DNA from: Cyanobium sp. FGCU52
GTDB lineage: Bacteria; Cyanobacteriota; Cyanobacteriia; PCC-6307; Cyanobiaceae
NCBI GenBank assembly: GCA_024958715.1
Contig: JANWUS010000029.1
Span: 1 to 64,000 of the forward strand
Direction of reading: 5' to 3'
DNA: 64,000 nt
The position numbers were made by a program, and so were the translations under genes. The notes beneath the pieces were generated by a model. That model had not been told where the DNA came from, did not search any database, and saw nothing but the letters and a program-made list of their open reading frames with translations. Each line of letters opens with the position of its first letter. Positions within the stretch are counted from its first letter, which is position 1. Shown one piece after another: positions 1 to 64,000 of the stretch.

Positions 1-169
1 AGGTGGCGAAGGTGGTGCCGGTCAGCCAGCCGCCCAGCGCCAGGTAGGCGGTGGGAAACAGCAGCAGACCGGACCACCCCACGAAAACGAAGCGGTCGCG
101 CTTGAGCCAGTCATCGAGGACGTCGAACCATCCCCGGGCCGCCGGCGCGCGTCCTACAGCGATCGTCAT
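1..169 (-). CDS. psbD: Photosystem II D2 protein, N-terminal fragment
   Basis: Partial gene: only the first 56 codons lie inside the window and the frame stays open through base 1. The product is the D2 reaction-centre subunit of photosystem II, which with D1 binds P680, pheophytin and the quinone QA in the thylakoid membrane. The translation starts MTIAVGRAP and continues [21 protein letters not shown], the well conserved D2 N-terminus up to the first membrane helix. The ATG at 169-167 has no clear Shine-Dalgarno sequence. psbC, usually overlapping the psbD end, would be outside the window. It is transcribed divergently from ycf4, across a spacer of about 208 bases. Confidence 0.96.
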
Positions 170-377
170 GAGAGAACGGAGTGTGAGCGGGTTCAGGAAC
201 CCGCGGGGCTGTGGGATACCGGGCGATGGTAACAACGTTCCCCGGGGCCACGCGTGGCGGTGACACGGGCTGAAATCCCCGTGGGTCCGCGGCATCCCGG
301 TCCTTGTTCCTAGGCCGCTCCTCCGATCGGCCCGGTTCCGGGGCAGGATGGCCTTCCCCTGCCCCCAGCGCCCCTCC
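170..377. promoter_or_regulatory. Divergent psbD/ycf4 promoter region
   Basis: This 208-base spacer separates the start codons of psbD (minus) and ycf4 (plus) and must hold both promoters and leaders. No clean -35/-10 pair stands out. The one clear structure is the perfect inverted repeat at 187-204, listed separately. Confidence 0.5.
187..204. promoter_or_regulatory. Perfect inverted repeat in the psbD leader
   Basis: GCGGGTTC, two bases, then GAACCCGC form a perfect 8+8 palindrome ending 17 bases before the psbD start codon. It can form a hairpin in the psbD leader or serve as a dimeric protein site. A start codon without an obvious ribosome binding site directly follows, so a role in translation or mRNA stability is possible. 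This is inference. Confidence 0.4.
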
Positions 378-965
378 ATGGCCACCAGCGGTGCTCCCAC
401 CCGCGATCCCTCCGCCGCCGATGCCGGCGGCGACTCCCAGGTGCTTGAGCAGCCCGTCCTCGGCTCCCGTCGCCTCTCCAACGTGCTGGTCGCCTCCGCC
501 GTGAGCCTCGGCGGTGTCGGCTTCCTGCTCACCAGCGCCTCCAGCCGACTGGGGATCGACCTCCTGCCGGTGGGCCATGCGGCCGAACTGACCTGGGTGC
601 CCCAGGGACTGGTGATGGGGCTCTACGGAACGGCCGCCGTCCTGCTCGCCACCTATCTGTGGTCGGTGATCGCCATCGACGTGGGCTCCGGCAGCAACCG
701 CTTCGACCGCGGCACCGGTCAGGCCCGGATCAGCCGCCGCGGCTTCCGCCGCCGCATCGATGTGGACATCCCCCTGCGGGAGATTCAGGCGGTCAAGGTG
801 GAGGTGCGCGACGGTCTGAGCCCGGTGCGCCGCCTGGCCCTGCGCGTTCAGGGACGCAGGGATCTGCCGCTCACCCGGGTGGGAGAACCCCTGCCCCTGG
901 CGGAGCTTGAACTGACCGGAGCCCGCCTGGCCCGTTTCCTCGGGGTGCCCCTGGAGGGTCTCTGA
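378..965 (+). CDS. ycf4: Photosystem I assembly protein Ycf4
   Basis: Ycf4 is a thylakoid membrane protein that assists assembly of photosystem I. The protein has about 195 residues, near the family length of about 185. It shows two N-terminal hydrophobic segments (around [17 protein letters not shown] and [15 protein letters not shown]) and then a soluble tail with the typical [17 protein letters not shown] and [17 protein letters not shown] stretches. An in-frame ATG lies 10 codons upstream at 348, but MATSGAPTR at 378 fits the family better. The stop codon overlaps the start of the next gene by one base (TGATG), implying co-transcription and translational coupling with the cyclophilin. Confidence 0.93.
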
Positions 966-1693
966 TGGCGGGTTCACGGCAACTCCCCCGCCTGGGGCTG
1001 CGGCTGCTCCTGGCGATGCTGCTGGTGATCGCTCCCTTCGGCCTGGGCGCCTGCGCCTCCGATCAGGCGCGTAAACCGCTCGGCTGCGCTGCTGCCACCA
1101 CCCCCTGCTTGAGCGGCACGGCCGTGGTGGAACTGGAGACCAGCCGGGGACCGGTGCAGATCCGTCTCGACGGCAAAGAGGCACCGCTCACGGCCGGCAA
1201 CTTCGTCGATCTGGTGCGCCGCGGGGTCTACAACGGAACCGTGTTCCACCGGGTGGTGCGCGAGCCGGTGCCCTTCGTGGTGCAGGGCGGCGATCCCACC
1301 AGTGCCGATCCGAAAACCCCCGTGGGCCAGTACGGCACCGGCAGTTTCATCGATCCGTCCACCGGTGAGGCCCGTCTGATTCCACTCGAGATCAAACGCA
1401 AGGGCGAAGCGCAGCCCCATTACGGTGAGCAGCTCACCACACCGGTGGCCACCCGCCAGCTGGCGCTCAGTCATGAACGGGGTGCCGTGGCCATGGCCCG
1501 CTCGGACGACCCCAATTCCGCCAGCGCCCAGTTCTACGTGGCTCTCGAGGCCCTGCCGGAACTGGACGGCCGCTATGCGGTGTTCGGTCGGGTGACCCGC
1601 GGGATGGAGGTGATCGATGCCATCCAGCAGGGGGACAGGCTGGTGAAGGCCCGGGTGATCGAAGGGGGAACCCTGGTGAAGGGGAAACCCTGA
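965..1693 (+). CDS. Cyclophilin-type peptidyl-prolyl isomerase, lipoprotein
   Basis: Probable peptidyl-prolyl cis-trans isomerase of the cyclophilin class, acting outside the cytoplasmic membrane or in the lumen. The N-terminus is a lipoprotein signal: charged start, hydrophobic stretch, and lipobox LGAC with Cys30 as the lipidation site. The catalytic domain follows: TSRGPVQIRL, NFVDLVRRGVYNGTVFHRV, FVVQGGDPT, GAVAMARSDDPNSASAQFYV and YAVFGRVTRGMEVID, which is the standard cyclophilin order. It overlaps ycf4 by one base, so it probably shares its promoter. A thylakoid-lumen cyclophilin role is possible but not shown by the sequence. Confidence 0.9.
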   Translation: MAGSRQLPRLGLRLLLAMLLVIAPFGLGACASDQARKPLGCAAATTPCLSGTAVVELETSRGPVQIRLDGKEAPLTAGNFVDLVRRGVYNGTVFHRVVREPVPFVVQGGDPTSADPKTPVGQYGTGSFIDPSTGEARLIPLEIKRKGEAQPHYGEQLTTPVATRQLALSHERGAVAMARSDDPNSASAQFYVALEALPELDGRYAVFGRVTRGMEVIDAIQQGDRLVKARVIEGGTLVKGKP

Positions 1694-1694
1694 C

Positions 1695-2225
1695 TCAGGC
1701 GGGGACCCGCTTGTCGGAGGCGGTGGCCTTGAGCAGCTCGGTATTCACACCCGAAGCCCGCTCCAGGGCCACCTTGCCCGTGCGGGCGATCTCCAGGATG
1801 CCGTAGGTCTCCATCAGCCGCTCCAGGGCCACCAGCTTGCCGGGGTCGCCCACCACCTCGAGGGTCAGGGCGTCGTCGGCCACGTCCACCACCTTGGCCC
1901 GGAACACCTGCACCAGCTCGAAGATGGCACTGCGGGTCTCAGCGGGGGCGGCCACCTTGAGCAGCATCAGCTCCCGCTCCACCGCGGGGATGGTGGAGAG
2001 ATCGATGACCCCCAGCACGTTGACGAGCTTGTCGAGCTGCTTGCTCATCTGCTCCAGGGTGCGGTCGTCACCCTCCACCACCATCGTGAGCCGGGAGACG
2101 CCGCGGTTCTCCGCGGGGCCCACCGCCAGGCTCTCGATGTTGAAGCCCCGGCGGGCGAACAGCCCGGAAATGCGGCTCAGGGCCCCGGATTCGTCCTCGA
2201 CCAGCACCGAGAGGGTGTGCTTCAT
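1695..2225 (-). CDS. ilvH: Acetolactate synthase small (regulatory) subunit
   Basis: Regulatory subunit of acetohydroxyacid synthase, the first shared enzyme of valine, leucine and isoleucine synthesis. It carries valine feedback control and stimulates the large subunit IlvB. The 176-residue protein starts [18 protein letters not shown] with an ACT domain ([16 protein letters not shown]), followed by the C-terminal domain with ERELMLLKV and IFRAKVVDV-like segments; this matches the family length and order. It converges with the cyclophilin gene with one base between stop codons. The large-subunit gene is not in the window. Confidence 0.95.
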
Positions 2226-2240
2226 GGGGCGGCGGCGCTC

Positions 2241-3215
2241 TCAGCCCGCCAAGCTATCGCGCAGCGCGAGTGGCTGGCCATTCGTTGCGGCCAGCCACTC
2301 CAGAAGCAGGGCATGGAAGGCCTCCGGGGCCTCATCGTGGGGGCAGTGCCCTGCGCCATCGATCAGGTGCAGGGTGAGATCGGGGCGAAGGCGCCGGCAC
2401 TGTTCGCCCACCTCCGGGGGCACGAGCCTATCCTGGCCTCCCCAGAGCAGCAGGAGCGGCCGCTCCAGCCGTCTGAGCAGGGCGGGGGCGGTGGCGTGGT
2501 GGGGCCGGATCGCCATGGCGATGCTCATCGCCCGCAGGGCTCGTACCGCGCCGGGACGCCTGGCGGGACGGGCGATCACCCGATGCAGGTCGCGGTCGCC
2601 GATCACCGGCTCCAGGTAGGCCGCCTGGATGCCCAGATCCAGCAGCGGCGAGTGGGCCAGCAGCGGCACGATCAGCTCCAGCGGCAGCAGGCGGCAGAGC
2701 AGGCGAACCGACTGGCGCTGCAGACGGCGGCGCCAGGGGCGCCGCCGCGGCGCCCGCAGGCCCCCATGGCCCGCCATCACCAGGGTGGGATCGGGCAGGG
2801 GCGCGGCCACGGCCGCCCGGATCCAGGCGGGATGGAAGACGCTGGCGGTGAGGGCCACCAGCCCGCCCAGAGAGTGGCCCACCACCACCGCCGGCTCGAG
2901 AACCACCATTTCCAGGAAGGCCTGCAGCTGGCGGGCCCACAGCCGGTTGTCCAGGCGCAGGGCCGGCTGGGCGGAGGCGCCGAAGCCCATCAGGTCGAGG
3001 CCGTAGACGCACCAGCCGGCCCCCGCCAGGGCGGCGGCGTTGCGGCGCCAGTGGCCGCTGCCCGCCCCGAAGCCATGGAGCAACACCAGCGGCGGATGGC
3101 GCAGATCCCCCAGCACGCGCCAATGGCAGCGATGACCGTTCCAGAGCCAGGTGTCGTGGCGGCCCCAGTCCACATCTCCAGGGGGTCCGGCAGGCTGGGG
3201 AGCGGCACTCGGCAC
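2241..3215 (-). CDS. Alpha/beta-fold hydrolase
   Basis: A 324-residue alpha/beta hydrolase of unknown substrate. Visible features are the oxyanion region LVLLHGFGAGSGHW, the nucleophile elbow GHSLGG, an Asp in LLLWGGQDRLVPPE and the terminal His in DGAGHCPHDEAPE, giving an intact Ser-Asp-His triad. The fold resembles cyanobacterial esterase-like hydrolases often annotated near photosynthesis genes. The start used here is GTG at 3215; no ATG gives a better N-terminus. It lies 15 bases downstream of ilvH in the opposite reading order (both minus strand, this gene first), so the two may be co-transcribed. Confidence 0.85.
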   Translation of the reverse strand: MPSAAPQPAGPPGDVDWGRHDTWLWNGHRCHWRVLGDLRHPPLVLLHGFGAGSGHWRRNAAALAGAGWCVYGLDLMGFGASAQPALRLDNRLWARQLQAFLEMVVLEPAVVVGHSLGGLVALTASVFHPAWIRAAVAAPLPDPTLVMAGHGGLRAPRRRPWRRRLQRQSVRLLCRLLPLELIVPLLAHSPLLDLGIQAAYLEPVIGDRDLHRVIARPARRPGAVRALRAMSIAMAIRPHHATAPALLRRLERPLLLLWGGQDRLVPPEVGEQCRRLRPDLTLHLIDGAGHCPHDEAPEAFHALLLEWLAATNGQPLALRDSLAG

Positions 3216-3223
3216 CAGCGGAC

Positions 3224-4363
3224 CTGACGACGACGGAAGCCACTCACTATTGCGAAGGGGCGGCCCGCCTGCGGACCGGAGAGGGCTTCTTCCGGCCGGA
3301 TTCCCGTCCGGCGAGGGATCTGGCGGTGCTGCTGGCCGCCGACCTCCAGCGCCAGGGCCCCCTCACCGTGCTCGATGCGATGGCCGGCTGCGGCATCCGC
3401 GCCCTGCGCTACGGACTCGAGGCGGGGGCCGAAGCGGTCTGGGCCAACGACGCCGACCCTGACCGGCTGCCGCTGCTGCAGGCCAACCTCGCAGACCTGC
3501 CCGCCACCACCGCGGTGCGAACCACTGCCCTCACGGCCCAGCGGCTGCTGGCGGGATGCCTGGAAAGGGAGCAGCGCTTTGCCCTGGTGGATCTGGATGC
3601 CTTCGGCTCCCCCAGCGGCCTGCTTCCTCTTGCTCTTGAGGCGGTGGCCTTCGAGGGGCTGCTGGTGCTGGCCAGCACCGACGGCCGCTCCGCCACCGGA
3701 CACGACCGCCCGGCGGCCCTGCGCAGCCTGGGGGCAGCCGCCCGGGCCCATCCGGTGAGCTGGGAGCTGGCCCTGCGCCTGCAGCTGGGGGCGACGGCCC
3801 GCTCCGCCTGGGCCCTGGGCCGGGGGATGGCGCCGGTGCTGGCCCACAGTGAGGGCCGCACCTTCCGCACCGTGGTGCGACTGCGGCGGCGGCCCGCTGC
3901 CGGTGAGCTCGAGCGCCTGGGACTTCTCGCCCACTGCCATGCCTGCGGCGACCAGCAGGTGCAGTCGCTGCTGCGGTTGCGGCAGTGGCAGGCCTGCGCC
4001 TGCCCGGCGGGAGCCAGCCCTGCCCTGGCGGTGAGTGGGCCCCTCTGGATCGGTCCCCTCCAGGATCCCGACACCCTGGGCCGGCTGCAGCGCCAGGCCG
4101 ACGACCAGCCAGACACCCTGTCTGACGCGGGCCGGCGTCTGCTGAACCGGTCGGCGGCCGATGACGGAGCCGAGCCCCGCTGCTGGCCTCTGGCCACGAT
4201 CGCCCGCACCCTCGGCCAAGGGCCGCCGCCGCTGGCGGACCTGATCCAGCGACTGCGGAGCGAAGGCCACAGGGCCAGCGCCGGCGCCGTGATGGAGGGC
4301 ACCCTGCGCAGCGATGCCCCCTGGCCCCGGATCCTGGCCCTGGCAAGCCGCCAGGCCTGCTAA
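3224..4363 (+). CDS. trm1: tRNA (guanine-26 N2) dimethyltransferase, Trm1 type
   Basis: Trm1 uses S-adenosylmethionine to dimethylate G26 of tRNAs; it is common in archaea and eukaryotes and found in cyanobacteria. Visible: EGAARLRTGEGFFRP at the N-terminus, SAM-binding DAMAGCGIRALRYGLEAG, the motif VDLDAFGSPSGLL, and a C-terminal cysteine-rich stretch (CHACGD, ACACPAG) that may bind zinc. Conserved sequence begins near base 3245, but there is no in-frame ATG, GTG or TTG before it; the first, GTG at 3326, would remove the conserved N-terminus. A CTG at 3224 is the best upstream candidate, so the start is uncertain. It is divergent from, and nearly abuts, the hydrolase gene. Confidence 0.85.
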   Translation: MTTTEATHYCEGAARLRTGEGFFRPDSRPARDLAVLLAADLQRQGPLTVLDAMAGCGIRALRYGLEAGAEAVWANDADPDRLPLLQANLADLPATTAVRTTALTAQRLLAGCLEREQRFALVDLDAFGSPSGLLPLALEAVAFEGLLVLASTDGRSATGHDRPAALRSLGAAARAHPVSWELALRLQLGATARSAWALGRGMAPVLAHSEGRTFRTVVRLRRRPAAGELERLGLLAHCHACGDQQVQSLLRLRQWQACACPAGASPALAVSGPLWIGPLQDPDTLGRLQRQADDQPDTLSDAGRRLLNRSAADDGAEPRCWPLATIARTLGQGPPPLADLIQRLRSEGHRASAGAVMEGTLRSDAPWPRILALASRQAC

Positions 4364-4390
4364 ACAGGTACGCGTTCGTTCCGCGGGTTC

Positions 4391-4489
4391 ATGGCCTCTG
4401 AAATCTTCGGCACCGCTGCCCTGTTCTGGGTGCTGATTCCGGTGGGTCTGGCCGGTGGCGCCATTCTGCTGAAGCTCCTCGACCGCTGA
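4391..4489 (+). CDS. petM: Cytochrome b6f complex subunit PetM
   Basis: A 32-residue single-helix protein starting [17 protein letters not shown] and ending LLKLLDR. Length, the short polar start and the helix with [12 protein letters not shown] match PetM (subunit VII) of the cytochrome b6f complex in the thylakoid membrane. It is one of the small peripheral subunits of the complex and is too short for most gene finders. It sits 27 bases after trm1 and 66 bases before ycf39. Confidence 0.88.
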
Positions 4490-4555
4490 GTCCCGGACCG
4501 GTCGCATCGCCGTCGGGTGCACCCCTAGGCTCGGCCCTTCCGTCAGCAAGCGCAC

Positions 4556-5518
4556 ATGAAGGTACTGGTCGTCGGTGCGACGGGAACCCTCGGCCGCCAG
4601 ATCGCCCGTCGGGCCCTCGATGCCGGCCATGAGGTGCGCTGCATGGTGCGCTCCCCGCGCCGGGCTGCCTTCCTGCAGGAGTGGGGCTGCGAGCTCACCC
4701 GCGGCGACCTGCTGGAACCCGCCAGCCTCGACTACGCCCTCGAGGGGCAGGAGGCCGTGATCGACGCCGCCACAGCCCGTGCGGGTGAAGGCGGCAGTGC
4801 CTACGACGTCGACTGGACGGGCAAGCAGAACCTGTTCGCAGCCATGGGCCGCGCCGGCGTGAAGCGCCTGGTATTCATCTCGCTGCTGGAGGCCGAACGC
4901 CACCGCAGCGTGCCCCTGATGGACATCAAGGCCTGCACCGAGCAGTGGCTGGAGGCTTCGGATCTCGACTACACCACTCTGCGCTGCGTGGCTTTCATGC
5001 AGGGTCTGATCAGCCAGTTCGCCATCCCGGTGCTGGAGGGGCAGACCGTGTGGGTGAGCGGCACCCCCACCCCGATCGGCTACATGAACACCCAGGACAT
5101 CGCCCGCTTCGCCGTGGCGGCCCTGGAGCGTCCCCAGACGATCCGCCGGGCGTTTCCGGTGGTGGGCCCGAAGGCCTGGACCACCGGGGAGATCACCCAG
5201 CTGTGCGAGCGCAACTGCGGCAAGGAGGCCCGCCTGTTCCGCGTGCCCCCGGTGCTGCTGCGCTGGATGCAGGCCCTCACCGGCTTCTTCGCCTCGAGCC
5301 TGAACGTGTCTGAGCGGCTGGCCTTCGCCGAGGTGGTGACCGCCGGCCGGGCCTTCGATGCGCCGATGGAGGAGAGCTACGAGGCGTTCGGACTCGATCC
5401 TGCGGCCACCACACGGCTGGAGGATTACCTCAAGGAGTACTACGACACGATCCTGCGGCGGCTGCGGGAGATGGAGGCGGATCTCGACAAGGACGCCAAG
5501 AAGAAGCTGCCCTTCTGA
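4556..5518 (+). CDS. ycf39: Ycf39-type NAD(P)-binding photosystem II assembly factor
   Basis: Atypical short-chain dehydrogenase of the NmrA/Ycf39 family, 320 residues. In cyanobacteria Ycf39 works with high-light-inducible proteins in assembling the photosystem II reaction centre and delivering chlorophyll. The Rossmann motif is at the very start (VVGATGTLGRQIARRAL), followed by VRCMVRSP, a GDLLEPASL segment and DIKACTEQWLEASDLDYTTLR. The C-terminal region ends in a charged tail (LDKDAKKKLPF). It stands in a photosynthesis cluster with petM just upstream on the same strand. Confidence 0.92.
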   Translation: MKVLVVGATGTLGRQIARRALDAGHEVRCMVRSPRRAAFLQEWGCELTRGDLLEPASLDYALEGQEAVIDAATARAGEGGSAYDVDWTGKQNLFAAMGRAGVKRLVFISLLEAERHRSVPLMDIKACTEQWLEASDLDYTTLRCVAFMQGLISQFAIPVLEGQTVWVSGTPTPIGYMNTQDIARFAVAALERPQTIRRAFPVVGPKAWTTGEITQLCERNCGKEARLFRVPPVLLRWMQALTGFFASSLNVSERLAFAEVVTAGRAFDAPMEESYEAFGLDPAATTRLEDYLKEYYDTILRRLREMEADLDKDAKKKLPF

Positions 5519-5594
5519 GGCCCCATCCCTCCCGGGGAGCGCGGGCAGTGGCATCTTTGTACTATCGCTCCAGCAGGCTGCTCCGCCCCTCGCC

Positions 5595-5810
5595 ATGGCC
5601 ATCGCCCAGATCAAGAACCTCCAGCGCCGGCTGGCCAACCTCGAGGACGAGGCCACGGCGGAGATCACCAAAGCCTGTGGCCACGAACTGTGGCTGAGCC
5701 TGGGTTTCGATGCCCTCGACACCCTGGAGGATGCCGATCGGCGCGCCCGGGCGAACTACTACTACGGCCAGCTGCAGACCGTGCGCGAACTCAGGGACGC
5801 CCTCGGCTGA
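5595..5810 (+). CDS. Small conserved cyanobacterial protein of unknown function
   Basis: A 71-residue soluble protein starting MAIAQIKNLQRRLANLEDEA. It is predicted mostly helical, with a heptad-like start and a tyrosine-rich end (ANYYYGQLQTVRELRDALG). No catalytic motif or membrane segment is visible and I do not recognise a function. Its last 20 bases overlap the 3' end of the convergent pseudouridine synthase gene. Base composition is like that of its neighbours. Confidence 0.7.
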   Translation: MAIAQIKNLQRRLANLEDEATAEITKACGHELWLSLGFDALDTLEDADRRARANYYYGQLQTVRELRDALG

Positions 5811-6384
5811 GCCGCCGCGACTCGGCCGCCCTCAGTTCGCGCCACTGGCCCGGCGCCAGTCCCGTCAGGGTCAGGGGAGGCCCCCCATCCATCAGGTCGA
5901 TCCCCACCCGCACCAGGCGCAGGGTCGGCAGGCCCACGGCGGCGGTCATGCGCCGCACCTGACGGTTGCGCCCCTCGCGCAGCTCCAGTTCCAGCCAGGC
6001 GGTGGGCACCGAGAGGCGGTGGCGGATCGGCGGATCCCGCTCCGGCAGATCCGGATCGGCGATGGCGCGGACCCGGGCCGGCAGCGTCCTCCATCCCTGG
6101 ATCACCACCCCCTCGGCCAGCCGCACCAGGTCTGCCGGCTGAGGGGTTCCCTCCACCTGCACCTGGTAGCGGCGCCAGTGGCCCCGGCGGGGATCGGTGA
6201 GCCGGTGCTGAAGCCTGCCGTCATCGGTGAGCAGCAGCAGGCCTTCGCTGTCGGCGTCCAGCCGACCGGCGGCATACACGCCGGGGACGTCGATGAACGC
6301 GGCCAGGCACCGCCAGCGGCTGCCGGGTTCCGGCGTGAACTGGCTGAGGACACCGTAGGGCTTGTGGAACAGCAGGCTGGTCAG
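5791..6384 (-). CDS. 16S/23S rRNA pseudouridine synthase, RsuA/RluE family
   Basis: Pseudouridine synthase of the RsuA/RluB/E/F family, about 197 residues. The catalytic Asp is in GRLDADSEGLLLLTDDG, and the family motif EGRNRQVRRM is near the C-terminus. The very small N-terminal part (no S4 domain) resembles RluE. The typical N-terminus LLFHKPYGVLSQF is encoded upstream of the first usual start (GTG at 6279, which would cut it off). The only candidate before it is CTG at 6384, preceded by a G-rich stretch that could bind the ribosome. It is probably in an operon with the small gene just upstream. Confidence 0.85.
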   Translation of the reverse strand: MTSLLFHKPYGVLSQFTPEPGSRWRCLAAFIDVPGVYAAGRLDADSEGLLLLTDDGRLQHRLTDPRRGHWRRYQVQVEGTPQPADLVRLAEGVVIQGWRTLPARVRAIADPDLPERDPPIRHRLSVPTAWLELELREGRNRQVRRMTAAVGLPTLRLVRVGIDLMDGGPPLTLTGLAPGQWRELRAAESRRLSRGRP

Positions 6385-6404
6385 ATCCCCGTCCCCCGCA
6401 GCGT

Positions 6405-6494
6405 TCAGGCTTCGCTGCGGGCGCGCCAGAGGTTGACCACGCCGATGGAGATCAGCAGGAGCCCGAGATCCATCGAAAGAGGGGGCAGGATCAT
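6405..6494 (-). CDS. Candidate tiny membrane protein
   Basis: A 29-codon frame (or 22 codons from the second ATG at 6473) that reads MDLGLLLISIGVVNLWRARSE. It is one short hydrophobic helix followed by a basic end, the layout of small photosystem or cytochrome subunits and of leader peptides. It ends 20 bases before the proposed start of the pseudouridine synthase on the same strand. I could not match it to a named small subunit. No good ribosome binding site is visible, so it may not be translated. Confidence 0.35.
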   Translation of the reverse strand: MILPPLSMDLGLLLISIGVVNLWRARSEA

Positions 6495-6599
6495 CGGCTG
6501 GAGTGGAGATGGGCAGGACCCTATCGCGCCGGGCCTGCGAAACGGGCGTCGGCTGCGGCCTAGGATCAACCTCTGTCTGTCCAGCGAACCGCCGCCCGC

Positions 6600-6869
6600 A
6601 TGATTGAAACGTCCGGAGTGATCGAGAAGGAGCAGGGAAACGGGTTCTATCTCGTCACCCTCGAGCAGCCGGCCGGTCACCAGTGCCTGTGCCGGGCAGC
6701 GGGCAAGCTCACCAAGTTCCGCATCAAGCTGCTGGCGGGCGACAAGGTGCTGGTGGAGATCAGCCCCTACGACCTTTCACGCGGACGCATCACCTACCGC
6801 GAGCGCAACGCCGGGGCCACCGGCCCGAGGCCCGGCGGGAACAGGCCCGGCGGCCCCCGTCGGCGCTGA
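6600..6869 (+). CDS. infA: Translation initiation factor IF-1
   Basis: IF-1 binds the ribosomal A site during initiation. The 89-residue protein has the S1/OB fold with IETSGVIEKEQGNGFYLVTL, CRAAGKLTKFRIKLLAGDKV and LVEISPYDLSRGRITYR. After this conserved core it carries a Gly/Pro/Arg-rich tail of about 16 residues (PRPGGNRPGGPRRR) not found in most bacterial IF-1 proteins, although similar tails occur in other GC-rich picocyanobacteria. It is divergent from the small ORF and converges with ntrC, with a strong hairpin between. Confidence 0.95.
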   Translation: MIETSGVIEKEQGNGFYLVTLEQPAGHQCLCRAAGKLTKFRIKLLAGDKVLVEISPYDLSRGRITYRERNAGATGPRPGGNRPGGPRRR

Positions 6870-6893
6870 TCCAGCGGGCGCTGATCCCGCTCC

Positions 6894-6911
6894 GGGGGGC
6901 AGGTGCCCCCC
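6894..6911. terminator. Hairpin between infA and ntrC
   Basis: GGGGGGC, loop AGGT, GCCCCCC form a perfect seven-pair stem between the convergent infA and ntrC genes. There is no T-run on either side, so it is a strong stem that could stop or protect both transcripts rather than a textbook terminator. Confidence 0.5.
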
Positions 6912-6923
6912 AGGGCCGGGGCC

Positions 6924-8336
6924 TCAGGCGTGGATGCCGATCAGCGCCTCGATCGCCTCGCGGAATTCACTGCGCTGCTTCACACCCTTCCACTGCTGCT
7001 TCAGCTCCTTGTCGAAGAACAGCTGCACGGTGGGGGTGCCGCTGACACCGGCCTGGACGGCGATGTCCTGATCAGCCTCGATGTCGATCTCCACGCCCTG
7101 GGCGCGGCCACCGAGCTCGTCGAGCACCCGCTTGAGCTGGGGCTTGAGCACATGGCAGGGGCCGCAGGTGGGGGAGGTGTAGACGACCAGCAGGGGCTTG
7201 GTGCTGTCGTGATAGAGCTTGCGCAGGGCGTAGCTGCCCTTCTGCCAGAGGGCGTCGGGGTCGTAGTTCGCTTCCGTGCTGTCGGCGGTGCGCTTCGGTT
7301 CACCCACTTCCCGGGGTTCCACCTCCTCGCGTGACTTCGTGACAGCCAGGCCGTGGTGGCTGAGCCAGCGCTCGGCCGCCAGCGCCGCCTGACAGCCGCT
7401 GCCGGCGGCGGTGATGCCCTGCCGCCATTCGGCATCGGCCACGTCACCGGCGGCATACACCCCTTCCACGGAGGTCTCGGGACGGCCGGGGAGGGTGCGG
7501 AGGTAGCCGCGCTCATCCAGATCGAGCTGACCCCGCACCAGGCGGGTGTTGGGGGTATGGCCGATGGCGTAGAAGAGCCCCTTGACCGCCAGGTCTTCGG
7601 TAGCCCCCGTGAGGCTGTCCCGGAGGGTGATCGCCTCCAGCCAGTCGCCACCCCCGATGGCGTCGGCCACCTGCCGGTTCCAGTGCACGGTGATCGCCGG
7701 ATTGGCGAGCACCCGGTCGGCCATGGCGGCACTGGCGCGCAGCTTGTCGCCACGGACGATCAGATGGACATGGCTGCCGTACTTGGTGAGGTAGACGGCC
7801 TCCTCGCAGGCCGAATCGCCGCCGCCCACCACCGCCACCGGAGCGTCACGGAACTGGGGAGTGGCGCCGTCGCAGATCGCGCAGGCACTGATGCCGTGGC
7901 TCCAGAAGCGCTCCTCCTGGGGAAGACCGAGGCGGTTGGCGCTGGCGCCGGTGGCCAGAATCACGGCGTGGGCCAGGATCGTGCGGCCCTCGGCCTGGAT
8001 GCGGAACGGACGCTGGGACAGATCGATCGCTTCGGCATCGGCCTCCACCAGCCGGGTTCCCCAGCGAACGGCCTGCGCCTTGCAGCGGTCCATGAGATCC
8101 GGACCGAGGATGCCGTCGGGGAACCCAGGGAAGTTCTCCACATGGGTGGTGGTCATCAACTGGCCACCCGGAATGCCGCCGTCCTGGAAGCCGGTGATCA
8201 GCAGGGGCGAGAGGTTGGCGCGGGCCGCATAGATCGAGGCTGAGTAGCCGGCGGGCCCGGAACCGACGATGACCAGGTTTTCGACATCGCTTTCGACAGC
8301 GGAAGCGCGGAGAGTCTCGGCCCGGTCCTCGACCAT
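6924..8336 (-). CDS. ntrC: NADPH-thioredoxin reductase with C-terminal thioredoxin (NTRC)
   Basis: Bifunctional NADPH-dependent thioredoxin reductase fused to its own thioredoxin, the NTRC enzyme of chloroplasts and many cyanobacteria, which keeps 2-Cys peroxiredoxins and other targets reduced, mainly in the dark. The FAD motif is VGSGPAGYSASIYAARA, the reductase redox site is CAIC, the NADPH motif is VVGGGDSACEEAVYL, and the second FAD motif is GVYAAGDVAD. A linker of about 50 residues leads to the thioredoxin domain with active site CGPC. At 470 residues both domains are complete. This ntrC is not the nitrogen regulator of the same name. It converges with infA. Confidence 0.95.
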   Translation of the reverse strand: MVEDRAETLRASAVESDVENLVIVGSGPAGYSASIYAARANLSPLLITGFQDGGIPGGQLMTTTHVENFPGFPDGILGPDLMDRCKAQAVRWGTRLVEADAEAIDLSQRPFRIQAEGRTILAHAVILATGASANRLGLPQEERFWSHGISACAICDGATPQFRDAPVAVVGGGDSACEEAVYLTKYGSHVHLIVRGDKLRASAAMADRVLANPAITVHWNRQVADAIGGGDWLEAITLRDSLTGATEDLAVKGLFYAIGHTPNTRLVRGQLDLDERGYLRTLPGRPETSVEGVYAAGDVADAEWRQGITAAGSGCQAALAAERWLSHHGLAVTKSREEVEPREVGEPKRTADSTEANYDPDALWQKGSYALRKLYHDSTKPLLVVYTSPTCGPCHVLKPQLKRVLDELGGRAQGVEIDIEADQDIAVQAGVSGTPTVQLFFDKELKQQWKGVKQRSEFREAIEALIGIHA

Positions 8337-8416
8337 AGCTTAGGCGGAATGACTATGAGCAAAGTCTAGGAGATCCGCTGCCAGCGCGCGAAGCGAACAA
8401 TGCCTTAAGATTCGCT

Positions 8417-8707
8417 TTAGATTTCAAGGAGTCCGTCGCTTTCCGGCCGCGTTTCCCGCTGCAGATCACGGGGCACCATCATCACGTTCTCCCGCAGGAT
8501 GTCCGGATGGTCCTCCAGGCACAGCAGCCACTCACGGAACTCCTCGCTGAGGGCAAAGCTGTCTTCGTACATCTCCCGGCTGTCCAGGGCGGCCCGCCGG
8601 GCCAGGGCCCAGCACACCGCCACCGTGAGTCGGCGGTGGACGGTGGGATCGATTCCGCTGCCTTCCCAGGGGTCACGGTCGAGGGGCTGTTCGGCGTGGC
8701 TGGCCAT
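8417..8707 (-). CDS. Conserved hypothetical protein
   Basis: A 96-residue soluble, acidic protein from MASHAEQPLDRDPW to RPESDGLLEI. The start at 8707 is chosen because residues before it look non-coding. The centre contains helical segments (TVAVCWALARRAALDSREMYEDSFALS) and a conserved-looking CLEDHPDILRENVMMVPRDLQ. No known domain or motif is recognised. It stands alone between ntrC and the helicase gene, all on the minus strand. Confidence 0.65.
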   Translation of the reverse strand: MASHAEQPLDRDPWEGSGIDPTVHRRLTVAVCWALARRAALDSREMYEDSFALSEEFREWLLCLEDHPDILRENVMMVPRDLQRETRPESDGLLEI

Positions 8708-8879
8708 GGGCGTGTCCGCGCGAGCGTCCGGATGCGGCCCACGCTGCCGGCTGGTCGCCCCGCCGAAGGTGTCGGTTGACACAACGTCGCAAAGTCCATG
8801 ATGCACCCTGCAGCAAAATCCGCCCACAACCGCTTCAAGCTGCAGCAGAGAGCAGCGGTTCAGGCGTTCCGGGTGCCCT

Positions 8880-10388
8880 TCAGGCGCTCCGCCTGACGAA
8901 GGGAGGCAGCTCCGGGCCCTTCATCGCAATCACGGCGCCGGCGTCATCCGCCAGGGCCACCAGGGGGGCTTTCCCGTCAGCCGTCCCACCCCCGGCAGCC
9001 GCCCCAGCCTCCGTGGCTGCCGGGGGGCGCAGGTGGTACGGCTCGCTCAGCGACCAGCTGCGGGCGTAGCCGATCAGCAGCGGATCCGCCGGGGCATACA
9101 CATAGGAGGGCAGCCGCGGGATCGGCTCGCAGGCCGAGCGCTCCCCATCCATGCGCACCGCGCGGGTGATCGCCTGCACGAACCGGCTGCGGGTGACCAC
9201 CGTGGTCAGGTAGGCCACCACCCGCAGGCGCGGGGCGTCGAACCCCTCGGCGCACATGTCCACGCTGACCAGCCAGTCGGCCTCTCCCTCGCGGAAGGCG
9301 GCTAGCCGTGCCGCAGCGCTGGAGTCCTGGGAGTGGACCAGATGGATCCGGTCGCCCTCCTCCTCCAGCAGACGCCCGAGGTGCCGGGCATGGGCGATGT
9401 CGCGGGCGATCACCAGACCCCCGGCGCCTGGATGCTCCCGCCGCACCTTCTCCAGCCTCAGGCGCGCCTGGATCAGCAGCCTCAGGGCGATGCCGCTGCC
9501 GTCGCCGAGGCGGATCGCCCGCCGCAGATTGCGGGCCCGCCAGCTTTCGCGCTCCTCGGCGGACAGGGGGGAGACCTCGCGCGTTCCCTCCTCCCGCTCA
9601 CGGCCATGCTCCACCCAGCCGTCCTGGAAGCGGAACTCCAGGGGCCGCACATCGCCGGCCAGGATCAGTCGGCGGGGCTCCACGCAAAGGTCGGGAACGA
9701 TCCGCTCGCCCACCACGCCGTCCTCCTCCACCCGCACCCGACGTGCGGCGCAGAAGGCGAGGTTGTCGGCGCGGAACGGAGTGCCGGAGAGGCCGAGCCG
9801 CAGCTCGGCCGTGCGGGTCAGGGTGGTGAAGGCATTGCCCCAGGCGGTGGCCTCGGGCTCGTCCGGGTCGATCCCCAGGTGATGGACCTCGTCGGCGATC
9901 GCCAGCCAGGGGTCGTCCGCCAGCCAGCGGGGAAGGGCGTCCTGCAGACGTGCGCCATGGCGACCGGCAGCCTGGTAACTGATCAGCAGACCGTCGCCCA
10001 CCGGTTCAGCCTCACCCCGGCCCCACTCGCAGAGATCAAGCCCCAGACGGGAAGCCGAGGCCAGCCACTGGCGAGCGATCGAGCTGCGGTGACAGAACAC
10101 CACGAACCGGCCCAGGCGCCCTTCCTGCTGCAGGCGCGCAAAACCCATAAGCGCCCCCAGGGTCTTGCCGGCACCGGGTCCGGCATGCACCAGAACGTCA
10201 TGGCCCTCCGTGCAGGGGCGAACCACCCGGGCCCGCAGCAACTGGATCAGGCGGTTCTGCCACTCCCTGGGCTGCACGCCGTGCTGGCCCGTGGGCCCGA
10301 CCCTCGATCCCTGGGCCGAACCACCAGACGATCCTCCCTGCAACCGCGACGCCCCTCCACGGGTCAGATCGAAGGAGGGTGTGGCCAT
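8880..10388 (-). CDS. Superfamily 2 DEAD/DEAH-type helicase
   Basis: A 502-residue SF2 helicase or translocase, probably acting on DNA. Motif I is GPGAGKTLGAL, motif II is DEVHH, motif III is LSGTPFR, and motif VI is QAITRAVRMDG. These are arranged as in the UvrB/RecQ-like and type III/I restriction-helicase families, although no nuclease domain is visible. The first 40 residues are low-complexity and probably disordered, so the true start may be further in. There is no methylase or other restriction gene beside it, so a repair or housekeeping role is more likely than defence. Confidence 0.82.
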   Translation of the reverse strand: MATPSFDLTRGGASRLQGGSSGGSAQGSRVGPTGQHGVQPREWQNRLIQLLRARVVRPCTEGHDVLVHAGPGAGKTLGALMGFARLQQEGRLGRFVVFCHRSSIARQWLASASRLGLDLCEWGRGEAEPVGDGLLISYQAAGRHGARLQDALPRWLADDPWLAIADEVHHLGIDPDEPEATAWGNAFTTLTRTAELRLGLSGTPFRADNLAFCAARRVRVEEDGVVGERIVPDLCVEPRRLILAGDVRPLEFRFQDGWVEHGREREEGTREVSPLSAEERESWRARNLRRAIRLGDGSGIALRLLIQARLRLEKVRREHPGAGGLVIARDIAHARHLGRLLEEEGDRIHLVHSQDSSAAARLAAFREGEADWLVSVDMCAEGFDAPRLRVVAYLTTVVTRSRFVQAITRAVRMDGERSACEPIPRLPSYVYAPADPLLIGYARSWSLSEPYHLRPPAATEAGAAAGGGTADGKAPLVALADDAGAVIAMKGPELPPFVRRSA

Positions 10389-10488
10389 GGAGAGGGGGGG
10401 AGGTACGAAAAGTTTGAGTATTCCTGCTTATTCGGCGCCCTGGCAGCGTCCCTATCTTCCAGCCATCGCCCCCACCGCGGCTGCCGCC

Positions 10489-10656
10489 ATGGCCACGCCC
10501 CGTGATCCCCTCCCCGACCAGCGTCGCCACCTGGAGCGGTGCTGGCAGCAGGAATGCGACATCGATCCGATGATCCTGCGGCTGCGCCTGCTACGCCACC
10601 TCGGCTCGCTGCGCCAGGCCCTCTGCCTCGAGCAGGAGCTGCTCCCGCTTTTCTGA
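10489..10656 (+). CDS. Small conserved hypothetical protein
   Basis: A 55-residue protein, MATPRDPLPDQRRHL to LEQELLPLF, soluble and mostly helical with several Leu/Arg heptads (ILRLRLLRHLGSLRQALCLEQ). It is divergent from the helicase gene, about 100 bases away. No function is recognised. Confidence 0.55.
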   Translation: MATPRDPLPDQRRHLERCWQQECDIDPMILRLRLLRHLGSLRQALCLEQELLPLF

Positions 10657-10767
10657 GGTCCAGAGCCCGGTTCGCCCCCCGTGGGCACCTCCGCACATTC
10701 CCCATCGGAACGTTGCCGCCCGGGCCCAGCCTCTTCCTAATGGAGACAGTCATGGAGCCCGCTGCGC

Positions 10768-11925
10768 GTGATCCGATTGCTGGTCCCCAAGGAGGGGAGT
10801 GAGGGCGAACGCCGGGTGGCCGCCACCCCGGAAACAGTCCGCCGACTCATCGGGAAAGGGGTGAACGTTCTGGTGGAGCGGGGCGCCGGTGAGGCCGCCG
10901 GCTTCGCCGACGAGGCCTTCGCCGAGGAGGGCGCCGAACTGATGGAGGCCGATCATGGAGCCTGGAGCGAGGTGGACGGCGTGCTCTGCGTCCGCCCCCC
11001 CGCCCCCGAAACCCTTGGCCGGCTCAGGCCCGGTTCGCTGCTGGTGGGCCTGCTGGCTCCCCACGGCGCCTCCTCCCTGGCCGAGGCCCTCGTCGACCGG
11101 CGGGCCTCGGCGATCGCCCTTGAGCTGCTTCCCCGCATCAGCCGGGCCCAGAGCATGGACGTGCTCTCCTCCCAGGCCAACATCGCCGGCTACAAGGCGG
11201 TGCTGCTGGCGGCCGCGGCCCTGGATCGCTACGTGCCGATGCTGATGACGGCCGCCGGCACGATCCAGCCGGCCCGGGTGCTGATCCTCGGGGCAGGCGT
11301 GGCGGGTCTGCAGGCCCTGGCCACCGCCCGTCGGCTCGGCGGCGTGGTCTACGTCTCCGATGTGCGGCCCGCCGTGAAGGAGCAGGTGGAATCGCTGGGG
11401 GGCCGTTTCATCGATCCGCCCGCCCAGGAGGAGCGTCCAGCCGAAGCGGGCGGCTACGCCCGGGAGGCGTCGGAATCCTTCCTCGCAGCCCAGCGCCAGC
11501 AGCTGGCCGAGCAGCTCGCCCTGGCCGACATGGTGATCTGTACGGCCCAGGTGCCCGGCCGCCCGGCGCCGCGCCTCATCGATGAGGCCATGCTCGACGG
11601 CATGCGCCCGGGGTCGGTGGTGGTGGATCTGGCCGTCGCCCAGGGGGGCAACTGCTTCGGCACCGTCTCCGGCCGCACCGTGATCCGCCGGGGCGTGCAG
11701 CTGATCGGCGCCGATGCCCTGCCCAGCAGCGTGCCCAACCATGCCAGCGCGCTCTACGCCCGCAACATGGCCTGCCTGATCGAGCACCTGCTCGACGCCG
11801 AGGGACTGCGGCTGGATCCGGCCGATCCGATCCTCGACGACTGCCTGATCACCCACGACGGCGTCTGCCGCCGTGAGGACATCCTCTTTCCCTCCCGTCC
11901 CGAACCCGTCGCTGCCGCCGGATGA
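10768..11925 (+). CDS. pntAA: NAD(P) transhydrogenase alpha subunit, NAD-binding part
   Basis: First of three genes for the proton-translocating nicotinamide nucleotide transhydrogenase, which moves hydride from NADH to NADP+ using the proton gradient. This 385-residue part is the soluble NAD(H)-binding domain I. The N-terminus is RLLVPKEGSEGERRVAATPE and the nucleotide motif is ILGAGVAGLQALATARRLG. The start is GTG at 10768. The stop overlaps the next gene (ATGA). In cyanobacteria the alpha subunit is split into two proteins as here. Confidence 0.93.
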   Translation: MIRLLVPKEGSEGERRVAATPETVRRLIGKGVNVLVERGAGEAAGFADEAFAEEGAELMEADHGAWSEVDGVLCVRPPAPETLGRLRPGSLLVGLLAPHGASSLAEALVDRRASAIALELLPRISRAQSMDVLSSQANIAGYKAVLLAAAALDRYVPMLMTAAGTIQPARVLILGAGVAGLQALATARRLGGVVYVSDVRPAVKEQVESLGGRFIDPPAQEERPAEAGGYAREASESFLAAQRQQLAEQLALADMVICTAQVPGRPAPRLIDEAMLDGMRPGSVVVDLAVAQGGNCFGTVSGRTVIRRGVQLIGADALPSSVPNHASALYARNMACLIEHLLDAEGLRLDPADPILDDCLITHDGVCRREDILFPSRPEPVAAAG

Positions 11926-12212
11926 ACAGTCTGTCCTCGTCGCTCTGGGTGCTGCTGCTGGGCAGCCTCCTGGGGCTTGAGCTCATCGGCAAGGTGCCGC
12001 CCACGCTCCACACCCCGTTGATGTCCGGCGCCAACGCCATCAGCGGCATCACGATCCTGGCCTCGCTGACGCTGATCGGTCGTGCCCAGGGCCATCCGGC
12101 CCTGCTGGCGATCGCAGCCGTGTCGCTGGCCTTTGCCCTTTACAACGTGGTCGGTGGCTTCGTCGTCACCGATCGCATGCTCGCCATGTTCCGCCGTCGC
12201 GGGGAGCGCTGA
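11922..12212 (+). CDS. pntAB: NAD(P) transhydrogenase alpha subunit, membrane part
   Basis: A 96-residue membrane protein corresponding to the transmembrane portion of the alpha subunit. Three helices are visible (LWVLLLGSLLGLELIG, NAISGITILASLTLIG, LLAIAAVSLAFALYNVVGGF), with the typical PPTLHTPLMSGANAISG loop and VTDRMLAMF end. It overlaps pntAA by four bases and is followed one base later by pntB, so all three proteins are made from one message in matched amounts. Confidence 0.94.
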   Translation: MNSLSSSLWVLLLGSLLGLELIGKVPPTLHTPLMSGANAISGITILASLTLIGRAQGHPALLAIAAVSLAFALYNVVGGFVVTDRMLAMFRRRGER

Positions 12213-12213
12213 C

Positions 12214-13656
12214 ATGACCACCCCCATGGACCTTCTGCACGGGCCTCTTCTGAGCGAGGCCATCGATCTGGGCGCGGTGCTGCTGCTCGCCCTGGGCCTC
12301 AAGGGCCTGGCCAAGGTGAGTTCCGCCCGCTCCGCCAATGCCCTGGCGGCCGCGGCGATGCTGCTGGCGGTGGTGGGTCTGCTGCTGCAGCTGCAGCCGG
12401 ATCCGGAGGCCTGGGCCTGGATCGCCTCCGGCACCGGCCTGGGCACGGTGGCGGGAATGGTCACCGCCCGGCGGGTGCCGATGACGGCCATGCCCGAGGT
12501 GGTGGCCCTGTTCAACGGCTGCGGCGGCATGGCCTCCCTGCTGGTGGCCTTCGGGGTGGCCCTGTTCGATGCCGACGCCGCCGGTCTGGTCGACCGCATC
12601 TCGATCGCCGTCTCGGTGTTCGTGGGCGCCATCACCTTCAGCGGATCGCTGGTGGCGATGGCCAAGCTGCAGGGATGGCTCGACACGCCGGGCTGGACCC
12701 AGAGCCAGCTGCGCCATGGTGTGAACCTGGTGCTGGCCCTGCTCTGCCTGGCGGGTGCCCTGCTGCTGCCGGCGGATCCGGGCGGTCTGCCCCTCTGGCT
12801 GCTGGGCATCGCCGCCACCCTGCTGGGCATCGGCGTGACCCTGCCGATCGGCGGGGCCGACATGCCCGTGGTGATCTCGCTGCTCAACTCCTACTCGGGG
12901 GTGGCGGCGGCGGCGGCAGGCTTCGTGGTGGGCAGCCGCCTGCTGATCGTGGCCGGCGCCATGGTGGGAGCCGCGGGCCTGATCCTCACCCAGGTGATGT
13001 GCACGGCGATGAACCGTTCGCTGGTGTCGGTGCTCTTCGGTGGCGCCCTCGGTGGCGCTGCCCACGTGGGCGGCGGCGGCGGCGAGGCCGGCTACAGCCG
13101 CATCACCTCCTGCAGCCCCGAAGAATGCGCCATGGCGCTGGAGCAGGCCGAGCGGGTGGTGTTCGTGCCGGGCTACGGCCTGGCGGTGGCCCAGGCCCAG
13201 CATGCTCTGCGCGAGCTCTCCAAGCTGCTGGAGGCCCACGGAGTGGAGGTGAGCTATGCCATCCACCCGGTGGCCGGGCGGATGCCGGGGCACATGAACG
13301 TGCTGCTGGCCGAAGCCGACGTGCCCTACGAGCAGCTGCTCGAGATGGACACGATCAACCCGGAGTTTCCCCGCACCGATGTGGTGATCGTGCTGGGGGC
13401 CAACGACGTGGTGAATCCGCAGGCGAAATCCGATCCTTCGAGCCCCCTGTACGGCATGCCCGTGCTGGAGGTGGATCAGGCGCGCCAGGTGTTCGTCGTC
13501 AAGCGCAGCCTCGGGGCCGGCTATGCCGGCATCGCCAACGCCCTGTTCGAACTTCCCCAGACGGCCATGGTGTTCGGTGACGCCAAGGCAGTGATCAATG
13601 GGCTGATCAGCGAACTGCGCGCCCTGGGGGTGGGCCGGGCGAAGGCAGCAGCATAA
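12214..13656 (+). CDS. pntB: NAD(P) transhydrogenase beta subunit
   Basis: Beta subunit of the proton-translocating transhydrogenase, about 480 residues. About eight to nine membrane helices form the rest of the channel domain, with the conserved GGADMPVVISLLNSYSG. The C-terminal domain III binds NADP(H): GYGLAVAQAQHALRELS, INPEFPRTDVVIVLGANDVVNP and VVKRSLGAGYAGI. It is intact and complete. Directly after the stop codon the base composition drops sharply, marking the edge of the insert that follows. Confidence 0.95.
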   Translation: MTTPMDLLHGPLLSEAIDLGAVLLLALGLKGLAKVSSARSANALAAAAMLLAVVGLLLQLQPDPEAWAWIASGTGLGTVAGMVTARRVPMTAMPEVVALFNGCGGMASLLVAFGVALFDADAAGLVDRISIAVSVFVGAITFSGSLVAMAKLQGWLDTPGWTQSQLRHGVNLVLALLCLAGALLLPADPGGLPLWLLGIAATLLGIGVTLPIGGADMPVVISLLNSYSGVAAAAAGFVVGSRLLIVAGAMVGAAGLILTQVMCTAMNRSLVSVLFGGALGGAAHVGGGGGEAGYSRITSCSPEECAMALEQAERVVFVPGYGLAVAQAQHALRELSKLLEAHGVEVSYAIHPVAGRMPGHMNVLLAEADVPYEQLLEMDTINPEFPRTDVVIVLGANDVVNPQAKSDPSSPLYGMPVLEVDQARQVFVVKRSLGAGYAGIANALFELPQTAMVFGDAKAVINGLISELRALGVGRAKAAA

Positions 13657-13682
13657 GGCACAGGAGAAGTCTTTTGCTGAAG

Positions 13683-13698
13683 CTTTGCGAGAGCAAAG
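13683..13698 (+). terminator. Weak hairpin after pntB
   Basis: CTTTGC, loop GAGA, GCAAAG form a six-pair stem about 27 bases after the pntB stop. It lacks a T-run but is the only candidate end signal for the pnt operon. Confidence 0.3.
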
Positions 13699-13860
13699 AC
13701 CTCATTCGTCTTCTTCCAGCAAGACTGGCGAACCCTATGGAGAACAGATCACCCAATGGGAAACTGGCCCGCCAAGCCAGATTTTAGTTTTCCAAGCTGA
13801 CAATGAAGCAGAGCCAATCAATCGCAGGTCACCACTCTATCGACGAATAACAATTTCACT

Positions 13861-15291
13861 ATGGCAAGAAAATTTAAATCGCTGGCAAGACTTCTTTCCG
13901 CAAGGCCGAAGCCACTCGGCTTGCTGATATTCAGCGTCCTTTCACTTCTTGCGCTTTCAACTTTTACGACACTGGCCCAACTGACACGAGTGGCCTGGGA
14001 TCAATGGCGACAACCACTTCTTGCAACGGATAGCTGGGAGCTAACGACCAGCCCAACAGAGCCAGTCCTCCCATGGCTGCTGTCCCAGCACAACGAGCAC
14101 CGTATCTTCTTTTCGAGATTGGCATCACTATTCGATGTCCACATCCTGAAGATCCCTCCAACAAGCACCTTCCTTTTCCAGACATTCCTAGCCACTCTCC
14201 TCTGTTGTGGATTACTTGCCCTATTGTGTCGCTGGCTGTCAGCCTCCCCAACCCTGGTTTTGCTGACTTGGCTTCCAGGCGTTGCTCTGCTAGTCAATCC
14301 TTGGCAGTGGGAAAACTATCGTTGGGAGTTTCAGTTGCCGTGGTTTCACATCAATACTCTCGTGCTTTTGTCAACTCTTGCTTTCGCGACTTGCACAAGC
14401 AAGCCATCTCCAGCTATCAACCGATTGGCCTCGGCCTACCTTTTAGTCGCCCCTTGGCTTGCTCTTTTCAGCTCTGGCCAAGGGATGGCGTTGACTTCAG
14501 CTCTTATCCTCATCTCCTGGGCCCTCCGCCTAAAGTTGTTCGCCGGCATTACACTTTCATCCATTTTAGCATTAACAGCCTATTTCATTGGCCTTGGCTA
14601 CGAAGCCCCTCTTTCTCATCCGGACCTTTCATTTAATCCCGACCATTTTTCTAGACTCTTATTGGGTGGCAACTGGTCGGGTCTTGCATTGACTGCCTTC
14701 TCCCTTGGCGCCCTCTCTCTCCTTCTTGTTGTGCATGATGAACGGATCGCTTCATCGCAATCAAAGCAAAAGATATGCATCGCCGCACTGCCAGCAATCT
14801 TCGCCATGCTTTTTGCCGGCATGACAACTCTTTCAAGATCTGGCTTTGGCCTGGAACAAGCACTAGCTCCTCGCTACGTAACCCATACCCTCATGCTCCC
14901 ACTATCTTGCTTGCTTATCTGGGAGTGCCTTCTTGAGGAATCCCGCTTGCTGCATGGCAATCGCTTCTATCGATTAGGTGCACTACTTGCAGCCGTGATT
15001 GTTTTATTCTCAACCTTGTTTTCCCTGCCGCAGATCCTTTTTAGCAGCCACCCCTCTTCGTTCAGAGAAAACCTTGGACTGATCAGGCTGGCCCGAGAAG
15101 ACGCCAAGAAAGAGTTTCTGTGCCATGCGGGCAAAAGCAAACTCGAAAGAGATTCCAAAACCCAAAGTGGTAAATCCCCCCCCCCAGAAGAAATGCGGGG
15201 CGAACGACGAAGTCTTTTATCCCTTAGCCCGCAGCTACTTTCGGAGCGAAACCTCAACCAAGCCGACAGGCTGGCACAAGCAGCTCATTGA
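13861..15291 (+). CDS. Multi-pass membrane protein of unknown function
   Basis: A 476-residue integral membrane protein with about ten hydrophobic segments. After the first helix is a luminal or periplasmic loop ending in LLSQHNEHRIFFSRLASLFD; this HNEHR signature occurs in uncharacterised membrane proteins resembling lipid-linked sugar transferases, but no catalytic motif is assured. The gene is AT-richer than its neighbours. A run of ten C residues at 15176-15185 lies in the 3' part; with nine Cs the frame would instead end at 15307 as GANDEVFYPLARSYFRSE onward to LIDSVSR, which looks more protein-like than the present tail. The real C-terminus is therefore uncertain. There is no neighbour of related function. 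Confidence 0.7.
   Translation: MARKFKSLARLLSARPKPLGLLIFSVLSLLALSTFTTLAQLTRVAWDQWRQPLLATDSWELTTSPTEPVLPWLLSQHNEHRIFFSRLASLFDVHILKIPPTSTFLFQTFLATLLCCGLLALLCRWLSASPTLVLLTWLPGVALLVNPWQWENYRWEFQLPWFHINTLVLLSTLAFATCTSKPSPAINRLASAYLLVAPWLALFSSGQGMALTSALILISWALRLKLFAGITLSSILALTAYFIGLGYEAPLSHPDLSFNPDHFSRLLLGGNWSGLALTAFSLGALSLLLVVHDERIASSQSKQKICIAALPAIFAMLFAGMTTLSRSGFGLEQALAPRYVTHTLMLPLSCLLIWECLLEESRLLHGNRFYRLGALLAAVIVLFSTLFSLPQILFSSHPSSFRENLGLIRLAREDAKKEFLCHAGKSKLERDSKTQSGKSPPPEEMRGERRSLLSLSPQLLSERNLNQADRLAQAAH
15176..15185 (+). repeat. C10 homopolymer inside a coding region
   Basis: Ten consecutive C bases inside the gene at 13861-15291. A change of one base switches the last 35-40 codons to another frame. 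It is a candidate slippage site or assembly error; see findings. Confidence 0.9.
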
Positions 15292-15467
15292 CTCAGTGAG
15301 CAGATAAGAAGCAAGTTTGACACGATTTTGATTTCACCGTGATGCGGACGATTGTGATCTAGTAACGATTTTTTTCTCTCGTCGCCGGTTGCGCAAGACT
15401 TGTCATCCCTCGATCCACCGGGTCGGTCCCGGTTCCACCCCTGTCGGACCTGCCGCAGACTCTGGGC

Positions 15468-16484
15468 TTGCCGCCCTTCCGGCCCCGGGCTCCGTGGTGG
15501 GGGTCGGATCTGCAGACCCTGCGCGATACGGTGCGGCCCCAGCGATTCCCCCGCCTGCCTTCCGAGCGGCTGCTGGTGGATGTGGGCGCAGGCGATCGGC
15601 TGATCGGACAGCTGGATCGTCCGCTCGATCGCCAGGACCCTCCCCTCGGGCTCGCCCTGGTGCTGCCGGGGCTGGGCGGCGACAGCGAGGGCATCGGGCC
15701 GCGCCGGCTCGCACTGAGGCTCTGCCAGGCGGGCTTCGCCGTTCTGCGTCTCAATCTGCGCGGTGCCGGCGCCGGTCGCTCCCTGGCCCGGGGCACCTAC
15801 GCCGCGCGCTGCGATCGGGATCTGCTGCCGGTGGTGCAGGTGTGCCAGGAGCTGGCCAGCACCCTGGGGGGGCCGAATCAGCCGCTTCCCCTTCTGGGGG
15901 TGGGCATCTCGCTGGGTGGTTCGATCCTGCTCAACCTGACCCACGGCCGGCCCCAGGAGCCCTCTCCCTTCGACGCCCTGGTCTGCCTGAGCAGCCCCCT
16001 GGATCTGGCGGAGGCCTGCCGCCGCATCGATCGCCCCCGCAATGCCCTCTACCAGCGCTGGATGGTGCGGCGCCTGCTGCGCCAGGCCCAGGCCGACCCC
16101 CACGGGTTGAGCCCCGAAGAGCTGTTGCGGCTGCAGCGCTCCGACGGTCGCCCCCTCAGCCTGCGGGCCTTCGATGCGGCCCTCACCGCCCCCCGCTGGG
16201 GATGGGACTCGGTGGAGGCCTACTACGCCGGAGCCTCGCCGCTGCGGTGGCTGGAGCAGGGGGGCATCGGGCTGCCCACCCTGCTGCTCCATGCCAGCGA
16301 CGATCCCTGGGTGCCGGTGGACAGCCACCTCGCGCTCCAGGGCCGCCTGGGCGGCTCTGGGGGTGAACGGCTGCAGGTGGTGCTGACGCCGGGGGGCGGC
16401 CACAACGGCTTTCACGACCCCGAGGGCTGCTGGAGCGATCGGCTGGTGGTGCGCTGGCTCCAGTGCCGCTGCCGGGCCTCCTGA
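15468..16484 (+). CDS. YheT-family alpha/beta hydrolase
   Basis: A 338-residue hydrolase of the YheT/EMB8-like family, whose substrates are unknown (possibly lipid esters). Visible: WWGSDLQTLRDTVRP near the start, oxyanion segment LVLPGLGGDSEG, nucleophile elbow GVGISLGGS, an Asp in LLLHASDDPWVP and His in TPGGGHNGFHD. The usual start is absent: the frame used begins at TTG 15468, and the sequence upstream remains open. It follows the AT-rich insert on the same strand after about 100 bases of normal composition. Confidence 0.82.
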   Translation: MPPFRPRAPWWGSDLQTLRDTVRPQRFPRLPSERLLVDVGAGDRLIGQLDRPLDRQDPPLGLALVLPGLGGDSEGIGPRRLALRLCQAGFAVLRLNLRGAGAGRSLARGTYAARCDRDLLPVVQVCQELASTLGGPNQPLPLLGVGISLGGSILLNLTHGRPQEPSPFDALVCLSSPLDLAEACRRIDRPRNALYQRWMVRRLLRQAQADPHGLSPEELLRLQRSDGRPLSLRAFDAALTAPRWGWDSVEAYYAGASPLRWLEQGGIGLPTLLLHASDDPWVPVDSHLALQGRLGGSGGERLQVVLTPGGGHNGFHDPEGCWSDRLVVRWLQCRCRAS

Positions 16485-16487
16485 AGC

Positions 16488-16859
16488 TCAGGCACTGGAC
16501 GGTCCGCAGGATGTCTCCCCGCCCACGGGGACGGCGAACGGTGTGCGGCGGAGGATCCATTCCTCCACCGGACAGCCCCCGATCACGTGGTCATGCACGA
16601 TCCGCTCGATCCTCTCGGGCGTGACGCCGCCATACAGGATCCCCTCCGGCCAGACGAGCAGGACAGGACCGCCCTGGCAGACCCGCAGGCAGTCGGCCTT
16701 GGTGCGCAGCACCACACCCGCGGGGCGGTCCGGATCCTCCAGCCCCAGGCTGCGGACCAGAGCCTTCAGCCGCTCCCAGCTGGCCGCGCCCACGGCCGGA
16801 TCTCCGCAGAGGGCCTTGGTGGGGGTGGCGCAGAGCAGCAGGTGGTGGGCGATCGCCAT
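16488..16859 (-). CDS. Thioredoxin-like [2Fe-2S] ferredoxin
   Basis: A 123-residue protein of the thioredoxin-like 2Fe-2S ferredoxin family. The four expected ligands are Cys10 and Cys18 in an N-terminal CATPTKALC segment, and Cys57 and Cys61 in RTKADCLRVCQGGP. The segment LLVWPEGILYGGVTPERIERI is typical of this family. It probably passes electrons to an unknown partner. It lies eight bases after dxr on the same strand, so co-transcription with the IspC step is likely; IspG and IspH of the same pathway need ferredoxin, but a direct link is inference. Confidence 0.85.
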   Translation of the reverse strand: MAIAHHLLLCATPTKALCGDPAVGAASWERLKALVRSLGLEDPDRPAGVVLRTKADCLRVCQGGPVLLVWPEGILYGGVTPERIERIVHDHVIGGCPVEEWILRRTPFAVPVGGETSCGPSSA

Positions 16860-16867
16860 CGGGGGGC

Positions 16868-18121
16868 TCAGCAGGGCAGCAGACCGGCGGGGGCCGATCC
16901 CGCCAGGGTCGCGGCGGCCTCACACACGGCCCTGCGGGCCCAGGCATCGGTGGCCAGCACGTCGTCGAGGCTCGGGAAGGGGCGCAGGTCGACCCGGTGG
17001 CGATCGCATACCTGCTCGATCAGGCGGGGAATGTCGAGGAAGTGGATGCGCTCCTCCAGGAACAGGGCCACCGCCTGCTCGTTGGCGGCGTTCATGGCGG
17101 CGGGCATGGTGCCGCCCGCCCGCCCGGCCGCGTAGGCCAGCTTCATGCAGGGGTACTTCGCCCGGTCGGGCTGGCGGAAGGTGAGCTGACCCACCTGGGT
17201 GAGGTCGAGGCGGGGCCAGGGGGTGTCGATCCGCTCGGGCCAGCTGAGGCAGTAGAGGATCGGCAGCTTCATGTCGGGCCAGCCCAGCTGGGCCAGGACC
17301 GAGGAATCGGCCAGTTCCACCATCGAGTGGACGATCGACTGGGGGTGGATGACGATCTCGATGTGGTCGTAGTCGAGGCCGAACAGATAGTGGGCCTCGA
17401 TCACCTCGAGCCCCTTGTTCATCAGGGTGGCCGAGTCGACCGTGATCTTGCGGCCCATGCTCCAGTTCGGATGGCTGGTGGCATCGGCCACCGTGGCCTT
17501 GACCAGATCGGCGGCATCCCAGTCCCGGAAGGCGCCACCGGAGGCCGTGAGCTGGATGCGGCGCAGCCCCGGGGTGGGCACGCCGGTGGACAGGCGGGCG
17601 GTGTCGGCCCAGGGGGTGCCTTGCAGGCACTGGAACAGGGCCGAGTGTTCGGAATCCGCCGGCAGCAGGCGGCTGCCGCTGGCCTCCAGCTCCGGCAGCA
17701 CCACCGGGCCGGCGGCGATCAGGGTTTCCTTGTTCGCCAGGGCCAGATCCTTGCCGGCCCGGATCGCGGCCAGGGTGGGCAGCAGGCCGGCGCAACCCAC
17801 GATGCCGGTGACCACCAGGTCGGCCGTGGGCCAGGCAGCGGCGGCACACAGTCCATCGCTGCCGCCCAGGAGTTCCGGCAGCCGGGCGGGGCGCAGACCG
17901 GGCTCGAGCGCCTCCAGCCGCTGGCGCAGCTCGGCCACCCGCTCGGCATCGGCCAGGGCCACCACCTCGGGCTGGTGCTCGAGGATCTGATCGATCAGCA
18001 GGTCGAGGTTGTTGCCGGCGGTGAGGGCCACCACCTTGAACCGCTCCGGGAACTCCCGGGCGATCTCCAGGGTCTGGGTGCCGATCGAGCCGGTGGAGCC
18101 CAGCACGCTGAGGGTCTTCAT
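16868..18121 (-). CDS. dxr: 1-deoxy-D-xylulose 5-phosphate reductoisomerase
   Basis: Second enzyme of the MEP isoprenoid pathway: converts DXP to MEP using NADPH and a divalent metal. The 417-residue protein has the NADPH motif [25 protein letters not shown], the metal/substrate loop [44 protein letters not shown] and the C-terminal domain, all in the standard order. The cyanobacterial pathway feeds carotenoid, phytol and quinone synthesis. It is followed at once by the ferredoxin gene. Confidence 0.96.
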
Positions 18122-18222
18122 GGCGGGGGTCTTCAGCGGCGGGCCACCAGTTTCCCATCGGCGCCCCCGCCCGCCGGCCTCCCCCCGTCGCCGGTTTGAC
18201 TGGGGGCCCCTGCCCCTGTGCC

Positions 18223-18459
18223 ATGAGCTGGCTGCGCCGCTGGAACTTCATCGAACGGGCCCGGCAGGAGCGGCTGCTCTGGGACGCCTACGAACGCAGG
18301 GAGAACCTCGATGAGCTGGTGGAGGCGTGCGAGCGCCAGGCGGAGGCCGGGGATGGGGAGGCCGCCTTCCGGCTGGAGATCTGGCGCACCACGCGGGAGC
18401 GGATCCGGCGCCTGGAGTCGCTGATGGCCTCCAGGGGCAAGCCCCCGGAAGCGCCCTGA
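18223..18459 (+). CDS. Small charged conserved protein
   Basis: A 78-residue protein, [19 protein letters not shown] to RGKPPEAP, rich in Arg and Glu and predicted as two or three helices ([34 protein letters not shown]). No motif of known function is visible. It is divergent from dxr and convergent with the next membrane-protein gene, eight bases away. Confidence 0.6.
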
Positions 18460-18467
18460 GGCGGGGA

Positions 18468-19463
18468 TCAGAGGATGCCCCGGCTGGCCCGCACCCCCAG
18501 CGCCACGGCCAGGCTGATCCCGAGGCCCAGTGCGGCCCGCAGCAGGTCCTCCGCCAGCGAGCCCGCCGCCGACCGGAGATCGCGGCTGCCCAGGCGCAGC
18601 AACGCCAGCTCCCGGCCCGCCAGCAGACCGAGGAAGGCCCAGGTGGTGCTCAGGGGATAGGCACTGATCCGCCCCATGGCGAAGAGCACCAGGCCGTAGA
18701 TCCCCGCCAGAAGCGCCGCGGGGCGAGGATCGCCGCTGTTGGTCTTGCTGTCCAGCCGCTGCTGGATCGCGCCGCCGTTCTCGGCCATCAGCAGCGCCAG
18801 CCCCACCAGCAGCACCGCCAGGGAGCCCGCCATGGCACCGGGACCGAGCCGCCGGGGCAGATACACGTAGATGTTGGCCAGGTCCTGCACCAGCCACTGG
18901 CTCCAGAGCCAGCCGGTGGTGATCCATTGCAGCGCCAGCCAGAGCGGGAGCGCCCCCTCCGTGGGCGTGGATGCGGCCGAAGGGCTGTCGCCATCCGCAC
19001 CCTCCGGGGGCTGATCGGCAGGGGTGCCCTCCAGCCTCCAGAGCAGAGCCCCCCAGGCCAGCAGGCCCACGGCCAGGCCCAGGCCGTAGCCGGCGAGGGA
19101 GTGGCGCAGCAGCGGCTGAACACTGGCCGGATCCACGGCCGTGAGCACGAGGAAGGAGGTGCTCACCGGCGCCCCCCACTGGGTGAGCAGCAGCACGCTC
19201 AGGGAAGGCAGCAGATCGACCCAGCGCAGATCCGTCAGCGGGGAAAAGGTCTGCAGCCGCCCCCAGGCGGGATCCCCCTCACCCCACCACCAGCCGAGCA
19301 GCAGCACCGCCGCCAGCAGGACCGCCAGCCAGGCGAACTGCAGGAGCCTCGGCGTCCGCCCGCGGTTGGCGGCCAGGAAGGGACCCAGGGTCTGGAGGGC
19401 GTCGTTGCCGATCACGGCGTACCCCGCCAGCACGAAGGCGGCGATGGCCAGCGGGGAGCTCAC
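18468..19463 (-). CDS. Membrane protein distantly related to PiT phosphate permeases
   Basis: A 331-residue integral membrane protein with about nine hydrophobic segments. The N-terminus YAVIGNDALQTLGPFLAANR resembles the GANDxANxxG repeat of PiT inorganic phosphate transporters, and SAYPLSTTWAFLGLLAG near the end resembles the second repeat; QWGAPVSTSFLVL is also PiT-like. A polar insertion of about 40 residues sits in the middle (TPADQPPEGADGDSPS). Full PiT signatures are incomplete, so the substrate is unknown; phosphate or another anion is a guess. It is 13 bases from cysS and may be co-transcribed. Confidence 0.6.
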   Translation of the reverse strand: MSSPLAIAAFVLAGYAVIGNDALQTLGPFLAANRGRTPRLLQFAWLAVLLAAVLLLGWWWGEGDPAWGRLQTFSPLTDLRWVDLLPSLSVLLLTQWGAPVSTSFLVLTAVDPASVQPLLRHSLAGYGLGLAVGLLAWGALLWRLEGTPADQPPEGADGDSPSAASTPTEGALPLWLALQWITTGWLWSQWLVQDLANIYVYLPRRLGPGAMAGSLAVLLVGLALLMAENGGAIQQRLDSKTNSGDPRPAALLAGIYGLVLFAMGRISAYPLSTTWAFLGLLAGRELALLRLGSRDLRSAAGSLAEDLLRAALGLGISLAVALGVRASRGIL

Positions 19464-19476
19464 CGCCGCTGGCCCT

Positions 19477-20964
<1,488 letters not shown>

Positions 20965-21128
20965 GGAACGGTCGGGGGCAATCGGGGCACCGTAGGTCGC
21001 CCCCTGCGGGGCCCAGCCGGATCCGGCAGGCTGGCGCAGGTCTGGTGCAATCGCCGGCTGCGGCGGCGGACACCTTCCATGGGGCCGCGCCAGCTGGCCG
21101 TGTTTGAATCGCGCGCGAAAGACCGCTT

Positions 21129-22013
21129 ATGATGGCAGCACCGCGCAAGGGCATCATCCTGGCCGGCGGCAGCGGAACCCGTCTGGCACCGCTCACCGGC
21201 GCCGTCAGCAAGCAGCTGATGCCGGTTTACGACAAGCCAATGATCTACTACCCCCTCACCACGCTGATGCTGGCGGGGATCAGGGAGGTGCTGGTGATCA
21301 CCACCCCCATCGATCGGCCGGCGTTCGAGCGGCTGCTGGGGGACGGCACGGCCTGGGGCATGGCGATCTCCTATGCCGTGCAGCCGAGCCCCGACGGCCT
21401 GGCCCAGGCCTTCCTGATCGGAGCCGAGTTCCTCGATGGCGCCCCGGCGGCCCTGGTGCTGGGCGACAACCTCTTCCACGGCCATGAACTGATTCCCCAG
21501 CTCCAGTCCGGCAGCCAGCGCCGGGAAGGGGCGACGGTGTTCGCCTATCCCGTGCGCGATCCCGAGCGCTATGGGGTGGTGGACTTCGACGGCGACGGCA
21601 GGGTGCTGGGGATCGAGGAGAAGCCCGAGCGACCGCGCTCGCGCTACGCGGTGACCGGCCTCTACTTCTACGACGAGCGGGTGGTGGAACGGGCCGGGCA
21701 GGTGAAACCCTCCCCCCGGGGCGAACTGGAGATCACCGACCTCAACCGCCTCTATCTCGAGGAGGGTCTGCTGCGGGTGGAACTGATGGGGCGCGGCATG
21801 GCCTGGCTGGACACCGGCACCCCCGACTCGCTGCATGAGGCCGCCAGCTACATCCGCACCCTGGAGCACCGCCAGGGGCTGAAGGTGGGCTGCCCCGAGG
21901 AGGTGGCCTGGCGCATGGGCTGGATCGGGGATGGCGAGCTGGAGCAGCTGGCGGCCCCGCTCCACAAGAGCGGCTACGGCGCCTACCTTCTGCAGCTGCT
22001 GCAGGAGCGCTGA
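21129..22013 (+). CDS. rfbA: Glucose-1-phosphate thymidylyltransferase
   Basis: First step of dTDP-L-rhamnose synthesis: dTTP plus glucose-1-phosphate gives dTDP-glucose. The 294-residue protein has the nucleotidyltransferase start [16 protein letters not shown], the conserved [29 protein letters not shown], and [21 protein letters not shown] second ATG follows directly and may be used instead. It heads the operon rfbA-rfbC-rfbD-rfbB and is divergent from cysS. Confidence 0.96.
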
Positions 22014-22017
22014 CCCC

Positions 22018-22602
22018 ATGCAGATCGACCGCTTCCCGATCGAAGGCCCGCTCCTGCTCACCCCTCGGGTGTTCGGCGACGATCGGGGCTTCTTCCTGGA
22101 AAGCTGGAACCGCCGCAGCTTCGCCGAGGCCCTCGGCCTCAGCCTGGATGCGGCGCCGGTGTTCGACCAGGACAACCAGTCCCGCTCCGCCCGCGGGGTA
22201 CTGCGGGGCCTGCACTACCAGCTCGAACCCCATCCCCAGGCGAAGCTGGTGCGCTGTGTGGCCGGCGAGATCTTCGATGTGGCGGTGGATCTGCGCCGCA
22301 GCTCGCCCACCTTCGGCCAGTGGGTCGGCGCGCGGCTGAGCGGCTCGGACCATCGCCAGCTGTGGGTGCCGGCGGGCTTCGCCCACGGCCTCCTGGTACT
22401 GAGCGAGAGCGCCGATGTGCTCTACAAGACCAGCGGCTTCTGGCATCGCCCCAGCGAGCGTTCCCTGCGCTGGGACGATCCGGCCCTGGCGATCGACTGG
22501 CCCCTGGAGGCGCTCGGGGATCTCCAGCCTCTGCTTTCCGACAAGGATGCGGCGGCCCCCGGCCTGGCGGAACTCGCCGCGGCGGGAGACCTGTTCCCAT
22601 GA
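22018..22602 (+). CDS. rfbC: dTDP-4-dehydrorhamnose 3,5-epimerase
   Basis: Third enzyme of dTDP-L-rhamnose synthesis, epimerising C3 and C5 of the keto sugar. The 194-residue cupin protein has FGDDRGFFLESWN, QDNQSRSARGVLRGLHYQ (with the catalytic His in RGLHYQ), EIFDVAVDLRRSSPTFG, VPAGFAHGLLVLSE and the substrate-ring Tyr in VLYKTSGFW. It starts four bases after rfbA and overlaps rfbD by four bases (ATGA). Confidence 0.95.
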   Translation: MQIDRFPIEGPLLLTPRVFGDDRGFFLESWNRRSFAEALGLSLDAAPVFDQDNQSRSARGVLRGLHYQLEPHPQAKLVRCVAGEIFDVAVDLRRSSPTFGQWVGARLSGSDHRQLWVPAGFAHGLLVLSESADVLYKTSGFWHRPSERSLRWDDPALAIDWPLEALGDLQPLLSDKDAAAPGLAELAAAGDLFP

Positions 22603-23498
22603 GCCGGGTGCTGAGGGTCCTGGTCACCGGCCGTGATGGCCAGCTGGGGAGGGCGCTGCTCGAAGCCGTGCCCGAGGGGGTGGAGGCGATCGGCAGCGGC
22701 CGCGCCGAGCTCGACCTGGCCGATCCCGAGGCCTGCCGCCGGGCCGTGGCCCTGCACCGCCCGGACTGGGTGCTGAATGCCGGCGCCTACACGGCCGTGG
22801 ACCGATCGGAAAGCGAACCGGAGCAGGCGCGGGCCGTGAATGCCGGGGCACCCGCGGCCTTCGCCGAGGCCCTGGCCGAAAGCGGTGGCCGTCTGCTGCA
22901 GGTGAGCACCGACTTCGTGTTCGACGGCAGCCAGGGCCATCCCTATGCCCCGGATCAGCCCCTTGCGCCCCTCGGGGTCTACGGAGGAAGCAAGGCGGAG
23001 GGGGAGCGCCTGGCGATCGAGCACCTGGGTGCCGATCGCACCTGCGTGCTGCGCACGAGCTGGGTGTACGGGCCCGTGGGCGCCAACTTCTGCCTCACGA
23101 TGCTGCGCCTGCATCGTCTGCGGGCCGAAGCCGGCCAGCCCCTCGGGGTCGTGGCCGATCAGGTGGGCTGCCCCACCGCCACCGCCGGCCTGGCCGCAGC
23201 CTGCTGGGCCGCCATCACCCGCGGGGTGACGGGCCGTCATCACTGGAGCGACGCCGGTGCCGCCAGCTGGTACGACTTCGCCATGGCGATCGGCGAGCTG
23301 GGTGCCGCCGCCGGGCTTCTCCAGCGGCCCGCCGAGGTGGTGCCGATCGCCACCAGCGACTACCCCACCCCGGCCCGCCGGCCCGCCTACTCCCTGCTCG
23401 ACTGCCGGACCACCCGCACCGCCCTGGATCTGCCACCGCGGCACTGGCGCGCGGCCCTGGCCGATGTGCTGGCCCGGGTGCCGGTCCCGGCCACCTGA
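22599..23498 (+). CDS. rfbD: dTDP-4-dehydrorhamnose reductase
   Basis: Last enzyme of the pathway: reduces the 4-keto group with NAD(P)H to give dTDP-L-rhamnose. The 299-residue SDR-type protein has LVTGRDGQLGRALLEAV, LNAGAYTAVDRSESEPE, VSTDFVFDG and the catalytic YGGSKAEGE (YxxxK). It is translationally coupled to rfbC by a four-base overlap. The order A-C-D-B, ending in the dehydratase, differs from the enterobacterial B-D-A-C. Confidence 0.95.
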   Translation: MSRVLRVLVTGRDGQLGRALLEAVPEGVEAIGSGRAELDLADPEACRRAVALHRPDWVLNAGAYTAVDRSESEPEQARAVNAGAPAAFAEALAESGGRLLQVSTDFVFDGSQGHPYAPDQPLAPLGVYGGSKAEGERLAIEHLGADRTCVLRTSWVYGPVGANFCLTMLRLHRLRAEAGQPLGVVADQVGCPTATAGLAAACWAAITRGVTGRHHWSDAGAASWYDFAMAIGELGAAAGLLQRPAEVVPIATSDYPTPARRPAYSLLDCRTTRTALDLPPRHWRAALADVLARVPVPAT

Positions 23499-23526
23499 TC
23501 CCCCTGCCGTCACGCCCGTCCTCCCC

Positions 23527-24669
23527 ATGAGCACCCCTGCCGCCGCCCCCAACGTCCCGGACCTGCTGGCAGGACGCACGCGGATCCTGGTGACCGGAGG
23601 CGCCGGCTTCATCGGCGGAGCCCTGGTGCGGCGCCTGCTGCGCGAGAGCACGGCCACCGTGTTCGACCTCGACAAGATGGGCTACGCCAGCGATCTGGCC
23701 GGTGTGGAGGCCGAACTCGCCGCCCTCGGCCCGGCCGCCCTGGGCCCGGCCGGGCCCAGGCACCAGCTGCTGCGGGTGGATCTCACGGATGGGTCGGCCA
23801 CGGCTGAGGCGGTGCGGGCCGCCGATCCCGATCTCGTGCTGCATCTGGCGGCCGAGAGCCATGTGGATCGCTCGATCGACGGGCCGGGCGCCTTCCTGGA
23901 GAGCAACGTGCTCGGCACCTTCCATCTGCTGCAGGCCGTGCGCAGCCACTGGGAGGGGCTGCCGCCGGAGCGCCGGGAGCGCTTCCGCCTCCATCACATC
24001 AGCACCGACGAGGTGTTCGGCTCGCTGGGTGCCGAGGGTCGTTTCTCGGAAACCACCCCCTACGACCCCCGCTCCCCCTACTCCGCCAGCAAGGCCGCCA
24101 GCGACCACCTGGTGAGCGCCTGGCACCACACCTACGGCCTGCCGGTGGTGCTCACCAACTGCAGCAACAACTACGGGCCCTGGCAGTTCCCGGAGAAGCT
24201 GATCCCGGTGGTGATCCTCAAGGCCGCCGCCGGCGAGCCGATCCCCCTCTACGGCGACGGCGCCAACGTGCGCGACTGGCTGTACGTGGACGACCACGTG
24301 GATGCCCTGCTGCTGGCCGCCACCAGCGGAGAGCTTGGGCGCTCGTACTGCGTGGGCGGCCATGGAGAGCGCACCAACCGCCAGGTGGTGGAGGCCATCT
24401 GCTCCCGCCTGGATGCCCAGCGGCCCGCCACCGCTCCGCACGCCCAGCTGATCACCCGCGTGACCGACCGCCCCGGCCATGACCGGCGCTACGCCATCGA
24501 TCCCTCCAGGATCAGCACCGAACTGGGCTGGCAGCCCCGCCACAGCTTCGAAGACGGCCTGGCCGCCACCGTCGACTGGTACCTGGCGCACCTCGACTGG
24601 TGCACGCAGGTGCGCGGGCGGGCGGGGTATGGCGGAGGACGACTGGGAACCGGCACGGGAGCCCGCTGA
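23527..24669 (+). CDS. rfbB: dTDP-glucose 4,6-dehydratase
   Basis: Second enzyme of the pathway: makes dTDP-4-keto-6-deoxyglucose. The 380-residue SDR protein has RILVTGGAGFIGGALV, LAAESHVDRSIDGP, the TDEVFG active-site segment (STDEVFGSLG), the YxxxK pair in SPYSASKAASD and NNYGPWQFPEKL. Residues LDKMGYASDLAG follow family usage. The frame is open upstream of 23527, but the ATG there matches the family start. It ends six bases from the end of polA, so the two operons meet head-on with no room for a separate terminator. Confidence 0.95.
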   Translation: MSTPAAAPNVPDLLAGRTRILVTGGAGFIGGALVRRLLRESTATVFDLDKMGYASDLAGVEAELAALGPAALGPAGPRHQLLRVDLTDGSATAEAVRAADPDLVLHLAAESHVDRSIDGPGAFLESNVLGTFHLLQAVRSHWEGLPPERRERFRLHHISTDEVFGSLGAEGRFSETTPYDPRSPYSASKAASDHLVSAWHHTYGLPVVLTNCSNNYGPWQFPEKLIPVVILKAAAGEPIPLYGDGANVRDWLYVDDHVDALLLAATSGELGRSYCVGGHGERTNRQVVEAICSRLDAQRPATAPHAQLITRVTDRPGHDRRYAIDPSRISTELGWQPRHSFEDGLAATVDWYLAHLDWCTQVRGRAGYGGGRLGTGTGAR

Positions 24670-24675
24670 AGCTCC

Positions 24676-27600
24676 CTACTTGGCCGCCATCCAGTCGGGC
24701 CCCGTGCCCGTCTCCACCTTCAGGGGAACGTCGAGGGTCACCGCCTGCTCCATGGTGCGGCGGGTGAGGGCAAGCACCTCCTCGAGGGCTTCGGGAGCGG
24801 CCTCGAGCACCAGCTCGTCGTGCACCTGCAGCAGCAGCCGCGCCGGCAGGTTGCGCTCCTGCAACTGCCGGTGCAGCTGCACCATCGCCAGCTTGATGAT
24901 GTCGGCGCTGGAGCCCTGGATCGGGGCATTGGCCGCGGCCCGCAGCAGCTGGCCCTCGCGGCCGGCCTTGCGGGCTGCCTCCAGATCGATCGTGAGCGGA
25001 TCCTTGCCGAGCAGGCGGCCGAGGCCGGCCGGATCGAAGGCGAAGGGGCGCCGCCGGCCCAGGATCGTCTCCACGTAGCCGCGCGTGAGGGCCAGCCGCT
25101 CCTGCAGCTCCAGGAAGGCGAACACCCGCGGGTAGCGCTGCCGGTAGCGGCTGAGGAAGTCCTTGGCCTGGGCCGCGCCCACCCCCGTCTCCCGGGCGAA
25201 GCGCTGGGCGCCCATGCCGTAGATCACGCCGAAGTTGATCGTCTTGCCCAGCCGCCGCTCGTCGGCGCTCACCTCGTCCTTCTCCAGCAGCAGCCGCGCC
25301 GTCACGGCATGGACGTCGTCGCCCGAACGGTAGGCCTCCACCAGCACCGGTTCGCCGGAGAGGTGGGCCAGGATGCGCAGCTCGATCTGGGAGTAGTCGG
25401 CGCTGATCAGCGTCCAGCCCTCCTGGGGCAGGAAGGCCTTGCGGATGCGGCGGCTGAACGTGGTGCGGATCGGGATGTTCTGCAGGTTGGGGTTGCTGCT
25501 CGACAGCCGACCCGTGGCGGTGACCGCCTGGTTGAAGTCGGTGTGCACCCGGCCGGTCTCCGGCTCCACCAGCTGGGGCAGGGCCTCCACATAGGTGCTG
25601 CGCAGCTTGGCCAGGGTGCGGTGCTCCAGCACCAGGGCCACCACGGGATGATCGTCGGCGAGCTTCTCCAGCACGGCGGCGTCGGTGCTCCAGCCGGTCT
25701 TGGTGCGCCTCGACTTCTTGCGGTCGAGGCCGAGGGTGTCGAACAGCAGCTCGCCCAGCTGCTTGGGCGAGGCCAGGTTGAACTCCACCCCGGCGGCGGC
25801 CTTCGCCTCGGTCTCCAGGCGATCGAGCTGCAGGGCGAACTCGCGGCCCAGCTCCTGCAGGTAGGGCACGTCGATGCGGATGCCGGTGGCCTCGATCGCC
25901 GCCAGCACCGGCTCCAGCGGCAGTTCCACCTGATCCAGCAGCTTCGGCAGCGCCGGCCCCAGCTCCTCGAGCTGCTGGCGCAGCAGCCCGGTGAGTCGCC
26001 GGGTGACGTGCACATCCATGCCGCAGTACTGGGCCGCGTCGGCCACCGGAACGGCGGCGAAGGTGGAACCCTTCGGCACCAGCTGCTCGTAGGTGGTGGG
26101 CGTGAAGCCGAAGTTGCGCTCCGCCATCGCATCGAGGCCGTGCTTGGCGTTGGCATCGCGCAGGTAGTCGGCCAGCAGCGTGTCCATCACCACCCCTTCC
26201 AGGGGCAGGCCGTGGCGCATCAGGATCAGCCGGTCGTACTTGGCGTTCTGCAGGGTCTTGGGGTGGCGCGGGCTGCCCAGCCAGGGCGCCAGGGCCGAGA
26301 GCACCGTTTCCAGGGGCATGGGAGTGGGCAGGGGCGTGGGCTCGGGCGCCTCCGTGAGCAGCGGCGCCTCCGCCCCTGCGGCGGGCGGAGTGGGGGGGGT
26401 GAGGGGCAAATAGGCCAGATCCTGGGGGCCCTCCCCCCAGCAGAGGCCGATGCCCACCAGCTCGGCGCGGAAGGGGTTGAGGTCGGTGGTCTCTGTGTCG
26501 AGGGCCACGGGGGCCGCCGGGTCGTTGCAGGCATCGAGGCGCGCCACCAGGGCCGCCAGGGATGCTTCGCTGACGATCAGCTCCGGCTCCAGCACCGGCA
26601 GGGGCGGCGTCTCGGGTGACGTCTGGGGGGCGGCGTGCTCCGGGACCTCGTTCGCCGGGGTCTCCGTGGGAGGAGCGTCGGCCGCGGGCGGGGGCGTGCC
26701 CGCATCCGTGGCCGGGGCGGGGGCCGCCTCGGCAGGGGGATGGGCGGAGAAGATGCGGGCGAACCCCTCCACCTGGCGCTGCAGGCTGTGGAGTTCGAGC
26801 TCCTCCAGGCTCTCGCGCAGGCGCTCGGGGCGCACGTCCCCGAGCCCCAGACGGGGCTGCTTGGGCAGCGGCACGTCGGTGAGGATGCGGGCCAGCCTGC
26901 GGGAGAGGTAGGCACTGTCGCGGCCGGCCGCCAGGCGCTCGCGCAGGGCGCCCTTGAGCGCTCCCTTGGCGGCCTTCGGGCCCTCGAGGGCGTCGAGGGC
27001 GGCGTAGATGCCGTCGAGATCGCCGTTCTCCTTCAGCAGCGTGGCGGCCGTCTTCGGGCCCACCCCCTTCACGCCGGGGATGTTGTCGGAGCTGTCGCCG
27101 GTGAGGGCCTTGAGATCCACCACCTCCTCCGGCGGCACCCCCAGCCGGGCCACCACCTCCTCGCGGCGCACCACGGTGGGGCCGCTGTTCTTGGCATAGG
27201 GCCCGCCCCCCATGTAGAGCACGGCGATGTCGCGCTCGTCATCCACCAGCTGGAACAGGTCGCGGTCGCCGGAGAGGATGCGCACCCGCCAGCCCTCATC
27301 GGCCGCCTGGTAGGCGAGGGTGCCGAGCACGTCGTCGGCCTCGAAGCCGGGGGCCATGCACAGGGGCAGGTCGAGCCCCTCGGCCAGGATCCGCTGCAGG
27401 TTGGCCAGGTCGGCGAAGAACATCTCCGGCGCCTCCTCGCGGTGCGCCTTGTAATTGGCGTCCTCCTCGTGGCGGAACGTGGGTTCGGCGGTGTCGAAGG
27501 CCACCACCACCCCCTGGGGCGTGAGGCCGCGGCAGTTGTCGAGCAGGGCCTTGAGGAAGCCGTAGGTGACGCTGGTCGGCACCCCGTCCTTGGTGCTCAG

Positions 27601-27711
27601 TCCACCGTCGCCCCCCTTGGTGAAGGCGTAGAAGCTGCGGAAGGCGAGCGAGTGGCCGTCCACCAGCAGCAGCAAGGGCCTCTCGACCGCTCCGGTCTTC
27701 CCCTGGGCCAT
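24676..27711 (-). CDS. polA: DNA polymerase I
   Basis: Repair and Okazaki-processing polymerase, about 1011 residues. The 5' nuclease domain comes first (LLLVDGHSLAFRSFYAF, GFEADDVLGTLAYQA, LTGDSSDNIPGVKGVGPKTA). A Pro/Ala/Glu-rich linker of about 70 residues follows, longer than in E. coli. The 3'-5' proofreading domain keeps the acidic residues (VALDTETTDLNPF, and a terminal YxxxD-like segment YCGMDVHVTRRL). The polymerase domain has motif A DYSQIELRILAH, motif B around TINFGVIYGMG and motif C QVHDELVLE. ATG 27711 (MAQGKTG) is preferred over the GTG 13 codons upstream. Confidence 0.96.
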   Translation of the reverse strand: MAQGKTGAVERPLLLLVDGHSLAFRSFYAFTKGGDGGLSTKDGVPTSVTYGFLKALLDNCRGLTPQGVVVAFDTAEPTFRHEEDANYKAHREEAPEMFFADLANLQRILAEGLDLPLCMAPGFEADDVLGTLAYQAADEGWRVRILSGDRDLFQLVDDERDIAVLYMGGGPYAKNSGPTVVRREEVVARLGVPPEEVVDLKALTGDSSDNIPGVKGVGPKTAATLLKENGDLDGIYAALDALEGPKAAKGALKGALRERLAAGRDSAYLSRRLARILTDVPLPKQPRLGLGDVRPERLRESLEELELHSLQRQVEGFARIFSAHPPAEAAPAPATDAGTPPPAADAPPTETPANEVPEHAAPQTSPETPPLPVLEPELIVSEASLAALVARLDACNDPAAPVALDTETTDLNPFRAELVGIGLCWGEGPQDLAYLPLTPPTPPAAGAEAPLLTEAPEPTPLPTPMPLETVLSALAPWLGSPRHPKTLQNAKYDRLILMRHGLPLEGVVMDTLLADYLRDANAKHGLDAMAERNFGFTPTTYEQLVPKGSTFAAVPVADAAQYCGMDVHVTRRLTGLLRQQLEELGPALPKLLDQVELPLEPVLAAIEATGIRIDVPYLQELGREFALQLDRLETEAKAAAGVEFNLASPKQLGELLFDTLGLDRKKSRRTKTGWSTDAAVLEKLADDHPVVALVLEHRTLAKLRSTYVEALPQLVEPETGRVHTDFNQAVTATGRLSSSNPNLQNIPIRTTFSRRIRKAFLPQEGWTLISADYSQIELRILAHLSGEPVLVEAYRSGDDVHAVTARLLLEKDEVSADERRLGKTINFGVIYGMGAQRFARETGVGAAQAKDFLSRYRQRYPRVFAFLELQERLALTRGYVETILGRRRPFAFDPAGLGRLLGKDPLTIDLEAARKAGREGQLLRAAANAPIQGSSADIIKLAMVQLHRQLQERNLPARLLLQVHDELVLEAAPEALEEVLALTRRTMEQAVTLDVPLKVETGTGPDWMAAK

Positions 27712-27815
27712 GGCCTGCCTGTCGCACGCGAACCGGCACGAGCTTGGCATCTGGTGCCTGGCGGCCAGGGGGCGTTCCCTGGGGCATCCTTGGGGCGACG
27801 AGCTCTCCTCGGCCG

Positions 27816-28061
27816 ATGTCCCGCCAACCCAGCCGTTACGCCATCCACCTGATGCTGGCGGGCGGTCACCAGGAGGTGGTCCACTTCCGCAGTCTGGAGG
27901 CGTTCCAGCAGTGGTACGGCGGCGTGCTCACCGTGGCGGCACCGGAGGCGTTCGTGAACGTGCCGATCAGCGACCTGGAGGCCGAGTACCTGGTGGTGAG
28001 GGCGGGCAGCGTGCTGGGTCTGCGGGTGGAGCCGCTCTACTCCGCCCTGGAGGAGGACTGA
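27816..28061 (+). CDS. Small conserved cyanobacterial protein
   Basis: An 81-residue protein, [19 protein letters not shown] to [12 protein letters not shown]. It shows an alternating beta/alpha pattern ([48 protein letters not shown]) but no known motif. It is divergent from polA, and its last 25 bases overlap the 3' end of the convergent gltX. Confidence 0.65.
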
Positions 28062-29503
28062 ACCGCGTCCGCCAGCCGGGGGGCGTCTTCGCCGATGCGG
28101 TGCAGCAGCCCCCAGGTGGCCAGGAGATCGGGGCCCTGGAGACTGCCGAGCAGGGCCGCCCTGAGGCTCTTCATCACCACCCCCTTCTTCACGCCGGCAG
28201 CGGTGGCCGCGGCGTCGAGCAGGGCCTTGGCCGCGTCCGGCTCCAGGGGCCCCTCAGGCAGCGCATCGGCCACCTCCGCCAGGGCCGCTGCCGCCCCCTC
28301 GGCGGCCAGCTGGCCGGCGGCTGCGGCATCCCGACCCGGCCGCTCAAAGAAGGGAGCGGCCTGTTCCACCCCGTCGACGAGCAGGGTGAGGGAGGGACCG
28401 AGCAGTTCGCAGAGATCGTGCTGCCAGACGGTGTCGGCGGTGGCACCGCTGAGGCCCCAGCCCTTCTCCTGCCACAGCGGCAGCAGTTTCGCCCGCAGCT
28501 CCGCGGGCGTAAGGCCGTGCAGCACCTGGGCGTTGAGCCAGTTCAGCTTGTCCCAGTCGAAGCGGGCGCCGGCCCGGTTGACGCGCTCGAAGTCGAACAC
28601 GGCGGCGGCCTCGGCCAGGCTGAAGCGCTCACCCATGCCCTCCGGCGGCGACCAGCCCAGCAGGGTCATGTAGTTGGCCAGGGCCGCAGCGTCGTAGCCC
28701 ATGGCGCGGAAATCGCTGATCGAGGTGACGCCATCCCGCTTGGAGAGCTTGCGGCCCTCCTTGTTGAGGATCAGGGGCGTGTGGGCGAACACCGGCGCGG
28801 GCACCCCGAGCGCCTCATAGAGCAGCAGTTGCTTGGCGGTGTTGGCGATGTGGTCCTCGCCGCGGATCACGTGCGTGATCGCCATGGCGGCATCGTCGAC
28901 CACCACCACCAGGTTGTAGAGGGGATCGCCGATGCGGTCGGCCGGAGCGCGCCGGGCGATCACCATGTCGCCGCCCAGGTCGGCCCCGACCCAGCGCATC
29001 TCCCCGCGCACCAGATCGTTCCAGGTGATCACCGCCTCGTCGTCGATGCGGAAACGAACCACCGCCTCCCGGCCCTCGGCGATGAAGGCCTGCTCCTGCT
29101 CGGGGGTGAGGTGGCGGTGGCGGTTGTCGTAGCGGGGGGCCAGGTTCGCGGCGGCCTGCTGCTCGCGCATCGCCGTGAGCTCCGCCTCGGTGGCGTAGCA
29201 GCGGTAGGCGAAGCCCGCCTCAAGCAGCCGTGCGATGGCCGCCCGGTGCTCCTCGATCCGGGCGCTCTGGATCACGGGGTCCCCGTCCCATTCGAGGCCG
29301 AGCCAGGCCAGCCCCTCGAGGATGTTGTCGGTGTACTCCTGGCGGCTGCGCTCGCGGTCGGTGTCCTCGATGCGCAGCAGGAAGCTGCCGCCGTGGCGAC
29401 GGGCGAACAGCCAGTTGAAGACCGCCGTGCGGGCGGTGCCGATGTGCAGGGTGCCGGTGGGGCTGGGCGCCAGACGAACGCGCACAGGTGCCTGGAGCGC
29501 CAC
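28037..29503 (-). CDS. gltX: Glutamyl-tRNA synthetase
   Basis: Class I synthetase charging tRNA-Glu (and, in cyanobacteria, generally tRNA-Gln as well, which is then amidated); glutamyl-tRNA is also the first precursor of chlorophyll and haem. The 488-residue protein has [20 protein letters not shown] (HIGH motif HIGT), [13 protein letters not shown], and the KMSKS-type motif KLSKRDG. Domains for the acceptor and anticodon ends follow. It lies just after tRNA-Asp in the reading direction of the minus strand. Confidence 0.96.
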
Positions 29504-29529
29504 GCTGATCGACTCCTGAAAATTCGGAA

Positions 29530-29603
29530 CGGGACTGACGGGGCTCGAACCCGCAACTTCCGCCGTGACAGGGCGGTGCTCTAACCGATTGAACTACAGT
29601 CCC
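29530..29603 (-). tRNA. trnD: tRNA-Asp (GUC)
   Basis: The minus strand folds into a full cloverleaf of 74 bases: acceptor GGGACUG paired with CAGUCCC, D arm with AAUCGGUUAGA, anticodon loop CUGUCAC with anticodon GUC, and the T arm GCGGGUUCGAGCCCCGU. The discriminator base is G, as expected for tRNA-Asp. CCA is not encoded. Confidence 0.95.
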
Positions 29604-29738
29604 AGATCGTCCCGAAGGCAGATCGGCGCCGACGCTCGCGTCGACCCATGAAGTATCCATCGCCACCGGTCCCGCCGTCAACCCGTGGGCAAGGTTGTCG
29701 CTGCTGCTCGGCGGCAGAAGGTTGGAGAGGCCGACCGA

Positions 29739-29770
29739 CAAAAAAACCGGCCCATCCTGGGAGGGCCGGT
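29739..29770 (-). terminator. Rho-independent terminator of hcp
   Basis: On the minus strand ACCGGCCC, a nine-base loop and GGGCCGGT form an eight-pair stem followed directly by a run of seven Ts. It lies 37 bases after the hcp stop codon and is the clearest intrinsic terminator in the window. Confidence 0.9.
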
Positions 29771-29806
29771 ATGGAAAAGGCGTGGATAAATCCCGTCCCC
29801 GTGGAT

Positions 29807-29995
29807 TCAGGGCCGGAAGCCTGCGGGTTCGATCAGACGGACCTGATTGCCGCGTGCCGTGAACTCACGGCCCTGGTCGCTTTGCACGACGACACGACCA
29901 CCGGACTTGACACGGATCACCCGGGCGCGGACCCAGCCGAGAGCAGCTGATTCCAGCACTTTCACAACATCACCGGGTTGTAGATCCAACTCCAT
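29807..29995 (-). CDS. hcp: Hyperconserved picocyanobacterial protein Hcp
   Basis: A 62-residue protein, [19 protein letters not shown] to [11 protein letters not shown]. It matches, as I recall it, the small protein described as almost identical across Prochlorococcus and marine Synechococcus. It looks like a compact beta-barrel ([39 protein letters not shown]), similar in style to small RNA- or ribosome-associated proteins; a role in translation fits its place between two tRNA genes and next to rplS, but the function is not established by the sequence. It has its own strong terminator. It is not the hybrid-cluster protein also called hcp. Confidence 0.88.
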
Positions 29996-30031
29996 GTTCG
30001 GGACCAGAGAACTGCAGATGGGGACATCGAA

Positions 30032-30104
30032 CGCGCCGTGGAGGACTTGAACCCCCGACATCAGGTTTTGGAGACCTGCGTTCTACCAACTGAACTAACG
30101 GCGC
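30032..30104 (-). tRNA. trnW: tRNA-Trp (CCA)
   Basis: The minus strand gives a 73-base cloverleaf: acceptor GCGCCGU paired with ACGGCGC, anticodon loop UCUCCAAAA containing CCA, and T arm GGGGGUUCAAGUCCUCC. The discriminator base is G. It lies 37 bases upstream of hcp on the same strand and downstream of rplS. Confidence 0.95.
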
Positions 30105-30169
30105 AAGGCGATGGCCCCGGGAATCGAGGGAGGCTGAGCGGCAGCCTGAGCCACCGCTCTTCCTCACCA

Positions 30170-30700
30170 TCAACGATCGAAGCGCTGCTTCACGCGAGTG
30201 GCTTTGCCCACCCGCTCTCGCAGGTAGAAAAGCTTCGCACGACGAACCTTACCGCGTCGCTCGACCTTCACGGAAGCCACCTGGGGGCTGTGGAGCATGA
30301 ACACCCGCTCCACGCCGATGCCCTGGAAAATGCGGCGGACGGTGATGGTTTCGTTCAGACCACCATGGCGCTTGGCGATCACCACACCCTCATAGGGCTG
30401 GACGCGCTCCTTGTTGCCCTCCCGGATGCGGACGCCGACACGCACGGTGTCGCCGACGTAGATCTCGGGCAGGTCGCTCTTGAGCTGCTCGGCCTCGAAG
30501 GCGGCGATCAGATCGGCGGCGCTCAGTTTGCCGGTGGTGGCACGGACCGCCGGCTTCTCGGCTGGCTTCTCAGCAGTGGCGACGGCCGGCTCGGAGGCCG
30601 GTGCCGTGGCCGCGTCGCTCGTGTCGACGTTCTCCACGCTGTCGTTGACGTTTTCCTTGATGCTCGATTCCGGTTGATTCCCGGTGGTTTCCGCTGCCAT
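30170..30700 (-). CDS. rplS: Large ribosomal subunit protein L19
   Basis: L19 of the 50S subunit, at the interface with the small subunit. The conserved domain of about 115 residues is complete: [40 protein letters not shown] and [19 protein letters not shown]. It is preceded by an extension of about 55 residues rich in Ala, Glu, Pro and Val ([18 protein letters not shown]), longer than in most bacteria though typical of Synechococcus-type L19. rplS, trnW and hcp lie in one direction and may be read together. Confidence 0.94.
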
Positions 30701-30741
30701 CCCAGCTCCGCGACGCCTGGCCAAACCGCCAGTGTACCGGC

Positions 30742-31089
30742 TCAGGGTCCCCCCCCTTGCCGGCCGGCGGCCTTGCCGGCCGGCGCCCTTGCCGGCCGGA
30801 TCCGCTGCCACAGCATCGAAGCGCCCGTGGCGAGCATCCACAGCAGCCCGAGGCCGTTGAGCAGCACGTACACCGTTTCCCCGTGGCGCCCCACCAGCGG
30901 CTTCAGCCACTCCCCTTCGTGCAGCACCATGAGCCAGTGGGCCGCATCCCGGCCCACGCCTCCCCAGTCGCGCGACACCCGGTAGCTGACACCGCTCAGG
31001 ACCGTGACCAGCAGTGGCAGCAGCACCAGCGGCGCCAGGGTGGCGTGGGCACGCCGCAATCGCAGGGCCAGGCTGGGGGGAGGTGTCAT
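30742..31089 (-). CDS. PepSY-like small membrane protein
   Basis: A 115-residue protein with two membrane helices ([21 protein letters not shown] and [21 protein letters not shown]) separated by a loop with [12 protein letters not shown]. The LHEG/W pattern between two helices is that of PepSY-associated membrane domains found in reductase-like and siderophore-related proteins. The C-terminal tail is Gly/Ala/Arg-rich and is encoded by a three-copy repeat. It is divergent from map. Confidence 0.65.
30756..30799. repeat. Three-copy CTTGCCGGCCGG repeat
   Basis: Three identical 12-base units CTTGCCGGCCGG at 30756-30767, 30772-30783 and 30788-30799, spaced 16 bases apart. They encode the last residues of the PepSY-like protein, each copy in a different frame because 16 is not a multiple of three. 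Each unit contains the palindrome CCGGCCGG. Confidence 0.85.
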
Positions 31090-31164
31090 CCGGATCCGAC
31101 GGCCGATGCACAGGCATTGATAACTTGACTCCAGCGCGCACCGCCGTCGCCGGAGCTTTCCCCC

Positions 31165-32025
31165 ATGAATCTGTTCGCCGATCTTCTGGCCAGCACCACC
31201 GCCGGCCGGGGCGGTTCGGGGCTGGTGACCCAGAGCGGCCCGAGGATCCAGAAGGGAAGGCGCGGCGTGGAGATCAAGTCCGCCCGCGAGATCGAAACGA
31301 TGCGCCGGGCCAGCCGCATCGTGGCCACGGTGTTGCGCGAGATCATCGAGATGGCGGCCCCGGGCCTGAGCACCGGCGACCTCGACCGCCACGCGGAGAA
31401 GCGGATCCGCGAGATGGGGGCGGTGCCGAGCTTCAAGGGCTATCACGGCTTTCCCGCCAGCATCTGCGCTTCGATCAACGACGAGGTGGTCCACGGCATC
31501 CCCAGCAACAAGCGGGTGATCCGTGCCGGCGACCTGGTGAAGATCGACACCGGCGCCTACTTCGACGGGTACCACGGCGACAGCTGCGTGACGATCTGCG
31601 TGGGGGAGGGCGTTCCCGAGGAAGCGGTCAGCCTCAGCCGCGTGGCCCAGGAGGCCCTGATGAAGGGGCTGGCCACGGTGAAGGCCGGCAGCACCCTGCT
31701 GGAGCTGGCGGGCGCCGTGCAGGACCACGTCGAGGCCCACGGCTATGCCGTGGTGGAGGACTACACGGGCCACGGTGTGGGACGCAACCTGCACGAGGAG
31801 CCCTCGGTGTTCAACTACCGCACCCGCGACCTGCCGAACATGGCGCTGCGGCCTGGCATGACCCTGGCGGTGGAACCGATCCTCAACGCCGGCAGCAAGG
31901 CCTGCCGCACCCTCAAGGACCGCTGGACCGTGGTGACCGTGGACGGCAGCCTCTCGGCCCAGTGGGAGCACACGATCGTGGTCACCAGCGACGGCTGCGA
32001 GATCCTCACGGACCGCGACTTCTGA
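31165..32025 (+). CDS. map: Methionine aminopeptidase
   Basis: Removes the initiator methionine from new proteins. The 286-residue type I enzyme shows the five metal ligands in order: the two Asp residues in [16 protein letters not shown], His in [12 protein letters not shown], and Glu in AVEPIL and in the C-terminal QWEHTIVV. The N-terminal extension of about 35 residues ([19 protein letters not shown]) is typical of cyanobacterial MAP. It converges with the SDR gene across a strong hairpin. Confidence 0.95.
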
Positions 32026-32044
32026 GCCGGGGAGAGTGTGAACC

Positions 32045-32083
32045 GCCGCCCGCAGCGCCGCCCCGCCTCAGGCTGCGGGCGGC
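32045..32083. terminator. Twelve-pair hairpin between map and the SDR gene
   Basis: GCCGCCCGCAGC at 32045-32056 and GCTGCGGGCGGC at 32072-32083 pair perfectly over a 15-base loop. The right arm lies inside the last codons of the convergent SDR gene. No T-run is present. It probably serves as a shared end structure for both transcripts. Confidence 0.55.
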
Positions 32084-32853
32084 TCCGGCCGGCTGACGAG
32101 GCCGTAGTAGAGCCGCCGCGTGAGGGCGGCCAGGGGCATCAGCACGTAGGTCAGCGGGTTCGGGGTCACCACGATCAGGCCGCAGTTCCAGCCGGCCTGC
32201 CGCAGGATCTCGCCCGCGACCCAGTCGGCGCTCATCACGCCGTAGGGGTTGAGGGCGGAGCGGAACGGGCCCAGCACCAGGCGACGGATCCGCAGCGTGG
32301 CCGCCAGATCGAGGGCCCGCAGGCTGAGCAGCTCCCCCAGCAGGCGCTTGCTGATCTCGTACAGGGGACTCAGGGCAGGCTGGATCTCCGCTTCGGAGGT
32401 GTTCACCCACACCTCCGCCCGTGGCCGGCCGGCGGCCGGCCGCTGGGCCACTACGCGTGCGAACAGTTCCAGCAACCGCCAGGCGCTGAGGGCGTTGACC
32501 TCCAGCGCCTCCTCGGCCGCGGCTGCACTGCGCCGGCCGAGCCGGTTCACGCCGTGGTTGATCACCAGCACGTCCACCTCGGCCAGCAGCGGTTCGAGCA
32601 GGGCTTCCTGGCCTGCCCGCCAGCACACCTGACGCAGGGGCACGGGATCGCCGGCCGGGTCGTTGAGCGCCAGCGGTTCCTCGCAGGTGGTGAGGGCGAT
32701 CAGCCGGGCACCGCGCGCGTGCCAGCGGCGCAGCAGAGCACGGCCGAGGGCGCCGTTGGCCCCGGTGATCGCCACCACCGCGCCCGGGGAGCCGAGAGCC
32801 GGGCCGCCGGCGGCCGGCAGGGGAGCTGCGGAGGAGGGGGAGGAGTCGGCCAT
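32068..32853 (-). CDS. Short-chain dehydrogenase/reductase with C-terminal membrane segment
   Basis: A 261-residue SDR. The nucleotide motif is ITGANGALGRALLRRW, followed by a Rossmann pattern, LVINHGVNRLGR and the active-site pair in PLYEISKRLL (YxxxK), with Ser in VNTSEAE. The last 40 residues hold a hydrophobic segment (TYVLMPLAALTRRLYYGLVS) that could anchor it to a membrane. The start at 32853 (MADSSPSS) is preferred; longer frames upstream are GC-rich noise. Substrate unknown. Confidence 0.8.
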   Translation of the reverse strand: MADSSPSSAAPLPAAGGPALGSPGAVVAITGANGALGRALLRRWHARGARLIALTTCEEPLALNDPAGDPVPLRQVCWRAGQEALLEPLLAEVDVLVINHGVNRLGRRSAAAAEEALEVNALSAWRLLELFARVVAQRPAAGRPRAEVWVNTSEAEIQPALSPLYEISKRLLGELLSLRALDLAATLRIRRLVLGPFRSALNPYGVMSADWVAGEILRQAGWNCGLIVVTPNPLTYVLMPLAALTRRLYYGLVSRPEPPAA

Positions 32854-32968
32854 CGCGGGTGGGGGGCGGAGCCCCGGAAGCGGGGCGGAGAGCGGCGCCG
32901 CCGCGGGGGCGGGGTGGCGGCGCTGCCTAGATTGACCGCCATCCTGCAGGCCCCGGCGAGGTCGCTCC

Positions 32969-34063
32969 ATGCCCACCCCGTTGCTGATCGGCTCCTGCGA
33001 ACCCTTCAGCGGCAAGTCCGCCTTGGTGCTGGGCCTGGCCCGCCAGCTGATGCGGCAGGGGATTGCGGTGGCCTACGGCAAGCCTCTGGCCACCTGCCCG
33101 GAGGGAATCCCCGCCGGGGAGTCGCCGTCGATCGACGCCGACGTGCGCTTCATCGGCGCCACCCTCGGACTGCCGCCGGAGCAGTGGATCGGGGCGGTGC
33201 ACCAGCTGGAGCCGGCCTCGGCCCACCGCCGCCTGCTCGAGGGCGACCTGGAGCCCGGCTCCGGCCTGGTGAGCCTGCAGGAGCAACTGACCGTCGCCGC
33301 GGCCGCCGACCGGCAGGTGCTGCTGGAAGCGGCCGGCAGCCTCAGCGAGGGGCTTCTCTACGGCCTGTCCCTGGTGCCGCTGGCCCGGACCCTGCAGGCC
33401 CCGGTGCTGCTGGTCCACCCCTGGAGTGACAGCCGCAGCGTGGATGGCCTGCTGGAGGCCCGGGCCCAGCTCGGCGACCTGCTGGCCGGGGTGGTGCTCA
33501 ACGCGGTGGATCCCGAGGCGGTGCCGGCCCTGCGGGGCGAGGTGGAGCCGGCCCTTGAGCGTCTCGGCCTGCCGGTGCTGGGGGTGATGCCCCGCAGCCC
33601 CCTGCTGCGCAGCGTCACCGTGGAAGAACTGGCCCGGCGCCTGCAGGCCCGGGTGCTCTGCTGTCAGGAGCGGCTGGATCTGCTGGTGGAAACCCTCTCC
33701 ATCGGCGCCATGAACGTGAACTCCGCCATGGAGTTCTTCCGCCGGCGGCGCAACATGGCCGTGGTCACCGGCGGCGACCGCACCGACATCCAGCTGGCGG
33801 CGCTGGAGGCCTCCACCCAGTGCCTGATTCTCACCGGCGCAGGTGAACCGCTGCCCCAGCTGATCAGCCGGGCCGAGGAACTGGAGGTGCCGGTGCTCAA
33901 GGTCGATCACGACACCCTCACCACGGTGGAGGTGATCGAGGCAGCCATCGGCCACGTGCGGCTGAACGAAACCGTCAAGGCCACCTATGCCATCCGCCTG
34001 GTGGAGGAGCACTGCCGATTCGATCGCCTGTTCGAGCGGCTGCGCCTGCCGGTGCGTGCGTGA
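32969..34063 (+). CDS. BioD-like / DRTGG-domain protein
   Basis: A 364-residue protein with an N-terminal P-loop domain like dethiobiotin synthetase and the N-terminal part of large phosphotransacetylases: the loop is SCEPFSGKSALVLGLARQL, followed by VLLEAAGSLSEGL and VVLNAVDPEAVPAL. The C-terminal half is a DRTGG domain (RRRNMAVVTGGDRTDIQLAAL, TQCLILTGAGEPLPQ). No acetyltransferase domain follows, so it is probably a regulatory or ligand-sensing protein. It is conserved in cyanobacteria. The next gene, a DprA-like protein, is 48 bases downstream. Confidence 0.8.
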   Translation: MPTPLLIGSCEPFSGKSALVLGLARQLMRQGIAVAYGKPLATCPEGIPAGESPSIDADVRFIGATLGLPPEQWIGAVHQLEPASAHRRLLEGDLEPGSGLVSLQEQLTVAAAADRQVLLEAAGSLSEGLLYGLSLVPLARTLQAPVLLVHPWSDSRSVDGLLEARAQLGDLLAGVVLNAVDPEAVPALRGEVEPALERLGLPVLGVMPRSPLLRSVTVEELARRLQARVLCCQERLDLLVETLSIGAMNVNSAMEFFRRRRNMAVVTGGDRTDIQLAALEASTQCLILTGAGEPLPQLISRAEELEVPVLKVDHDTLTTVEVIEAAIGHVRLNETVKATYAIRLVEEHCRFDRLFERLRLPVRA

Positions 34064-34111
34064 TCCCAGGGGAACGCTGCTAGGTTCAGGTTCAGTGGAA
34101 GCGGCACACGG

Positions 34112-34624
34112 GTGACCCGGTCCCTTGATTTACCGGCACTCGACCGGATCGATACGCTTGCCCAGGAACTGGCGATGCTCCAGGACCGGGGCAAGCGCCG
34201 GATCGCGATCCTCGGCAGCCGCCATGTGCCGGTGGTGTCCATCCACTTGGTGGAACTGGTGGCCCGCTCCCTGGCCCAGGAGGGTCACAACCTGATCACC
34301 TCCGGTGCCCAGGGGGTCAACTCCGCCGTGATCCGCAGTGTTCTCGACGTTGATCCTTCACGGCTCACGGTGCTGCTGCCCCAGAGCCTCGACCGGCAGC
34401 CCGTGGAGTCGCGGGATCAGCTGGAGCGGGTGCTGCATCTGGTGGAGAAGCCCGAGAACGACGAACTTCCCCTGCCGATGGCCAGCAGCCTCTGCAACCA
34501 GGAGATCATCGGCCGCTGCGACCAGCTGATCTGCTACGCCTTCCACGACAGCGAAACCCTGCTCTCCAGCTGCCGCACCGCCGAGGACATGGGCAAGGTG
34601 GTGAGCCTAATGTTCTTCGACTGA
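34112..34624 (+). CDS. DprA-like (Rossmann) protein
   Basis: A 170-residue protein similar to the Rossmann core of DprA/Smf, the recombination mediator for incoming single-stranded DNA. Visible: RRIAILGSRHVPVVSIHLVEL, NLITSGAQGVNSAVIRSVL, a LTVLLPQSLDRQP segment and CNQEIIGRCDQLICYAF. It is shorter than full DprA and lacks the winged-helix end. The start is GTG at 34112. Many cyanobacteria have this short form. Confidence 0.75.
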   Translation: MTRSLDLPALDRIDTLAQELAMLQDRGKRRIAILGSRHVPVVSIHLVELVARSLAQEGHNLITSGAQGVNSAVIRSVLDVDPSRLTVLLPQSLDRQPVESRDQLERVLHLVEKPENDELPLPMASSLCNQEIIGRCDQLICYAFHDSETLLSSCRTAEDMGKVVSLMFFD

Positions 34625-34646
34625 CCCCCCGCATGCCTTTGCGCAC

Positions 34647-35099
34647 TCAGGGTTCACCGTCCGTCAGCGCAGGAGGAGCGGGGAGGACCCACAGGCGGGT
34701 GCCTTCCCGGCCCAGAACGGTGACCCTGCTGCCGGCCCCTGGTCGCAGGCTGGGATCGAGGTTGAGGGCAGCCCAGCTCTGGCCCTGCCAGCGCACCCGA
34801 CCCAGGCCATCGGCGTCGAAGCCGGCGATCACCTCCGCCTGTTCGGCTCCGGCCGCCGGCGGGATCATCCGTTCCCCGTGGCGGGCCGACCAGCGGCGCA
34901 GGAGGCCGTAGCCCCCGGCCACGATGGCCCCCCAGAGCAGGATCTGGACGACCGTGGGGAGGGGCGTCAGGGCGCTCACCAGGGCGAGCACCAGGCCCGC
35001 CAGGCCGCCCATCAGCAGCAGCCCATCGCTGTCGATCCCCACCAGCACCAGGGCCAGAAGAGCCAGGGCGAGCAGGAGCCAGAGGGGGGCGATCGCCAC
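34647..35099 (-). CDS. NfeD-like membrane protein
   Basis: A 150-residue protein with N-terminal membrane helices (LWLLLALALLALVLVGI, LLLMGGLAGLVLALVSAL, VVQILLWGAIVAGGYGLL) and a C-terminal OB-like beta domain (GLGRVRWQGQSWAALNLDPS, VTVLGREGTRLWVLPA). This is the short NfeD architecture, normally a partner of SPFH/flotillin proteins. The start used is GTG at 35099. An SPFH gene lies divergently 72 bases away, which supports the assignment. Confidence 0.8.
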   Translation of the reverse strand: MAIAPLWLLLALALLALVLVGIDSDGLLLMGGLAGLVLALVSALTPLPTVVQILLWGAIVAGGYGLLRRWSARHGERMIPPAAGAEQAEVIAGFDADGLGRVRWQGQSWAALNLDPSLRPGAGSRVTVLGREGTRLWVLPAPPALTDGEP

Positions 35100-35171
35100 G
35101 ACGCAGGCCGGAGGGATTTCATTTTCGCCGACAGCCACCGTGGCTAGCGTTCGCCAGAGCCCGTTCCCTCC

Positions 35172-36086
35172 ATGGAAGCCCTGATCCCCGTCGTTCTGGC
35201 CCTGCTCGCCGGCCTCGGCATCGGCAGTGTGAAGGTCACCAGCAGCAGCCGCTCGAGGCTGGTGGAGCGCCTGGGCAAGTACAACCGCGAACTCAAACCC
35301 GGCCTGTCGCTGGTGTTGCCTGGGGTGGAGAAGGTGGTGAGCCACGAATCGCTGAAGGAGCGGGTGCTCGACATCCCGCCCCAGCAGTGCATCACCAGGG
35401 ACAACGTCTCGATCGAGGTGGATGCGGTGGTGTACTGGCAGCTGCTGGAGCACGCCCGCGCCTTCTACGCGGTCGACAACCTGCAGGCGGCGATGGTGAA
35501 CCTGGTGCTCACCCAGATCCGCGCCGAGATGGGCAAGCTCGACCTCGACCAGACCTTCACCACACGCCAGGAGGTGAACGACGTGCTGCTGCGGGAGCTC
35601 GATCAGGCCACCGATCCCTGGGGCGTGAAGGTGACGCGGGTGGAACTGCGCGACATCCAGCCCTCCAAGGGGGTGCAGCAGGCGATGGAGCAGCAGATGA
35701 CCGCCGAACGGGAGAAGCGGGCCTCGATTCTGCGCTCGGAGGGCGAGCGGGAATCGCAGGTGAACGCGGCGCGGGGCCGGGCCGAGGCCCTGGTGCTCGA
35801 CGCCAAGGCCAAGCAGGAGGCCCTGCTGCTGGAGGCCGAGGCCCAGTCGAAGCAGCAGGCGCTGCTGGCGAAGGCCCGAGCCGAGGCGGCCAAGGAGCTG
35901 GCGGCGGCGATCGAGGCCCACCCGGCGGCGGCCGAGAGCCTGCGCCTGCTGCTGGCCCGCGACTGGATGGCGATGGGGCAGGAGATGGCCCGGGCCCAGG
36001 GGGGCAGCGTGCTGATGGTGGATCCCCAGAGCCCCGCCTCGCTGCTCACGGCTCTCAAGGGACTGCAGGAGAAGGGGGGCTCCTGA
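35172..36086 (+). CDS. SPFH/band 7 (paraslipin-type) membrane protein
   Basis: A 304-residue SPFH/prohibitin family protein. One N-terminal anchor (LIPVVLALLAGLGIG) is followed by the band 7 domain (SRLVERLGKYNRELKPGL, VVSHESLKERVLDIPPQQC, TRDNVSIEVDAVVYWQL) and a long Ala/Glu/Lys coiled coil (ERESQVNAARGRAEALV, KQEALLLEAEAQSKQQ). It ends with LMVDPQSPASLLTALKGL. Such proteins organise membrane microdomains or regulate proteases; cyanobacterial members occur in plasma and thylakoid membranes. Divergent NfeD supports this. Confidence 0.9.
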   Translation: MEALIPVVLALLAGLGIGSVKVTSSSRSRLVERLGKYNRELKPGLSLVLPGVEKVVSHESLKERVLDIPPQQCITRDNVSIEVDAVVYWQLLEHARAFYAVDNLQAAMVNLVLTQIRAEMGKLDLDQTFTTRQEVNDVLLRELDQATDPWGVKVTRVELRDIQPSKGVQQAMEQQMTAEREKRASILRSEGERESQVNAARGRAEALVLDAKAKQEALLLEAEAQSKQQALLAKARAEAAKELAAAIEAHPAAAESLRLLLARDWMAMGQEMARAQGGSVLMVDPQSPASLLTALKGLQEKGGS

Positions 36087-36108
36087 GTGGGGATGTGGGG
36101 CGGGCGGC

Positions 36109-36576
36109 TCAGCCGGCCAGCACGGCCTTGAGTCCTTCGGTGTAGAGAAGGGCGTTGGCCAGGATCGCTCCGGCCCAGCAGAGGCTGCGCAGCACAGGCA
36201 CATTGGCCACATAGGCGGCGATGTACGCCAGGCGCAGCGCCGGATGGGCCAGGGCCACCGCCCCCACCCAGGGCGCCACACGCGGGGCGGCCACCAGGCA
36301 GAGCAGGGCGGCGGGCGCGAACAGGGTGAAGGCCTCGAAACAGTTCTGATGGGCCCAGCTGGCGCGCTTGCCCCAGGCCGGCAGCCGCTCAAACATCGCC
36401 CGCGGCGCCGCCAGGTCGGCGGGGGTGAAGTCGGCCTTGGCGCGACCGGCCGCCAGGGGGAAGAGGCTGAGGATCACCACGGCGCCGCTGAGCACCAGCG
36501 ACCAGGCGAAGGGCGCCACGGTGCCTGACGGAATCGCCGGCAGGGAGGTGGCGGCCAGCAGGGTTAGCGGAGGCAT
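36109..36576 (-). CDS. MAPEG-family membrane protein
   Basis: A 155-residue, four-helix membrane protein of the MAPEG superfamily (membrane-associated proteins in eicosanoid and glutathione metabolism). It shows APRAMFERLPAWGKRASWAHQNCFEAFTLFAP in part (the family's RAxxNxxEAF-like segment, here HQNCFEAF) and AHPALRLAYIAAYVANV near the end. Bacterial members are thought to act on glutathione or lipid peroxides. Substrate unknown. It lies at the edge of the accessory patch and converges with the SPFH gene. Confidence 0.8.
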   Translation of the reverse strand: MPPLTLLAATSLPAIPSGTVAPFAWSLVLSGAVVILSLFPLAAGRAKADFTPADLAAPRAMFERLPAWGKRASWAHQNCFEAFTLFAPAALLCLVAAPRVAPWVGAVALAHPALRLAYIAAYVANVPVLRSLCWAGAILANALLYTEGLKAVLAG

Positions 36577-36705
36577 GGGGGTGCAGGGGCGCGGGCTGCC
36601 CTTTTTTAGGCGGTAGTGCTCCGGGCTCGTTCGTCGGGGTGGTGGCAGGAGAGGTCACAGCCGCGCAGAAGCACGGAGAGAAACGGGGTCAGGGATGGGA
36701 GCCCT

Positions 36706-37974
36706 TCAGGTGCCTCCTTCCAGGGCCTCGATCCGATCCGCCGCCGCCGTCACCCCGCCGGCCGCCTGGCAGGCGGCCTGCAGGCGCCGGGCGTTGGCGC
36801 GCAGGCTTGGGTCCTCCAGCATCTGCGCCACGAGCGCCCGCAGCGTCTCCACCCGCAGGCGCCGGAGCGGCAGCACCCGGCCCGCGCCGCACCAGGCCAG
36901 GCGGGCGGCGATGCCGGGTTGTTCGTTGGTGATCGGGATCGCCAGCAAAGGCACGCCGCAGCCGAGGGCGGTGAGGGTGGTGTTGAGGCCGGCATGGGTG
37001 ATCACCAGGCCGGAGCGCTCGATCAGCTGCTGGTGAGGGGCGTAGGCCACCACCAGCGGATCGCCGGGCAGGGAGGGGATCGGGTGGCGGGGATTGCCGA
37101 GGGAGATCACCAGTTGCACGTTGAGGGGGGCGCAGGCGGCGGCGATCCGCTCAAACAGTTCGGGGCGGCCGTTCTGCAGGGTGCCGAGGGAGGCGTACAC
37201 CAGCGGCCGGCCATCCAGGCGCTGCCAGGGGAAGGGAACGGCCTGGCGCAGCAACGGCTCCTGGCCCGAAGGATCCGCCAGTCGGCCGACGTAGTGAAAG
37301 TGCGGTGCCAACCGCTCCCTGGGGAAGTCGAAGGCGGCCGGCAGCTGCGCCAGTTGCAGCAGGGGCGAAAGGGCCTGCTCCTTGCGGTGATGGCGCGGCA
37401 GGCCCAAGGCCTGGCGCCGCTCCTGCAGGTCGCGCCAGATCGGCGCGGTGAGGCGATCGAGCAGCGCATTGCCGAGCTGGTGGCGCCAGCGCAGCCACGG
37501 CCGCCGGCTCGGCAGCCAGCCGGTGAAGTAGGGCGGCACCGCGGGTTCGCGGTTCACCGGCAGGGCATTGGCGATCGTCACGAAGGGCAGCCCCAGCCGT
37601 TCCGCCACGGCGCCGCCGGCCGGGTTGAGCTGATCCACCAGCAACACATCCACCGCCGCGGCGCCCAGCGCCGCCGGCAGTTCCGCAAACAACATCTCCT
37701 GCTCGCGCAGGAAATACTGAACCGAAAAGCGCAGCCCGGCGCCGCCGCTGAGTTTGCCCAGGGTGGCGTAGGCCGCCTCCACCGCGCCCGGTGGGAAGGC
37801 TTCAGCGCCGATCGTGACCAGCTCCAGCGGCAGGCCCGCCAGTTTGCTGGCCCCATCGGCCACCGTGAACGCCACCACCGCATGGCCGCGGCGGATGAGT
37901 TCAAGAGCCAGAGCCGCCATCGGGTTGAGGTGGCCGATAGCCGGCGGCGCGATCAGGCCGTAGCGGCGGGTCAT
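36706..37974 (-). CDS. GT1-family glycosyltransferase (MGT/zeaxanthin glucosyltransferase-like)
   Basis: A 422-residue UDP-sugar-dependent glycosyltransferase of GT-B fold. The N-terminal acceptor domain starts RRYGLIAPPAIGHLNPMAALA, with the typical GHLNPM motif and a DVLLVDQLNPAGGAVAERLGLP stretch in parts. The C-terminal sugar-nucleotide domain has PLVYASLGTLQNG, VAYAPHQQLIERSGLVITHAG and HAGLNTTLTALGCGVPLLAIP. This pattern fits MGT and CrtX-like enzymes that add sugar to carotenoids or other lipophilic compounds; the acceptor is unknown. The ATG at 37974 is chosen; the frame upstream is not protein-like. Confidence 0.85.
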   Translation of the reverse strand: MTRRYGLIAPPAIGHLNPMAALALELIRRGHAVVAFTVADGASKLAGLPLELVTIGAEAFPPGAVEAAYATLGKLSGGAGLRFSVQYFLREQEMLFAELPAALGAAAVDVLLVDQLNPAGGAVAERLGLPFVTIANALPVNREPAVPPYFTGWLPSRRPWLRWRHQLGNALLDRLTAPIWRDLQERRQALGLPRHHRKEQALSPLLQLAQLPAAFDFPRERLAPHFHYVGRLADPSGQEPLLRQAVPFPWQRLDGRPLVYASLGTLQNGRPELFERIAAACAPLNVQLVISLGNPRHPIPSLPGDPLVVAYAPHQQLIERSGLVITHAGLNTTLTALGCGVPLLAIPITNEQPGIAARLAWCGAGRVLPLRRLRVETLRALVAQMLEDPSLRANARRLQAACQAAGGVTAAADRIEALEGGT

Positions 37975-38066
37975 GGGGGAATGGCTCGGTTGGTTGATTC
38001 GAGCAGAGCCAGACGCAGCTATGGACGCGGAAGGATCAAGCCTGCCCCCGCACGCCGCTTTGGAGA

Positions 38067-38240
38067 ATGCCGGAGCCGGCTCCGCCACCCGAAGCGCAGG
38101 CGCCCCGCCGGATTGATGGGCTGCTGGCGGCCTCGGGCTGGACGGTGCAGGAGCGCTGCCAGCACGGCGATCTCGATGTGACCACCTGGCTGACCTGGTT
38201 TCTGGAGCAGCCCCCGGCCGCCGCTACCCGTCGACTTTGA
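38067..38240 (+). pseudogene. Remnant: type I R-subunit start joined to a Fic fragment
   Basis: A 57-codon frame that joins two unrelated pieces: RRIDGLLAASGWTVQ, typical of the beginning of type I restriction HsdR proteins, and QHGDLDVTTWLTWFLEQ, typical of the middle of Fic-family proteins. Neither protein can function from this. Fic genes often sit between hsdM and hsdS or hsdR, so this looks like a deletion scar of such an operon. A matching hsdM remnant lies 1.4 kb downstream on the same strand. The match rests on recall of these families. Confidence 0.6.
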
Positions 38241-38324
38241 TACCGCCAGCCTGCGGAGAAAGGCACACGGATGCTGTCACCCAGCGGCAGCACCTTTTCC
38301 TGTCCAAACCCGTGGTGCCTGGGA

Positions 38325-39281
38325 TCAGGCTTCATCCCACAGGCTCTGAAGCGTCCAGGGGCCGCCCTCCAGCAGCCAGAACGAGCCATCCACGAGGCGG
38401 CGGTGCTGATCCAGCCCAGCGATCCGCTCCAGATCTGTCGGTGTGAGTTGGAGATCGGCCGCCGCCAGGTTGTCCCGCAGCCGGGCCGGGCTCACCGATT
38501 TGGGGATGGTGGAGATACCGCCCTGCAGCTGCCAGGCGATCAGCACCTGGGCGGGGCTGCAACCGCGCTCCGCGGCGATCGCGCCGATCACGGGGTTGTC
38601 GAGCAGTACCGGCTCATCGGCGCCCTTGAGGGCGGCCGGCCGGTCGCCGGAGCCCAGCGGGGAATAGGCGGTGATGTGGACACCCGCGGCGTTGCAGTGA
38701 GCCAGCAGCTCAGGCTGCTGCAGCAGGGGGTGCCGCTCCACCTGATTCACCTCCGGTTGGATGCGGCAGTGGGCGAGCAGCTCGTGCAGTTTGCGGCTGG
38801 AGAAGTTGCTCACGCCGATGTGGCGCGTGAGGCCCAGCTCCAGCACGGCCTCCATGCCCGCCCAGGTGTCGGCCAGCGGCAGCGCCGCCGGCGGCAGCAG
38901 GTCGTCGCCGCTGGTGGGGAAGGCCACGCCGGGCCTGATCGGCACCGGCCAATGCACGAGGTAGAGATCCAGCCAGTCGAGGCCGAGGTCGGTGAGGGTG
39001 CGACGCAGGGCCGGCTCTACGTTGCCCTGCCCGTGGGCGTTGGACCAGAGCTTGGAGGTGATCCACAGCTCCTCACGGCGCACCTCACCGTCGGCAATGG
39101 CGCCACGGATCGCCTCGCCCACCTCCGGTTCGTTGGCGTAGACGCTGGCGCAGTCGATGTGGCGGTAGCCCAGCCGGATCGCCTGCCGCACCGCGGCTCC
39201 CACCTCGCCGGGGGTCGCTTTCCAGGTGCCCAGACCCAGCAGGGGCATGCGATCACCGTTGGCGAAGCTGGCGCTGCGCAT
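38325..39281 (-). CDS. Aldo/keto reductase
   Basis: A 318-residue NADPH-dependent aldo/keto reductase, (alpha/beta)8 barrel. The catalytic tetrad is visible: Asp in YRHIDCASVYANE, Tyr in the same segment, Lys in WITSKLW, His in YLVHWPVP. Cofactor loop residues are in STIPKSVSPARLRDN. It resembles the AKR4/5-type aldehyde and ketose reductases. It lies between two restriction-modification remnants on the opposite strand. Substrate unknown. Confidence 0.9.
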   Translation of the reverse strand: MRSASFANGDRMPLLGLGTWKATPGEVGAAVRQAIRLGYRHIDCASVYANEPEVGEAIRGAIADGEVRREELWITSKLWSNAHGQGNVEPALRRTLTDLGLDWLDLYLVHWPVPIRPGVAFPTSGDDLLPPAALPLADTWAGMEAVLELGLTRHIGVSNFSSRKLHELLAHCRIQPEVNQVERHPLLQQPELLAHCNAAGVHITAYSPLGSGDRPAALKGADEPVLLDNPVIGAIAAERGCSPAQVLIAWQLQGGISTIPKSVSPARLRDNLAAADLQLTPTDLERIAGLDQHRRLVDGSFWLLEGGPWTLQSLWDEA

Positions 39282-39612
39282 GGGGGGCGGCGGGTTTCTG
39301 CAGGCACCCTAGGCAGCCTTGTCGTTCGCACCGCCGCCCGCGCGGCTTGAGCGGCCTGGCAGGTGATCAGAGACGCTGCGGGCCCGCTGGCAGCGGCTGG
39401 GCGAACGGCGCCTGCCGGCCTGCAGCGGCTCATCGCCAGCCTCCGCTCGGTCGGCACCAGGATCAGCGAAGGGACTTGCAGCTGCTGAACGACGACCACC
39501 TACGCGACATGAGCGAGCCCCGGTCGCTGATCTGGTGTTCTGGTGTTACGCGCCCACCAAAGGCCAGATCACCATCCTGGCGATCACACCTCCTCCCTGA
39601 CGTCAGCCTTCC
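39282..39612. other. Gene-free stretch with degenerate coding traces
   Basis: About 330 bases without an intact gene. The plus strand shows disconnected fragments: one frame gives ADLVFWCYAPTKGQITILAI before a stop at about 39598, which looks like the end of a small protein but has no start; another gives LQLLNDDHLRDM. They are probably decayed remains of the mobile or restriction locus that left the hsdM fragment next to it. No promoter or repeat was seen. Confidence 0.5.
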
Positions 39613-39986
39613 ATGAGCGCAGAAGCCAGCCGCATCGTGCTGAAGCTCTGGAGCTACTGCACTGTGCTGCCCGACAACGTGCTCTTCTTCGATCGCCGCA
39701 CCGGCAGCGCCAGCCACACCACCCAACGCCTCTGGGTGTACGACCTCCGCACCAACCAGCACTTCAACCTCAAAACCCGACCCCTCCAGCGCGCCGATCT
39801 CGACGAATTCGTCGCCCGGACAAGATCAGCCTCGATCACTTCTGGCTCAAGGACGACAGCCTCCTCGATTCCGACAACCTTCCCGATCCCGACCTGATCG
39901 CCACCGAAATCACAGGCCACCTGCGCAGTGCCCTCGAACAGATGGAGGCACCACAGAGCGAACTGGAGTTCAGCTCCGCCCCATAG
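39613..39986 (+). pseudogene. Type I restriction-modification DNA methylase (hsdM) C-terminal remnant
   Basis: The first part reads NVLFFDRRTGSASHTTQ, LWVYDLRTNQHFNLK and ADLDEFVAR in one frame. After about 39815 the continuation is in another frame: DKISLDHFWLKDDSLLDS and NLPDPDLIATEITGHLRSAL. Both belong to the C-terminal region of type I N6-adenine methyltransferases (HsdM). About 30-40 codons normally between them are missing, with a frame change at the joint near GTCGCCCGGACAAG. The catalytic NPPF and SAM regions are absent. It ends 40 bases before yajQ. Confidence 0.75.
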
Positions 39987-40026
39987 GATCAACTGTCCCC
40001 TTGCCACGTCCGCGAGCCCCCGCCCC

Positions 40027-40518
40027 ATGGCCGAGACCTTTTCCTTCGACGTCGTCTCCGATTTCGATCGCCAGGAGCTGGTGAACGCGGTCGACCAGGT
40101 GCGCCGCGAGGTAGGGCAGCGCTACGACCTCAAGGATTCCGGCACCACGATCGAACTGGAGGAGGGGGCCCTCACGATCGTGACCGCCAGCGACATGACC
40201 CTGCAGGCCGTGGCCGACGTGCTGCGCCAGAAGGCCACCAAGCGCAACCTCTCGCTGAAGATCTTCGATTTCCAGACGCCCGAACCGGTGGGCGGCAACA
40301 AGCTGAAGCAGGAGGTGAAGCTGCGAAAGGGCCTCAGCCAGGAGCTGGCCAAGAAGCTCAGCAAGACGGTGCGCGACTCCCTCAAGAAGGTGACCGTGGC
40401 GATCCAGGGCGAGAGCCTGCGGGTCACCGGCAAGAGCAAGGACGACCTGCAGCAGGCGATCCAGCTGCTGCGCGAGCAGGACCTGGAGGTGCCGCTGCAG
40501 TTCGAGAACTATCGCTGA
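40027..40518 (+). CDS. yajQ: YajQ-family nucleotide-binding protein
   Basis: A 163-residue protein of the YajQ/UPF0234 family: SFDVVSDFDRQELVNAVDQ, REVGQRYDLKDSGTTIELEE, and the second half with KLRKGLSQELAKKLSKTV, KVTVAIQGESLRVTGKSKDDLQ in parts and VPLQFENYR at the end. Two ferredoxin-like domains bind nucleotides or RNA; in some bacteria members bind cyclic di-GMP. The family is usually 160-165 residues, so it is complete. The intended ATG is at 40027. Confidence 0.94.
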   Translation: MAETFSFDVVSDFDRQELVNAVDQVRREVGQRYDLKDSGTTIELEEGALTIVTASDMTLQAVADVLRQKATKRNLSLKIFDFQTPEPVGGNKLKQEVKLRKGLSQELAKKLSKTVRDSLKKVTVAIQGESLRVTGKSKDDLQQAIQLLREQDLEVPLQFENYR

Positions 40519-40537
40519 GGCGCGAGGGCCGGCTCCC

Positions 40538-43500
40538 ATGCCCGATGGCAACGCCGGCGCCGGTGGCTGGCGCTTCTGGATCGACCGCGGTGGCACCTTC
40601 ACCGATCTGGTGGCCCGGTCGCCCGACGGCCGCACCGAGGTGCGCAAGGTGCTCTCCGAACAGCCGGAACAGCCCGGCGATCCGGCGATCCGGGCCCTGC
40701 GTCAGGTGCTGGGGCTGGCGCCGGAAGCCCCCCTCCCTCCGGGGCTGGTGCAGGAGGTGCGGCTGGGCACCACCGTGGCCACCAACGCCCTGCTGGAGCG
40801 GCGGGTGGCGCCGGTGCTGCTGCTGGTGAACCGCGGCCTGGCGGATCTGCCCCGCATCGGCGACCAGCACCGCCCCGATCTGTTCGCCCTGGAGATCGTG
40901 CGGCCCCGGCCCCTCGAGATGCGGGTGGTGGAGATCACGGGCCGGCGGGCCGCCGATGGGCGCACGCTGGAGCCCCTGCAGCTCGATCAGGCTCTGGAGG
41001 AGCGGATCCGCCAGGCCTGGAACGACGGCTACCGCAGCATCGCCGTGGCCCTGATGCACGCCTACCGCCATCCGCAGGAGGAGATCGCGCTGGCGAGCTG
41101 GCTGGAGCAGCGCGGCTTCGGCCCCGTGCACCTGTCGCACCGGGTGAGCCGGCGGGCCCGGCTGGTGCCGCGGCTGGCCACCACCGTGGTGGAGGCGGCC
41201 CTGGCCCCGGTGCTCGGCGCCTACCTCGATCGGGTGCGCGCCGATCTGGGCGCCGGCACCCGCCTGCGGGTGATGACCTCCAGCGGCGCCCTGTGCGCGC
41301 CGTCGCTGCTGCGGGCCAAGGACACGATCCTCTCCGGGCCGGCCGGCGGCATGGTGGGCGCGGCGGCGGCGGCCCGGGCCGCCGGCTTCGGCGACCGCCC
41401 GCTTCTGGGCTTCGACATGGGCGGCACCTCCACCGATGTGTTCCACCTCGAGCCCGGCGCCGGGGCGGACGGCTTCGAGCACCGCAGCGAGACGGAGATC
41501 GATGGCCTGCGCCTGCAGGCGGCGATGCTGCCGATCCACACCGTGGCCGCCGGCGGCGGATCGGAGCTGCACGTGGAGGGCGGGCGGCTGCAGGTGGGCC
41601 CCCGCTCCGCCGGCGCCGATCCCGGCCCCGCCTGCTATCGCCGCGGCGGGCCGGCCACGATCACCGACGCCAACGTGCTGCTGGGCCGCCTGCCGATCGA
41701 GGCCCTGCCGGCGGTGTTCGGCCCCAGCGGCGACCGGCCGGCCGATGGGGAGGCAGTGCGACAGCGCTTCGAGGAGCTCGCCGGGCTGCTGGCGGCACCG
41801 GGGGAGGCGCCGCCCAGCCCGGAGGCGGTGGCGAGGGGAGCCCTGACGATCGCGATCGAACGGATGGCCGAGGCGATCCGGCGCATCTCGATCCAGCGGG
41901 GCCACGACATCCGCGGGGCGGTGCTGGTGTGCTTCGGGGGCGCCGGCGGCCAGCACGCCTGCGCCCTGGCCGAGATCCTCGGCCTCTCCCAGGTGCTGCT
42001 CCATCCCCTGGCCGGGGTGCTCTCGGCCTGGGGCATCGGCCGGGCGCAGCAGAGCCTGCTGCGGGAGCGGGCCGTGCGCCGACCGCTCAGCCCGGAGGTG
42101 CTCGCCGAGGGTCGGCAGCTGCGGCAGGAGCTGGTGGCGGAGGCCAGCGGCGATCTGCGCGCCGCAGGCGATCTGGCAACTGCGGCCGCCCCACGGGTGC
42201 GGGAGCGGCTGGAACTGCGCTACGCCGCCAGCGATCAGGGGCTGGAGGTGCCGGGGCCCGGAGCCTCCGACTCGGCCGCTGCTCTGGCGGAGCTGCGCAC
42301 CGCCTTCGAGACCCTGCACCGGCGCCGCTTCGGTTATGTGGTGGAAGGCGAGCCGCTGGTGCTGGAGCGGATCGTGGTGGAGGTGGAGGCCGCCGATCCC
42401 CCGGGCGGCGGTGGCGGCCCCGCAGCGGGCGGGGCATGGGGGGATGGGGGCAGCACGAGCGGTGGCGAGCCCCCCCGGGTCTCCCTGGGCCTGCGGCAGG
42501 GGAGCGGGGTGGAGCTGGCTCAGGTGCCCTGCTGGCGCCGGGAGGCCCTGCCGTTGGACACGCCGCTCCAGGGCCCGGCCCTGATCGTGGAGACCACCGG
42601 CACCACGGTGCTGGAGCCCCACTGGCAGGCCCGCCGGCTGGCGGGGGGCGAGCTGCTGCTGGAGCACCAGCCGGACCGCGCCCTGATCCAGCCTCCGGCG
42701 GCCGAAACGCCGTGCTCCCCCGCCGGGGAAGGGCCGGTGGATCCGATGCGGCTCGAGCTGTTCCACCATCGCTTCGCCGCCGTTGCCGAGCAGATGGGCG
42801 TACGGCTGCAGCAGAGCGCCCGTTCGGTGAACATCCGCGAGCGGCTCGACTTCTCCTGCGCCCTGTTCGACGGCCAGGGCGCCCTGGTGGCCAACGCCCC
42901 CCACATTCCCGTGCACCTCGGCTCGATGGGCGAGAGCGTCGTCTCCCTGCTGGCGGCGATCCGCCGCGGCGAACGCCGGCCCCTCGCGCCCGGCGATGCC
43001 ATCGCCAGCAACGACCCCTACGGCGGCGGCACCCACCTGCCCGACATCACCGTGATCACGCCGGTGTTTGCGCCGGAGGCCGATGCGGGCGCGGCGCCGG
43101 CGTTCTACGTGGCCTGCCGCGGCCACCATGCCGATGTGGGGGGCATCAGCCCCGGCTCGATGCCTCCGTTCAGCCGCACGGTCGAGGAGGAGGGCCTGCG
43201 GCTGGCCAACGTTCCCCTGCTCGTGGGGGGCCGCTTCGATGAAGGGGCCTGGCGGGCGCGGCTGGCCGCCGGCCCGCACCCGGTGCGCAACCCCGACCAG
43301 CTGCTTGCCGACCTCCAGGCCCAGGTGGCCGCCAACCGGCTGGGGGTGGAGGAGCTGCAGCGCTGGATCGCGCGGGAAGGGGAGGCCGAGGTGCGCACCT
43401 GGATGGGGCATGTGCAGGCCAATGCGGCCGAGGCGGTGCGGGAGGTGATCGATGGCCTGCGCGACGGCGACCACTGCGTGGAGCTCGACGACGGCTGCCG

Positions 43501-44299
43501 GATCGTGGTGAGCGTGCGCATCGACCGGGAGGCCCGGCGGGCGCGGGTGGATTTCAGCGGCACCTCCCCCCAGCAGAGCGGCAACCTGAACGCGCCGCTG
43601 GCGATCACCAAGGCGGTGGTGCTCTACGTCTTCCGCTGCCTGGTGGGCCGGCCGATCCCCCTGAACGCCGGCTGCTTCGAGCCGATCGATCTGGTCGTGC
43701 CGCGGGGCTGCCTGCTGCGGCCGGAACCGCCGGCGGCGGTGGTGGCCGGCAATGTGGAAACGTCCCAGGCGGTGGCCAATGCCCTCTTCGGCGCCCTGGG
43801 GGTGATGGCCGCGGCCCAGGGCACGATGAACAACCTCAGCTTCGGCGACGACACACGCCAGTACTACGAGACGATCTGCGGCGGCACCGGGGCCGGCCCC
43901 ACCTTCGCGGGCGCCGACGCGGTGCAGAGCCACATGACCAACTCCCGCCTCACCGATCCGGAGATCCTGGAGGACCGGTTTCCGGTGGTGCTCGAGCGCT
44001 TCGCCCTGCGGCGCGGCAGCGGCGGCCGGGGCCACCACAAGGGCGGCGACGGCGTGGAGCGCTGGCTGCGCTTCGAGGCACCCCTGTCGGTGTCGCTGCT
44101 CACGGGTTCGCGGCGGGTGCCCCCCTTCGGTCAGGCCGGCGGCGAGAGCGGACACCCCGGCGAGAACCGGCTCGTGCGCGCCGACGGCAGCGAAGTGCCG
44201 CTGCCGGGCTGCGCCGCCCTGGAGGTGGAACCGGGTGATCGGCTGCGGATCGCCACCCCCGGCGGCGGCGGCTACGGCACCCCGGAGCCCGCGCGATGA
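40538..44299 (+). CDS. 5-oxoprolinase, fused HyuA-HyuB form
   Basis: A 1253-residue ATP-dependent 5-oxoprolinase that converts 5-oxoproline to glutamate. The first 690 or so residues are the HyuA part: WIDRGGTFTDLVARSPDG, GTTVATNALLERR, and the ATPase-like FDMGGTSTDVF with AAGGGSELHVEGG. The HyuB part follows: RLELFHHRFAAVAEQMGVRL, SNDPYGGGTHLPDITVITPV and GGGGYGTPE at the end. The fused form is that of eukaryotic OPLAH and some bacteria. It overlaps the gamma-glutamyltransferase start by four bases, so both act in one salvage path. Confidence 0.92.
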   Translation: MPDGNAGAGGWRFWIDRGGTFTDLVARSPDGRTEVRKVLSEQPEQPGDPAIRALRQVLGLAPEAPLPPGLVQEVRLGTTVATNALLERRVAPVLLLVNRGLADLPRIGDQHRPDLFALEIVRPRPLEMRVVEITGRRAADGRTLEPLQLDQALEERIRQAWNDGYRSIAVALMHAYRHPQEEIALASWLEQRGFGPVHLSHRVSRRARLVPRLATTVVEAALAPVLGAYLDRVRADLGAGTRLRVMTSSGALCAPSLLRAKDTILSGPAGGMVGAAAAARAAGFGDRPLLGFDMGGTSTDVFHLEPGAGADGFEHRSETEIDGLRLQAAMLPIHTVAAGGGSELHVEGGRLQVGPRSAGADPGPACYRRGGPATITDANVLLGRLPIEALPAVFGPSGDRPADGEAVRQRFEELAGLLAAPGEAPPSPEAVARGALTIAIERMAEAIRRISIQRGHDIRGAVLVCFGGAGGQHACALAEILGLSQVLLHPLAGVLSAWGIGRAQQSLLRERAVRRPLSPEVLAEGRQLRQELVAEASGDLRAAGDLATAAAPRVRERLELRYAASDQGLEVPGPGASDSAAALAELRTAFETLHRRRFGYVVEGEPLVLERIVVEVEAADPPGGGGGPAAGGAWGDGGSTSGGEPPRVSLGLRQGSGVELAQVPCWRREALPLDTPLQGPALIVETTGTTVLEPHWQARRLAGGELLLEHQPDRALIQPPAAETPCSPAGEGPVDPMRLELFHHRFAAVAEQMGVRLQQSARSVNIRERLDFSCALFDGQGALVANAPHIPVHLGSMGESVVSLLAAIRRGERRPLAPGDAIASNDPYGGGTHLPDITVITPVFAPEADAGAAPAFYVACRGHHADVGGISPGSMPPFSRTVEEEGLRLANVPLLVGGRFDEGAWRARLAAGPHPVRNPDQLLADLQAQVAANRLGVEELQRWIAREGEAEVRTWMGHVQANAAEAVREVIDGLRDGDHCVELDDGCRIVVSVRIDREARRARVDFSGTSPQQSGNLNAPLAITKAVVLYVFRCLVGRPIPLNAGCFEPIDLVVPRGCLLRPEPPAAVVAGNVETSQAVANALFGALGVMAAAQGTMNNLSFGDDTRQYYETICGGTGAGPTFAGADAVQSHMTNSRLTDPEILEDRFPVVLERFALRRGSGGRGHHKGGDGVERWLRFEAPLSVSLLTGSRRVPPFGQAGGESGHPGENRLVRADGSEVPLPGCAALEVEPGDRLRIATPGGGGYGTPEPAR

Positions 44300-46170
44300 G
44301 GGCGCTGCGGCTGCTGCCGCTGCTGGCACTCCTGCCTGTGGCAGTCCTGCCCGCTTTGGCCGCGGCGGCGGACGCGGCCGACTTCGCCTCTCTGCTGCAG
44401 GAGCGCCCCGGGCGCTTCCGGCCGGTCCGCTCCACCGGCGGGATGGTGGCCGGCCAGGAGCCCCGGGCGGCAGCGGTGGGGGCGGCGATGCTCGCCGCCG
44501 GCGGCAATGCGGTCGATGCGGCGGTGGCCGCCTCCTTCGCCGAGGCGGTGACCCTGCCGGCGGCCGGCAATCTCGGCGGGGGCGGCTTCCTGCTGCTGTG
44601 GCTGCCGGGGCCGTCGCCGGCCCGCGGACGCGGCTGCCTGCCGAGCGGGCCCGGCGCAGCGGGCCCGGAACTGCCGATCGGCGGCGGCCAGGCCGTGGCG
44701 ATCGACTACCGCGAGAGCGCCCCGGCGGCGGCCACGGCGGATCAGTTCCTCCGGCCCGACGGCACGGTGGATCGCCAGCGGGCCACCCGCAGCCCGCTCA
44801 GCGCGGGCGTGCCCGGCAGCGTGGCCGGCCTGGTGCTGGCCCAGCGCTGCTACGGCCACCTGCCGCTGGCGCGGGTGATCGCCCCGGCCATCGCCCTGGC
44901 GGAGCAGGGGGTGACGGTGGACCCGTTCCTGGCCGAGTCGCTCGCCGATGCGGCCACGCTGCTGGCCGCCGATCCCGGGGCGCGGCGCACCTTCCTGCGG
45001 GCCGTGCCCGGCGGGTCGCCCCGCCCCCTGGCAGCCGGCGAGATCCTGCGCCAGCCGGAGCTTGCGGCCAGCCTGCGCCGCATCGCCCGCTCCGGCCACC
45101 AGGGGTTCTACGGCGGCCCCACCGCCGCCGCGCTCACGGCTCTGATGCGCGAGCGGGGAGGAAGGATCAGCGCCGCCGACCTGGCGGACTACCGCGCCCG
45201 GCTGGTGCGGCCGCTGCAGATCACGTTCCGGGGGCATCCGGTGCTCGCGCCCCCGCTGCCCGCCGGCGGCCTCAGCCTGCTGCAGCTGCTGAAGCTGGTG
45301 GAACCCTTCGGGCCCCTGCCCGGCGGCGCCAGCTCCGCCGCCGACCTGCACCCCCTGGCCGAGGCCATGGCCCTGGTGTTCCGCGACCGCAACGAACACC
45401 TCGGCGACCTGCCCCAGCCCGAGCCGGTCGTGCGCCGGCTGCTCGATCCCACCAGGCTTGCGGAACTGCGGCGCACGATCGATCCGCTCCGCCATCGCCC
45501 TTCGGCCGAACTGGCGGCCGGGCAGGGACGCCGCAGCGGCGGCACCAACACCACCCACCTCTCGGTGGTGGATCGCCACGGGGGCCTCGTGTCCAGCACC
45601 ACCAGCCTCAACCTGGCCTACGGCAACGGCATCAGCGTGCCCGGCGCCGGCTTCCTGCTGAACAACACCATGGACGACTTCAGCGCCGCGCCGGGCACGG
45701 CCAACGCCTTCGGCCTGATTCAGGGGGAAGCCAACGCCATCGCCCCTGGCCGCCGGCCCCTGAGCTCGATGAGCCCCACCCTGGTGTTCCGGCCCGATGG
45801 CACCCCCTGGCTGGCCACCGGCAGCCCGGGGGGCAGCCGCATCCTCACGATCGTGACCCAGGTGCTGCGCAACCGGCTGGTGCACGGCATGAACCTGGCG
45901 GGGGCGGTGGCGTCGCCCCGCATTCATAGCCAGCTCTGGCCCGACCGGCTGGAGCTCGAGGACGGCATCTCGCCCGACACCGCCGACCTGCTGCAGAAGC
46001 GTGGACATCGAATCAAGGCGGCCAACGCCATGGGAGCCGCCCACAGCGTGGAGTGGCTGGGGAAGGGACGGGGCAGCCTGGGCATGGCGGACCCTCGCCG
46101 GTCCAGCGGCCTCGCCCAGCCGGAGCCCGCTGGCCTCAGGCTGCGGTCTGGGGCTCCGAACCCGCCGTGA
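44296..46170 (+). CDS. ggt: Gamma-glutamyltransferase
   Basis: Cleaves gamma-glutamyl bonds, mainly of glutathione, outside the membrane. The 624-residue precursor has a signal peptide (LLPLLALLPVAVLPALA), the large-subunit start GMVAGQEPRAAAVGAAMLAAGG, NAVDAAVAA and GNLGGGGFLLL, and the autocatalytic cleavage site before the second Thr of GGTNTTHLSVVD, making that Thr the nucleophile of the small subunit. The pieces STTSLNLAYGNG and SPGGSRILTIVTQV complete the site. The overlap with 5-oxoprolinase links glutathione breakdown and 5-oxoproline recycling. Its last 35 bases overlap the convergent gene. Confidence 0.93.
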   Translation: MRALRLLPLLALLPVAVLPALAAAADAADFASLLQERPGRFRPVRSTGGMVAGQEPRAAAVGAAMLAAGGNAVDAAVAASFAEAVTLPAAGNLGGGGFLLLWLPGPSPARGRGCLPSGPGAAGPELPIGGGQAVAIDYRESAPAAATADQFLRPDGTVDRQRATRSPLSAGVPGSVAGLVLAQRCYGHLPLARVIAPAIALAEQGVTVDPFLAESLADAATLLAADPGARRTFLRAVPGGSPRPLAAGEILRQPELAASLRRIARSGHQGFYGGPTAAALTALMRERGGRISAADLADYRARLVRPLQITFRGHPVLAPPLPAGGLSLLQLLKLVEPFGPLPGGASSAADLHPLAEAMALVFRDRNEHLGDLPQPEPVVRRLLDPTRLAELRRTIDPLRHRPSAELAAGQGRRSGGTNTTHLSVVDRHGGLVSSTTSLNLAYGNGISVPGAGFLLNNTMDDFSAAPGTANAFGLIQGEANAIAPGRRPLSSMSPTLVFRPDGTPWLATGSPGGSRILTIVTQVLRNRLVHGMNLAGAVASPRIHSQLWPDRLELEDGISPDTADLLQKRGHRIKAANAMGAAHSVEWLGKGRGSLGMADPRRSSGLAQPEPAGLRLRSGAPNPP

Positions 46171-46657
46171 ACAGGTTGATCGCCGACATCACCATGCCGG
46201 CCGCCAGCAGGGTGCCGATCACCCAGGCCGAATCGCCGGGCCAGCCGGCGATCAGCAGCCCACCCAGCACGGCCGTCACGATGCCGTCGAGCAGCACCAG
46301 GGTGCGGGCGGGGATGGGGCGGGCAGCGGCCGCCGCCAGTTCGGTGACGCCCTCGAAGGCCACAAGGAAGCCGATGAACAGGGTCAGGCTGATGGTGCTC
46401 TGCACCGGGAACACGATCAGCGAGAGGCCGCCGAGCAGGTAGAGCACGCCGGAGAGCCCTCGCAGCACCTTGCCGCTGGTGTCGTCACTGCCGCCGAGGC
46501 GGATCAGCTGGGCCACGCCGGCGGCGATCGCCACACCGCCCAGGGCGATGGTGAACAGGGTGGCCGACACGAAGGGCAGCAGCAGCGACAGCACCGCCCC
46601 GGTCAGGAGCAGGGCGATGGTGAGCCAGCGGAGGGTGGGCGAGGCCGGGGCGGTCAC
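46136..46657 (-). CDS. HdeD-type (DUF308) membrane protein
   Basis: A 173-residue integral membrane protein with six hydrophobic segments, each pair separated by short turns: TIALLLTGAVLSLLLPFVSA, LFTIALGGVAIAAGVAQLIRL, GLSGVLYLLGGLSLIVFP and later LLDGIVTAVLGGLLIAGWP. This is the HdeD/DUF308 pattern, known in E. coli for acid resistance but unclear in cyanobacteria. Its 3' end overlaps ggt by 35 bases, in the opposite direction. Confidence 0.85.
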   Translation of the reverse strand: MTAPASPTLRWLTIALLLTGAVLSLLLPFVSATLFTIALGGVAIAAGVAQLIRLGGSDDTSGKVLRGLSGVLYLLGGLSLIVFPVQSTISLTLFIGFLVAFEGVTELAAAAARPIPARTLVLLDGIVTAVLGGLLIAGWPGDSAWVIGTLLAAGMVMSAINLFTAGSEPQTAA

Positions 46658-46800
46658 GGAGGAGGGAGCGGTTGCCTGGAGGCTAGATCGCCCTTGGTGG
46701 GCGAACGCCGACAGGTGCTGTGGCGATCCATCACAACCGCGGGCCTTGGTTCAGGCTTTCTGCTGATGTGAGGTGTCCGGGCACCGGCCGTCCGCTCCCC

Positions 46801-47298
46801 ATGCTCGACCTGCTGCCGCCGCTCAACGAGCACAACCTGCCCTGGATGGACACGATCCATCCGATCCTGGTGCACTTCGTGATCGCCATGGCGCTGATCG
46901 CGGTGGCCTTCGATCTGATCGGCGTCCTGGCCAAACGGCCCAACCTGTTCGAAGTGAGCTTCTGGAACCTGCTGGTGGCCACTGCGGCGATCTTTCTGGC
47001 GATCATCTTCGGCCAGGTGGAGGCCGGCCTGGCCCAGCCCTACGGCGGCGCCAGCAACGTGCTCAACCTGCACAGCACCCTCGGCTGGTCGCTGGCGGGC
47101 GTGCTGGGGGTGCTCACCGGCTGGCGCTACGTGATCCGCAGCCGCGATCCCTCGGTGCTGCCCCTCCCCTTCCTGGCGGCCGGCGGCGTTCTGTGCCTGC
47201 TGGTGGCGCTGCAGGTGAACCTGGGCAATCAGCTGATCTGGATCTACGGCCTGCACACCGTCCCGGTGGTGCAGGCGGTGCGGGAGGGACTGGTGTGA
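46801..47298 (+). CDS. DUF2231 membrane protein, first copy
   Basis: A 165-residue protein with four hydrophobic segments. The signature IHPILVHFVIAMALIAVAFD at the N-terminus (HP...HF before helix one) and NLHSTLGWSLAGVLGVLTGW define the DUF2231 family. The conserved His residues could bind a haem or metal. It heads the oxidase operon and overlaps the next gene by four bases (GTGA). DUF2231 genes are known neighbours of cyanobacterial alternative oxidases, so a role in assembly or electron entry is likely but unproven. Confidence 0.82.
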   Translation: MLDLLPPLNEHNLPWMDTIHPILVHFVIAMALIAVAFDLIGVLAKRPNLFEVSFWNLLVATAAIFLAIIFGQVEAGLAQPYGGASNVLNLHSTLGWSLAGVLGVLTGWRYVIRSRDPSVLPLPFLAAGGVLCLLVALQVNLGNQLIWIYGLHTVPVVQAVREGLV

Positions 47299-47873
47299 GC
47301 GCCCTCGCCGCCAACGGCCTGCCCTATGCGCAGCCGATCCATCCCAACCTGGTTCACTTCACGATCGGGCTGTTCGTGATCGCCATCGCCTTCGACGTTG
47401 CCGGCGCGCTCTATCCGCTGGAGAAGCGGGTGTTCCGCTTCCTGGCCCTGCCCGTCACCCGCGCCGGATTCCATGACGTGGGCTGGTACAACCTGCTGGC
47501 CTGCGCCGGCATCACCTTCCTCACGGTGGCCGCAGGCCTCTACGAGATGCTGCTTGCCAACCCCCTGAGCGGGGTCACCGGTGGCCTCGGGCTCGGCGCG
47601 ATGGACACCATGCTCTGGCACGGCGTGGGCGGGGTGCTGCTGCTGCTGGTGATCGTGGCCATGACGGTGTGGCGCGGCTTCCAGCGCTTCCGCTGGCGCG
47701 CCGAGATGGGCCGCCAGGTGCAGTGGAGCTACCTGCTGGTAGGCCTGGCCCTGTTCGCCGTGTTCGCCCTGCACGGCACCCTCGGCGCCGAACTGGGAGC
47801 CGAGTTCGGGGTGCACGTCACCGCGGACCAGCTGCTGGCCAGGGGTGTCGATCTGCGCGAGGCCCTGCCATGA
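47295..47873 (+). CDS. DUF2231 membrane protein, second copy
   Basis: A 192-residue paralogue of the gene before it: IHPNLVHFTIGLFVIAIAFD repeats the same signature, followed by VGWYNLLACAGITFLTVAAG, LWHGVGGVLLLLVIVAM and QWSYLLVGLALFAVFALHGTLG. The GTG start overlaps the upstream stop by four bases, and its stop overlaps ctaC by four. Two different copies suggest a heterodimer. Confidence 0.82.
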   Translation: MSALAANGLPYAQPIHPNLVHFTIGLFVIAIAFDVAGALYPLEKRVFRFLALPVTRAGFHDVGWYNLLACAGITFLTVAAGLYEMLLANPLSGVTGGLGLGAMDTMLWHGVGGVLLLLVIVAMTVWRGFQRFRWRAEMGRQVQWSYLLVGLALFAVFALHGTLGAELGAEFGVHVTADQLLARGVDLREALP

Positions 47874-48814
47874 CCGGCGAAGCCCCCTCCCGTCCTTTCC
47901 GGCCCGATCCCGCCGCGATCGTGCTGGTGGCGATCGCGGTGGCGCTCAACGTGCTGGCGAGCGTGTGGATGAGCCAGCGGGTGCACGACTGGCTGCCCGT
48001 TCAGGCCTCCAGCGCCGCCCCTTACGTCGACAACCTGTTCGCCCTTGAGGCCGGCATCGGCACCTTCATCTTCCTGGGCTGCGCGTGTGTGATGGGGTGG
48101 ACGATCCTGTTCAACCGCGCCCCCAAGTACGACATGGACGATGGGGCGCCGATCGAGGGCAACCTGCGGCTCGAGATCGTCTGGACCCTGGTGCCGCTGG
48201 TGATCGTGATGGCGATCGCCGTCCATGCGATCCAGGTGAACCAGGTGCTGGCCACCCTGGACGGCAAGGTGCGCGTCAGCAGCGGCAGCGAGGCCCTGGC
48301 GGTGGCCGGGTCCGCCGCCGGCGAGGAGCCGGTGGGACCGATCCAGGTGATCGGCCGCCAGTGGTCGTGGGAGTTCATCTACCCCGAGGGGGTGCACAGC
48401 ACCGAGCTGCACCTGCCTGTGGATCGCCGCGCCCGCCTGGAGCTGATCTCGATGGACGTGCTGCACGGCTTCTACGTGCCGGCCTTCCGGCTCAAGCAGG
48501 ACCTGGTGCCCGGCAGTGTGATCGCCTACGCCCTCACCCCCACCCGCGAAGGCCGCTACCGGCTGCGGGATTCGATGTTCAGCGGCGGCTACTTCGCCGC
48601 CAACCAGACCGACGTGGTGGTGGAAAGCGACGACGCCTACCGCGCCTGGCTCAAGGACGCCCTGCGCCGCCCCCTTGTGCCGGCCGCCAATCCCGCCACC
48701 GAACTCTGGCGCCTCCGCCGGGAGCGGGGCGACCGCGGCTGGGCCACCGTGCCGCCCGCCCCGCCGCCGCTGGTGCACGTCGACGCCGATCCCAACGCCC
48801 CCCACGACGCCTGA
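47870..48814 (+). CDS. ctaCII: Alternative oxidase subunit II without CuA site
   Basis: Subunit II of a haem-copper oxidase, 314 residues: two membrane helices (AAIVLVAIAVALNVLASVW, GIGTFIFLGCACVMGW) and the periplasmic cupredoxin domain (VIGRQWSWEFIYPEG, SMDVLHGFYVPAFRLKQD). In cytochrome c oxidases the CuA loop has CxxxC with Glu, His and Met near the end; here this loop reads YRLRDSMFSGGYFAANQTDV, so both Cys ligands and the His are gone. This is the hallmark of quinol-type alternative respiratory terminal oxidases (ARTO) of cyanobacteria. A Pro/Asp-rich tail of about 60 residues follows. Confidence 0.9.
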   Translation: MTGEAPSRPFRPDPAAIVLVAIAVALNVLASVWMSQRVHDWLPVQASSAAPYVDNLFALEAGIGTFIFLGCACVMGWTILFNRAPKYDMDDGAPIEGNLRLEIVWTLVPLVIVMAIAVHAIQVNQVLATLDGKVRVSSGSEALAVAGSAAGEEPVGPIQVIGRQWSWEFIYPEGVHSTELHLPVDRRARLELISMDVLHGFYVPAFRLKQDLVPGSVIAYALTPTREGRYRLRDSMFSGGYFAANQTDVVVESDDAYRAWLKDALRRPLVPAANPATELWRLRRERGDRGWATVPPAPPPLVHVDADPNAPHDA

Positions 48815-48826
48815 GCCGCCCCGCCG

Positions 48827-50521
48827 ATGTCCCCCACCATTCCCTTCGATCCACGCGTGCTGCGGGCTCCCCATCCGGTCCCCGGAGCCCCTGACAACTG
48901 GCGACGCTTCTTCTCCTTCAACACCGACGCCAAGGTGATCGGCATCCAGTACATCGCCGTGTCGCTGTTCTTCCTGCTGGTGGGCGGCCTGCTGGCGATG
49001 ATCATGCGGGGCGAACTGCTCACCCCACCGGCGGATCTGGTGGATCCCACCGTGTACAACGGCCTCTACACGATGCATGGAACGGTGATGCTGTTCCTGT
49101 TTCTGTTCCCGGTGCTCAACGGCTTCAACAATCTGTTGATCCCGCCGATGATCGGCGCCCCCGATATGGCCTTTCCGCGGCTGAACGCCGCGGCCTTCTG
49201 GCTGTTCCCCGTCTTCGGCGTGATCCTGATGCTGAGCTTCCTGGTGCCGGGGGGACCCTCAGGATCGGGCTGGTGGGCCTATCCGCCGGTGAGCACCCAG
49301 AACCCCCTGGGCCATTTCATCAACGGCCAGTTCCTCTGGATCCTGGCGGTGGCGCTCTCGGGGGTGAGTTCGATCATGGGAGCGGTGAACTTCTGCACCA
49401 CGATCATCCGCATGCGCGCCCCCGGCATGGGCTGGTTCCGCATGCCGATCTTCTGCTGGACCGCCCTGGCCGCCCAGGCGATCCAGCTCTGCGGCCTGCC
49501 GGTGCTCACCGCCGGGGCGGTGATGCTGCTGTTCGACCTGAGCTTCGGCACCAGCTTCTTCCGGCCGGAGGGTGGCGGCGATCCGATGCTCTATCAGCAC
49601 TTCTTCTGGTTCTATTCGCACCCGGCGGTGTATGTGATGGTGCTGCCGATCTTCGGGGTGTTCTCCGAGGTGTTTCCCGTCTACGCCCGCAAACCCCTGT
49701 TCGGCTACCACGTGGTGGCGATCGCCTCGTTCGCGATCACCTTCCTCAGTCTGATCGTCTGGGTGCACCACATGTTCTACAGCGGCACCCCCCAGTGGAT
49801 GCGCAACGTGTTCATGGTCACCACGATGCTGATCGCCGTGCCCACCGGCATCAAGGTGTTCGCCTGGCTCGGCACCCTCTGGCGGGGCAAGCTGAGGCTC
49901 ACCACGCCGATGCTGTTCTGCCTGGGCGGGCTGTTCAACTTCATCTTCGCCGGCATCACCGGCATCATGCTGGCCACCGTGCCCGTGGACATCCATGTGG
50001 GCAACACCTACTTCGTGGTAGGCCACTTCCACACCGTGATCTTCTCCACCATCACCTACGGCGTGTTCGCCGCCATCTACCACTGGTTCCCCAAGTTCAC
50101 CGGCCGCATGACCTACGAGGGCCTGGGCCAGCTGCACTTCGTGCTCACCTTCCTCGGCAGCCAGCTCAACTTCCTGCCGATGCACTGGGCCGGGCTCATG
50201 GGCATGCCCCGCCGCGTCGCCTCCTACGACCCGGAGTTCGCCGGCGCCAACGTGCTCGCCAGCCTCGGGGCCTTCCTGCTGGGGGTGGCCACCCTTCCCT
50301 TCCTGATCAACATCGTGAGCTCCTGGGCGCGGGGGGCCAAGGCCCCGGCCAACCCCTGGCAGGCGATCGGCCTGGAGTGGCTGCTGCCCTCGCCGCCGCC
50401 GGCGGAGAACTTCGGCGAACACGTCCCCGTGGTGATCGCCGGCCCCTACGGCTACGGCCTGGGCCGCGATCTGGTCGAAGACCAGGAGAGCGTCGTGCAG
50501 CGCTCCCTGCAGGAGGCCTGA
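48827..50521 (+). CDS. ctaDII: Terminal oxidase subunit I
   Basis: Catalytic subunit of a haem-copper oxidase, 564 residues and about twelve helices. Haem and copper ligands are visible: His in TMHGTVMLFLFLFP (haem a), HPAVY (CuB His and the Tyr cross-link), HH in WVHHMFYSG (CuB) and the His pair in VVGHFHTVIF (high-spin and low-spin haem). The segment YSHPAVYVMVLP, with Tyr-Ser before HP and Ala instead of Glu (HPEVY), is the A2 type of proton channel. With subunit II lacking CuA, this points to a quinol oxidase. Confidence 0.93.
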   Translation: MSPTIPFDPRVLRAPHPVPGAPDNWRRFFSFNTDAKVIGIQYIAVSLFFLLVGGLLAMIMRGELLTPPADLVDPTVYNGLYTMHGTVMLFLFLFPVLNGFNNLLIPPMIGAPDMAFPRLNAAAFWLFPVFGVILMLSFLVPGGPSGSGWWAYPPVSTQNPLGHFINGQFLWILAVALSGVSSIMGAVNFCTTIIRMRAPGMGWFRMPIFCWTALAAQAIQLCGLPVLTAGAVMLLFDLSFGTSFFRPEGGGDPMLYQHFFWFYSHPAVYVMVLPIFGVFSEVFPVYARKPLFGYHVVAIASFAITFLSLIVWVHHMFYSGTPQWMRNVFMVTTMLIAVPTGIKVFAWLGTLWRGKLRLTTPMLFCLGGLFNFIFAGITGIMLATVPVDIHVGNTYFVVGHFHTVIFSTITYGVFAAIYHWFPKFTGRMTYEGLGQLHFVLTFLGSQLNFLPMHWAGLMGMPRRVASYDPEFAGANVLASLGAFLLGVATLPFLINIVSSWARGAKAPANPWQAIGLEWLLPSPPPAENFGEHVPVVIAGPYGYGLGRDLVEDQESVVQRSLQEA

Positions 50522-50525
50522 GCCG

Positions 50526-51125
50526 ATGACCACCCTGCCGGCCCCCCCAGCCGCGGACGCCGCCGCCAACGGCCAGCACGGCCACGGCGGCCACAACCTC
50601 ACCGGCTTCGTTCTCTTCCTCTGCTCGGAGAGCCTGATCTTCCTGGCGTTCTTCGCCGGCTACATCACGTTCAAGCTCTCCTCGCCGGTGTGGCTGCCGC
50701 CGGGGGTGGAGGGGCTGGAACTGCGCGGACCGCTGCTGTATTCGGTGGTGCTGGTGAGCAGCAGCCTGGTGATCGTGCTGGCGGAGCGAGCCCTGCACCA
50801 GCGCCGGCTCGTGGCCTTCCGCTGCTGGTGGGCGCTGACGATGCTGATGGGGGCGGTGTTCCTCTACGGCCAGGCCAGCGAATGGCTGCAGTTGCCCTTC
50901 GCCCTCGGCAGCGGCGTGTTCGGCGGCTGCTTCTACCTGCTCACCGGCTTCCACGGCCTGCACGTGCTCACCGGCATCGTGCTGATGGCGCTGATGCTGT
51001 GGCGTTCGTTCCGCCCCGGCAACTACGACGGCGGTGAAGCTGGGGTGGCGTCGGTGGCGCTGTTCTGGCACTTCGTGGATGTGATCTGGGTGGTGCTGTT
51101 CCTGCTGATCTACGTATGGCGATGA
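50526..51125 (+). CDS. ctaEII: Terminal oxidase subunit III
   Basis: A 199-residue, five-helix subunit III: LTGFVLFLCSESLIFLAFFAGYITF with the Glu of the family, LLTGFHGLHVLTGIVLMALML and FWHFVDVIWVVLFLLIYVW. It lacks the two first helices of mitochondrial subunit III, as usual for the short bacterial form. It begins four bases after ctaDII and its end overlaps the GMC gene by 4 to 10 bases. Confidence 0.94.
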   Translation: MTTLPAPPAADAAANGQHGHGGHNLTGFVLFLCSESLIFLAFFAGYITFKLSSPVWLPPGVEGLELRGPLLYSVVLVSSSLVIVLAERALHQRRLVAFRCWWALTMLMGAVFLYGQASEWLQLPFALGSGVFGGCFYLLTGFHGLHVLTGIVLMALMLWRSFRPGNYDGGEAGVASVALFWHFVDVIWVVLFLLIYVWR

Positions 51126-52639
51126 TCATCGACGAGCGCACCTACGACGTCGTTGTGATCGGCAGTGGTGCCGGCGGCGGCACCCTCGCCGGGGAACTGG
51201 CCGTGGCCGGGCGGTCGGTGCTGCTGCTGGAGCGGGGGGAGGGGATGCCCCTGGCCGACCAGAACGTGGCCGATGTGAATCTCTTCCGCCGCCGCCGCTA
51301 CCACCCGGAGGAACCCTGGTTCGGCACCGACGGCGATCCCTTCGCTCCCCAGACGGTGCATGCCTGGGGCGGCAACACCAAGATCTGGGGCGGCGTGCTG
51401 CAGCGCATGCGCGAACGGGAGTTCGGCGGCCTCGAGCACCAGGAGGGCAGGGCGCCTGCCTGGCCCTTCGGCTACGACGAACTCGCCCCCTGGTACGACC
51501 GGGCCGAAGCCCTCTACCGGGTGCACGGTGAGGCGGGCCTCGATCCCAGCGAACCGCCCCGGTCGGCGGCCTACCCCCATCCGCCCCGGCCGATCGAGCC
51601 GTTCCTGCAGGCGCTGCGCGAGGGATTCGAGCGCCAGGCCCTCCATCCCTACGCCCTGCCCCTGAGCTGGTCGCCGTCGCAGGAGGATCCCACCGGTGAC
51701 GCCGAGCAGTTCGGGGTGGAGCGCGGCGACGGCGCCGCCGGCTTCGAGCGCCGCGGCGATACCCGGGTGCTGGCCCTGCACACCGACCCCTCCGGCCGGC
51801 GGGTGGTGGGGGTGGAGGCCAGCGTGGGCGGCCAGCGCTGGCTGTTCCGCGGCCAGCAGGTGGTGCTCGCCGCCGGGGCGATCCACACGCCCGCGATCCT
51901 GCTGCGCTCGGCCTCCGATCGCCACCCCCGCGGCCTGGCGAACGACTCCGACCTGGTGGGCCGCAACCTGATGAAGCTGCAGCTCACGGCGATCCTGCAG
52001 CGGGCCAGCCAGCCCAATTCGGGCCGCTACGGCCGCAGCCTCGGCTTCACCGACCACTACTGGGGCGATCGCAACGTGAGCTTCCCGCTCGGCTGCATCC
52101 AGAGCGGCGGTGGCGTGCTGCAGGACCCCCTGTTCGCCGAATCGCCGCCCCTGCTCTCGCTCGTCACCCGCCTGCTGAGCGATGGCGCCCTGGAATGGCT
52201 CGCCGACCGTTCGATCACCTGGTGGGCGATGAGTTCGGTGCTGCCCGAAGCCGACAACCGGGTGCAGCTGAAGGGGGAGCGGATCTCGGTGGCCTACCTG
52301 CCCAACAACCGCGAAGCCCACGACCGGCTGGTGTACCGCTGGCTCGACACGATGCAGCGCGTCGAGGACGATCCCCTCACCACCGTGGTACAGCGCACGC
52401 CGATCATTCCCCGCGGCGAGGCGCCCCAGAGCGTGGTGGGCTACGCCTGCGGCACCTGCCGCATGGGCAGCGATCCAGCCAGCTCGGTGGTGGACGGCGA
52501 GGGCCGCTGCCATGGCCTCGAGAACCTGTGGATCGCCGATGCCTCGGTGCTGCCAACGGCTCCCGCCGTGGGTTTCGGCCTCACCGTGATCGCCCTTGCC
52601 CTGCGCCAGGCCGCTCGCCTGAACACCGAACTGGGCTGA
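51116..52639 (+). CDS. GMC-family FAD-dependent oxidoreductase
   Basis: A 507-residue flavoprotein (505 if the ATG at 51122 is used; that one makes an ATGA overlap with ctaEII). The FAD motif is VVVIGSGAGGGTLAGELA with LLLERGEG, then AWGGNTKIWGGVLQRMRE, and the C-terminal GMC segment GTCRMGSDPASSVVDG and LWIADASVLPTAPAVGFG. In most GMC enzymes the last segment carries Asn-Pro (NPTLTI) with the catalytic Asn; here it is VGFGLTV, so that Asn is missing. It could oxidise an alcohol or sugar and hand electrons to quinone, but the substrate is unknown. No signal peptide is seen, so it is probably cytoplasmic. Confidence 0.85.
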   Translation: MAMIIDERTYDVVVIGSGAGGGTLAGELAVAGRSVLLLERGEGMPLADQNVADVNLFRRRRYHPEEPWFGTDGDPFAPQTVHAWGGNTKIWGGVLQRMREREFGGLEHQEGRAPAWPFGYDELAPWYDRAEALYRVHGEAGLDPSEPPRSAAYPHPPRPIEPFLQALREGFERQALHPYALPLSWSPSQEDPTGDAEQFGVERGDGAAGFERRGDTRVLALHTDPSGRRVVGVEASVGGQRWLFRGQQVVLAAGAIHTPAILLRSASDRHPRGLANDSDLVGRNLMKLQLTAILQRASQPNSGRYGRSLGFTDHYWGDRNVSFPLGCIQSGGGVLQDPLFAESPPLLSLVTRLLSDGALEWLADRSITWWAMSSVLPEADNRVQLKGERISVAYLPNNREAHDRLVYRWLDTMQRVEDDPLTTVVQRTPIIPRGEAPQSVVGYACGTCRMGSDPASSVVDGEGRCHGLENLWIADASVLPTAPAVGFGLTVIALALRQAARLNTELG

Positions 52640-52664
52640 GCCTTCGGCTGGCGGAGCCCTCGGC

Positions 52665-54341
52665 TCATCCCTCCAGCGGCGGAACGGTGCGCGGGTTGCC
52701 GTCCCGCATCGCGTGGTACAGCGGCGAGAGGATCTCCACATCGGCGGCGGCGAACTGATCCTGGATCGCCCCCAGCAGGGCGGAGAGGGTTTCGCGGTAG
52801 CGATCCACGTTCAGCACGCAGGCGTTGAGCTCGTAGCCGATGTGAGAGTCGTTGAGCGACGTCTGCAGGACATACGGCGCCACCCGGTCGTCGATCTCCG
52901 GCACGGAAGCCGCGGCATCCAGCAGCAGCCGGTGCACCTTGCGCCAGGGAACGTCGTAACCGATCGTGACGGCGGCCGCCAGCGCCACCGGGCGTTGGAT
53001 CTCCCGGCGGGCAAAGCTGAAGTTCACGATCGAGGAGGCGATCACCGTGGCGTTGGGGATGCTCACCAGCTCGTTGCGCGGCGTCTGAACGCGGGTCACC
53101 AGCAGATCCCGGTCCTGCACCACACCCACCACCCCATTGATCTCTACTCGGTCTCCTTCACGGAAAGCACGGGTGTAGATCAGCATCAAGCCGCTGATCA
53201 CGTTCGAGGCCACGGCGCTGGAGCCCAGAGCCGCCAGCACGCCCACGAACAGCCCCGCCCCCTGGAACACGCGGCTGCCGGATCCGGGCACGTAGGGATA
53301 GGCCACCACCAGCCCCGCCACCAGCAGGCCCACGCTCACCAGGCGGGCAGTGGGCCGGGCCCACTCCTGATAGAAACCCGGGAAGCTGAGACTCCCCCGC
53401 TCGATCGCCCGGAACCAGGCGTTGCTGGCCCGGATCGCCAGGCGGGTGAGCAGCAGGATCAAGGCGATCGCCAGCAGGTTGGGGATCGCCGCCACCGCCG
53501 CATCCAGCAGCCGACCCATCACCCGCAGGATGTGGCCACGGAGCCCCTCGGCGATCACCTGGGTGGGGGGGAACAGGCTGAGCAGCAACGGGATCAGCAG
53601 CCAGCCGGCCAGCAACAGAAGGCCCACATGCAGCAGTCGCAGCCCCCATTCGAGGCTGGCCCGCACCTGGGCTTCATCCAGCACCTGGTTGCCGGCCAGC
53701 CGCAGGCCGTGCAGGGGGGCCCCCTCCGGCCGGGCCAGCCAGCGCCGCAGGCGCAGGTAGGCGAGCGCCTGCAGACGCACCCACAGCAGAAATCCCACCA
53801 GCACCAGCAGAGCCAGGGCTGTTCCGCGCAGCCAGGCCCCCAGACTGTGGGTGCGGCGGTAGGTGAGGAGCGCTTCCCGCAGCTGATCGCGGTAGCGCTC
53901 CGCGAGCGCCCGGCGGGTAAGGCCGAAGGCCCGAGCCGCCCGATCATCCACCGCCAGCTTGGGGGTGAAGCGGCCGTCCGCCTCCCGGATCCCCACCATC
54001 GCGTAGGGAGGATCGTCTTCCACCGCCAGCCGATGGGGATCGAGGGTGACCCGATCCGCCAGGCGCGTCAGTTCGGCACTCACTCGCCGGGCCAGGGCCT
54101 CGGGGGTCTGGGCGCCGGCGGCGGAGCGGATCTCCAGCACCCGGCGGCCATCGAGCGTGACCCAGGCCGGCTTCGGAGGGGACGAGGCCGACCCCGCGGC
54201 ACGAGCCGGCACAGCGGGGAGAACCGCGACCAGCAGGCCCAGAAGCAGAACTGCCAGGGCGCTCCAGCACAGTCGGGGCTTCCATGGTCTGAGCCACCGC
54301 GGCCAGAACCATGGGAGGGGAGCGGGGCATGGGCTCGACAC
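52665..54341 (-). CDS. MscS-type mechanosensitive channel
   Basis: A protein of about 558 residues. An N-terminal signal-like segment (ALAVLLLGLLVAVLPAVPARA) is followed by a periplasmic domain of about 130 residues, several membrane helices, the MscS pore helix GVLAALGSSAVASNVISGLML and the beta domain (FREGDRVEINGVVGVVQD, NELVSIPNATVIASSIVNFS). The C-terminal domain ends REILSPLYH-like (ADVEILSPLYHAMRDG). Such channels release osmolytes on sudden hypo-osmotic shock. The GTG at 54341 is the most plausible start. It is divergent from the next gene, 116 bases away. Confidence 0.9.
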   Translation of the reverse strand: MSSPCPAPLPWFWPRWLRPWKPRLCWSALAVLLLGLLVAVLPAVPARAAGSASSPPKPAWVTLDGRRVLEIRSAAGAQTPEALARRVSAELTRLADRVTLDPHRLAVEDDPPYAMVGIREADGRFTPKLAVDDRAARAFGLTRRALAERYRDQLREALLTYRRTHSLGAWLRGTALALLVLVGFLLWVRLQALAYLRLRRWLARPEGAPLHGLRLAGNQVLDEAQVRASLEWGLRLLHVGLLLLAGWLLIPLLLSLFPPTQVIAEGLRGHILRVMGRLLDAAVAAIPNLLAIALILLLTRLAIRASNAWFRAIERGSLSFPGFYQEWARPTARLVSVGLLVAGLVVAYPYVPGSGSRVFQGAGLFVGVLAALGSSAVASNVISGLMLIYTRAFREGDRVEINGVVGVVQDRDLLVTRVQTPRNELVSIPNATVIASSIVNFSFARREIQRPVALAAAVTIGYDVPWRKVHRLLLDAAASVPEIDDRVAPYVLQTSLNDSHIGYELNACVLNVDRYRETLSALLGAIQDQFAAADVEILSPLYHAMRDGNPRTVPPLEG

Positions 54342-54457
54342 GGACTTGGCTCGATTTCCCGCTCGATAGCAGCGGCAGAGTGAGCCTGCCCAGGTTCGAC
54401 GGCGGAGTGGGGAGGGATCCCGGCAGGCGCTTACGTTGGACTGGTTGCCCGTAGCCT

Positions 54458-56578
54458 TTGCAACCGATCCGCGCCCTCCCTGCGTGCACGCCGGATCGTG
54501 GTTCCGCCACGCTCGCCGACGAGGCGAGCCTCTATCGCCAGCTGCTGGATCTGGTGGATGGAGCCTGCGTGATTGTGGATCCACGTCAGGGGCGATTGAT
54601 CGACGCCAATGCCGCGGCCTGCTCCCAGCTGGGCTACGACCATGCCGCCTTCCTGGCCCTGAGCCCGGAGGATCTGCTGGAGGATGGCGATTCCGACGCA
54701 GCCCGCCGCCAGCTGCGGGCCATCTGGCGCCGCCGGGAGACCACACAGCGCGCCCGGCTGCATCACCGGAGCGGCACCCTCCTGGAGGTGGAAGTCCTTG
54801 TCCGCCGTGTCTGCGTGAACGGCGTCTCACTGCTGCTGGTGGCCCGGCAGCAGCGCTCGGAGCTGCTGCGGATTCAGAACCAACTGATGCGCACGAACCT
54901 GATGCTGGCCGAAGCCCAGAAGGTGGCCCAGATCGGTTCCTGGGAAATGGAGCACCGCACCCAGGACTTGATCTGGTCGGAGGAAACCTTCCGGATCTTC
55001 GAGACCACGCCCGATCGCACCACCCCCACCTACGCCGCCTTCCTGCAGTTCGTGCATCCCGAAGACCGGGATCTGGTGACCATGGCCTTCCAGGAATCGC
55101 TGGATACCGGGCGCCCCTATGAGGTGGAACACCGGCTGCTGCTCCCCGGCGGCACGGTGAAGGTGGTGGTGGAACGGGGAACCACCCGCTTCGATGGCCA
55201 GCGAACCCCTTTGCGCAGCATCGGTACGGTGCAGGACGTGACCGCGTTCAACGCGGTGAAGGTGCAGCTGGAGCACGCGGCGTTCGTCGATGCGGTGACC
55301 GAGCTTCCCAACCGCAACGCCAGCCTCCGGCATCTGCATCTGCTGCTGCGCGAGGGTTCGGGCCACCGCAGCGTGGCGGTGATCAATCTCGACCTCGACC
55401 ACTTCCAGGCCATCAACGACAGCTTCGGCATGGTGGTGGGCAACCGGGTGCTGATCGAGGCCAGCGGCAAGCTGCGGGCCGAACTCGGTCCGGAAGCATG
55501 GCTGGCCCGCATCGGCAGCGACGAGTTCCTGGTGATCGCCCCGAGCATTGGTTCGATCGGCGCGGCAAGGCAGCTGGCCCAGAGGCTGCAGGCCTGCCTG
55601 GCAGCACCCCATCGCATCGAGGAGGAGTTCTCGGTGGTGGCCACCGTGTCGGCGGGGGTGAGCGTGTGGCCCGAGCACGCCGTGGATGCCACGGATCTGC
55701 TGCAGGCCGCCAACACCGCGATGATGGAAGCCAAGTCGCGGGGCAGCCAGCAGCTGGCGGTGTACTCCACCGTGCTGAGCATGCGCATCACCGAGCGCAT
55801 CCGCCTTGAGCAGGAGCTGGCCCGGGCCATCGATCGCTCGCAGCTGGCGCTGGTGTTCCAGCCCCAGGTCGACCGGGAGCGGCGCGTGATGGGCATGGAG
55901 GCGCTGCTGCGCTGGACCAACGGCCACGGCCAGGCCATCTCGCCGGCCTGCTTCGTGCCGATCGCCGAGAGCACCGGCCTGATCCACGCCATCGGCGACT
56001 GGGTGCTGGAGCAGGCCTTCCAGCAGCTCCAAGACTGGCAACGCCAGGATCTGGGGCTGGCGCGGCTGGCGATCAACCTCTCGGCGGTGCAGCTCGAGGC
56101 CAGCCAGCCCCCCTTCCACAGCCGCATCCGCGCCGGTCTCGAGCGCCACGGCATCCCCCCGTCACGGGTGGAATTCGAACTCACGGAGACGGCGATCCAG
56201 CGCGACCCGGCACGGGTGAAGCAGCAGCTGGGCCTGCTGGCCGAAATGGGCTGTCGCCTGGCGATCGACGATTTCGGCACCGGCTATTCCTCCCTCGAGG
56301 TGCTGCACCACCTGCAGCTCGACACCCTCAAGATCGACCGCTGCTTCGTCGATCAGCTGAGTGAGCGCGACACAGACCGCAGCATCTTGGCGGCCACGAT
56401 CGCCATGGCGCGCCAGCTCGGCCTCACCACCCTGGCGGAGGGGGTGGAGACCGAGGAACAGTTCAGCCTGCTCGAGGACCTGGGCTGCGATCTGTTCCAG
56501 GGCTATCTGATCAGCCCACCGATCGATGCCCACGCCATGGGCCGGGTGCTGCAGGTCCCGCATCTGCTGGCGGGCTGA
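54458..56578 (+). CDS. PAS-PAS-GGDEF-EAL cyclic di-GMP protein
   Basis: A 706-residue signalling protein. Two PAS-like domains come first (about residues 25-125 and 150-265; the second has IGSWEMEHRTQDLIWSEETF). The GGDEF domain has GSDEF at residues 353-357, with Ser instead of the second Gly and no visible inhibitory RxxD. The EAL domain has EALLRW at 481-486, INLSAVQLE, FELTET, IDDFGTGYSSLE, LKID and AEGVETEEQ, so its catalytic residues look intact. The protein is probably a phosphodiesterase with a degenerate, possibly GTP-sensing, GGDEF part. The start TTG at 54458 is uncertain. No membrane helix. Confidence 0.9.
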   Translation: MQPIRALPACTPDRGSATLADEASLYRQLLDLVDGACVIVDPRQGRLIDANAAACSQLGYDHAAFLALSPEDLLEDGDSDAARRQLRAIWRRRETTQRARLHHRSGTLLEVEVLVRRVCVNGVSLLLVARQQRSELLRIQNQLMRTNLMLAEAQKVAQIGSWEMEHRTQDLIWSEETFRIFETTPDRTTPTYAAFLQFVHPEDRDLVTMAFQESLDTGRPYEVEHRLLLPGGTVKVVVERGTTRFDGQRTPLRSIGTVQDVTAFNAVKVQLEHAAFVDAVTELPNRNASLRHLHLLLREGSGHRSVAVINLDLDHFQAINDSFGMVVGNRVLIEASGKLRAELGPEAWLARIGSDEFLVIAPSIGSIGAARQLAQRLQACLAAPHRIEEEFSVVATVSAGVSVWPEHAVDATDLLQAANTAMMEAKSRGSQQLAVYSTVLSMRITERIRLEQELARAIDRSQLALVFQPQVDRERRVMGMEALLRWTNGHGQAISPACFVPIAESTGLIHAIGDWVLEQAFQQLQDWQRQDLGLARLAINLSAVQLEASQPPFHSRIRAGLERHGIPPSRVEFELTETAIQRDPARVKQQLGLLAEMGCRLAIDDFGTGYSSLEVLHHLQLDTLKIDRCFVDQLSERDTDRSILAATIAMARQLGLTTLAEGVETEEQFSLLEDLGCDLFQGYLISPPIDAHAMGRVLQVPHLLAG

Positions 56579-56612
56579 GTCACCGCCGTCGGCACTCCGG
56601 GGCGGAGAGGAA

Positions 56613-57353
56613 TCAGTGGCCGGAATCGCGCATCCGGGCCACGAACGCCTCCTCCTGCTCCTTGGTGGCGAGCATGCCGTCCTCGACGATGATGATCCGA
56701 TCGGCCACGTCGAGGATCTTGTTGTCGTGGGTGACCATGATGATCGTGGTCTTCTCCTTCTCGGCCATCTCCTTCATCAGGTTCACCACCGTGCGGCCCG
56801 AATCCTTGTCGAGGGCGGCGGTGGGTTCATCGCCCAGCAGGATCTTCGGCTTCGCCACCAGGGCACGGGCGATCGCCACCCGCTGGCGCTGACCACCCGA
56901 GAGGTTGGCGGGAAAGTAATCGACCCGATCCGCCAGTCCCACCTGGGCGAGCATGTCGCCGGCGAGCTGGTCCATGTCCTGGTCGTAGTACTTGTCGTGC
57001 AGTTCCAGCGACATCCGCACGTTCTTGCGGGCATTGAGGAACATCATCAGGTTGTGGGCCTGGAAGATGAAGCCCACGTTCAGGCGGAGCTCCGCCAGCT
57101 GTTCCTTGCTGGCTCCATTGAGCTCCTGCCCCAGGATGGTGAGGCTGCCGTCCTGGCAGGAGCGCAGGCCGCCGAGCATGGTGAGCAGGGTGGTCTTGCC
57201 GGAGCCGGAGGGTCCGGTGCAGATGATGATCTGTCCGGGATGGATGTCGAGCGTGATGTCCTTGAGGGCGTGCTTGCGGTTCTCGCCACTGCCGAACCAG
57301 TGATTGACGTGCTTCAGCGAGATGATCGGGGCTTCGGTGGGAGAGTCCGTCAT
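56613..57353 (-). CDS. devA: DevA-type ABC exporter ATPase
   Basis: A 246-residue ABC ATPase of the MacB/DevA type. Walker A is GPSGSGKTTLLTML, the Q loop is VGFIFQAHNLMMF, the signature is LSGGQRQRVAIARAL, Walker B is LLGDEPTAALD, and the H loop is VTHD. With DevC and DevB upstream on the same strand it forms a DevBCA exporter, which in filamentous species exports envelope glycolipids; here the cargo is unknown. Confidence 0.9.
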   Translation of the reverse strand: MTDSPTEAPIISLKHVNHWFGSGENRKHALKDITLDIHPGQIIICTGPSGSGKTTLLTMLGGLRSCQDGSLTILGQELNGASKEQLAELRLNVGFIFQAHNLMMFLNARKNVRMSLELHDKYYDQDMDQLAGDMLAQVGLADRVDYFPANLSGGQRQRVAIARALVAKPKILLGDEPTAALDKDSGRTVVNLMKEMAEKEKTTIIMVTHDNKILDVADRIIIVEDGMLATKEQEEAFVARMRDSGH

Positions 57354-57357
57354 CGGC

Positions 57358-58533
57358 TCAGAACACGTCGGCGGGGTCGAGCTGCACCAGCTTGCGGGTG
57401 GCCAGGGTGCCGGAGCCCACGCACATCACGAACGTGAGGATCAGCACCTGCAGGGCGCGGGTCAGCGTCATGAACACGGTGAGCTTGGTGACACCGGCCA
57501 GCAGCGCATAGAGGCCGCAGGAGATCAGCACCCCGGGGATGAACCCGATCACCGCCAGGATCGCCGACTGCTGGATCACCACGCCGATCACATAGCCATC
57601 TTTGTAACCCATCGCCTTGAGGGTGGCGTACTGGGGCAGGGAGTTCATCACATCGCCATAGAGGATCTGATACACGATGATGCTGCCCACCACGAAGCCC
57701 ACCAGAACGCCCAACGAGAAGATGAATCCCACCGAGGCATTGCGCTTCCAGTACTCCAGCTCCAGCTCCGACAGCCCCTGACGGGTGAGCACCTGCACGT
57801 CGTTGCCCAGCAGGGGGTCGATCGCTGCCTTCACCGCCGCGGACGAGGCGCCGGGCCTGAGCTTGATCAGTCCCACCTGAATCATGGCCGGATCGGCCTT
57901 GGGGAACAGATAGAGAAAGGTGCTGTCGCTCACGATCAGGTTGGCCTCGGCGGCGAAGGTGGCACCCATGGTGAACAGATCGATCACCTTGATCTGCTTG
58001 TTGTTGATCTCCAGCGGGAAGGTGCCGTCGCGCTCGACGCCTTCGGCCACCTGGCCGTACTGCTTCTTGGAGTTGCGATCGAAGAGGGCGTTACCCAGCA
58101 GGCGCAGGCGCGAGGCATTGGTGTCCACCTCCGGAAAGGTGAGGGAGGGATAGGCGAGGTTGACGCCGAAGATGTAGACATCGAACGACTTGCGGGTGCT
58201 GGGCGTGATCCAGGTGCCGCGTGCGATCCGCAGCGGCGAGACATACTCCACCCCTTCCACACCGAGCGCCTGGTACAGGCGGCTGCGCTGGAACTCCTGC
58301 AGCGACCCCATGTTGCTGTATTTCCTGCTCACCATCACCAGATCGGCATCCATGCGCTCGATCGGTTTGCGCTGGCTGTTGTAGAGGCTGTCGAGCAGGC
58401 CGAGCTGGAAGAACATCAGCAGGTTGGAGAAGCTGACACCGGCCACGCCGATCAGCATCTTCACCGGATTGTTCGTGACCTGCAGCCAGGCCACGGGCGT
58501 GCGCTTGAGCAGCTTGGCGAAGGGGGCCGCCAT
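57358..58533 (-). CDS. devC: DevC-type ABC exporter permease
   Basis: A 391-residue permease with one N-terminal helix (KMLIGVAGVSFSNLLMFFQL), a large periplasmic domain of about 220 residues and three C-terminal helices (VGFIFSLGVLVGFVVGSIIV, QSAILAVIGFIPGVLISCGL, LTRALQVLILTFVMCVGSG). This is the FtsX/MacB layout. It overlaps devB by one base and is four bases from devA. Confidence 0.9.
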   Translation of the reverse strand: MAAPFAKLLKRTPVAWLQVTNNPVKMLIGVAGVSFSNLLMFFQLGLLDSLYNSQRKPIERMDADLVMVSRKYSNMGSLQEFQRSRLYQALGVEGVEYVSPLRIARGTWITPSTRKSFDVYIFGVNLAYPSLTFPEVDTNASRLRLLGNALFDRNSKKQYGQVAEGVERDGTFPLEINNKQIKVIDLFTMGATFAAEANLIVSDSTFLYLFPKADPAMIQVGLIKLRPGASSAAVKAAIDPLLGNDVQVLTRQGLSELELEYWKRNASVGFIFSLGVLVGFVVGSIIVYQILYGDVMNSLPQYATLKAMGYKDGYVIGVVIQQSAILAVIGFIPGVLISCGLYALLAGVTKLTVFMTLTRALQVLILTFVMCVGSGTLATRKLVQLDPADVF

Positions 58534-59729
58534 CAGGGCTTGGTCTCAGCCGAGGGCTTGGCTTCACCCGAGGGCCGGGGATCGAACACCACGTTCACCT
58601 GCAGGTTGGAGGCGAACTTCACATTGGTGCGCTCGAGATCCTTCGGATCCAGCCGCAGCTTCACCTCGAACACCCGCTGATCCATGTTCTCGCCCGGCTC
58701 ACCGGCGAAGATCGACTGACGCTGCACCTGGCGGTTCACCTGATAGACGGTTGCCCTCAGACTTCCCTTGAATCCATCGGCGGTGATCGTGGCCGGCTGG
58801 CCGATGTAGATCCCCTGCATGTCGGTCTGGTACACCTCGGAGGTCACCACCATCTTCGAGGTGTCGGCCATCTCCAGCAGACCATCGTCGCCGATCTTGT
58901 CGCCGGGCCTGGCGATGATCTTCAGGATCTGCCCATCCTGCGGGGCAGTGACAGTGGCATAGCTGAACTCCTGCTTGGCGCGGTCGCGGGCGGCGATCGC
59001 CTTCTCCAGTTCACTTTCAGCGGTGGCCACATCCTCGGGCCGCACCTCACGGATCTTGGCCAGGGTCTGCTCCTCGCTGAGAATCTGGGCCCGCAGGGTG
59101 CTGAGGGTGCCTTCACGGGTCTCCACCGCTTCGTTGAGCTCCGAGTGCGTGGTGTCCGCCCGGGTGCGGTAGCGGTCGCGCTCCAGCTCGGAAGCGCCGC
59201 CGCTGCGGTAGAGGGCCTCGAAGCGCTGGGCTTCGGTCTTGGCCTCCTGGCTGCGGGAGCGCTTGCTGGCCACGTTCTGATCCTGGGAGAGCTTCTCGGC
59301 GGCGAGCCGGCTCTCGAGGGCCTTGATCTTGTACTCCTGCGCCCGGATCTCTCCCTGCTTGGCGCCGGCCTTCACCTGCACCAGCTTGTTGCGGGCCACC
59401 TGCACGTCGCGGTTGGCCTCATCGAGGGCCGCCTTGAGCGTGCCGAAGCTGTTGAGCACCGCCAGCGGCTGCCCCCGCTTCACCACGTCGTTCTCCTCCA
59501 CCAGCAGCTCCTCCACCCGGTCGCCGCTGAGGGAACTCGACACCGACACCTTGCGGATCTTGGTTTCGGGCTCGAGCCTGCCGAGGGCCGACACCCGCCG
59601 CGGAGCCGGTGCCACCGGCGTTTCCGGCTCCTTCGACCGGCAGCCCACCAGAGTGAGCGCCGGGCCTGTCAGGCCGATCAGCAGCAGAAGACCAGGCAGC
59701 AGGCGGGAGGAACGGGGCAGAAGGCGCAT
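58533..59729 (-). CDS. devB: DevB-type membrane fusion protein
   Basis: A 398-residue HlyD-like adaptor: an N-terminal signal or anchor (LLPGLLLLIGLTGPALTLVG with a possible lipobox Cys), lipoyl half-motif LGRLEPETKIRKVSVSSS, a long coiled coil (residues about 90-220, AKQGEIRAQEYKIKALESRL), and the beta domain SEVYQTDMQGIYIGQPATIT and DKIGDDGLLEMADTSKMV. It bridges the permease DevC with an outer-membrane TolC. The ATG at 59729, with AGGTGG eight bases before it, is chosen. No tolC gene is in the window. Confidence 0.92.
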   Translation of the reverse strand: MRLLPRSSRLLPGLLLLIGLTGPALTLVGCRSKEPETPVAPAPRRVSALGRLEPETKIRKVSVSSSLSGDRVEELLVEENDVVKRGQPLAVLNSFGTLKAALDEANRDVQVARNKLVQVKAGAKQGEIRAQEYKIKALESRLAAEKLSQDQNVASKRSRSQEAKTEAQRFEALYRSGGASELERDRYRTRADTTHSELNEAVETREGTLSTLRAQILSEEQTLAKIREVRPEDVATAESELEKAIAARDRAKQEFSYATVTAPQDGQILKIIARPGDKIGDDGLLEMADTSKMVVTSEVYQTDMQGIYIGQPATITADGFKGSLRATVYQVNRQVQRQSIFAGEPGENMDQRVFEVKLRLDPKDLERTNVKFASNLQVNVVFDPRPSGEAKPSAETKP

Positions 59730-59815
59730 CGGAGGAACCACCTGGCGTCACCGTAGCGGTGGCGGCCTGGGTGGGAACCGGGTGGGAAGCTGGGGATCGG
59801 TGCCCCCCACGGCCG

Positions 59816-60973
59816 ATGCGCCGCCCCCGATTCCCCCTGCTCTCGCGCCTCGGCCTCCCCCGCGGTGGCGCGGGACGGCGCACCGCCGGCCTGCTGGCGC
59901 TGATCCTCGCCCTGCTGGTGCTGATCGTGGGGCTCAACGAACCCCGTCCTCACCCGATGGAGGATCAGGTGGTACCGGCAGGCCCGGTGTCGGAGGTGCC
60001 CTACACGCTCACGGTGGGCATCTACGCCACCAACAATCATGCGTTGAATCTCGAGCAGCCCTCCTTCATCGGCGAGGGTTATCTGTGGATGCGCTGGGGC
60101 GCCGATCTGCAGCGATTTCTGGAGCAGACCGGCACCGACCCTGATGAGCTGCTGATGCTGGAAAACCAGGTGGAACGGTGGGACGGCGCGGAGCTGAAGG
60201 CCTCGGAGCGACCCAAGCAGCTCGATGACGGCACCTTCTATCAGATCTATCAGTATTCGAAAAAGCTCTATATCCAGAACCTCAACCTGCGGCACTACCC
60301 CTTCCAGACGCTCGATCTGCCGATCGTGATCGAGCCCAACGACCAGACCGACCAGCTGCTGTTCCAGTCGCTGCGCCTGATCCCCGACATGGACGATTCC
60401 AAGATCGGCCGCAACATCGGCCTGCCGGGCTTCGTGACCCAGGGCTGGAGCTTCCAGGAGCGCCGCCATCGCTACGGCAGCGACTTCGGCCTCGATACCG
60501 CCCGCACCGATGTTCCCCCCAACGACTACAGCCAGCTGGTGTTTTCCGTGGCCTACAAGCGCTCGATCTGGGCCTCGATCTGGACCATGTTCCAGCCCCT
60601 GGCCGTGACCCTGGCGGTGGTGATCCTGAGCCCGGGGCTGGCCAGCAACCTGTGGGAGGTGCGGCTTGCGATCCCCACCACCGTGCTGCTCACGCTGGTG
60701 TTTCTGCAGCAGGGCTATAAAGACCAGCTGCCCGAACTTCCCTACCTCACCTATCTCGACCAGATCTACGCGATCGCCTATCTGATCACCCTGGCCTCGT
60801 TCCTGCTCTACCTGTGGGGGGCCAATCAGCTGGCGGGATCCCAGGCTGCCGGCGCTGAGAACGCGGAGCCCTCCCCACAGCTGCTGGCCAAACTTGACCG
60901 CCTCGACCATGCCTTCCAGTTCTGGGCTCTGGTCGCCCTGTTGAGCATGGGCACCCTGGCCTGGTTCATCTGA
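59816..60973 (+). CDS. Pentameric ligand-gated ion channel homologue
   Basis: A 385-residue protein with the layout of the Cys-loop receptor superfamily: signal helix (GLLALILALLVLIVGL), a beta-rich extracellular domain of about 190 residues (LTVGIYATNNHALNLEQ, IGEGYLWMRWGADL, LNLRHYPFQTLDLPIVIE, the Pro-loop region), then four membrane helices (SIWTMFQPLAVTLAVVIL, RLAIPTTVLLTLVFLQQG, LDQIYAIAYLITLASFLLYL and AFQFWALVALLSMGTLAW). It has no Cys at all, as in bacterial members such as GLIC. The ligand is unknown. It is divergent from devB, 86 bases away. Confidence 0.8.
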   Translation: MRRPRFPLLSRLGLPRGGAGRRTAGLLALILALLVLIVGLNEPRPHPMEDQVVPAGPVSEVPYTLTVGIYATNNHALNLEQPSFIGEGYLWMRWGADLQRFLEQTGTDPDELLMLENQVERWDGAELKASERPKQLDDGTFYQIYQYSKKLYIQNLNLRHYPFQTLDLPIVIEPNDQTDQLLFQSLRLIPDMDDSKIGRNIGLPGFVTQGWSFQERRHRYGSDFGLDTARTDVPPNDYSQLVFSVAYKRSIWASIWTMFQPLAVTLAVVILSPGLASNLWEVRLAIPTTVLLTLVFLQQGYKDQLPELPYLTYLDQIYAIAYLITLASFLLYLWGANQLAGSQAAGAENAEPSPQLLAKLDRLDHAFQFWALVALLSMGTLAWFI

Positions 60974-61022
60974 TCCCTGCGATCCTTCCGATCGGCGGGC
61001 GATCAGAGGGCAGCAGCGCCCA

Positions 61023-61778
61023 TCAGCCGGTCCCGAGGTACGAGTCGCGCAGCGCTGCGTCGGCCCGCAGGGTGGCGGCGGGCCCCTCCAACTGCACCGC
61101 GCCGCTCTCCAGCACCACCCCCCGGTCGGCGATGTCCAGGGCGGCGGCGGCGTTCTGCTCCACCAGCAGCATCGTGAGGCCCCCCCGGTGCAGCTCCGCC
61201 AGGGTGGCCATCACCTCGGCCACCAGCTTCGGGGCCAGGCCCAGGCTGGGTTCATCGAGGAGCAGCAGGGTGGGGCGGGCCATCAGGGCCCGGGCAATCG
61301 CCAGCATCTGCTGCTCACCGCCCGAGAGGGTGCCGGCCAGCTGGTGGCGGCGCTCCGCCAGCCGCGGGAACAGGCCGTAGCAGCGCTCCCGGTCGGCGGC
61401 GATCCCCTCGCGGTCGCGGCGCAGCCAGGCCCCCAGCTCCAGGTTGGCCGCCACGCTCTGGCGGCTCAGCACCCGGCGCCCCTCGGGACAGTGGCCGATG
61501 CCCAGGCGCACCGTGGTTTCGGTGCGGCAGCCGGTGCGCTCGACCCCCTGCCAGAGCACGCGGCCCGCGGCCACCGGCACCAGGGAGGAGATCGCCCGCA
61601 GGGTGGTGGTCTTGCCGGCACCGTTGGCGCCGAGCAGGGTCACCAGCTCGCCGGGCCGCACCTGCAGATCCAGGCCCCGCACGGCGGTGACGGCTCCGTA
61701 GCGCACCTCCAGCCCCTGCAGCTCCAGCAGCGGAGCGGCCGGGACGGGGGCGGCGCTGACGCTGTGGGCGGCGCTCAT
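61023..61778 (-). CDS. livF: Branched-chain amino acid/amide ABC transporter ATPase LivF
   Basis: A 251-residue ABC ATPase of the LivF class. Walker A is LLGANGAGKTTTLRAIS, the signature is LSGGEQQMLAIARAL, Walker B is LLLDEPSLGLAPKLV, and the H loop region is LLVEQN. It is the last gene of the Liv operon and overlaps livG by four bases. Substrates of such systems are neutral amino acids or amides; the urea-type UrtE is an alternative reading not excluded by sequence. Confidence 0.9.
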   Translation of the reverse strand: MSAAHSVSAAPVPAAPLLELQGLEVRYGAVTAVRGLDLQVRPGELVTLLGANGAGKTTTLRAISSLVPVAAGRVLWQGVERTGCRTETTVRLGIGHCPEGRRVLSRQSVAANLELGAWLRRDREGIAADRERCYGLFPRLAERRHQLAGTLSGGEQQMLAIARALMARPTLLLLDEPSLGLAPKLVAEVMATLAELHRGGLTMLLVEQNAAAALDIADRGVVLESGAVQLEGPAATLRADAALRDSYLGTG

Positions 61779-62584
61779 GGCGAACCTCCGGCGGCGGGCC
61801 TTCCGGCCTCGGGCCCGCCGCCCAGGTAGGCCTCGATCACGGCCGGATCGTGGCGGACCCGCTCGGGGGTGCCCAGGGCGATGCGCCGCCCGAAATTCAG
61901 CACCGCCAACCGGTCGCAGAGGCGCATCATCAGCGGCACATGGTGCTCGATGATCAGCACCGTGAGCTGGAACTGCTCCCGCAGTCGGCCGATCAGGGCG
62001 CAGAGTTCCTCCTTCTCGGCCGGGTTCATGCCGGCGGCCGGTTCGTCGAGCAGCAGCAGCGAGGGGCCGGTGGCCAGGGCCCGGGCGATCTCCAGCCGCC
62101 GCCGGTCGCCGTAGGAGAGGCCGGCGGCGGAGTCGTCGGCGCGGCCGTCGAGATCGAACAGGGCCAGCAGTTCGGAGGCCCGGCGCTCGAGGGCGGCCTG
62201 CCGGGCCTGGAAGCCGGCGTTGCCGCTGAGGGCCTCCACCAACGGCGCGCGGGCCTCGCGATGCAGGCCCACCAGCACGTTCTCGCGCAGGGTGAGGCTG
62301 TCGAACAGCCGCAGGTTCTGGAAGGTGCGGGCGATGCCGAGCCGGTTGATCCGCTCAGGCCCCAGGCCATCGATCGGGCTGCCCCGCCACAGCACCCGGC
62401 CGGCGCTCGGGGCGGTGAGGCCGGCGATCACGTTGAACAGGGTGGTCTTGCCGGCGCCGTTCGGGCCGATCAGGCCGAAGACCTCCCCCGGCTGCACGGC
62501 GAAGCTCACCTGATCGAGAGCCACCAGGCCGCCGAAGCGGCAGCTGAGCCCATCGAGTTCCAGCAGCGGCGGCGCGACGCTCAT
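61775..62584 (-). CDS. livG: Branched-chain amino acid/amide ABC transporter ATPase LivG
   Basis: A 269-residue ABC ATPase of the LivG class. Walker A is IGPNGAGKTTLFNVIAG, the family-typical segment GIARTFQNLRLFDSLT follows, the signature region is LSYGDRRRLEIARALA, and Walker B is LLLDEPAAGMNPAE with the LivG-type MNP. It overlaps livM and livF by four bases each. Confidence 0.93.
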   Translation of the reverse strand: MSVAPPLLELDGLSCRFGGLVALDQVSFAVQPGEVFGLIGPNGAGKTTLFNVIAGLTAPSAGRVLWRGSPIDGLGPERINRLGIARTFQNLRLFDSLTLRENVLVGLHREARAPLVEALSGNAGFQARQAALERRASELLALFDLDGRADDSAAGLSYGDRRRLEIARALATGPSLLLLDEPAAGMNPAEKEELCALIGRLREQFQLTVLIIEHHVPLMMRLCDRLAVLNFGRRIALGTPERVRHDPAVIEAYLGGGPEAGRPAAGGSP

Positions 62585-63471
62585 GGCCGGCTCCCCTCTC
62601 CCCAGCGGCCCAGGCGCTCCAGCAGCGCCGGTGTGACTAGCCCCTGGGGAAACAGCGCCGGACCCAGCAGGATCACCAGGCCGAACAGCACCAGCCGCAC
62701 ATCACCCAGGGGCCGAAGCAGTTCCGGCAGCGCCGTGAGCAGCAGGCCGCCAAGCACCGGGCCCAGCCAGCTGCGCGATCCCCCCAGGATCACGAAGGCC
62801 AGCATCGTGACGGCGGTGTCGAAGCTGCCCTGGCGGGCATTCCAGGTGTTGAGGAAGTGGGCGGCCAGGGCGCCGGTGCTGCCGGCGAGCACAGCACTGA
62901 GCACGAAGGCGCTCAGCTTCACCCGGGTGGTGGCGATGCCCATGCAGCGCGCCGCCAGTTCGTCCTCGCGGACGGCGGCCATCGCCCGGCCCAGGGCCAT
63001 CACCTCCAGCCGCTGGCACACCCACCCCGCCAGCACGAGCAGGGCCAGGGCAGGCAGCAGGTAGCCGGCGGCGGTGGGGAAGGGCTGGGGGATACCGAAG
63101 ATGCCCACGGCCCCACCGGTGAAGGGCAGGTTGAGGATCGCCACCCGCACGATCTCCACCAGGGCGATGGTGGCGATGGCCAGGTAGATCCCCTGCAGCC
63201 GCAGCACCAGCCGGCCCACGAGCAGGGCCAGCAGACCCGCCAGCGCTCCGCCCAGCGCCAGCTCCAGCAGGAAGGAGGGCAGAGGAAAGCTGCCGTCGAC
63301 CCTCGCTCCCAGAGCTGTCCAGCGCGTGGAGAGCAGGGCCGCCAGGGTGCCGCCGACGGCATAGAAGGCCGGCGTGGCCAGCGACAGCTGCCCGGTGGCC
63401 AGCGGCAGGTAGACCGAGATGCCCAGCAGGGCGCCGATCAGCATCTGCACCAGCAGGCCGTGGTCGATCAC
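62581..63471 (-). CDS. livM: Branched-chain amino acid/amide ABC transporter permease LivM
   Basis: A 296-residue permease with about eight hydrophobic segments, including LIGALLGISVYLPLATGQLS (typical start GxxxxLPLxxGQLSL), YLAIATIALVEIVRVAILNL, MAAVREDELAARCMGIATTR and LGGSRSWLGPVLGGLLLTAL. The EDE/AARCMGI cytoplasmic loop is where the ATPase docks. It lies 33 bases after livH. Confidence 0.93.
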   Translation of the reverse strand: MIDHGLLVQMLIGALLGISVYLPLATGQLSLATPAFYAVGGTLAALLSTRWTALGARVDGSFPLPSFLLELALGGALAGLLALLVGRLVLRLQGIYLAIATIALVEIVRVAILNLPFTGGAVGIFGIPQPFPTAAGYLLPALALLVLAGWVCQRLEVMALGRAMAAVREDELAARCMGIATTRVKLSAFVLSAVLAGSTGALAAHFLNTWNARQGSFDTAVTMLAFVILGGSRSWLGPVLGGLLLTALPELLRPLGDVRLVLFGLVILLGPALFPQGLVTPALLERLGRWGEGSRP

Positions 63472-63504
63472 CGGGTTCCTCCCGCAGCGGCGATGGCCAT
63501 GGGA

Positions 63505-64000
63505 CTACACCTTCTCCACCTGCCGCCGGCCCAGCAGGCCGCGCGGACGCAGCAGCAGCACCAGGAACAGGATCGCGAAGGCCAGGGCGTCGCGCCAGCC
63601 GGAGGCGTCGGCGGGCACCAGCGCCTCCGCCAGCCCCATCAGCAGACCACCGGCAATGGCGCCCGGCACGCTGCCGAGGCCGCCGAGCACCAGCACCGCC
63701 AGCCCCTTGAGGCCGTAGCCGATCCCCATGTACGGCCCCGGCAGGCTGATGCTCACCCCGACCAGGCCGCCGCCGAGGCCGGCCAGAGCGCCGCTGAGCA
63801 GGAAGGCCAGCCGCAGCATCGCCTCGCTGTCGATCCCGAGCAGCCGGGCGGTGGTGGCGTCCTCGGCCACGGCCTTGAGGGCGCGGCCTCTGCGGCTGCG
63901 CTCCAGCCAGAGGGTGAGGGCGATCACCGCCGCGGCGCAGACCACCAGCAGCAGCACCTGCACGCTGCGGATGCGGGCGCCGGCGACCTGCAGGGCATCG
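63505..64000 (-). CDS. livH: Branched-chain amino acid/amide ABC transporter permease LivH, partial
   Basis: The C-terminal 164 residues of LivH; the 5' end lies beyond base 64000, with the frame open to the edge (ending DALQVAGARIRS). Membrane segments are VLLLVVCAAAVIALTLWL, LAFLLSGALAGLGGGLVG and GLKGLAVLVLGGLGSVPGAIAG, with the typical loop RGRALKAVAEDATTARLLGI. A substrate-binding protein gene, needed for uptake, is not in the window. Confidence 0.92.
   Translation of the reverse strand, partial: DALQVAGARIRSVQVLLLVVCAAAVIALTLWLERSRRGRALKAVAEDATTARLLGIDSEAMLRLAFLLSGALAGLGGGLVGVSISLPGPYMGIGYGLKGLAVLVLGGLGSVPGAIAGGLLMGLAEALVPADASGWRDALAFAILFLVLLLRPRGLLGRRQVEKV

Follow-up and report, generated by a model that had tools for sequence, protein, structure and literature searches.

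A conserved GMC-family flavoprotein gene beside the ARTO-type oxidase operon of Cyanobium and other cyanobacteria

ARTO is a backup oxygen-consuming enzyme of cyanobacteria, next to which a linked flavin protein is encoded in many species. The Type-1 ARTO, or Qox, of Anabaena PCC 7120 is encoded by alr2729-alr2730-coxB3-coxA3-coxC3 and has a subunit II without CuA; the review that describes it considers it not clear whether cyanobacterial quinol-type oxidases have more than three subunits (PMC6616624). ARTO has also been tied to iron reduction (PMC7676907). Picocyanobacteria have a ctaC2-D2-E2 cluster, reported from 85% of the Synechococcus reference genomes and also from low-iron Prochlorococcus (PMC10119275).

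The window analysed here, a stretch of 64,000 nucleotides from Cyanobium sp. FGCU52, contains a plus-strand run of six genes (46801-52639) that encode two DUF2231 proteins, three oxidase subunits and a GMC flavoprotein, GMC1. The products of alr2729 and alr2730 are presumably DUF2231 proteins as well. Like the window, the Anabaena operon has two genes ahead of the three oxidase subunits, but as named it ends at coxC3 (PMC6616624), whereas GMC1 overlaps the subunit III gene in the window. The picocyanobacterial cluster consists of the same oxidase genes as the window; the terms GMC, choline and DUF2231 do not occur in the main text of the study describing it, whose supplementary gene lists may name GMC1 (PMC10119275). 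Searches of the open-access literature, which do not establish absence from print, found neither DUF2231 with a cyanobacterial oxidase nor a GMC oxidoreductase with a Synechococcus terminal oxidase; among the matches listed, none joined ARTO to GMC, and those on ARTO and cyanobacterial terminal oxidases did not contain the term GMC oxidoreductase. As a sixth gene that is both linked and conserved, GMC1 offers a concrete candidate for an extra component of ARTO in marine and freshwater picocyanobacteria.

Layout of the six-gene run

The genes overlap or nearly touch (Table 1), and every Pfam match, including both to PF09990, is above cut-off. Coordinates and domains thus bear out the six tightly packed genes described in the initial annotation.

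Table 1. Genes of the oxidase operon in the window
Gene	Coordinates	Strand	Remarks
DUF2231 membrane protein a	46801..47298	+	PF09990, 1.5e-35
DUF2231 membrane protein b	47295..47873	+	PF09990; GTG start; 4-bp overlap with DUF2231a
ctaCII, oxidase subunit II	47870..48814	+	COX2 Pfam; ATGA overlap with DUF2231b
ctaDII, oxidase subunit I	48827..50521	+	COX1 Pfam; 12-bp gap after ctaCII
ctaEII, oxidase subunit III	50526..51125	+	COX3 Pfam; 4-bp gap after ctaDII
GMC1 flavoprotein	51122..52639 (likely start)	+	GMC N/C domains, PF00732 and PF05199

GMC1 has in-frame ATG codons at 51116, which would give a 10-bp overlap with ctaEII, and at 51122. The second is the likelier start because the motif M[IF][IFV][DI][DE], which begins there, is kept near the N-terminus in 40/40 GMC1 proteins, preceded by a varied 0 to 12 residues. 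This start produces a 4-bp ATGA overlap with the ctaEII stop codon (51123-51125). A scan of the region, which is a weak test, found a single terminator-like site (49079-49097, inside ctaDII; 2.2 expected) and none between the six genes. The same scan, equally weak for promoters, found no sigma-70-like promoter (0.4 expected). Judged by sequence and gene order, the six genes probably form a conserved, co-transcribed module.

Linkage of GMC1 to the oxidase

Within the order of the source organism (PCC-6307 in GTDB), GMC1 regularly adjoins the oxidase and is no local oddity. In a set of 299 genomes from the order, 129 carry at least one of GMC1 and ctaEII, and 127 of these carry both; where the two genes share a contig, they lie within 78 bp of each other in 124 of 126 cases. 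GMC1 therefore follows ctaEII widely, and the earlier view that a flavoprotein is not a standard part of ARTO loci is corrected for this order. The best-scoring 80 of 387 named loci, a set that overlaps the 299 genomes, place ctaEII beside GMC1 in all 79 loci with enough upstream DNA, so that the arrangement is not confined to this strain, and keep the six-gene order in 68 of 70. The presence of GMC1 tracks the oxidase better than it tracks the sugar gene p907, which is found in 78/128 GMC1 genomes, a count that leaves out 6 of 84 matching genomes in which the sole matches were 43-50% paralogues.

Outside the order, a clear GMC1 occurs in 20 of 309 phylum-sample genomes. Nineteen of these loci were fetched, and the six-gene order is found on one contig in 18 and split over two contigs in the other; in all, 12 other cyanobacterial families carry it. 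Since the order is conserved across the phylum, chance packing is very unlikely; order conservation and the linkage counts in other genomes together led to the rejection of both chance packing and a strain-specific neighbour. The same two lines of evidence support the initial proposal of a conserved module with a quinol-type oxidase. About 60 of the sampled non-order genomes have this oxidase, and a clear GMC1 is present in the 20 noted above and absent in about 40 of the about 60 with ctaCII. The oxidase is therefore not always in need of GMC1.

That absence bears on the proposal that GMC1 is part of an ARTO ferric-reductase function at the plasma membrane, which we regard as quite improbable. 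Ferric reduction has been put forward as a possible activity of ARTO (PMC7676907), and Prochlorococcus from low-iron regions is marked by the ARTO genes (PMC10119275). Furthermore, in Nostoc edaphicum and Trichormus variabilis, feoB and the GMC1-bearing operon share a plasmid and are about 8 kb or less apart. However, iron genes near the operon were noticed, in passing, on these two plasmids only, GMC1 has no export signal by eye, and many oxidase loci outside the order have no clear GMC1.

Active-site residues and selection in GMC1

By both profile and structure, the best matches of GMC1 are fructose dehydrogenase and the Burkholderia FAD-glucose dehydrogenase, and it has the fold and FAD site of the large subunits of the Gluconobacter and Burkholderia enzymes. 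The glycine-rich FAD motif is kept, and all of 28/28 sequences have G14, G16, G19 and E37 in the FAD site, which suggests that flavin still matters to GMC1.

In GMC enzymes an Asn/His pair normally takes the proton from the alcohol. GMC1 of the window has Tyr441 (52442-52444) at the catalytic His position and Gly484 (52571-52573) at the catalytic Asn position. The Asn is replaced in 72/72 GMC1 sequences, by Gly, Ser or Pro, and the His in 65/73; with His still present in eight, some lineages have retained part of the pair. What occupies the His position varies among Y, F, L, N, G, Q, S and H. A paralogue, GMC2, keeps His in 21/21 and Asn in 18/18. These counts exclude matches that cover fewer than 400 residues of the query, proteins interrupted by internal stop codons, and duplicates (143 to 94). 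No residue is fixed differently between GMC1 and GMC2 at strict thresholds, and one is at relaxed thresholds. GMC1 also departs from fructose dehydrogenase, a solved relative, at N1146, H1147 and N1190: none of these three residues, which are presumably catalytic and have been mutated in solved variants, is kept. These relatives are partnered by a PF13618 small subunit; GMC1 appears to lack it, as PF13618 was found in 0/11 genomes, including the window's own, with a model that gave a match in 2/14 controls.

GMC1 lies on one side of a branch, apart from GMC2, in a rapidly built tree in which long branches were flagged. We rely on the SH-aLRT of 100 in its group table; a re-rooted version gives 93 at the GMC1 node and does not isolate GMC2. 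GMC1 is under purifying selection, with a dN/dS of 0.05-0.15 in three pairs. The DUF2231a value for the window against genome G150 was left out because a decayed second copy had been picked up. The low ratios and the open frame rule out a pseudogene. Assignment to the mycofactocin dehydrogenase MftG was rejected (73.3 bits against a curated cut-off of 387.45), as were choline dehydrogenase and pyranose oxidase, both far below NCBIfam cut-offs. GMC1 is thus a natural example of a GMC-family member shedding its catalytic residues yet staying under purifying selection.

Lacking the residues that do the usual chemistry, GMC1 probably serves the oxidase another way. Our tentative preference, to which we give slightly less than an even chance, is that it is a catalytically altered accessory flavoprotein of ARTO and not a conventional alcohol dehydrogenase. 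The locus is read as an ARTO operon with a quinol-oxidase-type heme-copper oxidase, two DUF2231 proteins and GMC1 as a dedicated sixth gene. GMC1 is kin to the sugar-oxidising GMC enzymes, with the fold and FAD motif retained and the Asn/His pair lost. With FAD bound, it might associate with the membrane and either transfer electrons at the quinol/oxidase site or help to assemble or gate the oxidase. Also in favour of this reading, the cluster contains cydAB, encoding a bd quinol oxidase, in three records: between ctaE and GMC1 in L127, and directly after GMC1 in L255 and L257.

Loss of the canonical pair is no proof of lost dehydrogenase activity. GMC1 might still oxidise an alcohol, aldose or lipid through other active-site residues and pass electrons via plastoquinone to the oxidase, as would suit its fold, its FAD motif, its kinship to sugar dehydrogenases and the His retained in a few sequences. 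In addition, GMC1 has a GH63-like glucosidase gene immediately behind it in 55/128 genomes of the order, and GMC2 comes next in most loci read. Set against this are the universal loss of Asn, a His-position residue too variable for an active site and the missing small subunit, and we consider such activity unlikely. The alcohol or sugar dehydrogenase of the initial annotation is accordingly doubtful for GMC1, while a sugar-to-quinone-to-oxidase route is plausible elsewhere through GMC2.

A purely structural role of GMC1, as a pseudoenzyme that serves subunit III or its assembly and has flavin absent or used only in folding, would account for the loss of the catalytic pair, the ctaEII-GMC1 translational overlap in the window and the near-perfect co-occurrence of the two genes. 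The invariant FAD site argues against this role, as do the ARTO lineages without GMC1, and we hold it to be very unlikely.

Oxidase partners and sugar genes

Its sequence identifies the oxidase as a heme-copper enzyme of the ARTO type that lacks the CuA cysteines; quinol oxidase activity is predicted for it. In ctaCII, the region we take to be the CuA motif (residues 228-250) contains no Cys in 57/57 aligned sequences, and D234 and S238 occupy the Cys positions in all 57; what remains of the motif is one His (H199) and, in 34/57, a Met. ctaDII has a YSHPAVY motif and six His residues (H84, H265, H314, H315, H400 and H402) invariant in 55 aligned sequences, presumably ligands of the hemes and CuB.

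The DUF2231 pair sits immediately ahead of the subunit II gene, in the window as in nearly all of the ctaII loci that were fetched; none was found in L143 and L145. Across 57 aligned sequences, His 20, 25 and 91 of DUF2231a and His 16, 21, 109 and 174 of DUF2231b are invariant, and His 152 of DUF2231a is found in 98%. The predicted DUF2231b model has four long helices (mean pLDDT 83.9). A known fold was rejected, as the model has no PDB match at E <= 0.001 and a profile match to an oxidase subunit I reaches only E 0.19. That the invariant histidines bind heme or metal is therefore only a guess. A bolder form of the accessory reading makes GMC1, as a former sugar dehydrogenase, the redox subunit or gate of ARTO, possibly with a heme- or metal-binding DUF2231 pair. 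We think this improbable; if true, it would be a new way of feeding or controlling a heme-copper oxidase.

In several families, GMC2 and genes for a GH63-like glucosidase, gluconolactonase, glucose-dehydrogenase-like SDR, DoxX and NDH-2-like proteins lie near the oxidase, and GMC2 is beside it in many loci read. The GMC2 fold is homologous to that of GMC1, but GMC2 retains the catalytic pair that GMC1 has lost. Because intact GMC2, glucosidase and gluconolactonase genes occur near the oxidase, these neighbours suggest a respiratory chain that is driven by carbohydrate and ends at ARTO. In such a chain, electrons would reach the quinone pool from GMC2, acting together with the glucosidase, gluconolactonase, SDR and NDH-2-like proteins. 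GH63 and GMC2 are both absent from the window's genome, and p907 has no phmmer match among solved structures. Some of the stretches read have a set of the GMC2/glucosidase type but no oxidase; such sets (GH63 or GH15 glucosidase, SDR, VOC, gluconolactonase, DoxX) are found in cyanobacteria and, in part, on Azospirillum plasmid p3.

Layout of the operon

The six genes of the operon encode two DUF2231 membrane proteins (DUFa and DUFb), oxidase subunits II, I and III (ctaCII, ctaDII and ctaEII) and a GMC-fold flavoprotein (GMC1), and their Pfam domains (DUF2231 twice, COX2, COX1, COX3 and GMC) all score above cut-off. Neighboring genes overlap by 4, 4 and 4-10 bp or are separated by gaps of 12 and 4 bp. 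GMC1 has two in-frame ATGs, of which the second is the likelier start on sequence grounds, because the motif beginning there is present in 40/40 GMC1 proteins, behind 0-12 varied residues. Initiation at this ATG makes start and ctaEII stop codon overlap as ATGA. Two large genes elsewhere in the window, by eye 5-oxoprolinase-like and gamma-glutamyltransferase-like, overlap by 4 bp and are possibly a glutathione-cycle pair.

Features of the operon and its surroundings in the window
Feature	Coordinates	Orientation	Remark
5-oxoprolinase-like and gamma-glutamyltransferase-like genes	40538-46170		gene pair
DUF308 gene	46136-46657	divergent	flank of operon
Six-gene operon	46801-52639	+	DUFa to GMC1
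DUFb	47295-47873	+	second DUF2231 gene
GMC1, first ATG	51116	+	in frame
GMC1, second ATG	51122	+	likelier start
MscS-type gene		convergent	other flank of operon

Linkage of GMC1 to the oxidase

Gene order and genome comparison show that the six-gene module proposed in the initial annotation is real and conserved. tblastn searches of 299 genomes of the order detected a GMC1 ortholog in 128 and ctaEII in 128, with both in 127. The ortholog boundaries lie where listed matches drop from E 3e-121 to 7e-93 for GMC1, at the start of a paralogue and split fragments, and from 1e-55 to 1e-40 for ctaEII, where ctaEI starts. The genomes with only one of the two (G298 and G295) gave partial matches, at 86% completeness. 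In 124 of 126 same-contig pairs, the spacing between ctaEII and the GMC1 that follows it, taken from tblastn match ends, falls between -10 and +78 bp, so the question of whether this arrangement extends to other cyanobacteria is answered affirmatively for the order. Inserts of 4.1 and 2.4 kb separate the genes in G066 and G093, and a contig break splits GMC1 in G113. In G093, a thiamine-pyrophosphate enzyme gene (L114:7006-8895) lies between ctaEII and GMC1.

Among the best 80 of 387 named loci, a set of nearest relatives that overlaps the 299 genomes, ctaEII adjoins GMC1 in 79/79 usable loci and the six-gene order is found in 68 of the 70 with enough upstream DNA. Synechococcus WH7803, RCC307 and WH 5701 belong to this set. 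Of the named relatives, Cyanobium sp. FGCU6 is the closest (95%), so the window probably comes from a Cyanobium-like strain. The nearest relative, G150, has two ARTO (alternative respiratory terminal oxidase) loci on one contig (C63, 20000-48000; L170, L098). One is of the window type; the other is decaying, with ctaC and ctaD unmatched and ctaE interrupted by a stop, and is followed by GH63 and GMC2, a paralogue of GMC1, suggesting that an older ARTO locus was replaced in this lineage.

Outside the order, the linkage is broad, not universal. A sample of 309 genomes from the phylum contains 20 with a clear GMC1 (12 families, 44-49% identity). Nineteen of these loci were fetched, and the six-gene order occupies one contig in 18 and is split over two in 1. 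A ctaCII-like gene is present in 60 non-order genomes (14 more matches resemble ctaCI), so ~40 have the oxidase and no clear GMC1; G451 has a weaker GMC match. No GMC1 was present within 4-6 kb 3' of ctaE in, among others, the fetched loci L138-L140, L146, L147, L150-L152 and L157.

Sugar genes also recur near the oxidase. p907, a GH63/MGH1-like glycoside hydrolase of ~900 residues, has matches in 84/299 genomes of the order, 78 of them orthologs (at least 59% identity), and GMC1 is present in 78/78. p907 directly follows GMC1 in 55/78 (49/68 in the named set) and starts 12-22 kb before the GMC1 end on the same strand in 17/78; 2 are farther off or downstream and 4 on other contigs. Where p907 adjoins the oxidase in the loci read, GMC2 is mostly next. 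At L107:8159-13799, a GH63-like glycoside hydrolase gene begins with a GTG in a 4-bp overlap with the GMC1 stop, and is followed by an intact GMC2 and an HlyD-like protein gene. Gluconolactonase (SGL), glucose-1-dehydrogenase-like SDR, DoxX, VOC and NDH-2-like genes also turn up repeatedly close to the oxidase in unrelated cyanobacterial families, in a locus set that gives no frequency, L141-L143 having been picked for a nearby GMC. GMC genes also occur with VOC, SDR and glucosidase genes on an Azospirillum plasmid and with SGL, DoxX, SDR, VOC and GH15 on Gloeothece and Nostoc C052 plasmids, the oxidase being absent from the stretches read. p907 relatives are found in 58/309 phylum-sample genomes, many remote from the oxidase. 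In the genome that the window comes from, p907 had no match, and a GMC2 query returned only GMC1 itself and weak partial matches. With both genes present in 127 of the 129 genomes that have GMC1 or ctaEII, versus p907 in 78 of the 128 with GMC1, GMC1 therefore tracks the oxidase, not the sugar genes.

Active-site residues of GMC1

Profile and fold searches (structural model with mean pLDDT 80.8, pTM 0.88) group GMC1 with fructose dehydrogenase and Burkholderia FAD-glucose dehydrogenase. Fructose dehydrogenase N1146/H1147 and N1190, positions taken from the variant structures N1146A, H1147A and N1190A, align to G440/Y441 and G484 of the window GMC1. A set of 94 non-redundant GMC proteins was sorted by best match, independently of the surveyed residues. 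In it, the catalytic Asn is missing from 72/72 GMC1 sequences (the decayed G150 copy, additional to these, shows a gap there), and 65/73 lack the His. GMC2 keeps the His in 21/21 and the Asn in 18/18, the remaining three being cut off. GMC1 forms one side of a tree branch (SH-aLRT 100 in a quick tree with long branches flagged), and by parsimony one change explains the Asn and three explain the His. The protein is nevertheless maintained, as evidenced by dN/dS values of 0.146, 0.054 and 0.072 in three pairs, and its FAD-site glycines and Glu37 are invariant (28/28). PF13618 was found in none of the 11 genomes searched. The earlier proposal of an alcohol or sugar dehydrogenase is unlikely if an ordinary enzyme of that kind is meant. 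GMC1 might instead be an accessory flavoprotein dedicated to the oxidase, the reading that we favor and rate as plausible, short of probable.

Oxidase, DUF2231 proteins and iron context

The CuA region of subunit II lacks cysteine in 57/57 sequences, and six histidines of subunit I are invariant across 55. Both features agree with the Anabaena type-1 ARTO, in which alr2729-alr2730 stand ahead of coxB3A3C3 (PMC6616624). The link to a quinol-type oxidase was right. So was the view that DUF2231 genes are a regular part of ARTO loci, since plasmids of Nostoc and Trichormus have the pair annotated upstream of these oxidase genes.

Four histidines are conserved in each of the two DUF2231 proteins: in DUFb none of them varies, whereas in DUFa three are invariant and the fourth is conserved at 98%. 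They lie at helix ends and are expected on the same membrane side. The predicted DUFb model, built of four long helices, matched no solved structure. From the helix order, the four histidines would share a single face of the membrane; judging by the charges of the loops opposite, it may be the periplasmic one. These histidines are a possible heme or metal site.

Iron reduction is a rival role. ARTO is described as a possible ferric reductase (PMC7676907), ctaC2D2E2 is reported to mark low-iron Prochlorococcus (PMC10119275), and on one plasmid each of Nostoc edaphicum and Trichormus variabilis feoB lies within ~8 kb of the six genes. The gene cluster can also include cydAB (bd quinol oxidase), which follows the six genes on these two Nostocaceae plasmids (L255, L257) and stands between ctaE and GMC1 in G523 (L127), one of the 18 single-contig loci outside the order.
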